A DNA stretch of 33,835 nt from positions 1 to 33,835 of IMG/VR virus record IMGVR_UViG_3300035701_008648; one strand, written 5' to 3'. Every line of letters starts with the position of its first letter. Position 1 is the first letter of the stretch. Shown one piece after another: positions 1-33,835 of the stretch. Below the pieces are notes generated by a model. The model was given only the letters and a program-made list of their open reading frames with translations. It did not search any database and was not told the DNA's origin. This DNA is from a virus. The position numbers and the translations under genes were made by a program.

Positions 1-2
1 AC

Positions 3-833
3 AGGGTGATGATAGGCGGGGACGACACGCCGGAGGCTCGTAAGGCCGTAGACAAGCTTGGGCGCCTGTACGGCAAGTGGGTTCCGGAGAGCCGCATCAT
101 AACGGCCGACGTCTGGTCCAGCGAGCTGTCCAAGCTCGCTTCCAACGCGATGCTTGCCCAGAGGGTGAGTTCCGTCAACAGCTTGGCCGCCCTTTGCGAG
201 TTCAGCGGAGCCAACGTCGTTGACGTTTCAAAGGCCGTCGGCATGGACAGGAGGATCGGTCCGAGGTTCCTGGAGGCCGGAGTGGGCTTCGGGGGATCAT
301 GTTTCACAAAGGACATCCTCAACCTCGTCTACCTATGCAGGCACTACGGGCTTGAAGATGAGGCGGAATACTGGCACCAGGTTGTGAAGATGAACGCCCA
401 CCAGAGGGAGAGGTTCGTGAAGAGGATAGTGTCCGCGATGTTCAACACGCTGGCGGGCAAGCGGATCGCCATTTTCGGCTTGGCGTTCAAGCCGGACACG
501 GGCGACACGAGGGACAGCCCAGCCATAAACATCGCCGAGGGGCTGGTCAGGGAGCAGGCCGAGGTCGTCATCCACGACCCGAAGGCCGCTGCCGTCATCC
601 CCGGCGTTTCTTTCGCCGGTACGCCGTATGAGGCCGTGGCTGGGGCGCACGCCGTCCTGCTGCTCACGGGCTGGAAGGAATACGCCGACCTTGACTACCA
701 GAGGATCTTCGATTCCATGCAGAAGCCTGCCTTCCTGTTCGACGGCCGCAATTTCCTCATTGACCACCGCCGGCTCCATATGATAGGGTTCAACGTATAT
801 CCGGTTGGGAAACCGGCGTTGGAACATTTTTGA
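3..833 (+). CDS. ugd: UDP-glucose 6-dehydrogenase, 5'-truncated by window edge
   Basis: This enzyme oxidises UDP-glucose to UDP-glucuronate with two NAD+, supplying sugar for surface glycans. The frame is open to the left edge, so the N-terminal Rossmann domain lies outside. The central and C-terminal UDPGDH domains are visible. The motif GFGGSCFTKD carries the catalytic cysteine, and WSSELSKLASNA with RVSSVNS matches the central helix. FGLAFKPDTGDTRDSP is the C-terminal NAD-binding hallmark. The wording of these motifs is closer to the animal/plant-like class than to short bacterial forms. The gene is complete at its 3' end (TGA). Family assignment is certain; its use by a phage (host envelope or glycan modification) is inference. 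Confidence 0.95.
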   Translation, partial: RVMIGGDDTPEARKAVDKLGRLYGKWVPESRIITADVWSSELSKLASNAMLAQRVSSVNSLAALCEFSGANVVDVSKAVGMDRRIGPRFLEAGVGFGGSCFTKDILNLVYLCRHYGLEDEAEYWHQVVKMNAHQRERFVKRIVSAMFNTLAGKRIAIFGLAFKPDTGDTRDSPAINIAEGLVREQAEVVIHDPKAAAVIPGVSFAGTPYEAVAGAHAVLLLTGWKEYADLDYQRIFDSMQKPAFLFDGRNFLIDHRRLHMIGFNVYPVGKPALEHF

Positions 834-864
834 GCGCCCAGAGCTCGGAAAGGGACGGTGTGTT

Positions 865-1083
865 ATGGGTCTGTGGATAGAGAGCCTTGAGAATCTTCAG
901 CCGTTGGCTGCCCTGTTGTCAGGTCAAGCCGAACTGGTCGCTTCGGTGTCGGCGTCGGACCGTGCGACGCCGGAACAGAAGAGGCAGATCAGCGACGACG
1001 CTGTGAAGCTGTCGGCGATGGTGATGGCTCAGTTGGAAATGTATGATCTTGGGAAACCGGACAATGACAAACCCAAGGGTTAA
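865..1083 (+). CDS. Small hypothetical protein (72 aa)
   Basis: I do not recognise this protein. It begins at the ATG that opens MGLWIESLEN, 31 bases after the UDP-glucose dehydrogenase stop; a longer ORF upstream would run into that gene. The sequence is amphipathic and probably helical (LQPLAALLSGQAELVASV, then a charged middle and LSAMVMAQLEMYDL). The tail is charged and proline-bearing. The next small gene overlaps its 3' end by 20 bases, suggesting coupled translation. No domain or localisation signal is visible. Confidence 0.6.
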   Translation: MGLWIESLENLQPLAALLSGQAELVASVSASDRATPEQKRQISDDAVKLSAMVMAQLEMYDLGKPDNDKPKG

Positions 1084-1225
1084 GATTGCGGCTGGATATC
1101 ACGGGTGGAAGTGCCTTCGGTGCGAATGGGAGCAGGCCAATGATTTTCCCGAACCGGCCTTTGCCCCGAGAGCCGTGCGGATGCTGCTGGGACTTCCAGT
1201 GCCCGAAGTGCGGTGGGGCTGTTGA
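1064..1225 (+). CDS. Possible N-terminal half of a frameshifted zinc-ribbon protein
   Basis: The frame starting MTNPRVKIAAGYHGWKC contains one Cys-x2-Cys pair (WKCLRCEW) and then loses recognisable character. The overlapping frame that follows (1140-1259) contains the second pair, CPKCGG. A four-cysteine zinc ribbon would need both halves, which are related by a +1 shift. Possible explanations are a real frameshift mutation, a programmed +1 shift near the CCC-G at about 1154, or a sequence error. It could also simply be two overlapping genes. Function is unknown. Confidence 0.4.
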   Translation: MTNPRVKIAAGYHGWKCLRCEWEQANDFPEPAFAPRAVRMLLGLPVPEVRWGC

Positions 1226-1259
1226 ATATATGGATCGAGACAAGACAAAGAAAGGATAG
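1140..1259 (+). CDS. Zinc-ribbon C-terminal half (39-aa frame)
   Basis: From the ATG at 1140 this frame reads MIFPNRPLPREPCGCC, then WDFQCPKCGGAVEYMD, and stops at TAG 1257-1259, five bases before the RNA ligase start. CPKCGGAVEY is a convincing zinc-knuckle half. It overlaps the preceding frame by 86 bases in a different phase. It may be the true end of the gene that starts at 1064, or a separate 39-residue protein. The AAAGGATAGG just before 1265 that serves the RNA ligase lies at the end of this frame. Confidence 0.45.
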   Translation: MIFPNRPLPREPCGCCWDFQCPKCGGAVEYMDRDKTKKG

Positions 1260-1264
1260 GCATT

Positions 1265-2191
1265 ATGGCAAGCGACTGCGTAGTTCCGATTGTGACACTG
1301 TCCAATATCCGCGAGCATCCGAACGCCTCCCTGCTTGGGCTGGCTGACGTTCTTGGGTACCAGATGGCCATCCCGCTGGTGGAGGACCAGAACGGAGGGA
1401 TCGTCAGGAAGTTCGTCAGGGGCAAGGTTGACGAGAAAGGTCGCAAGGTTCCTGCCGACGAGAACACGCCTGCGGCCGACACTGAAGAGGCCCGTTTCGC
1501 GTTCAGGTACAGGGACGGACAGGTCTGCGTCTATTTTCCGGCCGACACGCTGCTTCCGGCCGAGTGGGCCGACAAGTTCGGAGTCAGGCAGCTCCTGAAG
1601 GGGAAGGACAGGGATCGCGTCGGGAAGATCAAGCTGCGCGGGGAGCCGTCTTTCGGGCTTGTCGTTGACCTGCCGGACGGTGTTGACTGGAAGGTCGGGG
1701 ACAACGTTTGTGATTATTTTGGGGCCAAAAAGTACGAACCTCCGATCCGGGTTGGATGTGGCGATGCGGCTCCGTATGACCCTGACATTGATCCGTTCTT
1801 CGACAAGTTCACCGACGTTCAGAACGGCCGCGTGAACCTCGACGTGTTCGCCGATGGGGAGGAGGTCATCTTTACGGAGAAGATCCACGGTTGTTTGCAT
1901 GCCGATACGAAAATTATGCAGGCCAATGGCGAGGAAATTCCCATTTCGGCTTTAACAAGGGGAGATATTGTACTTGCTTGCCGAAGAGTTGGCGATGTCA
2001 TAGATTTCGTCCCAAGGGAAGTTGTGCAAGTTATTCACAGGGAGCTGTCGTCTTCTCAAAAATGGGTTAGACTTCATTTTGGTGATCGCTCAATTGTTTG
2101 TACCGAAGATCACTTGTTTTTGACGAGGAATGGAGGTTGGATTTCTGCTGAAAAACTTTCGGGGAAAGATGATGTTGTAGAAGGGTTTTGA
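1265..2191 (+). CDS. RNA ligase N-terminal part fused to split-intein N half
   Basis: Residues 1-209 are the N-terminal part of an RNA ligase like the DRB0094 family: an OB-like start (VTLSNIREHPNASLLGLADVLG) and a nucleotidyltransferase core reaching FTEKIHG, where Lys206 is the expected adenylated lysine. The reading then changes to an intein at Cys210. It has an N1 block (CLHADTKIMQANGEEIP), a GDIVLAC strand, and an N3 block with the TxxH signature (CTEDHLF). The intein half is 99 residues long and ends in a TGA stop. The matching intein C half and the rest of the ligase are encoded at 3074-3784. Trans-splicing should rebuild EKIHG-SNCR. Base composition becomes AT-richer exactly at the intein start. 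The start is preceded by AAAGGATAGG. Confidence 0.9.
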   Translation: MASDCVVPIVTLSNIREHPNASLLGLADVLGYQMAIPLVEDQNGGIVRKFVRGKVDEKGRKVPADENTPAADTEEARFAFRYRDGQVCVYFPADTLLPAEWADKFGVRQLLKGKDRDRVGKIKLRGEPSFGLVVDLPDGVDWKVGDNVCDYFGAKKYEPPIRVGCGDAAPYDPDIDPFFDKFTDVQNGRVNLDVFADGEEVIFTEKIHGCLHADTKIMQANGEEIPISALTRGDIVLACRRVGDVIDFVPREVVQVIHRELSSSQKWVRLHFGDRSIVCTEDHLFLTRNGGWISAEKLSGKDDVVEGF

Positions 2192-2218
2192 CTTAATCTC
2201 ATCGAATCATCAGTTAGA

Positions 2219-2239
2219 ACCGTGCACTAAGTGCACGGT
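2219..2239 (+). other. Perfect 9-bp hairpin between intein half and endonuclease gene
   Basis: ACCGTGCAC and GTGCACGGT form a perfect inverted repeat with a TAA loop. It sits 27 bases after the intein-N stop codon and just before the CTGGAG ribosome site of the endonuclease gene. No T-run follows, so it does not look like an intrinsic terminator. It could tune endonuclease translation or stabilise the mRNA. Confidence 0.7.
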
Positions 2240-2256
2240 AATAACTGGAGAAAACG

Positions 2257-3114
2257 ATGAGAAGCTCGTTAGGCAACCGTGTTTGTCATTGCGGACGATC
2301 TTGTAGGCTTGAGGAATGTACGATATGTAGGGAAAAGAAAAAAAGAGCCGTTTTGAATGGTCAAAAGGTTCAAATATCGTGCAGGATGTGTGGGGCTCCG
2401 TATTTTGTTTCCGTTTTGAAAGTCAACCACTATGCCAAACTGGGAGGGGTTGTTTGTCGCAAGTGCCAAAGCATACTTGCGTCTAAACGTTTGACTAAAT
2501 TGCGGTCGTTGCAGTCTCCGGAAGAAAGGGTTCGAATTGCTAAATACGCTCGTTCTTGTGTAAAAGCCGATCCATCGGAGACCGTAAGAAAACAATGGGA
2601 CACTATCAAGTCCAATCCGGAACTGTATGAGAAAAACAGATCCCGCCTTGAAAGACAATCTGTTGAAGGTTGGAAAAATGCCGATGAGGCTACAAGAAAC
2701 AAGAGGATACTGAGTTTTATCAACAGGAACAAAAGCAGGTCGGCTGGTAGCGATAAATTGAAGAGGTTAATGATTGAAAGAGGTTTGTATGAAGGATTTG
2801 TTTCTGAAGAAATTTTCCATGGGTTTATACCGGACGAGATAAATCACGGACTTAAGATCATTGTCGAATATTATGGGGATGTTTATCATTGCCGTCCTAG
2901 AAGGTACAAGGATCCCAGCCAATACCTGAAATTTATTGGCAGAACTGTCGGGGAACAATGGGCTAGAGACAAGAAAAGACTTGCAGTTTTTTATCGTTTC
3001 GGATATGTGGTGGTGATAGTGTGGGAGTCTGATTTTAAGCGGGACGAAGAGGGTCAACTAAGGAGAATACAAAATGAGATTGACAGGAAAAGAAGCGTTG
3101 GTGGGATCGTTTGA
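2257..3114 (+). CDS. Vsr-like (EDxHD-type) homing endonuclease inside the fractured RNA ligase gene
   Basis: This 285-residue protein probably cuts an uninterrupted RNA ligase gene so that the intein region is copied in. The N-terminus has cysteine pairs that look like zinc fingers (CHCGRSC, CTICREK, CRMCGAPY, CRKCQS). The middle is basic and helical, which suits DNA binding. The C-terminus has the Vsr-like nuclease pattern: IIVEYYGDVYHCRP, then WARDKKRLAVFYRFGY and VIVWESDF. This is the endonuclease family found in fractured genes with split inteins. It starts at ATG 2257 after GGAG. Its last 41 bases overlap the intein-C ORF. It is AT-rich compared with the ligase exteins, consistent with mobility. 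Confidence 0.85.
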   Translation: MRSSLGNRVCHCGRSCRLEECTICREKKKRAVLNGQKVQISCRMCGAPYFVSVLKVNHYAKLGGVVCRKCQSILASKRLTKLRSLQSPEERVRIAKYARSCVKADPSETVRKQWDTIKSNPELYEKNRSRLERQSVEGWKNADEATRNKRILSFINRNKSRSAGSDKLKRLMIERGLYEGFVSEEIFHGFIPDEINHGLKIIVEYYGDVYHCRPRRYKDPSQYLKFIGRTVGEQWARDKKRLAVFYRFGYVVVIVWESDFKRDEEGQLRRIQNEIDRKRSVGGIV

Positions 3115-3784
3115 TAGGTGGGATATTGAGGTGCAGGAGGAACACTCCTTTGTTGCAGAGGGGGCTGTTGTTCATAATTCTAACTGTCGCCTTGGCTGCG
3201 TCAACGGCCGTCAGGTCGCCGGCTCCATGTCGGTCAGGAGGAAACGTCCGTCGAGGAAGGATGACGGGCTTGTGGAGGCTTCCTGCGGGTTCGACAGCGA
3301 GGAGATGAAACGGAGCACCTATTGGTTTCCGTGGACGCTCCCCGGCGTCAGGAGCTTGTTGGACTCCTTCAATGTCGCCATCGACACCGACGACCCGCAG
3401 AACATGAATGCCGTCCTTTACGGAGAGGTCTATGGGGGGAGCATCCAAAGCCTCGACTACGGCGTCCCCAAGGGGAAGGGCCTCGGGTTCCGCGCGTTCG
3501 GCCTCAGGCTGAACGGCAGGTTCCTTGACTGGGACGACTTTGCGCGTATCTGTTCCAAATATGGCGTCGAAACGGTGCCGGTGCTGTGGCGCGGACCGTA
3601 CAGCCTCGCCAAGGCCAAGGAGCTGGCCGACGGGAAGTCGCAGATGGCTGGGCACATAAGGGAAGGGACGGTCGCCTATCCCGTGAGGGAGAGGGACAAC
3701 CCGAAGGTCGGACGTGCCATTTTGAAATTCGTGGGGACGGAATACGACCTCATGACGGGCAAGACGGACTTCAAGGACGTCTGA
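3074..3784 (+). CDS. Split-intein C half fused to RNA ligase C-terminal part
   Basis: The first 35 residues are the intein C half. RWDIEVQEEHSFVAEGAVVHN matches the C2/C1 blocks, ending in Asn35 with Ser36 as the +1 nucleophile. The ligase then resumes: SNCRLGC continues motif I, MNAVLYGEVYGG fits a middle ligase motif, EGTVAYPVRE looks like motif IV, and AILKFV like motif V with its lysine. An AGGAG ribosome site lies 8 bases before ATG 3074, inside the end of the endonuclease gene, so this half is translated on its own. The GC-rich composition of the phage returns at the extein. Activity depends on trans-splicing with the 1265-2191 product. Confidence 0.9.
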   Translation: MRLTGKEALVGSFDRWDIEVQEEHSFVAEGAVVHNSNCRLGCVNGRQVAGSMSVRRKRPSRKDDGLVEASCGFDSEEMKRSTYWFPWTLPGVRSLLDSFNVAIDTDDPQNMNAVLYGEVYGGSIQSLDYGVPKGKGLGFRAFGLRLNGRFLDWDDFARICSKYGVETVPVLWRGPYSLAKAKELADGKSQMAGHIREGTVAYPVRERDNPKVGRAILKFVGTEYDLMTGKTDFKDV

Positions 3785-3794
3785 CGGGAGCCGC

Positions 3795-4013
3795 ATGAAG
3801 ACGTGGTACAGGGCGGTGTGCGACGAGCACAAGGAGATGTGCCACGTCCTGGTGAGCAACCCGACGTGCGGGGCTCATCTGCTTGGCGAACACGACGCCG
3901 AGATACAGGCGTGGCTGGAGCTGCACGGCAACTGCAGCCTGAGGATGGTTCACAGGGAAGATGAGCTGGAGCCGCTTCTGGGATCATATATTGACACACC
4001 CATCGTTTTGTGA
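3795..4013 (+). CDS. Small hypothetical protein (72 aa)
   Basis: I do not recognise this protein. It begins MKTWYRAVCDEHKEMCHVLV, 11 bases after the ligase stop, with GGGAG as ribosome site. It contains several Cys and His residues (CDEHKEMCH, NPTCGAH) that could bind a metal, and an acidic C-terminus. Its last 23 bases carry the TTGACA box of the promoter for the downstream RNase P RNA, so coding sequence and promoter overlap. Confidence 0.65.
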   Translation: MKTWYRAVCDEHKEMCHVLVSNPTCGAHLLGEHDAEIQAWLELHGNCSLRMVHREDELEPLLGSYIDTPIVL

Positions 4014-4019
4014 AATGAT
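3991..4019 (+). promoter_or_regulatory. Promoter of the RNase P RNA gene
   Basis: A perfect -35 TTGACA (3991-3996) is followed by a 17-bp spacer and AATGAT (4014-4019). The expected start point, about 7 bases further, is 4026, which is exactly the first base of the P1 helix of the RNase P RNA. Confidence 0.75.
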
Positions 4020-4025
4020 TTCATT

Positions 4026-4245
4026 GCCGGAATCGGAAGGATACCCTGTCGCCGGGCATAGGCTTGGAGGAAGCTCAGGACATTTCCGCTTAAGGCGGGA
4101 GGCCGAATAGGCCGTCTGCACCGCCGAGGATGCAACCCAAACAGGCTGAGCGGGTGAGCGGCGCGTTGAAGCCGGGTAGGGGCATTAGATAAATGACAGT
4201 GGGGACAGTGTACAAAATCCTGGCTATTAGCCTTCCGGTTCCGGC
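4026..4245 (+). ncRNA. rnpB: RNase P RNA, compact form (about 220 nt)
   Basis: This is the ribozyme that removes 5' leaders from tRNA precursors. The ends pair as a 15-bp P1 helix: GCCGGAATCGGAAGG (4026-4040) with CCTTCCGGTTCCGGC (4231-4245). GGAGGAA at 4066-4072 matches the conserved GGAGGAAAGUCC block. TAGATAAATGAC (about 4186-4197) matches the conserved TAGATGAATGAC. ACAAAA (4212-4217) stands where bacterial RNAs have ACAGAA. P4 is kept by compensating bases: TCAGGA 4075-4080 pairs with TCCTGG 4218-4223. The RNA is far shorter than the usual 350-400 nt, so peripheral helices are missing. A promoter places the start at 4026. No RNase P protein gene is in the window, so a host protein is probably used. 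Confidence 0.88.
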
Positions 4246-4247
4246 TT

Positions 4248-4556
4248 TCAGCTCTGCGGCTTGAGGTTCATCATCTGGCCGACGATTCCGGACATGTTGG
4301 TGCTTGTGACCCCCGTCACAAGCGATTGGATCACCTGTTCTACCATTTCAGGAGGCAGGTTGGCCTTCGCAACGATCTCTCGGATGGCCGCCACCACCTG
4401 CTGGGTGATGGTGCCCATGAGGGTCTCATACTGGGATTTGACTTGGCTGGCGTTCATCTGGGACACCCCGGCCTGCATCCCGCCGCTCATTGAGACGTTG
4501 GCTCCCTCGGCCGCCTTCTGCATCCTGCCGTACCATGTGTCGTTTTTTTGTGTCAC
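4248..4556 (-). CDS. Small hypothetical protein (102 aa)
   Basis: I do not recognise this protein. The minus-strand frame starts at a GTG and reads MTQKNDTWYGRMQKAAEGAN. It then has a helix-rich, Met/Gln/Ser-rich sequence (QYETLMGTITQQVVAAIREIV, LPPEMVEQVIQSLVTGV). There are no cysteines and no membrane segment. It converges on the RNase P RNA, ending 2 bases beyond that RNA's 3' end. The plus-strand frame over the same interval is less protein-like. The start is uncertain; Met12 is an alternative. Confidence 0.65.
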   Translation of the reverse strand: MTQKNDTWYGRMQKAAEGANVSMSGGMQAGVSQMNASQVKSQYETLMGTITQQVVAAIREIVAKANLPPEMVEQVIQSLVTGVTSTNMSGIVGQMMNLKPQS

Positions 4557-4570
4557 ATCCTATATTTCGG

Positions 4571-4579
4571 TGGTATAAT
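4571..4579 (+). promoter_or_regulatory. Extended -10 promoter (TGGTATAAT)
   Basis: TGGTATAAT is a perfect extended -10 element. It lies in the gap between the divergent genes ending/starting at 4556 (minus) and 4640 (plus). No good -35 is visible, which is usual for extended -10 promoters. It should drive the 4640-5924 genes. Confidence 0.55.
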
Positions 4580-4639
4580 GGAGGAAACCTTGTGTTGTCT
4601 CATAAATGGGACGCGGGTTGAAACGAAGGGATCCGGCAA

Positions 4640-4996
4640 ATGAGCTTTTGTAAGAACGGGATAACCGCGGCCTCGGCTGCGGCCAAAAGCTTCAGCGACT
4701 TTCTGGCGGTCTACCGCCGGTTCAGGAAGGATAACTCCCTCGGGTCGCCCCAAAGCGTCCACGAGATATGTAATTCGATGTCCGACAAGCACGGCCGGAT
4801 ATGCAGATATGTGAAACATGCCGAGAGGAACGACCCCAAAAAGGGCTTTGAGGCCAAGATGGGCGGCGCCTTCGCCGGCTACATGGCCTATGCGATCATG
4901 GTGATGGACAGGTACCGCGTCGACATCGAACGCGGGATGGAAACGGAGATGAAAAAGGCGGTTAGACAGCACGCCAGGAAAACAGGGGTGAAATGA
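4640..4996 (+). CDS. Hypothetical helical protein, faintly MazG-like (118 aa)
   Basis: The protein is all-helical in appearance. The C-terminal half (GGAFAGYMAYAIMVMDRYRVDIERGMETEMKK, described here in parts) has the spacing of the last helices of MazG-type nucleotide pyrophosphohydrolases. However, the acidic metal-binding residues of that family are not clear, so the link is weak. AAGGGATCC precedes the ATG. The gene overlaps the next by 4 bases (ATGA), so the two are translationally coupled. If MazG-like, it would hydrolyse nucleotide triphosphates; otherwise its role is unknown. Confidence 0.6.
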   Translation: MSFCKNGITAASAAAKSFSDFLAVYRRFRKDNSLGSPQSVHEICNSMSDKHGRICRYVKHAERNDPKKGFEAKMGGAFAGYMAYAIMVMDRYRVDIERGMETEMKKAVRQHARKTGVK

Positions 4997-5664
4997 TGAG
5001 CGCAGATGAGAAGTTGGAAGTCAAGCCGACAGCCGTGGACATGGTAGCGAACCCGACCGTCGCCGAACAGGTCTCGGACGTCCCCAAGCTCTCCGCCGAG
5101 GAGGTCAGGGCTGGGATGAAGAAGATCGACCCGAAGGCCGTCGCCGCGGAGGTCCTCGCGTGGCTGATCCAGAACGTCGAGAACTACATTGACAACACCC
5201 AGAAGACCTTCAGGCTCGTCCTGACCGTCGCCGCCGACACGATGCCGGTCACAAAGGCCCTTCAGGACCTCTATATGGCAGTCCCAGACGACGAGAACGT
5301 CGGGGAGCTGATGGACAGCCTTGACGAGATTACCGCCGAGGCCAAGGACATAATGCAGGCGGATGCGGAGAGCATCGAGAAGCTCTTCAGGAGGCTGGTC
5401 TTCTTCTACGAGATGACTGGATTTTGCAACGCGACAGGGCCCATCGTCCAGCAGATGGACGGCTGCGTCGAGATCTCGGAGTTCATGTTCGACCCCGTCT
5501 CCATGACCATGCAGGTGAAGCAGCCAGTCGTCAAGATGGTTGACGGGCAGCCTGTGGAAACGGGAGAGAAGAGGGTCGTTAAGGAGATCCAGATCCCTGA
5601 GGGGTTCGGAGTCGAGCTCTCGATCGACTATTGGACCAAGCGGCCTGCCGCATCGCCGTGGTGA
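4993..5664 (+). CDS. Hypothetical protein (223 aa)
   Basis: I do not recognise this protein. It is acidic, with a helical N-terminal two-thirds (VAAEVLAWLIQNVENYIDN, LMDSLDEITAEAKDIMQADAE) and a more strand-like C-terminus (MTMQVKQPVVKMVDGQPVET). It starts at the ATG overlapping the stop of the previous gene and could equally use the second Met. No signal peptide or transmembrane helix is seen. The expected partner is the 4640 gene, by coupling only. Confidence 0.8.
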   Translation: MMSADEKLEVKPTAVDMVANPTVAEQVSDVPKLSAEEVRAGMKKIDPKAVAAEVLAWLIQNVENYIDNTQKTFRLVLTVAADTMPVTKALQDLYMAVPDDENVGELMDSLDEITAEAKDIMQADAESIEKLFRRLVFFYEMTGFCNATGPIVQQMDGCVEISEFMFDPVSMTMQVKQPVVKMVDGQPVETGEKRVVKEIQIPEGFGVELSIDYWTKRPAASPW

Positions 5665-5678
5665 ACGGGAAGACCCGC

Positions 5679-5924
5679 ATGATAGCCGAACTGGGCAGCC
5701 AGGTTGAGAAACAGGTGTGGCGCTCGCTTACGGAACGCTTCAGCGGGTATAATTGTCCCCACCTTGACATCCCCTGTTCTCCAATATCCTGCAGCACTTT
5801 GAATGATCTGATGGGGCGGATATGGACGCCGGTGGAGGATTCTCTGTTTGCCGTCAAACGTACCGTCAGGGATGCGATGGCAGAGCGGCTATTCTCGCCT
5901 CTATCTCAAGTTTCCTTGCCTTGA
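5679..5924 (+). CDS. Possible small protein (81 aa)
   Basis: The frame starting MIAELGSQVEKQVWRSLTER begins 15 bases after the previous stop, with GGGAAG as a weak ribosome site. It fills an otherwise empty gap and converges with the minus-strand gene 5866-6381, overlapping it by 59 bases. The segment GRIWTPVEDSLFAVKRTV faintly recalls the R-I-L-x-P-V core of the tandem paralogues at 28.7-29.7 kb, but this is not convincing. It may not be a gene. Confidence 0.4.
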   Translation: MIAELGSQVEKQVWRSLTERFSGYNCPHLDIPCSPISCSTLNDLMGRIWTPVEDSLFAVKRTVRDAMAERLFSPLSQVSLP

Positions 5925-6381
5925 GCGACCTGATGCTGCGGCGCAGCATCCTCAGCGTCTTTCGGATGCAGCTCGGGCACGGTCCCTTGTAGTTCTGGTG
6001 CTCCACGATCTTGACCTCGGTCAGGCCTATGTCCCTTTCGACGTCGGACTTGGCCCTCAGCCAGTCCTCCCTTGTCATGGAGAGCTCACGGAGCCTCTTG
6101 CGTTCTGCCATGGCCTTTCTGGCCGCTCGGCAGCCTCCGCAGCCACCTTTCTTCCTCCTCGGGGAGCTGGCTTGTGTGGGGGGCTGTTCTGGAGGCGGAG
6201 GGACTGTCTGCGGAACTGCAGTGGATCCGTTGGATCTCTGCAGCCTCCTGAGAGCCCTCTGTTCCCTTGCCAGACGCCTCTGTTCCCTGGCGGCGGCACG
6301 CCTCTGCCAGCGGTTCAATGTCGGAGCCTGTTGTGACGGCGTCGTTTCCATATCCATTTTTTCATTGCCGTCGGCCGCCAT
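5866..6381 (-). CDS. Basic coiled protein with Cys motifs (171 aa)
   Basis: I do not recognise this protein. After a short acidic start there is a long Arg-rich helix (RWQRRAAAREQRRLAREQR), a Pro-rich linker (VPPPPEQPP) and a basic cysteine motif (KKGGCGGCRAARK). A helical part then holds CPSC (KGPCPSCIRKTLRML) and ends in an Arg-rich helix. The two CxxC motifs could bind zinc together. Such a basic protein could bind nucleic acid, but that is inference. The stop overlaps the 3' end of a doubtful plus-strand ORF. Confidence 0.7.
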   Translation of the reverse strand: MAADGNEKMDMETTPSQQAPTLNRWQRRAAAREQRRLAREQRALRRLQRSNGSTAVPQTVPPPPEQPPTQASSPRRKKGGCGGCRAARKAMAERKRLRELSMTREDWLRAKSDVERDIGLTEVKIVEHQNYKGPCPSCIRKTLRMLRRSIRSLKARKLEIEARIAALPSHP

Positions 6382-6457
6382 TCCTCTGATAATCCGGAGA
6401 CGGCTGCCGATATTACGGATCTCGGATAAACTCCCTAATCTCGATATAAGTCGGCGG

Positions 6458-7420
6458 TCAGGGCTTCCTTACGCCATCCTGGATCAGCCTGAGGTCGGCG
6501 AGGCTGACAGGGTCGGGATGTTTGGCCACCTCGGTGTCGGAAAAGCTCTTCTCGTACCACCTGGCCAAGTCGAACGGCTCCTTCGGGACGGCTCCTCTGC
6601 ACGCCCCAAGGGCCTCCTCGAAGGTGGCAAACGGGAACACGTCGCATTTTGACTCTGGGTTGCAGTTGAAGACCTTGAAGCCGACCTTCTGGAACGTGGG
6701 GAGGAGTTCCCTCAGCATGGCGTTCTGCTTACTGTAGCGGCCGGTCCTCGCGTGGCATGTCTGGCCGAAGGCGTACTGCTCCTTCTCTGTCATCTCGAAG
6801 TCCACGCCCAGCATGTATACCGTCGGGCAGCCGAGGTAGTGCATCAGCCTGACCCCGAGAAGCATCGTGTCTATGCACCGGAACGGGGAGTTGTCGGCGG
6901 GCTGGTTGCCGCCTCGGCCCCACTGAGCGTATTCCGTCTCGAAGAACGTCGGCGCGTCGAAGACGGCCTTCCTCGAGAAGCCGAAAGTCCCAGGGCAGTC
7001 GCGGAGCTTGATGTCGAGGTTGCGGAACGAGCCGTCGGGCGTCTTGGCCCTGATGTGCTTTCCCAGTTTGCCTAGCGGGGCGAAAGTCAGGCACTTCGGG
7101 TCGAGGTGAATTCCGTGGTGGAATTTCTTCTCAGGATCGCCAAAACACCATGCGGAAACCGGGATGTGTCCGGCGACGTTGTTGACCGCCAGCGACACGA
7201 TGCCGCGCTCCCTGAGAGCCTGATACGGGAGCTTGTTGACGCTGGGGCCTCCGCAGACTAGGAAGCCCGCCGCAGGGCTCCATAGGCCGCAGAGGTCAAT
7301 TGGCGTCATGCCCGTCTTCCTGCAGAAATCGCATCTTTTCCTCGCATGCCTCTCGCCCCTGCAGTGGACGCATGGCCTCTTCGGGTTGACAACCAGCAGC
7401 GGATCGTTGTTTTCCATCAT
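6458..7420 (-). CDS. DUF115/MptE-like Rossmann protein with N-terminal zinc finger (320 aa)
   Basis: Residues 17-33 form a DnaJ-style double CxxC finger (CVHCRG, CDFCRKTG). The main domain starts with a Rossmann-like strand and glycine loop, FLVCGGPSVNKLP, followed by LAVNNVAG and AWCFGDP. Near the middle is LGCPTVYMLGVDFEM. This order resembles DUF115/6-hydroxymethylpterin pyrophosphokinase-like and some sialyltransferase-like proteins; I cannot choose between them. The start is the first of two ATGs at 7420, because AGGGGGG lies 3 bases upstream and the ATG overlaps the upstream stop as ATGA. The longer frame from 7459 is rejected. It forms an operon with the 7417-7788 gene. Confidence 0.75.
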   Translation of the reverse strand: MMENNDPLLVVNPKRPCVHCRGERHARKRCDFCRKTGMTPIDLCGLWSPAAGFLVCGGPSVNKLPYQALRERGIVSLAVNNVAGHIPVSAWCFGDPEKKFHHGIHLDPKCLTFAPLGKLGKHIRAKTPDGSFRNLDIKLRDCPGTFGFSRKAVFDAPTFFETEYAQWGRGGNQPADNSPFRCIDTMLLGVRLMHYLGCPTVYMLGVDFEMTEKEQYAFGQTCHARTGRYSKQNAMLRELLPTFQKVGFKVFNCNPESKCDVFPFATFEEALGACRGAVPKEPFDLARWYEKSFSDTEVAKHPDPVSLADLRLIQDGVRKP

Positions 7421-7788
7421 CGGCCCCCCTGGTTCGATTCGCATTTCGGATGAATGCACCTTATCTTGCCGAACAGCAGGTGGGTCCTTATCATCGTGCT
7501 ACCACATTTCGGGCACCATCCTTTTCCCCATAGCCACTCGTCAGTCCGTATCAGCCTTAATAACCGCGGCTTCGGAATTGATGCATATGTGGAACCAATG
7601 TCGTTCATGCCGTCACAGGCGGTTCGGAACTTTTCAATTGCCTTGCATTTTGGGCATCCGTAGACGGTCTCATCTGTCGCGAACGGATTTGGCCCGGCGA
7701 GCAGTTCGTCCGCCCTACCCCTCCATCCGCATTCACAAATTGTTTTGCGTTCGGGGTTGTTCACAATTTTACCTTCGTTGTTTTCCAT
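7417..7788 (-). CDS. Multi-zinc-ribbon protein (123 aa)
   Basis: Cysteine pairs run through the protein: ICECGWRGRADELL near residue 19, YGCPKCKAIEKF near 44, GWCPKCGSTMIRT near 91 and RCIHPKCESN near the end. This suggests two zinc ribbons. It is coupled to the next gene by an ATGA overlap. A set of GTTAC repeats lies directly upstream (7804-7866) and may control it. Function is unknown; similar small ribbons occur widely in phages. Confidence 0.75.
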   Translation of the reverse strand: MENNEGKIVNNPERKTICECGWRGRADELLAGPNPFATDETVYGCPKCKAIEKFRTACDGMNDIGSTYASIPKPRLLRLIRTDEWLWGKGWCPKCGSTMIRTHLLFGKIRCIHPKCESNQGGR

Positions 7789-7803
7789 ATTGCCTCCGGC
7801 TCC

Positions 7804-7866
7804 GTTACGCAGGGCGCGTTACGCAGTATGCGTTACGCCAAACAGTGTTACACCGAATGGTGTTAT
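7804..7866. repeat. Five spaced GTTAC(G/A)C repeats
   Basis: GTTACGC occurs at 7804, 7818 and 7832, exactly 14 bases apart. GTTACAC follows at 7847, and GTTATCT at 7862, each 15 bases on. They fill the gap between two minus-strand genes. They may be an operator or iteron-like binding array; no protein partner is known. Confidence 0.75.
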
Positions 7867-8208
7867 CTATTGACAATCTGGGTCGTATTCTTTTATGACT
7901 CTTCTGTTCCCCTGATCATCTTCTTGTGTGAGTAGGATTTTCCCCTGCATTGACCATTCAATCACGTTGTCCATTGTGCCGTCGTCGTTTACCCTACCCA
8001 TTGACATCGTCTTCCTTATTTTAGCGTGCAGTTCGCACATACTTCTAGCGGCATCGAGGTTGGTTCCGTAGTCATAGGTAACAATTCTTGAAGTCCCCTC
8101 CGCGAGGGAAGAAAATTCACGAGTTGCTGAAACAATGTGTTCAGCGTATTGTTCCAAAAATTTAACAATAACCGGTTCAGGCTTCACAACAACCGCTTCT
8201 GAATTCAT
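7867..8208 (-). CDS. Hypothetical protein (113 aa)
   Basis: I do not recognise this protein. It begins MNSEAVVVKPEPVIVKFLEQ and has a helical middle (HIVSATREFSSLAEGTSR, DAARSMCELHAKIRKTMSM) and a C-terminus of short strands (GKILLTQEDDQGNRRVIKEYD). A good AGGAGAC ribosome site lies 8-9 bases before the ATG. A TATAAT at 8258-8263 on the minus strand probably starts this minus-strand operon (down to 6458). It is divergent from the helicase gene. Confidence 0.75.
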   Translation of the reverse strand: MNSEAVVVKPEPVIVKFLEQYAEHIVSATREFSSLAEGTSRIVTYDYGTNLDAARSMCELHAKIRKTMSMGRVNDDGTMDNVIEWSMQGKILLTQEDDQGNRRVIKEYDPDCQ

Positions 8209-8257
8209 ATATAATGTCTCCTAGCTCATTGTTTCGTACCTATTTGTTGTAATGACA

Positions 8258-8263
8258 TTATAC
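8258..8263 (-). promoter_or_regulatory. -10 box for the minus-strand operon
   Basis: On the minus strand the region reads ACTGTATAATGTC, with a perfect TATAAT about 50 bases before the start at 8208. The -35 is not obvious. Divergent to the helicase promoter. Confidence 0.45.
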
Positions 8264-8296
8264 AGTTATTTATATGGCTAGATCATTATTTTTACC

Positions 8297-8325
8297 TTGA
8301 CTTTAATTTGAAACTGTGGTAATAT
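8297..8325 (+). promoter_or_regulatory. Helicase promoter
   Basis: TTGACT (8297-8302), a 17-bp spacer, and TAATAT (8320-8325), with TG one base before the -10. It lies 34 bases before the helicase ATG and shares spacing with the RNase P and leader promoters. Confidence 0.7.
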
Positions 8326-8358
8326 GGCCTCGTTTTGAAAATAAGAAAGGGCCACAAT

Positions 8359-11334
8359 ATGAGCAAAAAGCATCTGTTACAACCTGGGTTTAGATTTGGC
8401 TGGGAACCGTTGCAAACCCGCATTACCGTCAAGAAGGGCGGCTATCTTTCTATGCGTGAATGGCAGGAGGAAGCTTTCCTGGAACTCCGCAACGAGCGTT
8501 TTTGGATCATCAACGCGCCAATGGCCAGCGGCAAGACTTTTGAGATCGGCTGCCTTGTGATTGACAAGCTGATCCGCAACCCGACTATGAGGGCGATCAT
8601 CGCCGTTCCGCAGACCATCATCGGTCTTGGGTTTAAGGAAATGAAGATAGAAATGCCGGACGGGGAGCGTTATGACTGGGCTCCTCGGCATGACCTATGT
8701 AACGGGACGGATGAGAAAAACGCTCAGTACCTGTTGGACTGGTTGGTTGGCCCTTCCGCCCGCGAGGACATTCAGGATCGCATGCTGGTTTGTTCCCATA
8801 GCACTCTCGTCAGGTCGTTCAAGCAGAATCCCGACCTGTTCCGCGACGCCTGCGTGGTAATTGACGAGGCCCACCACGTCCAGTATGCGGAGCACGAGAA
8901 CCTCGGATTGGAACTCATCAACGGCATCGGAGGCTTGGTTAAGTGGGCCGTCACACAAACCGGCTTAAAGCTGCATGTCGGCCTGACCACGGCCACCTTC
9001 TTCCGCGGCGACAAGAACGACATCGTTCCCGAAAGGTACCAGAAGAAGTTCACCCGCTATAACCTCCCCTATGACCGCTTCCTTAAAAGCATGAAGCACC
9101 TGCGCTCCATGTCGTATGACTTCTACCTCTGCAACCACAACTTCGAGTCGGCGGTCGCCAAGGTGTTCGACGGGTCGGTGGAGAAGACCATTGTTTACAT
9201 CCCGCCGGTTCGGAGCCATTTCACGGTTGGGGACAAGCACGACGATGTCACAGCCGTCTACAAGGCGATTGCCAAGAGCGAAACGCCGGAGATCAGGGAA
9301 CGCGAGGACGGCATCACGCTGGTTCGGCGTGGGCAGGTATGGGTGAAGGTCGTCAACTTGGTGGATGAGGACAACCGAGACGCCAAGAAAAACGCCGTCT
9401 ATGCCGCCCATGACGCGAAGGACGGATCCAAATTGGACGTCGTCATCGCCCTCGGGATGTTCAAGGAGGGGGCCAACTGGAAGTGGGCCAACCGCGAGAT
9501 CATACTGGGGACGCGCCATTCGCTGACGGAGACAATACAGACCATCGGGCGGCTTTTCCGCGACGCCGAAGGCAAACGCCATGTGTCAATCTTCCACATG
9601 CTCCCCTTCTCGCTGGACCAGATCGACAGGGAGAACACGAGGATCAGCCTCAACAACTTCATGAAGGCGATCTTCGCCTCGATGCTGCTTGAGAACATCA
9701 TGTATCCCGTCGGCTTGGACCCCAAGTTCCAGGAGGAGGAGGAAAAACCGGAGGATAACACCGAAAAGAAAAGGCCGGTTGACCACTTCATGGAAGCGTG
9801 CGGTGATGCGGCGGTTGCTAACGGCGTGCTTGACGATTTCAAGGATACCATCATTGACGCGGTGCGCGAGGACGATACGCTGAACCACGACCACGGGAAG
9901 TTCCAAGCCGTCTTCAAGGACAAGCTGCTGAAGACCATGGAGGGCCACGGAGTCTCAGTGGGGAACGCAACGAAGAAAGCTGACAAGATTGTCGAGCAGG
10001 TTTACAAGATGCTGAAACGCCGGTCGGTTGACGTGGGCGGCTACGACGTGAAGAGCATCAATTATGAGATCATCAAGAACGTCAGTGTCCTTGACTTCAT
10101 CCTGAAATACGGGTCGGATGCCTGCGGGGTCAGGACGTTCGAGGAGTTCAGGAAGGCGATTAAGGCTATTGCTTATCTTCCTTTTGAGAAGGCACGTTCG
10201 TTTGTTCGTATGCTTGGATTGAAAAGTTTAAGTTACTGGATACGTTGGGCAAAATCTCAAAAAAAGCCCGAAGGCATACCGTCATATCCCCAAGGAATTT
10301 ATTACGATAAAGGTTGGACTTCTTATGGTGATTGGCTGGGCACTGGAACAGTTGCCACACGGAACAGAAAGTATCGTCCTTTTGCTGAAGCTCGCGAATT
10401 CGTCAGGGCATTAGGATTAAAAACTGTAAATGATTGGGTTGCTTGGGTAAAAACTAATAAAAAGCCAGATGATATTCCTATGAATCCCATTAAGGTTTAT
10501 GATGAATGGGTTTCTTGGAATGATTGGTTGAACAACAATTGGATGTCAAGAAAACATCGTTCTTTTGTCGAGGCTCGCAAATTCGTCAGGAAGTTGGGTC
10601 TGGAAAACAGTGTTGCGTGGGCAAAGTGGGCCGCATCAAACGAAAGACCTATGGATATCCCAATCGTTCCGCATTCTGTTTATCGGAATGATGGTTGGGT
10701 TTCTATTAGAGACTGGATTGGTGGCGGCGGGAAAGTTTGCAAGAGTGACAGACTACCGTTTGTCAAAGCTCGCAAATTCGTCAGAGGATTGGGGCTGAAA
10801 ACATCAGATGAGTGGTTTGCCTACTGCAAAACTGGCAATAAACCGAATAACATACCTTCCTTCCCAAGAAACCCATATAAAGACGAGGGGTGGATATCCA
10901 TGGGGGATTGGATTGGAACCGGCAACATTGCCACTCGAGATCGAGAATATCGTCCTTTTGCTGAAGCTCGCGAATTCGTCAGAAAATTAGGACTTAAAAA
11001 CAGTGATGAATGGAAGGCATACACTAAAAGTGGGAATATGCCAACAGATATCCCATCTTGTCCTGTTAATGTCTGGAAAAACAATGGGTGGATTTCTATG
11101 GGTGATTGGTTGGGCAATAGATTTGTGGCTACACAAAACCGTACATATCGTTCTTTCGTGAGGGCTAGAAAGTTCGTTAGGGGTTTGGGGATAAAAACCC
11201 ACGAAGAATGGGTGATTTTTGTTAAGACTGGAAAACTTCCCAAAGATATTCCTTCTACCCCAGATAGTGCTGGTGTTTATACAAATGATTGGATATCTTG
11301 GGGTAACTGGCTTGGAACCGGAAGAATTGCTTAA
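8359..11334 (+). CDS. SF2 DEAH-type helicase with six C-terminal repeats (991 aa)
   Basis: ATP-driven DNA or RNA translocase. Helicase motifs in order: Walker A NAPMASGKT (52-60), DEAH in CVVIDEAHH (165-173), TTAT (210-213), a motif V region ALGMFKEGANW (364-374) and motif VI QTIGRLFRD (394-402). This fits type III restriction or phage UvsW-like SF2 helicases. A charged linker (430-600) follows. From residue 607 six repeats of about 60 residues begin, each with the pattern F-x-x-A-R-x-F-V-R-x-L-G-L, then W-x-x-x-x-K, P-x-x-I-P and W-x-S-x-x-D-W-L-G. They resemble repeats found in some integrase-like and algal proteins. The repeats are AT-rich, unlike the helicase part, suggesting separate acquisition. 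The start is ATG 8359 after GAAAGG, not the upstream TTG. Confidence 0.9.
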   Translation: MSKKHLLQPGFRFGWEPLQTRITVKKGGYLSMREWQEEAFLELRNERFWIINAPMASGKTFEIGCLVIDKLIRNPTMRAIIAVPQTIIGLGFKEMKIEMPDGERYDWAPRHDLCNGTDEKNAQYLLDWLVGPSAREDIQDRMLVCSHSTLVRSFKQNPDLFRDACVVIDEAHHVQYAEHENLGLELINGIGGLVKWAVTQTGLKLHVGLTTATFFRGDKNDIVPERYQKKFTRYNLPYDRFLKSMKHLRSMSYDFYLCNHNFESAVAKVFDGSVEKTIVYIPPVRSHFTVGDKHDDVTAVYKAIAKSETPEIREREDGITLVRRGQVWVKVVNLVDEDNRDAKKNAVYAAHDAKDGSKLDVVIALGMFKEGANWKWANREIILGTRHSLTETIQTIGRLFRDAEGKRHVSIFHMLPFSLDQIDRENTRISLNNFMKAIFASMLLENIMYPVGLDPKFQEEEEKPEDNTEKKRPVDHFMEACGDAAVANGVLDDFKDTIIDAVREDDTLNHDHGKFQAVFKDKLLKTMEGHGVSVGNATKKADKIVEQVYKMLKRRSVDVGGYDVKSINYEIIKNVSVLDFILKYGSDACGVRTFEEFRKAIKAIAYLPFEKARSFVRMLGLKSLSYWIRWAKSQKKPEGIPSYPQGIYYDKGWTSYGDWLGTGTVATRNRKYRPFAEAREFVRALGLKTVNDWVAWVKTNKKPDDIPMNPIKVYDEWVSWNDWLNNNWMSRKHRSFVEARKFVRKLGLENSVAWAKWAASNERPMDIPIVPHSVYRNDGWVSIRDWIGGGGKVCKSDRLPFVKARKFVRGLGLKTSDEWFAYCKTGNKPNNIPSFPRNPYKDEGWISMGDWIGTGNIATRDREYRPFAEAREFVRKLGLKNSDEWKAYTKSGNMPTDIPSCPVNVWKNNGWISMGDWLGNRFVATQNRTYRSFVRARKFVRGLGIKTHEEWVIFVKTGKLPKDIPSTPDSAGVYTNDWISWGNWLGTGRIA
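10177..11331 (+). repeat. Six protein repeats at the helicase C-terminus
   Basis: The coding repeats start with FEKARSFVRMLGLK, FAEAREFVRALGLK, FVEARKFVRKLGLE, FVKARKFVRGLGLK, FAEAREFVRKLGLK and FVRARKFVRGLGIK. Each ends with a W-x-S-W/M-x-D-W-(L/I)-G element. DNA identity between copies is modest except for short stretches such as the GCTCGCGAATTCGTCAG shared by copies 2 and 5. A role in binding DNA or protein is plausible but unproven. Confidence 0.85.
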
Positions 11335-11349
11335 GTTAAGAGGTGCCGC

Positions 11350-11988
11350 ATGAGGCTGAACCAGAAGAACTGGGGCGACCCGAAGAAACGGCTGGCCAGG
11401 GACGAGACCGTCATTTCCTTCTACCGCACACACTTCGGCCAAACGATTCCGAAGGGCAGGCAGTATTGGACAATCGCCGGCCAATGCTCCACGGACAGTG
11501 GAACGGTAAGGCCGGGCTGCGAGTTCGAGCACGTCCTATCGGAGCACCTTGTCAGGCCGAATCAGTTCCACAGCGCGGAGATCGAGCCGGATATCCACAT
11601 GGCAAACAGCCGAATCGGCCGAGGCCACTGGCACGAGGGGGATCTCTATAAGGCTATGGTGGCCGAGGTCAACAGGGGAGGCTTCAACCCAGCCGTCGTC
11701 AACGCCGACCTCCTCTTAATGCCTGGGAGAGCCGCACCATACATCGCCAGGACTATCGCCCTGCTAACGTCGCTGGACATCAGGAACGTGATGGTGGTCT
11801 GCAACGTCATCCTGCGTAATCGGCAGAACAGGTCGTCCAACGAGGAGACCATTCAGAATTTGTCACTTACTTCCCAGTTCAGGTCAGCTTTTAGCAAGGG
11901 TTGGAAGCTGCACGGTGAGGGCTATACCTACAACGGCACGGGTGGCAACAAGACCGTCATGGGAACGATCATCCTCTACAGGAAATAG
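11350..11988 (+). CDS. Hypothetical protein downstream of helicase (212 aa)
   Basis: I do not recognise this protein. It starts at MRLNQKNWGDPKKRLARDET, 15 bases after the helicase stop with GAGGTG as ribosome site, so the two form an operon. The central part (VVNADLLLMPGRAAPY, then LDIRNVMVVCNVIL) looks like the strand-helix-strand core of a Rossmann-type fold, possibly methyltransferase-like, but no SAM-binding glycine loop is clear. His-rich patches (GRGHWHEGD) occur. Operon context suggests a partner of the helicase. Confidence 0.7.
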   Translation: MRLNQKNWGDPKKRLARDETVISFYRTHFGQTIPKGRQYWTIAGQCSTDSGTVRPGCEFEHVLSEHLVRPNQFHSAEIEPDIHMANSRIGRGHWHEGDLYKAMVAEVNRGGFNPAVVNADLLLMPGRAAPYIARTIALLTSLDIRNVMVVCNVILRNRQNRSSNEETIQNLSLTSQFRSAFSKGWKLHGEGYTYNGTGGNKTVMGTIILYRK

Positions 11989-12001
11989 TTTCAAAAAGAT
12001 G

Positions 12002-12030
12002 TTGACGCCCATTGAATTTTTTGCCATACT
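12002..12030 (+). promoter_or_regulatory. Promoter of tRNA operon 1
   Basis: TTGACG (12002-12007), a 17-bp spacer and CATACT (12025-12030). The predicted start is near 12037, about 29 bases before the leader ORF. It lies just after the stop of the upstream gene. Confidence 0.75.
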
Positions 12031-12065
12031 CCTGACAATGAAACAGGAGTAAGGTGCTTTCAACA

Positions 12066-12143
12066 ATGAGAACGACAGAGCAGGACCGGATGATGTGGGA
12101 TACGACGCCGTCGGGCGCCGCGGACGGTCCCATTCTGTACTAA
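12066..12143 (+). CDS. Leader peptide of tRNA operon 1 (25 aa)
   Basis: This tiny ORF begins MRTTEQDRMMWD and ends DGPILY. It has AAGGTG 9 bases before the ATG, follows a strong promoter, and ends 15 bases before an intrinsic terminator hairpin. Codons 7-12 are GAC CGG ATG ATG TGG GAT. These are exactly the codons read by tRNAs encoded downstream: Asp(GTC), Arg(CCG), Met(CAT) and Trp(CCA). This is the signature of a ribosome-mediated attenuator: shortage of one of these charged tRNAs would stall the ribosome and could prevent termination. The sequence facts are direct; the regulatory role is inference. The other explanation is a small functional peptide. Confidence 0.75.
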   Translation: MRTTEQDRMMWDTTPSGAADGPILY

Positions 12144-12158
12144 GGGGATTTTTCCGAA

Positions 12159-12195
12159 GGGCTCGGCGGGCATCCGCCGGGCCCTTTTTGTTTTT
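12159..12195 (+). terminator. Intrinsic terminator between leader 1 and tRNA-Trp
   Basis: GGGCTCGGCGG (12159-12169) pairs with CCGCCGGGCCC (12174-12184) over 11 bp with a GCAT loop, followed by TTTTTGTTTTT. It is 6 bases before the first tRNA. Its 5' strand (CGGCG, 12164-12168) can alternatively pair with CGCCG at 12116-12120 in the leader, which would weaken termination. Confidence 0.85.
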
Positions 12196-12201
12196 AGCTA
12201 C

Positions 12202-12280
12202 AAGCGCGTGGTCTAATTGGCTGGGCCCTGGTCTCCAAAACCAGAGATAAATGCGGGTTCGAGTCCCGCCGCGCTTGCCA
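12202..12280 (+). tRNA. tRNA-Trp (anticodon CCA)
   Basis: The acceptor stem is AAGCGCG/CGCGCTT with discriminator G, and CCA is encoded. The anticodon arm is CTGGT-CTCCAAA-ACCAG, giving CCA, which reads TGG. The T arm contains GGTTCGAGTCC. First gene of operon 1. Confidence 0.9.
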
Positions 12281-12282
12281 AC

Positions 12283-12358
12283 GGCGGGATAGCCCAGTTG
12301 GGAGAGCGCTCGGCTCATAACCGAGAGGTCGCGGGTTCGACCCCCGCTCCCGCCACCA
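12283..12358 (+). tRNA. tRNA-Met, elongator type (anticodon CAT)
   Basis: The acceptor stem GGCGGGA/TCCCGCC is fully paired, with discriminator A and encoded CCA. The anticodon arm is CTCGG-CTCATAA-CCGAG. A paired 1:72 position argues against an initiator. A tRNA-Ile with a modified C34 (lysidine) cannot be excluded. It is 2 bases after tRNA-Trp. Confidence 0.9.
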
Positions 12359-12382
12359 GATTTGAGTTGTGTTCTTTGAGAT

Positions 12383-12456
12383 CGCGGGCGACAGGCCGGT
12401 GCCTTGTCGGGGCCCATAATCTCGGCGGTTGGGTTCGACTCCCAGGTCCGCAACCA
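12383..12456 (+). tRNA. Initiator-like tRNA-fMet (anticodon CAT)
   Basis: The acceptor pairs CGCGGGC with GTCCGCA, leaving a C1 x A72 mismatch, the hallmark of bacterial initiator tRNA. The anticodon arm is CGGGG-CCCATAA-TCTCG, so the three conserved G bases (29-31) are present but two pair with T. Discriminator A and encoded CCA. The D loop is short. It appears somewhat degenerate but folds fully. Confidence 0.75.
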
Positions 12457-12463
12457 TTTTTAT

Positions 12464-12537
12464 TGCGGGATGGTGCAACAGGAGCACGTATGGCTCATAA
12501 CCATAGGATGGCGGTGCAACTCCGTCTCCCGCTACCA
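12464..12537 (+). tRNA. Unusual CAT-anticodon tRNA with 1:72 mismatch
   Basis: The stem TGCGGGA/TCCCGCT leaves T1 x T72 unpaired, as in initiators. The anticodon arm TATGG-CTCATAA-CCATA lacks the three G:C pairs of initiators. The T loop is TGCAACT, lacking the normal TTC start. Discriminator A and encoded CCA. It could be a second initiator, an Ile2-type tRNA or a decaying copy. Confidence 0.7.
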
Positions 12538-12594
12538 GATTGAAGAAGGAAGGTTCAATTCAACCACAGAATAATAGACCAGGAGAATTGAACT

Positions 12595-13296
12595 ATGAAC
12601 AAGATGGACAGCACGTATGTTTTGAGGACGAGCAAAAAGATAAGGGCAATTCGCCTTCTGGGCGGAAGGTGTGTTCGATGCGGCGAAACTAATCCAGTAG
12701 TTTTGGATTTTCACCATGAGGGCGACAAGAATGGCAAAGTTTCATATTTGTCTCGATATAGGTGGAGCAGATATTGGGAAGAGGTAAAAAAATGCCAACT
12801 GTTGTGTCGTAATTGTCATCTGGATCTCCATTATCCAGAACCAAACAAGATGAAGTTGAGGCTATTAACGATCAAAGGAGTAGTCCAATGTTGTCGGTGC
12901 GGTTACAAGTCCAATGTCGCATGTTTGGATTTCCATCACAGGAACAAAAGGGAAAAACTGTTCGGTTTCGGGACAGCACACAACAATCATATGTTCTTGA
13001 AAACTATGAGCCAAATTGTAAGAGAACTTGAGAAGTGCGAAGTGCTATGCCGCAACTGTCATGCATTGTCTCATTTTGACAGTGATAGGTTTGGTAGGTT
13101 TAGTGATGAAATAGAAAAGGCCGTTTGCGACCACAAAGAGAAACATGTTGTTGGAGCACCCGTTATTTTAGAGCTATTGAATCTTGGGATGAGAAAAATA
13201 GACATAGCGAAACAATTGAAGTGTTCCAAGTCGTTGATAACATATACTGCTCAAAAGGCAGGATGGATCGGGAATGGTGTCGTTTTGAAAAGTTGA
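12595..13296 (+). CDS. Free-standing homing endonuclease with two HNH units (233 aa)
   Basis: Two HNH-like units lie in tandem. The first is CVRCGETNPVVLDFHHEG (26-43) with CQLLCRNCHLDLH (67-79). The second is CCRCGYKSNVACLDFHH with CEVLCRNCHALSH. In each, two CxxC pairs bind zinc and DFHH plus CHxLxH give the catalytic His residues. The C-terminus (GMRKIDIAKQLKCSKSLITY) is a helix-turn-helix for site recognition. It starts at ATG 12595 after AGGAG. It is AT-rich and sits between tRNA genes of the same operon, typical of a mobile endonuclease gene that inserted there. The stop is 3 bases before tRNA-Asp. Confidence 0.9.
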   Translation: MNKMDSTYVLRTSKKIRAIRLLGGRCVRCGETNPVVLDFHHEGDKNGKVSYLSRYRWSRYWEEVKKCQLLCRNCHLDLHYPEPNKMKLRLLTIKGVVQCCRCGYKSNVACLDFHHRNKREKLFGFGTAHNNHMFLKTMSQIVRELEKCEVLCRNCHALSHFDSDRFGRFSDEIEKAVCDHKEKHVVGAPVILELLNLGMRKIDIAKQLKCSKSLITYTAQKAGWIGNGVVLKS

Positions 13297-13299
13297 AAA

Positions 13300-13380
13300 G
13301 GGGATGTCGCCTAGAGGCCCATGGCGCCAGATTGTCAATCTGGTATATGATCGCGGGTTCGAATCCCGCCATCCCCGCCA
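13300..13380 (+). tRNA. tRNA-Asp (anticodon GTC)
   Basis: The acceptor stem is GGGGATG/CATCCCC, with discriminator G and encoded CCA. The anticodon arm CCAGA-TTGTCAA-TCTGG gives GTC, reading GAC and GAT. Normal T arm (GGGTTCGAATCCC). It belongs to operon 1, split from the first tRNAs by the HNH gene. The leader contains both Asp codons. Confidence 0.93.
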
Positions 13381-13431
13381 TTTTTGAAAATTAGATAGAG
13401 GAAGGGGGTTCGAAACCGTTGAACAACTCCA

Positions 13432-13863
13432 CCCCGCCGCATTCCCCCGACTTCAGTCGTGGGGTTAGGCGGGGCAGGCTGATTTTTGTTGCCAATGCGG
13501 GGATTTTGTGCAAGGATGCGTTTGTGTTCTTTGACAGGGTGTTTCGGTTGTGGCAGGAAACAAGGTTTCCCCTGCCACGTAAAACCTGAAGGATCAGGAC
13601 GGCATAAACCCAACGCCGTACAGGCGGGGCATAATCCGTCCAATGCGCGTTGCCGTTTCGGCAAGCGCTTTTCACCATGATCCGCTTTGGGAGGGGCTTC
13701 GGAAGATGACCCACGACGAAGCGGGCTTGCGGTAAGGCTGGATGCCCGGGGCATTGTGGTGCCCATTTCAAACGGCTCCGGCCGGGCTCGGAACGAGCCA
13801 CGAGAGGGGTCATGCGTCATGTCGCATGACCTCGTCAGGAATCCCCCGGATTTATCCGTGGGG
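13432..13863 (+). ncRNA. Large structured RNA, IscB-type omegaRNA (HEARO)-like
   Basis: No convincing gene fits this 430-base stretch, but it is full of stable hairpins in one direction. CCCCGCC (13432-13438) pairs with GGCGGGG (13468-13474) around an inner hairpin CCCCCGAC/GTCGTGGGG with a bulged T. Then come GTGGCAGGAAAC/GTTTCCCCTGCCAC, CCTG/CAGG, ACGGC/GCCGT, TTGCCG/CGGCAA, GGCTCG/CGAGCC and GGTCATGCG/CGCATGACC. The right end is CCCCCGGAT/ATCCGTGGGG with the same bulged T (13843-13863). The paired end hairpins and hairpin order recall the HEARO RNA that guides IscB nucleases of IS200/IS605-related elements. No IscB gene follows; a different nuclease gene does. Class assignment is from memory of the family and needs a covariance-model search. 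Confidence 0.6.
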
Positions 13864-13881
13864 AGGTTCAACTATGCTAGT

Positions 13882-14685
13882 ATGAAGACTAGCATATTTC
13901 TGTGTAGGGAATGCGGATCTGACATAAGTCTCAAACCGTCGAACAGGAGGAGCTTTTGTAATTCTGGTTGTTTTGCGAAATGGGCTAGAAAGGTTAAGCT
14001 CAATAACAAACAGGAAAAGAGATATTGTTTGAGATGCGGAGCCGTTTTTGAGGTTGCCAGATCGATTGAACAAAGATTCTGTTCTCGTTCATGTTCGGCG
14101 TCTCACAATAACACGGGAAGGCATCCATCGAGTTCCCAAATAGCAAAACTGAAAGTATTATATGCTGAAGGTAAATTGTATGGGTTGAAGTTGGGGGTTG
14201 AAAAAGCAAAAAAGATCGGAACTAAAATTGATCGGTTATGCCCAGTTTGTGGCAAAAAATACAAGATATCACCGTGGATGTTAGAACATGGCGTCAAGAA
14301 ATTTTGTTCAAAAGAATGTTGTTACAAGAGACCTAATCAGGGAGGTTATCATTCTGGTTCTGTTCGCAATTTTCAATCAGGATGGTACGAATCAACAATC
14401 GCTGGGAAAGTATGGTTGGACAGTTCGTATGAGTTTGTGATGGCTAGATATCTTGATGAGAAAGGTTATAGATGGAAGAAGAATACGAATGGGTTCCCTT
14501 ACGTTGCTATAGATGGAAGCGGTCATCTTTATGTCCCCGATTTTCACATAGCAGATGTTGATTTGTGGGTCGAAACGAAGGGCTATATGACCGAGAACGA
14601 CCAGAGAAAATTTGATGCGTTCCCATATCGTCTTGTGGTGATTACCAAGAAGACCATCTACGACAAGTCAACTTGGGGTTTTTAA
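13882..14685 (+). CDS. PD-(D/E)xK endonuclease with N-terminal zinc fingers (267 aa)
   Basis: The N-terminal half holds several cysteine clusters that look like zinc fingers: FLCRECGSDIS, FCNSGCFAKW, YCLRCGAVFE, FCSRSCSASH, LCPVCGKKYK and FCSKECCYK. The C-terminal domain reads WLDSSYEFVMARYL, then VPDFHIADVDLWVETKGY, the E...PD...ExK core of this nuclease fold. This matches free-standing phage homing endonucleases. The GTG/ATG choice is unclear: ATG 13882 overlaps a three-codon ORF (ATG CTA GTA TGA) that has the strong GGGGAGG site, so its translation may be coupled. It directly follows the structured RNA and precedes tRNA-Arg. AT-rich. It may be a homing gene that replaced IscB, or an unrelated insertion. 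Confidence 0.8.
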   Translation: MKTSIFLCRECGSDISLKPSNRRSFCNSGCFAKWARKVKLNNKQEKRYCLRCGAVFEVARSIEQRFCSRSCSASHNNTGRHPSSSQIAKLKVLYAEGKLYGLKLGVEKAKKIGTKIDRLCPVCGKKYKISPWMLEHGVKKFCSKECCYKRPNQGGYHSGSVRNFQSGWYESTIAGKVWLDSSYEFVMARYLDEKGYRWKKNTNGFPYVAIDGSGHLYVPDFHIADVDLWVETKGYMTENDQRKFDAFPYRLVVITKKTIYDKSTWGF

Positions 14686-14695
14686 GTAGTTCAAC

Positions 14696-14772
14696 GCCCC
14701 CGTGGTCCAATGGAAGGGCACCGGCCTCCGAAGCCGGATTTCATGCCAGTTCGAGTCTGGCCGGGGGCGCCA
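14696..14772 (+). tRNA. tRNA-Arg (anticodon CCG)
   Basis: The acceptor stem is GCCCCCG/CGGGGGC, with discriminator G and encoded CCA. The anticodon arm CCGGC-CTCCGAA-GCCGG gives CCG, which reads CGG. The operon 1 leader contains one CGG codon, directly before its Met-Met-Trp run. Confidence 0.92.
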
Positions 14773-14786
14773 ATTTGGCATCTTGA

Positions 14787-14885
14787 TTGAACCTCCCCAT
14801 GGATGAACAACTTCACCCAGATGCCAATGTTTACCACGCAGTGATAAATGCCATTCTAGTGAAAAAGGGTCAACAGGAGGTTCAA
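14787..14885 (+). promoter_or_regulatory. Possible ribosome-site-sequestering stem
   Basis: TTGAACCTCC (14787-14796) is perfectly complementary to GGAGGTTCAA (14876-14885), which contains the ribosome site directly before ATG 14886. Pairing would block translation of the small zinc-ribbon gene. The same GGAGGTTCAA string ends the structured RNA at 13864. Confidence 0.5.
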
Positions 14886-14993
14886 ATGTCCTGCACAAAG
14901 TGCGGTTCGGAGATGGCCAGGGTCTGCGACCCCGTGACTCGCAAGTGCTTCTGGAGGTGCCCGAAGTGCGGCCGAACCGAGTCCTGCAGATAG
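14886..14993 (+). CDS. Mini zinc ribbon (35 aa)
   Basis: The frame from ATG 14886 has two cysteine pairs, MSCTKCGSEMAR and FWRCPKCGRTESC, about 20 residues apart, with a further Cys in each half. This is a complete minimal zinc ribbon. GGAGG precedes it at short spacing. A longer in-frame start at 14787 exists but has no ribosome site and would read through the putative stem. Function is unknown; it may bind nucleic acid or protein. Confidence 0.6.
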   Translation: MSCTKCGSEMARVCDPVTRKCFWRCPKCGRTESCR

Positions 14994-15028
14994 CCTCATA
15001 TTTTTCTTTCTTCCCGACCGCGATGCCG

Positions 15029-15034
15029 TATAAT
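15029..15034 (+). promoter_or_regulatory. -10 box before the 15088 gene
   Basis: A perfect TATAAT, 53 bases before the start codon, with only a weak TTTCTT at the -35 position. Confidence 0.4.
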
Positions 15035-15087
15035 GTCCGCCAGTAAGAAACACTGTTAAACCATCACAACACAATACGGAGGCAGCG

Positions 15088-15618
15088 ATGGAAGCAAAGG
15101 TAACGATCCGAGGAACATCACCACTTCTCATGCACAGGTATCCCCTGGAGCCGATCGAGGGCTTGGACAAGAAGCCCAAGGAAGAGCAGGCCGAGGTGTC
15201 CGCCTACAGGATTCCGAGGACGGACGAGCTCTACATCCCCGGCTGCGCGATCCAGAGGGCCCTCACGAAGGCCGCGGCCTATTCCAAGGGCAAGGGCAGG
15301 GGCTCGCTGATGAAGGTTGCGGCCGCCTGCATGCTGGTTCAGCCGGAGTTCGTCGGGCTCGGCACGAAGAAGTATGAGATCGACTCCCGCGCGGTGGTCG
15401 TACCGGCAACCAAGGGCCGGATCGTCAGGCACCGTCCAAGGCTCGACAGCTGGAAGGTCACCTTCAAGCTCGGGTGGGACGAGACCCTCATCACCGAGAT
15501 GCAGGTCAAGCGCATTGTCGAGGACATGGGCAAGCGCGTTGGGCTGCTCGACTTCCGCCCGTCCAACAACGGCTCCTTCGGGTGCTGCGAGTTGGCCAAG
15601 TGGGAGAGGATGAAATAG
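15088..15618 (+). CDS. Uncharacterised phage-type protein (176 aa)
   Basis: It starts with MEAKVTIRGTSPLLMHRYPL and continues with YIPGCAIQRALTKAA, a conserved-looking pattern of strand, loop and helix. The C-terminus has GRIVRHRPRLDSWKVTF and VGLLDFRPSNNGSFGC. I have seen this general pattern in unnamed phage and mobile-element proteins, with a two-part ferredoxin- or RAMP-like outline, but I cannot name a function. GGAGG precedes the ATG by 7 bases. It lies directly upstream of the pentamer array, with only 6 bases from its stop to the first word. Confidence 0.8.
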   Translation: MEAKVTIRGTSPLLMHRYPLEPIEGLDKKPKEEQAEVSAYRIPRTDELYIPGCAIQRALTKAAAYSKGKGRGSLMKVAAACMLVQPEFVGLGTKKYEIDSRAVVVPATKGRIVRHRPRLDSWKVTFKLGWDETLITEMQVKRIVEDMGKRVGLLDFRPSNNGSFGCCELAKWERMK

Positions 15619-15624
15619 GATTTG

Positions 15625-16422
15625 GCAGGCTTCGTTGCGGTCGGGCGTGGCAATCTGAGGTAATGTGGGGTTTGGTCTGGTGGGGTGTGGTTTGGTTTCC
15701 GGTTCAGATATGCCCGCCTGCCGCCGGTTTCGGCCGCCGATTTGATGCAAGGTGAGTTCAGCCAATGTGAGGTCTGGTAAGCTAGGGTGTGGTCTGGTTT
15801 TTCCGGATCTTTTTGTGACGTTTTTGTGGCAAGCTTAGGTTTGCTGATGTGTGGCGAGGTGAGGTGGGGTTTTGTTTTTAGGCTCTATTTTGATTTCTGC
15901 CACGTTTGAAATGGCAAGCTCCGGTGAGCCAAGGTATGCTGATGTATGGTGAGGTGGGGCCTGGTTCGGCTATAATGGGGTCGTGCGGCCGGCGTTTAGT
16001 TGATTTTGGTGCGGTTATACGCACTATGGCAAGGTGGGGCTATGCACGGTAAGGTGATGCGATGTATGGCCGGCTTTGGTCAGCTGAGGTGTGGTGAGGT
16101 TTTCTTCCGTTAAGCATCATGTTCTGATGCTGCTGGAGATAGATGGATTTGTGAACGGGCAAGGTGATGCGTGGTAAGCTATTGTAGAGCGTGGTGGGGT
16201 CTGGTTTGGTAAGGTGTGGTTTGGCTTTTGCGAGCATACCGTGCATCAGTTGATTTGTGAAGTTTCAGTGCGGCCAGGAACGGCAAGGCGAGCTCGGCTA
16301 GGGTGAGCTGAGGCATGGTTGAACAAGGGTTTGCGACTCCGTTCCGGCATATGCGTTTTATGGTCAGCCAAGCTACGGCCTGGTGAGGTTAGCTATGGTT
16401 TGCTGAGGTGAGGCAAGGTTAT
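15625..16422 (+). repeat. Array of eight clusters of degenerate pentamers
   Basis: No gene is seen. The plus strand is built of five-base words of the form (G/C)(T/C)NN(G/T), such as GTGAG, GTGGG, GTTTG, CTGAG and GTAAG, kept in strict five-base phase. Eight clusters: 15625-15699 (15 words), 15747-15801 (11), 15829-15873 (9), 15914-15998 (17), 16029-16103 (15), 16159-16228 (14), 16283-16332 (10) and 16363-16422 (12). Six clusters open with GCAAG and most close with a T-rich word (GTTTT, GTTTC, GTTTA, GCTTT, GTTAT). Spacers of 27-55 bases are ordinary sequence and do not keep phase. Function is unknown. Confidence 0.85.
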
Positions 16423-16423
16423 T

Positions 16424-16642
16424 TTGAGCAGGATAAGCGACGAACTGGAGCGGGGCGGTTGGCAGCGCGACGACGGCTGGACTATGCCGGCGTACCGCAG
16501 AGCCGCTGGCGGCAGCGTTCAGCTGCTCAGCCTCTCCCCAAACCGTTCGACGTGGTTTCTGTTCGTCGACCAGGTGTCAACGTTTCACCACAAGAACATA
16601 TTGTCGGTGATGAAGCAAGCAGACAGGAGACGGCAAGGATGA
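16424..16642 (+). CDS. Small protein coupled to the patatin gene (72 aa)
   Basis: The frame from TTG 16424 reads MSRISDELERGGWQRDDGWT, continues with strands (SVQLLSLSPNRSTWFLFVDQ), and ends at a TGA that overlaps the patatin ATG as ATGA. The strict coupling and natural composition support a real gene. The TTG start has only a weak AAGG upstream and lies right after the last pentamer cluster. Unknown function; a partner or regulator of the phospholipase is possible. Confidence 0.6.
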   Translation: MSRISDELERGGWQRDDGWTMPAYRRAAGGSVQLLSLSPNRSTWFLFVDQVSTFHHKNILSVMKQADRRRQG

Positions 16643-17478
16643 GCGCGACATGCAAGTGTCTGGCCTTGGACGGCGGCGGGGTCTTCGGCATAGGCCAGGC
16701 CCTGATACTGTCGCAGGTTGACGTTTCCAAGTTCGATTTCCTCGTTGGGACGTCCATAGGATCCGTGATAGCCGCCTCGATCGCGTCGGGGATCGACACC
16801 GCCGTTATCCCGGAGTTCTTCCACGAGGAGATGCCTAGGATCTTTGACAGGTCCTTCTGGAGGAGGATCAACCCTCTCAATTCCAAGTACCCTGACACAG
16901 CCCTCAACGCCGCCCTCATCGGCCTTCTGAAGGGCGAGTTCGGAGCCGTTCGGAAACCACTTTTCATAACCGCCGCCAATTTGGCCGAAAAGAAGCTTAA
17001 GGTCTTCGAGTCCACCGACGTTCGGGACGGGGCGTCTCCGCTGTGGGACGTCTGCAGGTCGGCAGTTGCGGCAGAGACCTATTTCCAGCCATGGAACGGA
17101 TATGCGGACGGCGGCGTCTTCGCCAACAACCCGTCGATGGTCGCTGTCGCAGGCGCGTCGGCGAAGTTTGGCGTGGAGCCGTCGCAGCTCGAACTGTGCT
17201 CCATCGGAACGGGATCATGCTCCAAGGCGGCGTTCAGGTCGGGTGAGGACCATTCGATCGTCTGGTGGGGCAGGTGGTTGCTCCAGGCCCTCCTCAACGG
17301 GTCGGCCAACACGATGCACGAGTTCTTCGTCAACTCCATGAGGTGCAAGAAGCACCTGAGGATTGATTTCGTAAGGGACGAAAAGTGGGGTATGGACAGC
17401 CCCAAGGACATGCTCAAGGCCGAAAAGGCGTGGGCGGATGACATCAAGAGGGGCGTCGACCTCGTGTCGGCGTTTTGA
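16639..17478 (+). CDS. Patatin-like phospholipase (279 aa)
   Basis: A serine lipid acyl hydrolase. The oxyanion loop is LALDGGGVFGIG (8-19). The nucleophile elbow is FLVGTSIGS with Ser39, and the catalytic partner is Asp157 in YADGGVFANNP. These are the Ser-Asp dyad motifs of patatins, and the protein is full length for a single patatin domain. No signal peptide is seen. The start is ATG 16639 after AGGAGA; the longer frame from 16408 would read into the pentamer array and is rejected. In the phage it might attack host membrane lipid or act in lysis. CBASS effectors also use this fold, but no cyclase gene is nearby. Confidence 0.92.
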   Translation: MSATCKCLALDGGGVFGIGQALILSQVDVSKFDFLVGTSIGSVIAASIASGIDTAVIPEFFHEEMPRIFDRSFWRRINPLNSKYPDTALNAALIGLLKGEFGAVRKPLFITAANLAEKKLKVFESTDVRDGASPLWDVCRSAVAAETYFQPWNGYADGGVFANNPSMVAVAGASAKFGVEPSQLELCSIGTGSCSKAAFRSGEDHSIVWWGRWLLQALLNGSANTMHEFFVNSMRCKKHLRIDFVRDEKWGMDSPKDMLKAEKAWADDIKRGVDLVSAF

Positions 17479-17482
17479 CGGC

Positions 17483-17686
17483 ATGGCGACGACAGCGACA
17501 TGGCATGCGAGTCTGGACTGCGACTGCCCGAAATGCGGCGAATATGTTGACCTTCTGAAATATCCCGATTTCTGGGACGGCCGATCCATGCTTGAGGTGG
17601 CCGAGCACGGCACGCCAGCGACGAAGGACATGGAAGTCGTGTGCCCTGAATGCGGAGCAGAGTTCACAGTGGATTGCGAATGGTAG
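17483..17686 (+). CDS. Zinc-ribbon protein (67 aa)
   Basis: Two CxxC pairs, CDCPKCGEYVDLL near residue 13 and VVCPECGAEFTVDC near the C-terminus, frame a central segment (YPDFWDGRSMLEVAEHG). This is a simple zinc ribbon. The start is ATG 17483, 4 bases after the patatin stop, so the gene is part of the same operon. No strong ribosome site. Function unknown. Confidence 0.7.
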   Translation: MATTATWHASLDCDCPKCGEYVDLLKYPDFWDGRSMLEVAEHGTPATKDMEVVCPECGAEFTVDCEW

Positions 17687-17707
17687 TGAAACAAAAGGAG
17701 AAGCAAA

Positions 17708-17929
17708 ATGGCCAAGGAAACGCTCAGGAAGAAGATAATGTGGGAGATTGACCTCGACATCGATGACGGGACCTATGCCAAGCTCAAGGAACTCGGCCTC
17801 GCCATGATCCGCGAGGACGGGGCGGCTCTCGCAAACTACGCCGCCGTGAAGGTTCTTGAACAGTATTTCAAGGGCTATGCTGACGGCCAGAAGAAGGCGC
17901 TCAAGAAAGCCCGCGGGAAAAGGACATGA
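17708..17929 (+). CDS. Small hypothetical protein (73 aa)
   Basis: I do not recognise this protein. It is a helical, charged protein: MAKETLRKKIMWEIDLDI, then YAKLKELGLAMIREDG and a Lys-rich tail (KKALKKARGKRT). A strong AAGGAGAAG site lies before the ATG. Its stop overlaps the DNA glycosylase ATG as ATGA, so the two are coupled. The basic tail could touch nucleic acid. Confidence 0.75.
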   Translation: MAKETLRKKIMWEIDLDIDDGTYAKLKELGLAMIREDGAALANYAAVKVLEQYFKGYADGQKKALKKARGKRT

Positions 17930-18594
17930 GCATCCGCGAGATGGAGGAGTTCGCCGTCTTCTGCGTCTGCGTCGCGGGAAAGACGGCCGACCACGCCACC
18001 AAGGCCGTCAGGCGCCTCCTTTCCGGCCACATCGGCAGCCCATTTGCGGCAATCAGGCTCCTGCATGCGTCCGACGGCCTGCCGGTGGCACTCAGGGCCG
18101 CCAGGACGGGAAACTACCGGAAGCTCTCAAGGGCGCTGCCGGAGCTCGCGCGCTCCGGGCTGGATCTCAGACGGTGTTCCGTCGCCGACCTTGAGGCCCT
18201 GTACGGCGTGGGGCCGAAGACGGCCAGGTACTTCATACTGCACACCCGTCCGGACGCAAGGGTGGCCGCATTGGACACCCATGTTCTCAAGTACCTCTCG
18301 ACGCTCGGACACGAGGTTCCGAAGTCGACGCCGTCCAGCGGGAGGAGATATGCCGAACTTGAAAAGGCGTTCCTTGCCGAAGCCGACAGTTTAGGTCTTA
18401 GTCCGGCACACTTGGATCTTCTGGTGTGGACAAGTTATTCGAAGTCCGCCCTGCCGTCCTACCATGAGGGCGAGGCGAAGAAATTCGGGGTCTGTACTGG
18501 GAGGATACCCAAGCAATTGGTTGTTGAACGGTTGATGAAAGGAGTAAAAGCTCATGACAATACGAGTCACAGACAAGATCATCAGAGCCAGTAA
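17926..18594 (+). CDS. HhH-GPD DNA glycosylase (222 aa)
   Basis: Base-excision repair enzyme of the endonuclease III superfamily. The helix-hairpin-helix reads LEALYGVGPKTARYFIL (89-105), with Lys98 at the position of the Schiff-base lysine of bifunctional glycosylases. The catalytic aspartate is Asp117 in VAALDTHVLKYL. The four-cysteine iron-sulfur cluster of typical Nth is absent from the C-terminus, so this is a cluster-less form. The length fits. It overlaps the genes on both sides. The substrate base is unknown; it could repair or remove a modified base in phage or host DNA. Confidence 0.85.
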   Translation: MSIREMEEFAVFCVCVAGKTADHATKAVRRLLSGHIGSPFAAIRLLHASDGLPVALRAARTGNYRKLSRALPELARSGLDLRRCSVADLEALYGVGPKTARYFILHTRPDARVAALDTHVLKYLSTLGHEVPKSTPSSGRRYAELEKAFLAEADSLGLSPAHLDLLVWTSYSKSALPSYHEGEAKKFGVCTGRIPKQLVVERLMKGVKAHDNTSHRQDHQSQ

Positions 18595-18886
18595 ACTGCT
18601 GATGAAGGAGAACGGGGGTATCAGGGCGTGCCATTGCCCTTTGTCTCTGGCGTTGAACCAGCAGACTGACCGCACCTGGTTCATCGGAGGTGTGGATGGC
18701 GGGATCAACGCCTTTTCATGGGGAGAAGACAAGTGCCATGTGGCATTGGGCGACAAGGCGGAACGGTTCAACAGAAAATGGGAAAACGGTGAGAAAATCA
18801 AACCGTTTTCATTTGATTTCCCCGATAAGGCTGGCAAGGTCTTGATAGTTACCGACAAGGCTGGCAAAATGCGTTTGTCCGCTTGA
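18554..18886 (+). CDS. Hypothetical protein (110 aa)
   Basis: I do not recognise this protein. It begins MTIRVTDKIIRASKLLMKEN. A short pattern, RACHCPLSLALNQQTDRTWF, is followed by strands and a C-terminus rich in Lys and Gly (FPDKAGKVLIVTDKAGKMRL, in which DKAGK occurs twice). A GGAG site lies before ATG 18554, inside the end of the glycosylase gene, giving a 41-base overlap. It is probably one transcript with it. Confidence 0.75.
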   Translation: MTIRVTDKIIRASKLLMKENGGIRACHCPLSLALNQQTDRTWFIGGVDGGINAFSWGEDKCHVALGDKAERFNRKWENGEKIKPFSFDFPDKAGKVLIVTDKAGKMRLSA

Positions 18887-18914
18887 GGGCTGATGTGACG
18901 CGAAGGAGGCGACT

Positions 18915-19208
18915 ATGTCCGTGATCAGACGCAAGCTGAACGAAGGGGAGCACAGCATCCCCGAACAGATTTCGACTCTCATTGACTCTCCCGATGAAAC
19001 AACAAGGGGACTGGTCAAGGCAGTATTCAAGCGCAAGTCGAACGGAGAAGGGGAACTTAGTATCCCCCAACAGATTTCCGAAAGGATCCGTTTGATCTGC
19101 GGATGGGACGAAGTGGACTTCTACAGCCAGACTGGACACGGCTGTATGCTTGAGGACGGGTTTATGATGGGTCTGTGGCTCGGGTGCAGAAGCGGATCGG
19201 GAAGTTAA
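18915..19208 (+). CDS. Hypothetical protein with internal repeat (97 aa)
   Basis: I do not recognise this protein. Two halves repeat the same core: NEGEHSIPEQISTLID and GEGELSIPQQISERIR, each after a basic stretch. The C-terminus is Gly-rich (MMGLWLGCRSGSGS). GGAGG lies 7 bases before the ATG. It is the last gene before the operon 2 promoter. Confidence 0.75.
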   Translation: MSVIRRKLNEGEHSIPEQISTLIDSPDETTRGLVKAVFKRKSNGEGELSIPQQISERIRLICGWDEVDFYSQTGHGCMLEDGFMMGLWLGCRSGSGS

Positions 19209-19224
19209 TATCCTGTGATCGGGC

Positions 19225-19253
19225 TTGACACCGACGCAGGAATATGGTTGAAT
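19225..19253 (+). promoter_or_regulatory. Promoter of tRNA operon 2
   Basis: A perfect TTGACA (19225-19230), a 17-bp spacer and TTGAAT (19248-19253), with TG one base before the -10. The predicted start is near 19260, about 24 bases before the leader ORF. Confidence 0.8.
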
Positions 19254-19283
19254 GTCTGTGAAAGATTGGGAAAGGCAAGAACG

Positions 19284-19358
19284 ATGAGCTTTGTGAACCA
19301 ACAGAACCAGCAGAATAGCCTGTCGCCCGGGGGCGACTGGGCAGGCTGGGTTCTGTAG
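19284..19358 (+). CDS. Leader peptide of tRNA operon 2 (24 aa)
   Basis: The ORF begins MSFVNQQNQQNSLSPGG and ends WAGWVL. AAAGG precedes the ATG by 8 bases. Codons 5-11 are all Asn (AAC, AAT) or Gln (CAA, CAG). The four tRNAs downstream are Gln(CTG), Asn(GTT), Asn(GTT) and Gln(TTG), which read precisely these codons. The control region after the codon run can fold into mutually exclusive hairpins and ends in an intrinsic terminator. A ribosome stalled at the Asn/Gln run would cover the first strand of the protector hairpin. This is the classic attenuator layout; its use for tRNA genes is the unusual point. Function is inferred. Confidence 0.8.
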   Translation: MSFVNQQNQQNSLSPGGDWAGWVL

Positions 19359-19383
19359 GGACCCAACTTGAGAAAGACCAGCC
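19317..19383 (+). promoter_or_regulatory. Candidate attenuator with alternative hairpins
   Basis: Strand 1 AGCCTG (19317-19322) pairs with strand 2 CAGGCT (19342-19347) around an inner TCGCCC/GGGCGA stem. Strand 2 GGCTGG (19344-19349) can instead pair with CCAGCC (19378-19383), which is the 5' side of the terminator. The first fold allows termination and the second disrupts it. Strand 1 starts directly after the Asn/Gln codons. Confidence 0.65.
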
Positions 19384-19410
19384 CCTGGGCGGAAGCCCTG
19401 GGGCTTTTTT
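19380..19410 (+). terminator. Intrinsic terminator between leader 2 and tRNA-Gln
   Basis: AGCCCCTGGGC (19380-19390) pairs with GCCCTGGGGCT (19395-19405), with a GGAA tetraloop and one T-T mismatch, followed by six T. It lies 18 bases before the first tRNA. Confidence 0.88.
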
Positions 19411-19428
19411 GTTTTAATGATCTTTGAA

Positions 19429-19503
19429 TGGGGCGTGGTGTAATTGGCAGCACGAGGCGCTCTGAACGCCTTAGAGTGGGTTCGAGTCCTGCCGCCCCAG
19501 CCA
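19429..19503 (+). tRNA. tRNA-Gln (anticodon CTG)
   Basis: The acceptor stem TGGGGCG/CGCCCCA starts with T as bacterial Gln tRNAs do. Discriminator G and encoded CCA. The anticodon arm AGGCG-CTCTGAA-CGCCT gives CTG, reading CAG. Confidence 0.92.
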
Positions 19504-19512
19504 TTTTGAGAT

Positions 19513-19611
19513 ACGGGAATTGGCCTAATTGGTAAGGCGTGGGCCTGTTAAGCCCATCAAGATAGCTCTAACCGGCTATGTGTCCAGGTTCGAGTCCTGG
19601 TTCCCGTGCCA
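19513..19611 (+). tRNA. tRNA with anticodon GTT and a long variable arm (Asn?)
   Basis: The acceptor stem is ACGGGAA/TTCCCGT, with discriminator G and encoded CCA. The anticodon arm TGGGC-CTGTTAA-GCCCA gives GTT (Asn codons). Between the anticodon and T arms is a 27-base region with an ATAGC/GCTAT stem, like the class II variable arm of Ser, Leu and Tyr tRNAs. Asn tRNAs normally have short variable loops. The charged amino acid is therefore uncertain. Confidence 0.8.
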
Positions 19612-19619
19612 TTTTCGAT

Positions 19620-19694
19620 TCGGGCGTAGTTCAATGGTAGAACGCGGGATTGTTAATCCCGAAGTTGGTGGTTCGAGCCCACCCGCCCGAGCCA
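19620..19694 (+). tRNA. tRNA-Asn (anticodon GTT)
   Basis: The acceptor stem is TCGGGCG/CGCCCGA, with discriminator G and encoded CCA. The anticodon arm CGGGA-TTGTTAA-TCCCG gives GTT. Normal short variable loop. Confidence 0.92.
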
Positions 19695-19701
19695 CCTTTA
19701 T

Positions 19702-19776
19702 TGGGGACTGGGATAGCGGAAGTCCGGGAGCCTTTGAAGCTCCTATAGTCTGGTTCAACTCCAGAGTCCCCAGCCA
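19702..19776 (+). tRNA. tRNA-Gln (anticodon TTG)
   Basis: The acceptor stem is TGGGGAC/GTCCCCA, with discriminator G and encoded CCA. The anticodon arm GGAGC-CTTTGAA-GCTCC gives TTG, reading CAA. With the CTG species both Gln codons are covered. Confidence 0.9.
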
Positions 19777-19779
19777 CTG

Positions 19780-19785
19780 TATAAT
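19780..19785 (+). promoter_or_regulatory. -10 box just before the Lar-like gene
   Basis: A perfect TATAAT ends 9 bases before ATG 19795, so a transcript from it would have almost no leader. No clear -35. No ribosome site is visible for the gene. Confidence 0.45.
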
Positions 19786-19794
19786 AACGATGCT

Positions 19795-20001
19795 ATGAGA
19801 AAAGATTGGATAGACACGGATCGGGTGTTGGACAAGTGCGACTGCGGCGGCTTCGTGAAATTCCTCTGTGACACGGAGCATCAGCCGAATTCTTGGAAGG
19901 CTCATTGCATTGAGTGCGACAACACGACCGATTGGGAATTCTGCCAGTCAAAGGCGATGACCGCATGGAACGGGATGATGCGCTCCGTCAGTCCCCGCTG
20001 A
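19795..20001 (+). CDS. Lar-like restriction-alleviation zinc protein (68 aa)
   Basis: The layout matches the small Lar family: DKCDCGGFVKF at the start, HCIECDNTTDWEF in the middle, and KAMTAWNGMM at the end (the usual T/A-x-A-W-N tail). The four cysteines would bind one zinc. Lar-type proteins reduce the effect of type I restriction on incoming DNA. It has a -10 box almost touching the start codon and may be leaderless. It converges on the methyltransferase gene, overlapping its 3' end by 14 bases, which fits a shared anti-restriction theme. Confidence 0.65.
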   Translation: MRKDWIDTDRVLDKCDCGGFVKFLCDTEHQPNSWKAHCIECDNTTDWEFCQSKAMTAWNGMMRSVSPR

Positions 20002-21118
20002 ACAGGTCTTGGCCAACGATCCCTCCCTGCCAGTCCTGATCAGACGTGGCCAGATATCTGGAATATTCGAAGCCCTTCAGTTCGGCGTACGGCCTGCCAG
20101 CGGAGTGCGCCATCACCATGTCCCCTATCGCCCTCCCCAGTCCCACTGGGACGGCGTTGCCGATCTGGCGGTACTTGTCGTCAGTCTTCCCGTCCAGCTT
20201 CCAGTCGTCGGGGAACTGCTGCACCCTCATGTATTCCTGTACGCTCAGGGGCCTGTCTTCGTCGGGGTGGCATAGCATCGTTGACTTCTGGACTGGGCTG
20301 GTGAGCATCGTGGGAGCCGGTTCGTCCCATCCGAGGCGCCTGTAGTAGGACGTTCGGCCGCCTTGGGACTCGTAGCCGCCGCCCAGAGCCTCTTTCTGGA
20401 GACCCTCCGGCAGGTTCCTCCAGTCTTGTCCAGCCTTCAGCATCCTGAGGTACTTCAGCCTCGATTCGGGAAAATGCGTGCATTCCATTGGCTCCTTAGT
20501 GAGGCCGACGACCGCTTCCCTGAACGTCCGCCACTTCGGGAGGTTGAAGATCCCAAGCTTGGAATGCGTCGGCCGTAGGTACGGGGTTTTTCCCTTCAGG
20601 CTGGCGACGATGATGATCCTTTCCCTGTTTTGCGGAACACCGTAGTTCGCGGCGTCGTAGAGGTTGAATGTGACGCAGTAGCCTGCGGCCTCAAGCTTCT
20701 TCACCAGTTCCGCGAGTGGTTTCCCCGATTCGATGGACAGGAGGCCGCGGACGTTTTCCATGACGATATAGTCTGGACGGAGTTGTGTCACAATGGATAT
20801 GTACTTTCCGGAAAGGGATCCGCGGTCGTCGGATGTACCCTTTCTCAGCCCCATCGTGCTGAAGGCTTGGCATGGTGGCCCGCCAGCGACGAGGGTTATA
20901 TGGTCGTTTTCAGCAAGTTTTGCGGCGGTTTGTATGTCTTTTGCATCGAACTGGCATATGTCCCCTATTACGGGCAGATCCGGACGGTTGAGATGGATGG
21001 TTTTCTGGCAGTTGTCGTTGATGTCGGAGGCAAGGCGGATATCGAATCCGGCCTGTTCGAGGCCGAGGTCGAGGCCCATCGCCCCCGTGAAGAAGCTTAA
21101 TGCGGTCGGTTTTGCCAT
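19988..21118 (-). CDS. dcm: DNA (cytosine-5) methyltransferase (376 aa)
   Basis: Transfers methyl groups from SAM to cytosine C5 in DNA. All key motifs are present: I FFTGAMGLDLGLEQAGF (9-25), IV GGPPCQAFS with catalytic Cys83, VI VMENVRG (Glu120), VIII NRERIII, IX RPLSVQEYMRVQQFP and X QIGNAVPVGLG. The target-recognition domain lies between VIII and IX (about 190-300), so the site cannot be read. The start is ATG 21118; a promoter-like TTGCGT-17-TATAAT ends 6 bases before it, suggesting a leaderless mRNA. No restriction enzyme gene is nearby, so it is a solitary protective enzyme. Confidence 0.95.
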   Translation of the reverse strand: MAKPTALSFFTGAMGLDLGLEQAGFDIRLASDINDNCQKTIHLNRPDLPVIGDICQFDAKDIQTAAKLAENDHITLVAGGPPCQAFSTMGLRKGTSDDRGSLSGKYISIVTQLRPDYIVMENVRGLLSIESGKPLAELVKKLEAAGYCVTFNLYDAANYGVPQNRERIIIVASLKGKTPYLRPTHSKLGIFNLPKWRTFREAVVGLTKEPMECTHFPESRLKYLRMLKAGQDWRNLPEGLQKEALGGGYESQGGRTSYYRRLGWDEPAPTMLTSPVQKSTMLCHPDEDRPLSVQEYMRVQQFPDDWKLDGKTDDKYRQIGNAVPVGLGRAIGDMVMAHSAGRPYAELKGFEYSRYLATSDQDWQGGIVGQDLFSGD

Positions 21119-21124
21119 GCGGGG

Positions 21125-21153
21125 ATTATACAGCGGGATGGTGTTAGACGCAA
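21125..21153 (-). promoter_or_regulatory. Promoter of the methyltransferase gene
   Basis: On the minus strand TTGCGT (21148-21153), a 17-bp spacer and TATAAT (21125-21130). The start codon begins only 6 bases later, inside the end of the upstream gene region. Confidence 0.55.
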
Positions 21154-23813
21154 GCACCCGCTGTGACGGTCCCGCTTTCGGTTGACCATGCGCCGTCAGG
21201 GCATCCAGCCTGGGTGGCCTTGGAGGATTTGCGGTTGATCAGTGTGTCGCCGGCATTGGCTGACATCCACCACCTGTTGGTGGCCGCATCGTACCAGATC
21301 TTCCAGGTTCCGTTGGAGTAGATCTCCTCGCCGTCATGCAGAATGCCCGTTCGGTTATATGTCCCGTTATAGGCCGATGTGGAGAACGCCGAAGCACAGT
21401 ATTGTTTCAGGCACCCCTCGGGACTGCTTGACGAGCTTGAAGATGATGAGCTGCTGGAGCTGCTGGAGCTGCTTGAGCTTTGAGAGCTGCTGGAGCTGGA
21501 CGAACTTGAGCTGGACGAGCTTGAGCTTGAGCTGCTGGAGCTGCTGGAGCTGCTTGAGCTTTGAGAGCTGCTGGAGCTGGACGAACTTGAGCTGGACGAG
21601 CTTGAGCTTGAGCTGCTGGAGCCTGACGAGCTTGAGCTGGACGAGCTTGAGCTTGAGCTGCTGGAACTGCTTGAGCTTTGAGAGCTGCTGGAACTACTGG
21701 AGCTGCTCGAAAGGGCACAGGGAGCCTGCTGAACCACTGGTGATCCGGCATACGACCCGTGTGCGGTATAGGAACCCAGCAGCCCCCCGAATCCGGCTGA
21801 GTCGGCCTTGAAATAGTTGACGTTGTGCGGGATGTCGTCCGTGATGATGTAGTAGTGGTCGGGATCGAACCAGTCGTAGTAGATGAAATACGATCCGCCC
21901 TCGGAACGAGGCCCGTAGTTGTTGGGGCTGGATTGCGGATATGTCCCTATCACGTCGGGAGACAGTCCCTCGCCGCAGACATAGAGGATATCCCCCGAGC
22001 TTGAAGATGATGAGCTGCTGGAGCTACTGGAGCCGCTGGAGCTTGACGTCGACGAGCTTGAGTTGGACGAACTTGAGCTGCTTGAATTGGAGCTCGACGA
22101 GGATGAGCTTGAGCTGGACGAACTTGAGCTTGACGAACTTGAGCTGGACGAGCTTGAGCTTGAATTTGAGCTTGAGCTGGATGAACTTGACGACCTTGAT
22201 GAGCTGCCAGGTGAGGCCGTCACCTTCACGGTGAACACCAGGCTACCGAACCCGATCCACTTCACGTCGAAGAAAACCGCGCCGGCGTTACGTGTGATCG
22301 TCTCGCCTATGAGTGTGAATACGTGCCGCCCGCCCTGGGCGTCGTCGGCGTCCCACACGAACGATCCGGTCTCGTTGGCGATCTGGAAGTTGACGAAGTT
22401 GACAACCACGTATGCGGTCGTCCCCGGGTCGCCGGTGTAACTGAGATTGTTGACGGCGCATACAAGAGGAATTTCCTCGTCGGGGCCTATCACGGCGTCG
22501 CACATGCTTGAGGAAGACATCGAGGACTGGCTTGAGGACGACTTGGAGGACTTGCTGGAGGACGATGAAGATGAGGAGCTCGGGGACGACGACGACGATG
22601 AACTGGATGACGACTTAGAGGACGAGCTGCTGCTTGACGGCATTGCTTGCGTGCTGGAACTTGACATCACCTGTGTGCTGGAGCTAGGCAGCACACGAGT
22701 GCTGGAGCTTGACGACAAGCTTGACGAGGACGAGCTTGAACTGGACAGGGAGCTGCTGGACGACGAGCTTGAACTGGAAGAGAACGAGCTGCCTTGGCTG
22801 CTGGATTCGAATTCGGTGTCCACGCCCTCGACGACAAAAATGGTTCCAGAGACGTTGCAGGCCACTCCGATAACGTAGTGCGTCCCGGCGGTCCACGCCC
22901 TGATCGTATGGGGATTCCCGTTCAGGTCAATCAGCAGGAGGCGGCTCTTGATGGACGGCGGCGGGTCGTAGTCAATGACGTATAGGTTGCCAGACGGATC
23001 AACGTCGCAATACTTCAGCGTCTGGTAGGAGCTGGTCCATGCGTTTCCGATGTGCCATCCTGCAACTCCGCTTCCAGAAAAATGGTGGACGAAGAAGCTC
23101 TGGTCTATTAGTTTTACCTTGTGGTTGCCGCTGTCTGTTACATAGACGCCTCCGGTCGGGGAACATGCGACGCCATACGGCTTGTTGAAGCGGGCGACAT
23201 CCCCATGCCCGATCGCGTCTCCGGCGACCCCGTTTCCGGCGACCGTCCAAACATGCGACCCCCTGTTGAATATCCTGACGGCGTGGTTCTTGGTGTCGGC
23301 GATCCAGACGTTACCGGCTCGGTCAACCGCCACGTCGTATGGGTTGTTGAACCGCGCGACATCCCATGCCCCGTTTACGAAGCCGGATGCGCAAAGGGGG
23401 TCGCCAGCCAGAAGGCTTACGTTCCTGTTGGAGTCAATCTTGCGGATCTGGTTGTTCTCAACGTCGGCCACATAGAGGTTCCCCGAGCGGTCGTACGCGA
23501 CGCCGCCGGGAGCGTTGAACCTTGCGTCGTATGCAGTTACGGTGTTCGAACCGTTGTTGCCGGGTGTGCCTGCAAGGCCGGCGTAGGTTGAGACGTTGCC
23601 ACCCGGCGTTGTCTTTATGACGATGTGCTTCTTGGAGTCGGAGCAGTAGACGTTGCCAGACGGGTCGACGGCGACGCCGCAGAGTGCGACGCTTCCGCCA
23701 ACGAAGTCGCCCTTACCGTTGAAAAGGTCGTTGACGCCGAGGACTATGCCCCCGACGTTGCCCGACAGCGTTGAATATCCCTTTTCGTATCTCGTCAGCT
23801 GGTTGAAAGCCAT
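21144..23813 (-). CDS. NHL-propeller protein with poly-serine linkers (889 aa)
   Basis: Residues 40-335 hold about six NHL-type beta-propeller repeats (VAVDPSGNVYCSDS, VAYDRSGNLYVADVENNQIRKI, VAVDRAGNVWIADTKNHAVRIF and others). Three small domains follow, separated by long runs of serine. The first (about 440-545) is a beta-sandwich-like domain. The second (about 607-700) begins VCGEGLSPDVIGTYPQ. The third, at the C-terminus, begins CLKQYCASAF and has paired cysteines. The last two domain types recur in the neighbouring 23888 gene. No signal peptide is seen. Beads on flexible serine strings suit a virion-surface or tail-associated protein that binds host or glycans, by inference. GAGGT precedes the ATG. 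Confidence 0.85.
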   Translation of the reverse strand: MAFNQLTRYEKGYSTLSGNVGGIVLGVNDLFNGKGDFVGGSVALCGVAVDPSGNVYCSDSKKHIVIKTTPGGNVSTYAGLAGTPGNNGSNTVTAYDARFNAPGGVAYDRSGNLYVADVENNQIRKIDSNRNVSLLAGDPLCASGFVNGAWDVARFNNPYDVAVDRAGNVWIADTKNHAVRIFNRGSHVWTVAGNGVAGDAIGHGDVARFNKPYGVACSPTGGVYVTDSGNHKVKLIDQSFFVHHFSGSGVAGWHIGNAWTSSYQTLKYCDVDPSGNLYVIDYDPPPSIKSRLLLIDLNGNPHTIRAWTAGTHYVIGVACNVSGTIFVVEGVDTEFESSSQGSSFSSSSSSSSSSSLSSSSSSSSSLSSSSSTRVLPSSSTQVMSSSSTQAMPSSSSSSSKSSSSSSSSSSPSSSSSSSSSKSSKSSSSQSSMSSSSMCDAVIGPDEEIPLVCAVNNLSYTGDPGTTAYVVVNFVNFQIANETGSFVWDADDAQGGRHVFTLIGETITRNAGAVFFDVKWIGFGSLVFTVKVTASPGSSSRSSSSSSSSSNSSSSSSSSSSSSSSSSSSSSSSSSSNSSSSSSSNSSSSTSSSSGSSSSSSSSSSSSGDILYVCGEGLSPDVIGTYPQSSPNNYGPRSEGGSYFIYYDWFDPDHYYIITDDIPHNVNYFKADSAGFGGLLGSYTAHGSYAGSPVVQQAPCALSSSSSSSSSSQSSSSSSSSSSSSSSSSSSGSSSSSSSSSSSSSSSSSSSQSSSSSSSSSSSSSSSSSSSSSSSSSSQSSSSSSSSSSSSSSSSSSSPEGCLKQYCASAFSTSAYNGTYNRTGILHDGEEIYSNGTWKIWYDAATNRWWMSANAGDTLINRKSSKATQAGCPDGAWSTESGTVTAGACV
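21448..21620. repeat. 81-bp tandem duplication in a poly-serine region
   Basis: An 81-base unit starting at 21448 repeats at 21529, with identity running on to about 21620. The length is a multiple of three, so the reading frame stays open. It shows growth of the serine linker by slippage or unequal exchange. Confidence 0.8.
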
Positions 23814-23887
23814 ATGTGACCTCGTTGGACTATATTTCCCGACTGGTTCGGACGATCCCCTTTTGCGATATGCGTTTTTTCACGCCG

Positions 23888-25258
23888 TCAACACGACCCA
23901 GTCTGCACCACTGGGTTGCCCAAATATGATCCGCTGATGTTGTATGTCGCGAACACCGTCGAATTGCTGCTCACGAAGCAATCCGTAGGAATTTCGGCTG
24001 ATTCCGTTGGGGAAATGGCATAGTTGTAGATCGGTCCTATTATGTGGGTGTAATAGATATAGTATCCGTTGTCTGCTCTCCGCCATGCCGGCTGCCCTTG
24101 GAAGGCCGCCACCGAGTTGTATGTTCCGGTAACGTCAGGCGACAGCGAATACAACCCTTGGCAAACGTTCACCGAATCGGCCGCGGTCCAGCTTGACGAG
24201 CTTGACGACGAGCTCGAGCTTGGCGAGCTTGAGCTGGACGAGCTTGGCGAGCTTGAGCTGGATGACGAAGAAGGACTGCTGCTGGAACTGCTTGACGAGC
24301 TTGACGAGCTTGACGAGCTTGACGAGCTGGATGAACCAGACGAGCAGTCACCAACCGTCATGGTTCCCTCGACGGTGTGCGGGACAGAGGCCCTCTGATA
24401 TCCGGCTCCGTCAGGACATGTTGTCAATGCGGTCTGGTAGTATTTGACGTCGAACGGGTCAACGACTCCTATGCACCACCCTGGCAGGCCGAAGAACATG
24501 TCATAGGTTCCGTTGTTGTAGACCTTTGAGCCGTGGAAGTACGAACCGGTGTAGGTATATGTCCCGTTGGCCGAAGGCCACTGGACGAAACCCGTTCCGC
24601 AGTAGGTGTCCGCGCAGGTGGAGCTGCTGGACGAGGACGACGATGACGGTGAGGAGCTGGAGGAGATGGAGGACGATGACGAATTTGACGATGAACTTGA
24701 ACTGGATGAACTTGAGCTGGAACTTGAGTTGGACGAACTCGACGACGAGCATTCGCCCGGGGCCACGCTCCCCTCCACGGTGAACGGCGGCAGTATCCTC
24801 TGGTATGACGTGTCTGGGCATACGGCCGAAGGGTCAGACGACGTGTATACGGCAGTCTGGACCGGTTCCGCTACGCCAATCGCCCATCCGGTCGTGACGT
24901 GGGCCCAATACAGGTCGTATGTCCCGTTGTTGTAGACCTTTCTCCCGTTGTGGTACGAACCCATGTAAGTGTATGTCCCTCTGGCCAGCGGGAACGTTGA
25001 AAAGATGCCGGACGCGCAATAGATGTCCTCGCAGGTAGAACTGCTGGAGGAGGACGACGAGGAGGATGACGATGAGCTTGAGGAGCTTGAGGAGCTTGAC
25101 GACAGGGACGAGCTTGAGGAGCTTGAGGAGCTGGACGACGACGAGCTGTGCCCGCAGAACTCCCCGACCATCTCCGCCCCAACGTAGAATCGGAGGCAGT
25201 CGCCTGACACCCTCACAAACGTGTCGAAAATAGATCTGTTGTCGAGATAGACAGTCAT
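23888..25258 (-). CDS. Poly-serine multidomain surface-type protein (456 aa)
   Basis: A short N-terminal domain (MTVYLDNRSIFDTFVRVSGD) is followed by a serine run. Two copies of a cysteine-bounded domain follow (TCEDIYCASGIF with GTYTYMGSYHNGRKVYNNGT, and TCADTYCGTGFV with GTYTYTGSYFHGSKVYNNGT). The C-terminal domain begins VCQGLYSLSPDVTGTYN. These domains match those in the 889-residue neighbour, so both proteins draw on one domain set. The C-terminal domain ends NPVVQTGSC, like NPVVQQAPC-type endings next door (SPVVQQAPC). The start is uncertain: an in-frame TTG at 25294 has a better ribosome site (AAGGG) than ATG 25258. Confidence 0.8.
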   Translation of the reverse strand: MTVYLDNRSIFDTFVRVSGDCLRFYVGAEMVGEFCGHSSSSSSSSSSSSSSLSSSSSSSSSSSSSSSSSSSSSSTCEDIYCASGIFSTFPLARGTYTYMGSYHNGRKVYNNGTYDLYWAHVTTGWAIGVAEPVQTAVYTSSDPSAVCPDTSYQRILPPFTVEGSVAPGECSSSSSSNSSSSSSSSSSSSSSNSSSSSISSSSSPSSSSSSSSSTCADTYCGTGFVQWPSANGTYTYTGSYFHGSKVYNNGTYDMFFGLPGWCIGVVDPFDVKYYQTALTTCPDGAGYQRASVPHTVEGTMTVGDCSSGSSSSSSSSSSSSSSSSSSSSPSSSSSSSSPSSSSSSSPSSSSSSSSSSWTAADSVNVCQGLYSLSPDVTGTYNSVAAFQGQPAWRRADNGYYIYYTHIIGPIYNYAISPTESAEIPTDCFVSSNSTVFATYNISGSYLGNPVVQTGSC

Positions 25259-25354
25259 GTTTAGCCCAGTTCCACGATGCCCTATTATTCCCAACGCCTC
25301 GCCCTTTTCCCTATAAATGTTGTGGCGGCCGAGCCAACCTTGTGGTTTGACACT

Positions 25355-25376
25355 CCGCGGGGCTAAAGCCCCGCGG
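25355..25376 (-). ncRNA. Right-end hairpin, probable 3' part of the TnpB omegaRNA
   Basis: CCGCGGGGC (25355-25363) and GCCCCGCGG (25368-25376) form a perfect 9-bp stem with a TAAA loop. The tnpB stop codon lies at the stem edge. TnpB guide RNAs end at such right-end hairpins, with the guide just outside the element. Here that would be the minus-strand sequence just below 25348. Only the hairpin is marked; the RNA extends into tnpB. Confidence 0.6.
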
Positions 25377-26598
25377 ATTCTTGGTTCAGCGACGGAACTT
25401 GTCCGGCTGTCCGACAGCCGGGCAGAGGCTCCGTCTCCCCAAGCGTTGATTCCCGCTCGTCCAGCGGTACCTGCCTGATCATGTTCTGCCTGTTCAGGGC
25501 GAAGTTGCGGATGTTGACGGCCGCGTTCACGTCGCGGTCATGTTCGGCTCCGCATCTCTCACAGGTCCACGACCTCATTCTCAGCGTGAGGCCGCCATGG
25601 ATGTGCCCGCACTTGGAGCACATCCTGGAGCTGGGGTCGAATCTTCCTATGAAGATCAGGTTCCCGCCCCTCCACCCGGACTTGTATTCCAGCATGGCTG
25701 CGAATTCACCCCACGCGGCGTCCATAATGGATCCCGCCAAGCTGTGGTTAGCCGCCATGCCCCGCACGTTGAGGTCCTCGATGCAGATGGTTTGGTTCTC
25801 GTCCACCAGCCTAGAGGACAGCTTGTGCAGGAAATCCCTGCGCCTGTTTGTTATGGTTTCGTACTTTCTCGCAAGACGAATCCTTGCCCTCGCCCTGTTG
25901 TTGGAACCCTTTATTTTGCGGCTCACCCTCCGGTTCAGTCTGGCGATCCTGTTCTCCACGCCCTTACCGAACCTTGGGTTGCCAACCTTCTTGCCGTTGG
26001 ACAGGACGCAGAAATGTTTGATCCCCAGATCGATTCCGACAGCCTTGCTTCTGTCAATCGGCTTCCTTTCCGGAATTGATTTCCCATCCTCCACCAAGAT
26101 GGATACGAAATATTTTCCGGAGGGGTTCTTCGATATCGTAACGGTCTTGATCTTTCCCATGAACCTCCGGCTGAACACTGTTTTAATCTTAGGAATCTTG
26201 GGGATTGAGATGCAATTCCCGTCGAAGTCAACCTTGACGTGCTGCGGGCACTGGAAGGACAGCCTTCCCCTCTTCCTCTTGAAGGTCGGGTATCCCGGAT
26301 CCCTGTCGTGTTCCCTGATTTTCCGGAAGAAGTTCGTGAAGGCGTTGTCGAGGTTGAGCAGCGACCTTTGGAGGGACTGGGAGTTGACCTCAGCGAGCCA
26401 TGGGAGATCCATCTTCATCTTCGGGATCTCGTTGGCGAGTTGGTAGACGCCCGGTGACCTCCCGGTCTGGGCGTAGCTCCTGTTTTTCATGTCCAGAGCC
26501 CAATTGTAAATGAACCTGACGCAGCCGAAGTGTTTCTCCAGCAGTTCGGCCTGTCTCGGCTTCGGATAGATCCTGTATTTGTATCCCTTTAGCATCAT
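25363..26598 (-). CDS. tnpB: TnpB RNA-guided nuclease (411 aa)
   Basis: Ancestor-like relative of Cas12. The N-terminus is the OrfB helix-turn-helix (YKYRIYPKPRQAELLEKHFG). The RuvC-like active site is complete: Asp190 in AVGIDLGIKHF, Glu274 in ICIEDLNVRG and Asp356 in HDRDVNAAVNI. A zinc finger (CSKCGHIHGG, CERCGAEH) lies between the last two. Length is normal, so it should be active in RNA-guided DNA cleavage that helps the element persist. GGAG precedes the ATG. The C-terminal tail runs into the right-end hairpin, as is usual. Confidence 0.95.
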   Translation of the reverse strand: MMLKGYKYRIYPKPRQAELLEKHFGCVRFIYNWALDMKNRSYAQTGRSPGVYQLANEIPKMKMDLPWLAEVNSQSLQRSLLNLDNAFTNFFRKIREHDRDPGYPTFKRKRGRLSFQCPQHVKVDFDGNCISIPKIPKIKTVFSRRFMGKIKTVTISKNPSGKYFVSILVEDGKSIPERKPIDRSKAVGIDLGIKHFCVLSNGKKVGNPRFGKGVENRIARLNRRVSRKIKGSNNRARARIRLARKYETITNRRRDFLHKLSSRLVDENQTICIEDLNVRGMAANHSLAGSIMDAAWGEFAAMLEYKSGWRGGNLIFIGRFDPSSRMCSKCGHIHGGLTLRMRSWTCERCGAEHDRDVNAAVNIRNFALNRQNMIRQVPLDERESTLGETEPLPGCRTAGQVPSLNQESAGL

Positions 26599-26780
26599 TT
26601 ACGGTGTTCTCCGATATGCCGCAAAATTCCTTCTTGCCATCGGCGTTTTTAATGGTATTCTTGTTATATGGTCGGAATTGTGAAAGACTCCGCCTTGTAT
26701 CTGCTGGGGCTGAAGCCCCGCGGGTTTATGGCGGGATCCATAACTGGTGGCGTGAAGTCGAACAATCACAGGAGACGCTT

Positions 26781-27260
26781 ATGTCAAGAGGCTTGGATTT
26801 CGCCTGCGAGAACAAGAAGTGCCAGAATTTCGACACATGCCTGACGATGCACGGCCCATGGCCTATCGCTAAGATCGGGGACATCCTGTCGTCCGCGTTC
26901 CCCTTCGACAAGGAGTTCAGGGACGGGTTGGAGAAAAGGCTGTCGGAAGGCAGGACGCACGCCTGCATCCCCCTCCCCAACAACGACGTCATCCACGTTC
27001 AGGGCATCAGGGTGCAGGCATACTGCCCGCGGTGCGTGATAGTCTGGGACGAGGACATTCTTGCGTCGGATTTCGCGTCGCAGGAGGCGTTCCATCTCGC
27101 CGTCGACAACATGTTGGCCGATCCTCCTGCCTGCAGGTGCGGGTCGTCCAGGATCACTGTGGACAGTATCGGAGATGAAACCTTGCTCTGTCCGTCATGC
27201 AAAAACCCCATGTTGCGCCAAGGTTGGGTCGTAAAGCCGGTCAAAGTCAGCACGCCATGA
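26781..27260 (+). CDS. Cysteine-rich hypothetical protein (159 aa)
   Basis: The protein starts at ATG 26781 after AGGAGA; the longer frame would run into the TnpB element. Cysteine motifs are FACENKKCQNFDTC near the N-terminus, YCPRCVIVW in the middle, and ACRCGSSRI with LCPSCKNPM near the C-terminus. This suggests two zinc sites. The next gene overlaps its stop by ATGA. Function unknown. It opens a plus-strand operon that runs to 33.7 kb. Confidence 0.75.
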   Translation: MSRGLDFACENKKCQNFDTCLTMHGPWPIAKIGDILSSAFPFDKEFRDGLEKRLSEGRTHACIPLPNNDVIHVQGIRVQAYCPRCVIVWDEDILASDFASQEAFHLAVDNMLADPPACRCGSSRITVDSIGDETLLCPSCKNPMLRQGWVVKPVKVSTP

Positions 27261-27697
27261 GGATTATCGTCACAACGCAGTGGCCTGCGGAGTTCTCCGG
27301 GCTCAGGGTAACGCAGATGAACTCGAGGCCGTCGAAGATGCCGGAGAAGATACTTTCCGACGACATCGGATCCGATGGCTTGATGGTCGGCATATGGGCT
27401 CCGTGCAGGGCCTCGGGTGTTGAGACCCAGACTGACGTGTCGTCATGGGACGACCTTATCGGGAGCTATATGGCTGTTTTTGAATATGCCGTAGTTCACA
27501 AGGCTGCCAACGTCTGCATGCCGGCACTCGGATCAACCCTGTATTGGCCAGCCTCCAAGACCGCCATCGCCGCCAGGGTGGCGCTTTCGGAATTGTCGGG
27601 GCCACTGGGGGGCTCGGTTGTGACGTTTGTCGTCAGGGAAAAGGACGCAAGGGCGTGGCTGGATGAGCTGGCGTGTTTCGACGCCTGTCCCGTGTAA
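27257..27697 (+). CDS. Macro-domain-like protein (146 aa)
   Basis: The C-terminal half reads NVCMPALGSTLYWPASKTAI, then VALSELSG and VTFVVREKDARAWLDEL. This follows the macro-domain pattern in which a strand leads to P-A-x-G-(S/T), a helix, a strand and the last helix. Macro domains bind ADP-ribose or remove it from substrates. The N-terminal Asn-Ala motif of the family is not evident, so the match is partial. The start is ATG 27257, coupled to the previous gene. A phage version could counter ADP-ribose-based immunity, by inference. Confidence 0.55.
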   Translation: MRIIVTTQWPAEFSGLRVTQMNSRPSKMPEKILSDDIGSDGLMVGIWAPCRASGVETQTDVSSWDDLIGSYMAVFEYAVVHKAANVCMPALGSTLYWPASKTAIAARVALSELSGPLGGSVVTFVVREKDARAWLDELACFDACPV

Positions 27698-27701
27698 TCA
27701 C

Positions 27702-27732
27702 TTACAACGTTTTTGTATATTGTTGTTACACT
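27702..27732 (+). promoter_or_regulatory. Possible promoter before 27753
   Basis: TTACAA at 27702-27707 and TACACT at 27727-27732, with a 19-bp spacer. The spacing is not ideal. An internal start for the cREC gene is possible. Confidence 0.35.
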
Positions 27733-27752
27733 GGACAAGAAGGAAGAAATTG

Positions 27753-28256
27753 ATGGAAACCGAAGATAACAAGGCTGTTAGGAGCAGAAGATTCGACTGC
27801 GACCGGTGCGGCGGCCGCGGATGGGTCTCAACGGCGGCACATGACCCAAGTTGTGACGGCTCCTGTTTCACGTGTCCTGTTGAGGAGCAGGCCGAGTGCG
27901 GCAAGTGTGGCGGAGCTGGGTTCCTTGAGAAACCGCTGATCAGGCTGTGGATTGACGACACAAGGGATCCTCCGGACTCCGGTTGGACGCACGTCAGGAC
28001 CTGTGACGAGGCCGTCAGAGCCGTCGACGCCTCGCAGCCCGAGAGGGTCAGCTTCGACCACGACCTCGGCGAGGGCGGAACGGGATACGACGTGGCATGC
28101 TTCGTCGAACGGTTGGCCTATGACGGCAAAATAGGCAGGTTCGAATGGGACGTCCACAGCGCGAACCCAGTCGGAGCCGAAAGGATCGCCGTCGTGATGA
28201 GGAATGCGGACAAATTTTGGTCGGAACAGGAAAAGAAACAGGAACAACAAGGATAG
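27753..28256 (+). CDS. Zinc finger plus cyclic-phosphate receiver (cREC) domain (167 aa)
   Basis: Residues 16-57 form a DnaJ-like zinc module (CDRCGGRGW, CGKCGGAGF). The rest fits the cyclic-phosphate-processing receiver-like domain: RLWIDDTRDPPDSGW (64-78), VRTCDEAV, VSFDHDLGEGGTGYD (99-113) and DVHSANPVG (133-141). In the family, this domain is linked to processing of 2',3'-cyclic phosphate or phosphorylated RNA ends, and it occurs with RNA ligases and repair enzymes. The RNA ligase of this phage is at 1.3-3.8 kb. The ATG is preceded by GAAGGAAG. Exact reaction is unknown. Confidence 0.75.
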   Translation: METEDNKAVRSRRFDCDRCGGRGWVSTAAHDPSCDGSCFTCPVEEQAECGKCGGAGFLEKPLIRLWIDDTRDPPDSGWTHVRTCDEAVRAVDASQPERVSFDHDLGEGGTGYDVACFVERLAYDGKIGRFEWDVHSANPVGAERIAVVMRNADKFWSEQEKKQEQQG

Positions 28257-28265
28257 GAGAACGAC

Positions 28266-28751
28266 ATGGGCATCATGGACTGGATGAAGGGCAAGGGCAA
28301 AGGCAAGGGCAAACAGTGGAAGGATCCCGAAAGGGGGAAGACCCAGGAAACCAAGGCTGAAACCAAGGTCGAGGCCAAGGAAGCCGAGAAGTGCTCCTGC
28401 GGGCACGATCACGGCCACAAGCACGAGGATGTCCCGAAGGCTGCGGATGCGGCCGTCGAGGCACCTCCGAAGGAGAAAAAGGCTCACATGAAGGAGAACG
28501 TCATGCCCGGCACGCCACCTCCTCCCGCCGAGCCTGAGGCTCCTCCGGTTCTCGGCCCCCGCGACTACAGGAAGCTCGCCAACAACGACTATGAGAAGGC
28601 CAAGGAGAAGTTCAAGACGGTCTTCGTCATCCAGCACGTCAAGACGAAGAAGGTCGCCGAATTAAGGGCGGCCAGCGTCGTCCACGCCGCCAACCTGATC
28701 GGATGGCGGCCGAGGCAGGTCAGGCTTGTCAAGTCGTACGAAGAGAAATAA
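28266..28751 (+). CDS. Hypothetical protein with Lys/Gly start and His-rich motif (161 aa)
   Basis: I do not recognise this protein. It has a basic, low-complexity N-terminus (WMKGKGKGKGKQWKD), an acidic-basic linker with a metal-binding look (CSCGHDHGHKH), a Pro-rich hinge (GTPPPPAEPEAPP), and a compact C-terminal domain (FVIQHVKTKKVAELRAASVV, VRLVKSYEEK). AGGAG precedes the ATG. It is the fourth gene of the plus-strand operon. Confidence 0.75.
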   Translation: MGIMDWMKGKGKGKGKQWKDPERGKTQETKAETKVEAKEAEKCSCGHDHGHKHEDVPKAADAAVEAPPKEKKAHMKENVMPGTPPPPAEPEAPPVLGPRDYRKLANNDYEKAKEKFKTVFVIQHVKTKKVAELRAASVVHAANLIGWRPRQVRLVKSYEEK

Positions 28752-28752
28752 G

Positions 28753-29010
28753 ATGAGCGCCAACTTCTTTACTGTTTATGAGGACGCTCGGCCTGGGCGT
28801 TTGGTAAACCTGGTGCATGGGAATGATGATCATGATGATGTCGCCCCCGTCTCGAAGGAAAGTAATCTGGTGCGCGATGTCAGGAAAAGGATATTGCGTC
28901 CGGTTTTGAACCGGATACAGGAAGAAGTGTCATGGGACGTCATAATGAGGACTGAAAACCTTGTGACCGATGTTTCGTGGATGGTGGGATTGCCATCTCG
29001 GTGGCGATAG
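28753..29010 (+). CDS. Tandem paralogue 1 (85 aa)
   Basis: First of four adjacent small proteins that share a core. Here it is VRKRILRPVLNRIQEEVSWD, then RTENLVTDVSW. The start MSANFFTVYEDARPGRLVNL has its own ATG one base after the previous stop. The C-terminus (MVGLPSRWR) is short and basic. Function unknown; probably a helical protein. Confidence 0.7.
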   Translation: MSANFFTVYEDARPGRLVNLVHGNDDHDDVAPVSKESNLVRDVRKRILRPVLNRIQEEVSWDVIMRTENLVTDVSWMVGLPSRWR

Positions 29011-29045
29011 GTCAGTCTCGTCAAGTCGTTATGAGGAGAAGTGAG

Positions 29046-29303
29046 ATGGAAACCGATATGCTCAGCGTAGGCGAATACGCCAGCGGGCGACTGGCGAATC
29101 TGGAACTCCGCGACGGCGGGTTGGACAACACAGGTTCGGGCCTGAAAGCCAGCGGGCTGACGTTCGAAATCAAGAAGAGGATACTGAATCCGGTTTGCAG
29201 AATGGTGTTGGGCTCGGTCAGCCTCGGCATCCTGCAGCGGACTGAAAGGCTCCTGTTGGATGTCTCGCAGGGGACTGGGGACGCCCCGCTGAGGGGACAA
29301 TGA
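29046..29303 (+). CDS. Tandem paralogue 2 (85 aa)
   Basis: Same core as its neighbours: IKKRILNPVCRMVLGSVSLG, then RTERLLLDVSQ. It starts METDMLSVGEYASGRLANLE after GAGGAG. The stop overlaps the next start by ATGA. Unknown function. Confidence 0.7.
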   Translation: METDMLSVGEYASGRLANLELRDGGLDNTGSGLKASGLTFEIKKRILNPVCRMVLGSVSLGILQRTERLLLDVSQGTGDAPLRGQ

Positions 29304-29548
29304 ACAAAACCGATTTGCAATCCGTCAGGAGGGATGTTGCCGAGCAGGCGTCAGACATGTTCCTCGCCGGCGGGAGAGTGTATGAGACCGTGCTGTTGGA
29401 TCGCGTCAGGAAGGATATAATGAAGCCGGCGGCCCGGCGGATATTCGGTTCCGTAAGCGAAAATGTCATTTTGAAAACGGAACCGCTCCTCGGTGGCGTC
29501 ATGCAGATGACGGGGAACCGTCCGTTCAGAAGGACTCGCGTGTCATGA
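29300..29548 (+). CDS. Tandem paralogue 3 (82 aa)
   Basis: The core is VRKDIMKPAARRIFGSVSEN, then KTEPLLGGVMQ, aligned with paralogues 1 and 2. It is coupled to both neighbours by ATGA overlaps. Basic C-terminus (RPFRRTRVS). Unknown function. Confidence 0.7.
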   Translation: MNKTDLQSVRRDVAEQASDMFLAGGRVYETVLLDRVRKDIMKPAARRIFGSVSENVILKTEPLLGGVMQMTGNRPFRRTRVS

Positions 29549-29751
29549 GCTGCGACGTTGCATCAGTCAGCCGGCAAATCAGCGACATGATGTTGAAAGA
29601 GAGGAAATATATTGGATTCAAGGTCATCAGGCCGATCAACGAAGGTGCTTTGGCTCAGATTACGGCGAGGTCAATGAGGCAAATATCCCCCCTTTTGGAA
29701 GGAATAATGAGGAGGATGCCCATTGACGCCGTAAGGGGGCTGTCGCGATGA
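29545..29751 (+). CDS. Tandem paralogue 4, divergent (68 aa)
   Basis: The most divergent copy. The core is FKVIRPINEGALAQITARSM, then ISPLLEGIMRR. It is shorter and coupled to paralogue 3. The pattern P-I/V, a helix, then P-L-L-x-G-I-M matches copy 3 best. Unknown function. Confidence 0.65.
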   Translation: MSCDVASVSRQISDMMLKERKYIGFKVIRPINEGALAQITARSMRQISPLLEGIMRRMPIDAVRGLSR

Positions 29752-29784
29752 GAGGAAACATCAGGAGTTATTCGGAGGAGAACA

Positions 29785-30030
29785 ATGGAACAGCAGAACA
29801 GGATATCCGGCGGGAACGTTGACAAGATGCTCTTGTGCCTTAACACGGCCGACTTCTTCCTTAACGGGGCGAAGTCCGAGAACGAGGCGGCGGCTCATGC
29901 GGCTGACATGGGTGACGAGTGCGAGGCAGAGCGGCACCACGCCGCATCGGTTGCCCTCAGGAACAGGGCCCAAAAGGAAATGGCTCGGATCAGGGGCATG
30001 TACGGTAAATTCAGGCTCGACCTGAACTGA
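29785..30030 (+). CDS. Small hypothetical protein (81 aa)
   Basis: I do not recognise this protein. It begins MEQQNRISGGNVDKMLLCLN and is helical, with an acidic middle rich in Ala, Glu and His (AAAHAADMGDECEAERHHAA) and a basic end. GGAGGAG precedes the ATG. Confidence 0.75.
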   Translation: MEQQNRISGGNVDKMLLCLNTADFFLNGAKSENEAAAHAADMGDECEAERHHAASVALRNRAQKEMARIRGMYGKFRLDLN

Positions 30031-30043
30031 AAGGATAAGGGGT

Positions 30044-30868
30044 ATGCAGCTCATTTTCATAGGCACGGGGTCGGCGTTCACTACGGAGAACTTCCAGAGC
30101 AACACGGTCGTCCGCAGGAACGGCAAGAACCTGCTCATCGACGCCGGCGGGGACATCAGGTGGTCGCTCAAGAAATACAACATGTCCCACAGGGACGTGG
30201 ACGCCGTCTACGTCACCCACCTCCACTCCGACCACACCGGCGGTCTGGAGTACCTCGCCTTCGCGTCCTATTTCGACCCCTCCACGGAGGAGAAGATCCA
30301 GCTCATAGCCAACAACGAGCTGATATGCGACCTCTGGAGCTCGACGCTTCAGGGCGGCCTGCGCTCCATTCAGGGCAAGAGGACGACCCTCGTCGACTTC
30401 TTCGACGTTTCGGCCGTCAGGAAGAACGGCAGGTTCACGTGGGAGGACATCGAGTTCAGGATCGTCCAGTCCGTCCATATCATGGACGGCTTCGCGATCG
30501 CACCAAGCTTCGGCCTCATGTTCACATGCCCAGAGACCGGCAAGGTCGTATTCCATACCGGAGACACGCAGTTCAACCCAAACCAGATTGTCGACTTCTA
30601 CAGGATGGCCGACCTCATCGTTCACGACTGCGAGACCTGTGCGGGCCGGACGGGCGTCCACGCACGCTACGACGAGCTTGTGACGCTTCCGGCCGAGATC
30701 AAGAGAAAGATGGTGTTCACCCATTACCAGGACAACGTCCTCAAGGACATCGAGGCTTGGGAGAAGAAGTCGATGGACGACGGGTTCGGCACCTTCGGGG
30801 ACATCCGCGGCTTCCTGAGGCCGGGGACGTTCTTTGACACGACCGTGGCGTGGCCGAGGGAGCAATAG
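30044..30868 (+). CDS. MBL-fold phosphodiesterase, Apyc1/RNase Z-like (274 aa)
   Basis: Metallo-beta-lactamase fold hydrolase. MQLIFIGTGSAFTTENFQSN is the first strand and LLIDAGGDIRWSL follows. Then comes the metal motif THLHSDHTGG (58-67: His59, His61, Asp63, His64). Later come VHIMDG, HTGDTQF (Asp ligand) and MVFTHYQDN. Overall order and length resemble RNase Z-like phosphodiesterases, including phage anti-Pycsar proteins that destroy cyclic CMP/UMP. tRNA 3'-end processing is the rival role, but all ten tRNAs here encode CCA. Long RNase Z substrate arms are not obvious. AAGGA precedes the ATG. Confidence 0.85.
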   Translation: MQLIFIGTGSAFTTENFQSNTVVRRNGKNLLIDAGGDIRWSLKKYNMSHRDVDAVYVTHLHSDHTGGLEYLAFASYFDPSTEEKIQLIANNELICDLWSSTLQGGLRSIQGKRTTLVDFFDVSAVRKNGRFTWEDIEFRIVQSVHIMDGFAIAPSFGLMFTCPETGKVVFHTGDTQFNPNQIVDFYRMADLIVHDCETCAGRTGVHARYDELVTLPAEIKRKMVFTHYQDNVLKDIEAWEKKSMDDGFGTFGDIRGFLRPGTFFDTTVAWPREQ

Positions 30869-30877
30869 GAGAACTGT

Positions 30878-31087
30878 ATGCAAATCATTTTCGCCATTAA
30901 GTCTTGGTTCTATCGTCAAAGGCGTTGGAAGATATGCGCATATTGTGGCACTAGAGTGGCTTGGCATTACTGGTGGGACAGGGAGATAACGGTTGCCACC
31001 GACGGAAACCGGTTTTTCCCCTGTTTGTGGGATATCCATTGGCGAAGGGTCTTCACTGGCAACTGTTGCAATCCTCCGGTTGGATAA
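30878..31087 (+). CDS. Small Trp/Cys-rich protein (69 aa)
   Basis: I do not recognise this protein. It is rich in Trp, Arg and Cys (MQIIFAIKSWFYRQRRWKIC, CAYCGTRVAWHYWW, FPCLWDIHWRR, NCCNPP). The CxxC pair and later cysteines could bind zinc. AGGAGAAC precedes the ATG 9 bases after the phosphodiesterase stop. Confidence 0.6.
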   Translation: MQIIFAIKSWFYRQRRWKICAYCGTRVAWHYWWDREITVATDGNRFFPCLWDIHWRRVFTGNCCNPPVG

Positions 31088-31096
31088 AGGAGAATC

Positions 31097-31429
31097 ATGT
31101 TTAACGGAATAAGACCGAAATTCGGGAGCCTTTCCGAGGCCGCAAAGAACCTCATCGGGATCCTCGACGGCGTTCCCGACGGCCATTACATCCAGAAGGT
31201 GGAGCAGGCCGTAACAGACCTTGAGGACTTCTGCATACTGCAGAGGCTTGACAGGGTCGCAGGCGTCAAAAGGATCAATAGGGAAACCGGTGAAGTGACA
31301 TACCGGAAGTCCATCAGGATAGACGATCTACTTGAAGCGGCGGCCGGACCGGCGCACAAGGCCTCGTCGGATCATGAGGCTCATAAGGTTGAGGAAGAAA
31401 CAAAGGAGATAGATCATGGGCAAGACTAA
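31097..31429 (+). CDS. Hypothetical protein (110 aa)
   Basis: I do not recognise this protein. It starts MFNGIRPKFGSLSEAAKNLI with AAGGAG before the ATG. A helical middle (VEQAVTDLEDFCILQRLD) is followed by an acidic, His-containing tail. The next gene overlaps its end by 14 bases. Confidence 0.75.
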   Translation: MFNGIRPKFGSLSEAAKNLIGILDGVPDGHYIQKVEQAVTDLEDFCILQRLDRVAGVKRINRETGEVTYRKSIRIDDLLEAAAGPAHKASSDHEAHKVEEETKEIDHGQD

Positions 31430-31955
31430 CACGAGAGCTCAAGTGAAGGTTTCACACGGCCATTGGGACGCCCCTTTCCTCAAGAGGGATAAGGATGATG
31501 TGGATCTGTCTTGTCTTGTGGGCAAGAAGATTGTGTCCGTCGGCAGGATCGACCAGTCGGGATTTCCTCCAAATACCGCCTCCGCCGAGGCCAACTTCGC
31601 CATTGACTATCAGGATGGGAAAAAGGTCCGGCGCGTTGTCATAGGCGCCACCGACCTCGGCTGGTGGACGGAGTGGATCGGGGAAAGGGGTACGGCAAGC
31701 CGTGTCGACAGCCTGAAGGACATGGTGCGCTCCGCATGGGACAACCTTGTGAAGCAGGAGTCGCTGAAAATAGTCTACAGGCCCTTGGGGCTGAGGTTCT
31801 ATTTCGCCGCCGACGACGGCTCCGAGATCCTCTCTTTTCACAGAGATGATCTGAAAGTCTTGCCGGCGAACGTGAGGAGGCACTTCACCTCGAAAAAGCC
31901 AAGGGACGCCGAGGCGGTCGTCGCGGCGATCGGCCAATGGCTGTGGGCGGACTGA
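31416..31955 (+). CDS. Hypothetical protein (179 aa)
   Basis: I do not recognise this protein. It looks like a mainly beta protein: LVGKKIVSVGRIDQSG, FAIDYQDGKKVRRVVIGAT, then YRPLGLRFYFAADDGSEIL, with a charged C-terminus ending in a Trp pair region (IGQWLWAD). AAGGAG precedes the ATG, inside the end of the preceding gene. Confidence 0.75.
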   Translation: MGKTNTRAQVKVSHGHWDAPFLKRDKDDVDLSCLVGKKIVSVGRIDQSGFPPNTASAEANFAIDYQDGKKVRRVVIGATDLGWWTEWIGERGTASRVDSLKDMVRSAWDNLVKQESLKIVYRPLGLRFYFAADDGSEILSFHRDDLKVLPANVRRHFTSKKPRDAEAVVAAIGQWLWAD

Positions 31956-31973
31956 TTTTTGAAAGGAGACGCG

Positions 31974-32723
31974 ATGTACATAGAGAATCCGAAGACCAAA
32001 GGCAGCGGGATCTTTTGCTGCATTCCCCAGACTGGAAAATGCCCCAACGGGTGCGAGGATTGTTTCTTCCAATCGGGGCGCTCGTATCTTGAGCCGCTCG
32101 ACCAGAACCTCCCCAACATGCCGGATCCGGACGAGGTCTCTAGGTACGGCTGGGTCGTCAGGGTCAACGACGGCAACGACAGCAACGTCCACAGGGAGCA
32201 TGTCGTCAGTTCTGTCCAGCGCTACCCACGCCGGTTCTACAACACCGCCCTGCCAAACGACCTCGGTGGCTTCGACGCCCCCGTCGTCCTGACGCTCAAC
32301 CCCGGAACGATGACCGACGAGTCGTTCCACAAGCTTGACGACCCCATCCCGCCGAACCTCATGTTCGTCAGGTTCAGGACGAACACATGGAACGTGATCC
32401 TCGCCGGAGACGCCGTGGACTATTACACGGTTAGGGGCGTGCCCGTTGTCCTGACGTTCATGGCCTATTTCAAGACGGCATCCGACATCCCCGAACCTGA
32501 GCGTATCGGCTATGTCTTCAGGAAGAGGACGCTGAACTCCTACCACGCCATCACCACGGAGGCGTGGCAGGAGGTCATGGACGCCCACAGGCTCAACAAG
32601 CTCGTCCACTCGTGCGGCAGGGTAGAAGGCGAGCTGGGCGACACGAAGTGCAGATACTGCGGCAACTGCCTGAGGGAATGGCATGTTGCAACGGAGCGCA
32701 TGAGGACGGGAGGCCAGCGATGA
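31974..32723 (+). CDS. Radical SAM-like protein (249 aa)
   Basis: The N-terminus has GKCPNGCEDCFFQSG, with Cys23, Cys27 and Cys30 spaced C-x3-C-x2-C, which is the 4Fe-4S ligand pattern of radical SAM enzymes. Later parts (VVLTLNPGTMTDESF, NLMFVRFRTNTW, VPVVLTFMAYF) look like the strands of a partial TIM barrel. A second cysteine cluster CRYCGNC lies near the C-terminus and could bind zinc or a second cluster. The start is ATG 31974 after AAGGAG. The substrate is unknown. Coupled to the next gene by ATGA. Confidence 0.65.
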   Translation: MYIENPKTKGSGIFCCIPQTGKCPNGCEDCFFQSGRSYLEPLDQNLPNMPDPDEVSRYGWVVRVNDGNDSNVHREHVVSSVQRYPRRFYNTALPNDLGGFDAPVVLTLNPGTMTDESFHKLDDPIPPNLMFVRFRTNTWNVILAGDAVDYYTVRGVPVVLTFMAYFKTASDIPEPERIGYVFRKRTLNSYHAITTEAWQEVMDAHRLNKLVHSCGRVEGELGDTKCRYCGNCLREWHVATERMRTGGQR

Positions 32724-33205
32724 GTCTTGGGAACATTATGAGGGCCAACAAGAACCTCGGCGGCCGGGAGTGGGTCAGCAAGGCATTCGAGCATCCCGAG
32801 GACGTGACGGGGATGTTGGTGCTCCAGTTCGACTTCGAGGATTCCGTCAACGGCCGGACGCTCAGCAGGGACATCATGGCCTTCCCCCACAGGAAGCCGG
32901 AGGCGAAATACTGGATGACTGGCGACAACGTCCTCGTCCAGTTCAGGTCGGCGGACAAGAGGAAGGCGTATCTCAGCACCCTCCTGAGGAACATGGCCGA
33001 AGCCCGTATCACAGTGGAGGTCAGGGAGCCGAAGGCTCCGGCCAAGGTAAGCAGGTTCGGGTTCATGACCCACACGGTCTACAGGACGATAGGTGACATG
33101 GTTGCGGTGAATATGGTTCTTGAGAAGGCGGAACGGGAGAAGGAAATCGAAAAGAAAGGGAACATCAGAAATGAAGAAGCCAAAGAACAGTCCGACGCGC
33201 GTTGA
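32720..33205 (+). CDS. Hypothetical protein (161 aa)
   Basis: I do not recognise this protein. It starts MSLGNIMRANKNLGGREWVS, has a beta-rich middle (GMLVLQFDFEDSVNG, YWMTGDNVLVQFRSADK) and a long charged C-terminal helix. It is coupled to the radical SAM gene, and the next gene overlaps its end by 35 bases. It may assist that enzyme. Confidence 0.75.
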   Translation: MSLGNIMRANKNLGGREWVSKAFEHPEDVTGMLVLQFDFEDSVNGRTLSRDIMAFPHRKPEAKYWMTGDNVLVQFRSADKRKAYLSTLLRNMAEARITVEVREPKAPAKVSRFGFMTHTVYRTIGDMVAVNMVLEKAEREKEIEKKGNIRNEEAKEQSDAR

Positions 33206-33668
33206 GGCCAAGCACTGCAGCGGATGCGCCGCTTGCGGAAGCAGCGGAGCCGGAAGCCTCCAGCAGTCCCACAGCACATGGGAGAACTGCAGGGTGGTTC
33301 CGCTGAGCAAGATGAGGAGGGTCGGCACGCCCAAGGAGGGGTTGTTCATGTTCTCCCAGCACCTCTGCTCATACCAGACGAAGTTCCCTGACGGCAAGTG
33401 CATCGAGGCGGCCACCGGCCAGAGAGGAGGAATTCCTGAGATCGGAGGCAGGCCGTTCATATACGACGTGGCCATCCATCCGGGCGAGGCCACGCCCAAG
33501 GCAGTCAGGCAGGCGTTCCTCGCCGTCGTAGGCGAGAAGGCGTTCCACGACGCCTGCTGCTACGGCGAGATCCTGAACCGGATGGTCACGGAGGGCAGGA
33601 TGACCGAGGAGGAGGCGGCGGAGGCGAAAGTTGACCCGATCTCCCTGCGGAAAAAAGTCGTTAAATAG
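33171..33668 (+). CDS. Cysteine-bearing hypothetical protein (165 aa)
   Basis: I do not recognise this protein. It starts MKKPKNSPTRVEAKHCSGC, with cysteines in CSGCAACGSSG near residue 16 and further ones at C-S-Y and C-C-Y later. A helical C-terminus is acidic (MTEEEAAEAKVD). GGGA precedes the ATG. It is the last gene before the third leader promoter, 3 bases upstream of its -35. Confidence 0.75.
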   Translation: MKKPKNSPTRVEAKHCSGCAACGSSGAGSLQQSHSTWENCRVVPLSKMRRVGTPKEGLFMFSQHLCSYQTKFPDGKCIEAATGQRGGIPEIGGRPFIYDVAIHPGEATPKAVRQAFLAVVGEKAFHDACCYGEILNRMVTEGRMTEEEAAEAKVDPISLRKKVVK

Positions 33669-33671
33669 ATG

Positions 33672-33700
33672 TTGACTTGAAGGGAAAAATCGTTTATCTT
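33672..33700 (+). promoter_or_regulatory. Promoter of a third leader ORF
   Basis: TTGACT (33672-33677), a 17-bp spacer and TATCTT (33695-33700). It has the same layout as the promoters of the two tRNA operons. Confidence 0.7.
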
Positions 33701-33731
33701 GCGAAACAGAAGATTGGAAAGGATAGTGTCT

Positions 33732-33785
33732 ATGAGCTTGTTAGTGGTCCCAGAGCATATTCGACCGGAGGAACGCCCCGCATAG
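33732..33785 (+). CDS. Putative leader peptide 3 (17 aa)
   Basis: MSLLVVPEHIRPEERPA, from ATG 33732 to TAG 33785, with GGAAAGGATAG before the ATG. It has the same promoter-leader layout as the tRNA leaders and many paired or repeated residues (LL, VV, EE, and P-x-x-R twice). By analogy, tRNAs for Leu, Val, Pro, Glu, His, Ile and Arg may follow past the window edge. The prediction is untested. Confidence 0.55.
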   Translation: MSLLVVPEHIRPEERPA

Positions 33786-33834
33786 GGCGGCCGGACGAGT
33801 GTCTCCAGGATCATGGAGCAAAACGAGGGCCGCC
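33786..33834 (+). other. RNA stem region after leader 3
   Basis: GGCGGCC (33786-33792) pairs with GGCCGCC (33828-33834), and CTCCA/TGGAG (33803-33818) forms an inner hairpin. It could be the start of an attenuator. Not a tRNA: no T arm. Confidence 0.4.
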
Positions 33835-33835
33835 A

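Follow-up and report, generated by a model that had tools for sequence, protein, structure and literature searches.

Likely leader-peptide attenuators in front of phage tRNA arrays, with leader codons matching the downstream tRNA genes

Each tRNA array in the window, as we call the 33,835-base linear virus record analysed here (IMGVR_UViG_3300035701_008648, positions 1-33,835; probably a fragment of a virus rather than a whole genome), is likely to lie behind a ribosome-mediated transcription attenuator. The leader codons match the tRNA genes downstream, this match recurs, the leaders co-vary with the tRNA content of the arrays, and the RNA contains mutually exclusive pairings. The transcription start, the translation of the leader, the stalling of the ribosome, the trigger, and the antitermination inside cells are inferred, and there are no expression data. 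A sequence-only reading of the DNA had proposed a leader-peptide attenuator with codons matching the downstream tRNA genes. This core claim is supported because of the codon statistics in the window, the permutation-controlled viral examples, the co-variation in a family of marine phage leaders, and an antiterminator complementarity above that of shuffled sequences. The pairing details had to be revised, and a response to tRNA charging remains inferred.

The two loci of the window

The Asn/Gln locus (19225-19776; all features of both loci are on the + strand) starts with a promoter-like site at 19225-19253, which was read directly and consists of TTGACA, a 17-nt spacer, and TGG-TTGAAT. The perfect TTGACA promoter of the sequence-only reading holds for the -35 (19225-19230, 59 nt before the leader ATG); the -10, at a spacing of 17 nt, is a weak TTGAAT with a TGn extension. 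The site is absent from the list produced by a simple consensus promoter scan. An AAAGG at 19271-19275, 8 nt before the ATG, precedes the leader ORF of 24 codons (19284-19358), which is translated as MSFVNQQNQQNSLSPGGDWAGWVL. Its regulatory run AAC CAA CAG AAC CAG CAG AAT (NQQNQQN, 19296-19316) is, with seven codons, the longest run of Asn and Gln codons in any of the window's six reading frames, the next having five, and its chance in a leader of such size is about 1e-7 given the window's own codon usage. Between the leader ORF and the first tRNA there is an intrinsic terminator, AGCCCCTGGGC/GCCCTGGGGCT plus a T-run (19380-19411), in which the arm at 19380-19390, termed segment 3, pairs with the arm at 19395-19405. 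The array comprises tRNA-Gln(CTG) (19429-19503), two tRNA-Asn(GTT) (19513-19611 and 19620-19694), all three called by ARAGORN and Rfam, and tRNA-Gln(TTG) (19702-19776), which was called by ARAGORN only and is below the Rfam gathering score. The translation and the tRNA calls confirm the earlier claim of a 24-codon ORF with the run Asn-Gln-Gln-Asn-Gln-Gln-Asn in front of Gln, Asn, Asn, and Gln tRNAs. The first tRNA-Asn is 99 nt long and its variable arm is apparently long, which is unusual for Asn.

The sister locus (12002-14772) has the promoter TTGACG-17-CATACT with TG (12002-12030), as identified by the promoter scan, and a leader ORF of 25 codons (12066-12143) with the translation MRTTEQDRMMWDTTPSGAADGPILY. 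The regulatory run GAC CGG ATG ATG TGG GAT (DRMMWD, 12084-12101) exceeds in length every other run of its codon set in any of the six reading frames, with a chance of about 2.5e-5. An intrinsic terminator with a 13-bp stem and a T-run (12157-12191) is followed by tRNA-Trp and three tRNA-Met (12202-12537). Further along this strand follow tRNA-Asp(GTC) (13300-13380) and tRNA-Arg(CCG) (14696-14772), each behind an HNH/endonuclease ORF (all tRNAs by ARAGORN), and these six tRNAs probably form one array. All four tRNA species are then named in only six leader codons, including CGG, which is read by tRNA-Arg(CCG). The two ORFs between the tRNAs, an HNH endonuclease at 12595-13296 (PHROG 2255, E 2e-31) and an HNH/endonuclease at 13687-14685 (PHROG 15471, E 1e-12; start codon uncertain), look like homing elements that have been inserted into the array. 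The sequence-only reading had described two independent loci that follow the same logic with different codons; the match at the sister locus is stronger than claimed, because Asp and Arg(CCG) are named as well. Both leaders are short ORFs (24 and 25 codons) with AAAGG or AAGG 8-11 nt before the ATG, and both loci combine the features expected of an attenuator, namely a short ORF with a ribosome binding site, a cognate codon run, an intrinsic terminator, and a mutually exclusive antiterminator.

No close relatives of the window were found, neither by DNA nor by those neighbouring proteins that were tried as queries, and neither leader peptide gave a match as tblastn query. Because the window is without relatives, there is no covariation evidence for either of its leaders. 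When viral contigs were scanned for the NQQNQQN codons, tRNAs were present just downstream in none of the 120 fetched loci, leaving the window's own locus as the sole case.

Elsewhere in the window, the RNA ligase gene (1265-3784) is apparently broken in two. The ORF at 1265-2191 matches the N-terminal part of phrog_968 and a Hint (intein) domain, the ORF at 3074-3784 matches the C-terminal part of phrog_968 (RNA ligase), and an ORF for an MTES_1575-like nuclease is located between them. This arrangement could represent a split intein whose homing nuclease is encoded on its own. In addition, the RNA ligase may be relevant to the repair of tRNAs. A transposase (phrog_506, E 3.7e-126) is encoded on the - strand at 25363-26598.

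Recurrence in viral and bacterial genomes

The recurrence was assessed in viral contigs with a G/C-rich terminator tail 60-90 bases before a tRNA T-arm (sample 1). For each upstream ORF, the score S was derived from the longest stretch of residues for which the array encodes tRNAs, and shuffling the tRNA sets among the arrays served as control. S was at least 2.5 in 9 of 79 deduplicated viral arrays, compared to a permuted mean of 0.39 (at most 2 in any of 100 shuffles). In a second sample, collected with a different pattern, 7 of 39 new arrays reached this score (permuted mean 0.36, at most 2 in any of 200), and a small third sample with GGCCCTTTTT contained a cognate leader in none of its 14 arrays. 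Pooling the three samples, a cognate leader is present in 16 of 132 deduplicated, terminator-preceded viral tRNA arrays, while about 0.75 are expected from the permutations. Cognate leaders before tRNA arrays are thus recurrent but far from universal. An intrinsic terminator is present at the scored matches.

The runs in these leaders can name many tRNAs at once. LSNLHLNLSQQLN precedes Gln, Gln, Asn, His, Ser, and Leu tRNAs, and the same contig (L176) carries LSNLHLNLSQQLN and YPIYIPY before its two arrays. NSSYSYSSNW is found in front of Trp, Asn, Ser, Ser, and Tyr tRNAs, and AKNNAKYNGAGW in front of Asn, Tyr, Lys, Trp, Gly, and Ala tRNAs. Similarly, SLYSLLSLCYS (L167) precedes Leu, Leu, Tyr, Ser, Cys, and Ser tRNAs, HQQPRPR (L486) precedes Pro, Gln, His, and Arg tRNAs, and YWSYSNCSFSN (L457) precedes Tyr, Ser, Ser, Asn, Trp, Phe, and Cys tRNAs. 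The Ser/Leu-rich leaders of L126, L155, and L167 use many different synonymous codons within a run, as if a whole codon box were being tested (in L167 e.g. TCA, AGT, TCG, and TCC for Ser, and TTA, CTC, TTG, and CTG for Leu). Searching the leaders from other contigs against cultured phages did not reveal any match, and eight tRNA regions of named phages did not contain a cognate leader.

A family of homologous leaders from marine phages shares the core xW(C/P)P, and the arrays behind it usually start with tRNA-Trp. Across 28 distinct leader/array combinations the residue encoded in the core tracks the presence of the respective tRNA (Fisher's tests: Cys p 0.003, Gly p 0.003, Ser p 0.011, Tyr p 0.038). 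These tests take account neither of shared descent nor of multiple testing, and the p values are only indicative. Segment 2, the antiterminator strand, is nearly invariant in this family.

The control with host genomes resulted in one clear match in 77 arrays, which belongs to Sporocytophaga (Cytophagaceae). Here, Pro, Gln, and His tRNAs lie behind two leader-terminator units in tandem, MKTIKLHIPHTQQMPQSIQGIVM and MITIQLHIHQPQQMPKVIKGNTM (L335, 690-1150, - strand). Two related genomes (L512 and L513) retain both tandem leaders with synonymous codon differences, so that three Cytophagaceae genomes share them, and the one with an array of five Pro tRNAs and a His tRNA has one extra Pro codon. 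The leader pattern was matched in only 3 of 195 relatives. No prophage genes were evident in the ORFs flanking the Sporocytophaga array, as judged by inspection only.

Alternative RNA pairings

The hairpin pairs named in the sequence-only reading, a protector, GGCTGG/CCAGCC as antiterminator, and the terminator, all exist in the sequence. The protector (1:2 hairpin, 19317-19347, -18.0 kcal/mol) contains AGCCTG (19317-19322) paired with CAGGCT (19342-19347) and is a real hairpin; at equilibrium, however, it is not stronger than the 11-bp antiterminator described below, and its role is uncertain. GGCTGG (19344-19349) can pair with CCAGCC (19378-19383) at -9.2 kcal/mol, but as main antiterminator this pairing is displaced by a far stronger one, in which segment 2, CGCCCGGGGGC (19324-19334), pairs with GCCCCTGGGCG (19381-19391) over 11 bp (-25.3 kcal/mol; p 0.015 against shuffles). 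At the sister locus, the antiterminator strand 12108-12119 pairs with 12159-12169 (11 bp plus one bulge, -20.6 kcal/mol), with weaker support against shuffles (p 0.095). The antiterminator begins 8 nt after the run at the Asn/Gln locus and 7 nt after it at the sister locus. In 22 leaders, the complementarity between the region following the run and the terminator 5' arm exceeds that of dinucleotide-shuffled sequences (mean z -1.77, SEM 0.28), compared to a mean z of -0.52 in viral arrays without leader and of -0.13 in host arrays.

The effect of the ribosome position depends on how the ribosome is modelled. In a first folding model, in which everything upstream of the ribosome was unavailable and the antiterminator was assessed before completion of the terminator, a ribosome on the run gave an antiterminator probability of 0.67, and a ribosome at the stop codon one of 0.16. 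This drop of 0.51 is larger than that of shuffled sequences (0.23; Wilcoxon p 5e-5). When base pairs across the ribosome were permitted, the mean probability decreased only from 0.66 to 0.43, and the window antiterminators persisted with the ribosome at the stop codon (0.78 to 0.79, and 0.62 to 0.61), because their segment 2 lies upstream of the stop-codon footprint. Thus, folding with a blocked ribosome footprint, which had been suggested as a check, yields a switch if pairing across the ribosome is excluded, whereas the window loci remain unswitched if it is allowed. The simple model of a stop-codon ribosome that masks segment 2 fits many other loci but was rejected for the window loci, where segment 2 is outside the footprint. 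There, the ribosome at the stop codon would sit between segments 2 and 3, and steric hindrance or timing must therefore do the work. In addition, the full-length free RNA prefers the terminator at equilibrium in most loci, and the switch must therefore be kinetic.

Proposed mechanism

In the proposed mechanism, the promoter would give rise to a short RNA. Its leader peptide of 24-25 codons would be translated by a ribosome, and the run in this leader consists of codons read by the tRNAs encoded downstream. If the matching charged tRNAs were scarce, the run would be read slowly and the ribosome would stall on it. The segment located 7-8 nt further would then be available for pairing with the terminator 5' arm, the terminator would not form, and the RNA polymerase would continue into the tRNA genes. 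With decoding at normal speed, the ribosome would be in or past segment 2 during synthesis of the terminator, which would form and stop transcription. The outcome would be a feedback loop by which phage tRNAs are made on demand. The trigger is likely to be the loss of tRNAs in infection, by host depletion or by tRNA-cleaving defences, and this is favoured over amino-acid starvation because extra tRNA would not cure starvation.

What is sensed can be approached through degenerate codons for which the arrays read only some of the synonyms. There, the leaders use readable codons in 60 of 81 cases, compared to 45.8 expected (z 3.35; the z value is approximate, as a few related marine leaders were counted separately). 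This excess, together with tRNA being the output, favours sensing of the decoding tRNAs over sensing of amino acids. It is therefore likely, albeit inferred, that the attenuator senses the lack of decoding tRNAs; the response to starvation has not been tested. A bolder reading, which we lean towards with considerable reservation, is that these loci represent a recurrent, undescribed class of attenuators on phage and some bacterial tRNA arrays that reads out the tRNA supply at the level of isoacceptors. Phages would sense the loss of specific tRNAs, e.g. by tRNA-cleaving defences, and induce the exact replacements, and the leader would evolve together with the array.

Alternative explanations

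One alternative accepts the attenuator but takes amino-acid starvation as its signal, like that of the trp and his operons. Amino acids are what classical attenuators respond to (PMC1183508), and a stalled ribosome cannot distinguish a missing from an uncharged tRNA. However, the output is tRNA and not enzymes, the leader codons fit the isoacceptors of the arrays above expectation (see the 60 of 81 readable codons), and several leaders mix many unrelated amino acids, so that we regard this signal as unlikely. It is similarly unlikely that there is no strict 2:3 switch and that a stalled ribosome changes read-through by uncoupling from the RNA polymerase or by altering Rho access or pausing. 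This would agree with the window loci, where a ribosome at the stop codon leaves the antiterminator strand uncovered, and with the full-length RNA preferring the terminator, but intrinsic terminators are present at the scored matches and the antiterminator complementarity exceeds both shuffles and controls.

A chance origin, by which a short ORF is rich in the right codons by accident and located before an ordinary upstream terminator, is suggested by the ubiquity of short ORFs and by the third sample without any cognate leader. It is opposed by the permutation of the tRNA sets, the replication, the co-variation in the marine family, and the run statistics in the window; for the class it is statistically refuted, and it is very unlikely overall. 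A T-box or another tRNA-binding riboswitch before the tRNA genes is all but excluded. T-box riboswitches sense tRNA charging through a terminator/antiterminator switch, which would suit the loci, but there is no Rfam match at the gathering score, nor on the leader at a relaxed E-value, and the cognate codons form a long in-frame run in a translatable ORF instead of a single specifier. For the Asn/Gln leader, no Rfam family was above threshold, and T-box and the others were rejected. The best match to the leader region 19298-19416 is the trpB motif RF04312 (26.4 bits compared to the threshold of 59, E 0.07), and this weak match might merely reflect that both are attenuator-like.

Significance and comparison with known systems

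Such a switch bears on the open question of what phages need their tRNA genes for and at which time these are used. A codon-sensing switch would reveal the tRNAs whose shortage the phage anticipates, and the loss of tRNAs in infection should become visible as read-through. The leader peptide would be a readable record of the function of the array and thus offer a new way of annotating tRNA arrays. Leader-peptide attenuation would be extended from enzyme operons to tRNA genes, including those of at least one bacterial chromosome. Neither the open-access literature searched (subscription papers and preprints were outside the search) nor Rfam yielded a description of tRNA genes under leader-peptide attenuation, and it is likely that the application of this principle, known for enzyme operons, to tRNA genes is new.

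Phage tRNAs are known to evade tRNA-targeting defences (van den Berg et al. 2023, PMC10264068). The arrays described there are of the same kind of genes, and their proposed role of replacing tRNAs lost to defences fits an on-demand switch. The text of that study does not contain attenuat-, leader, terminator, or promoter; what is new here is the proposed regulation of such arrays. T-box riboswitches resemble the phage loci in antitermination upon low tRNA charging, but the phage loci would sense by translation. Leader-peptide attenuators also control the aminoacyl-tRNA synthetase genes alaS, leuS, and thrS in Streptomyces lividans (PMC8079986). Like the phage loci they control the supply of charged tRNA and their leader codons fit the amino acid, but they regulate an enzyme for one amino acid on a bacterial chromosome, whereas the phage loci precede arrays of several kinds of tRNAs. 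The window loci do not meet the criterion of attenuators of synthetase or biosynthetic genes, the regulated genes being tRNAs. In architecture, the loci resemble the attenuators of trp, his, ilv, and pheA, which share the short leader ORF, the cognate codons, the antiterminator/terminator alternatives, and the T-run before the first gene. The phage loci differ from them in regulating tRNA genes instead of biosynthetic enzymes, in mixed codon sets that mirror the array, in their presence in phages, and in the direct loop that product and sensor would form.
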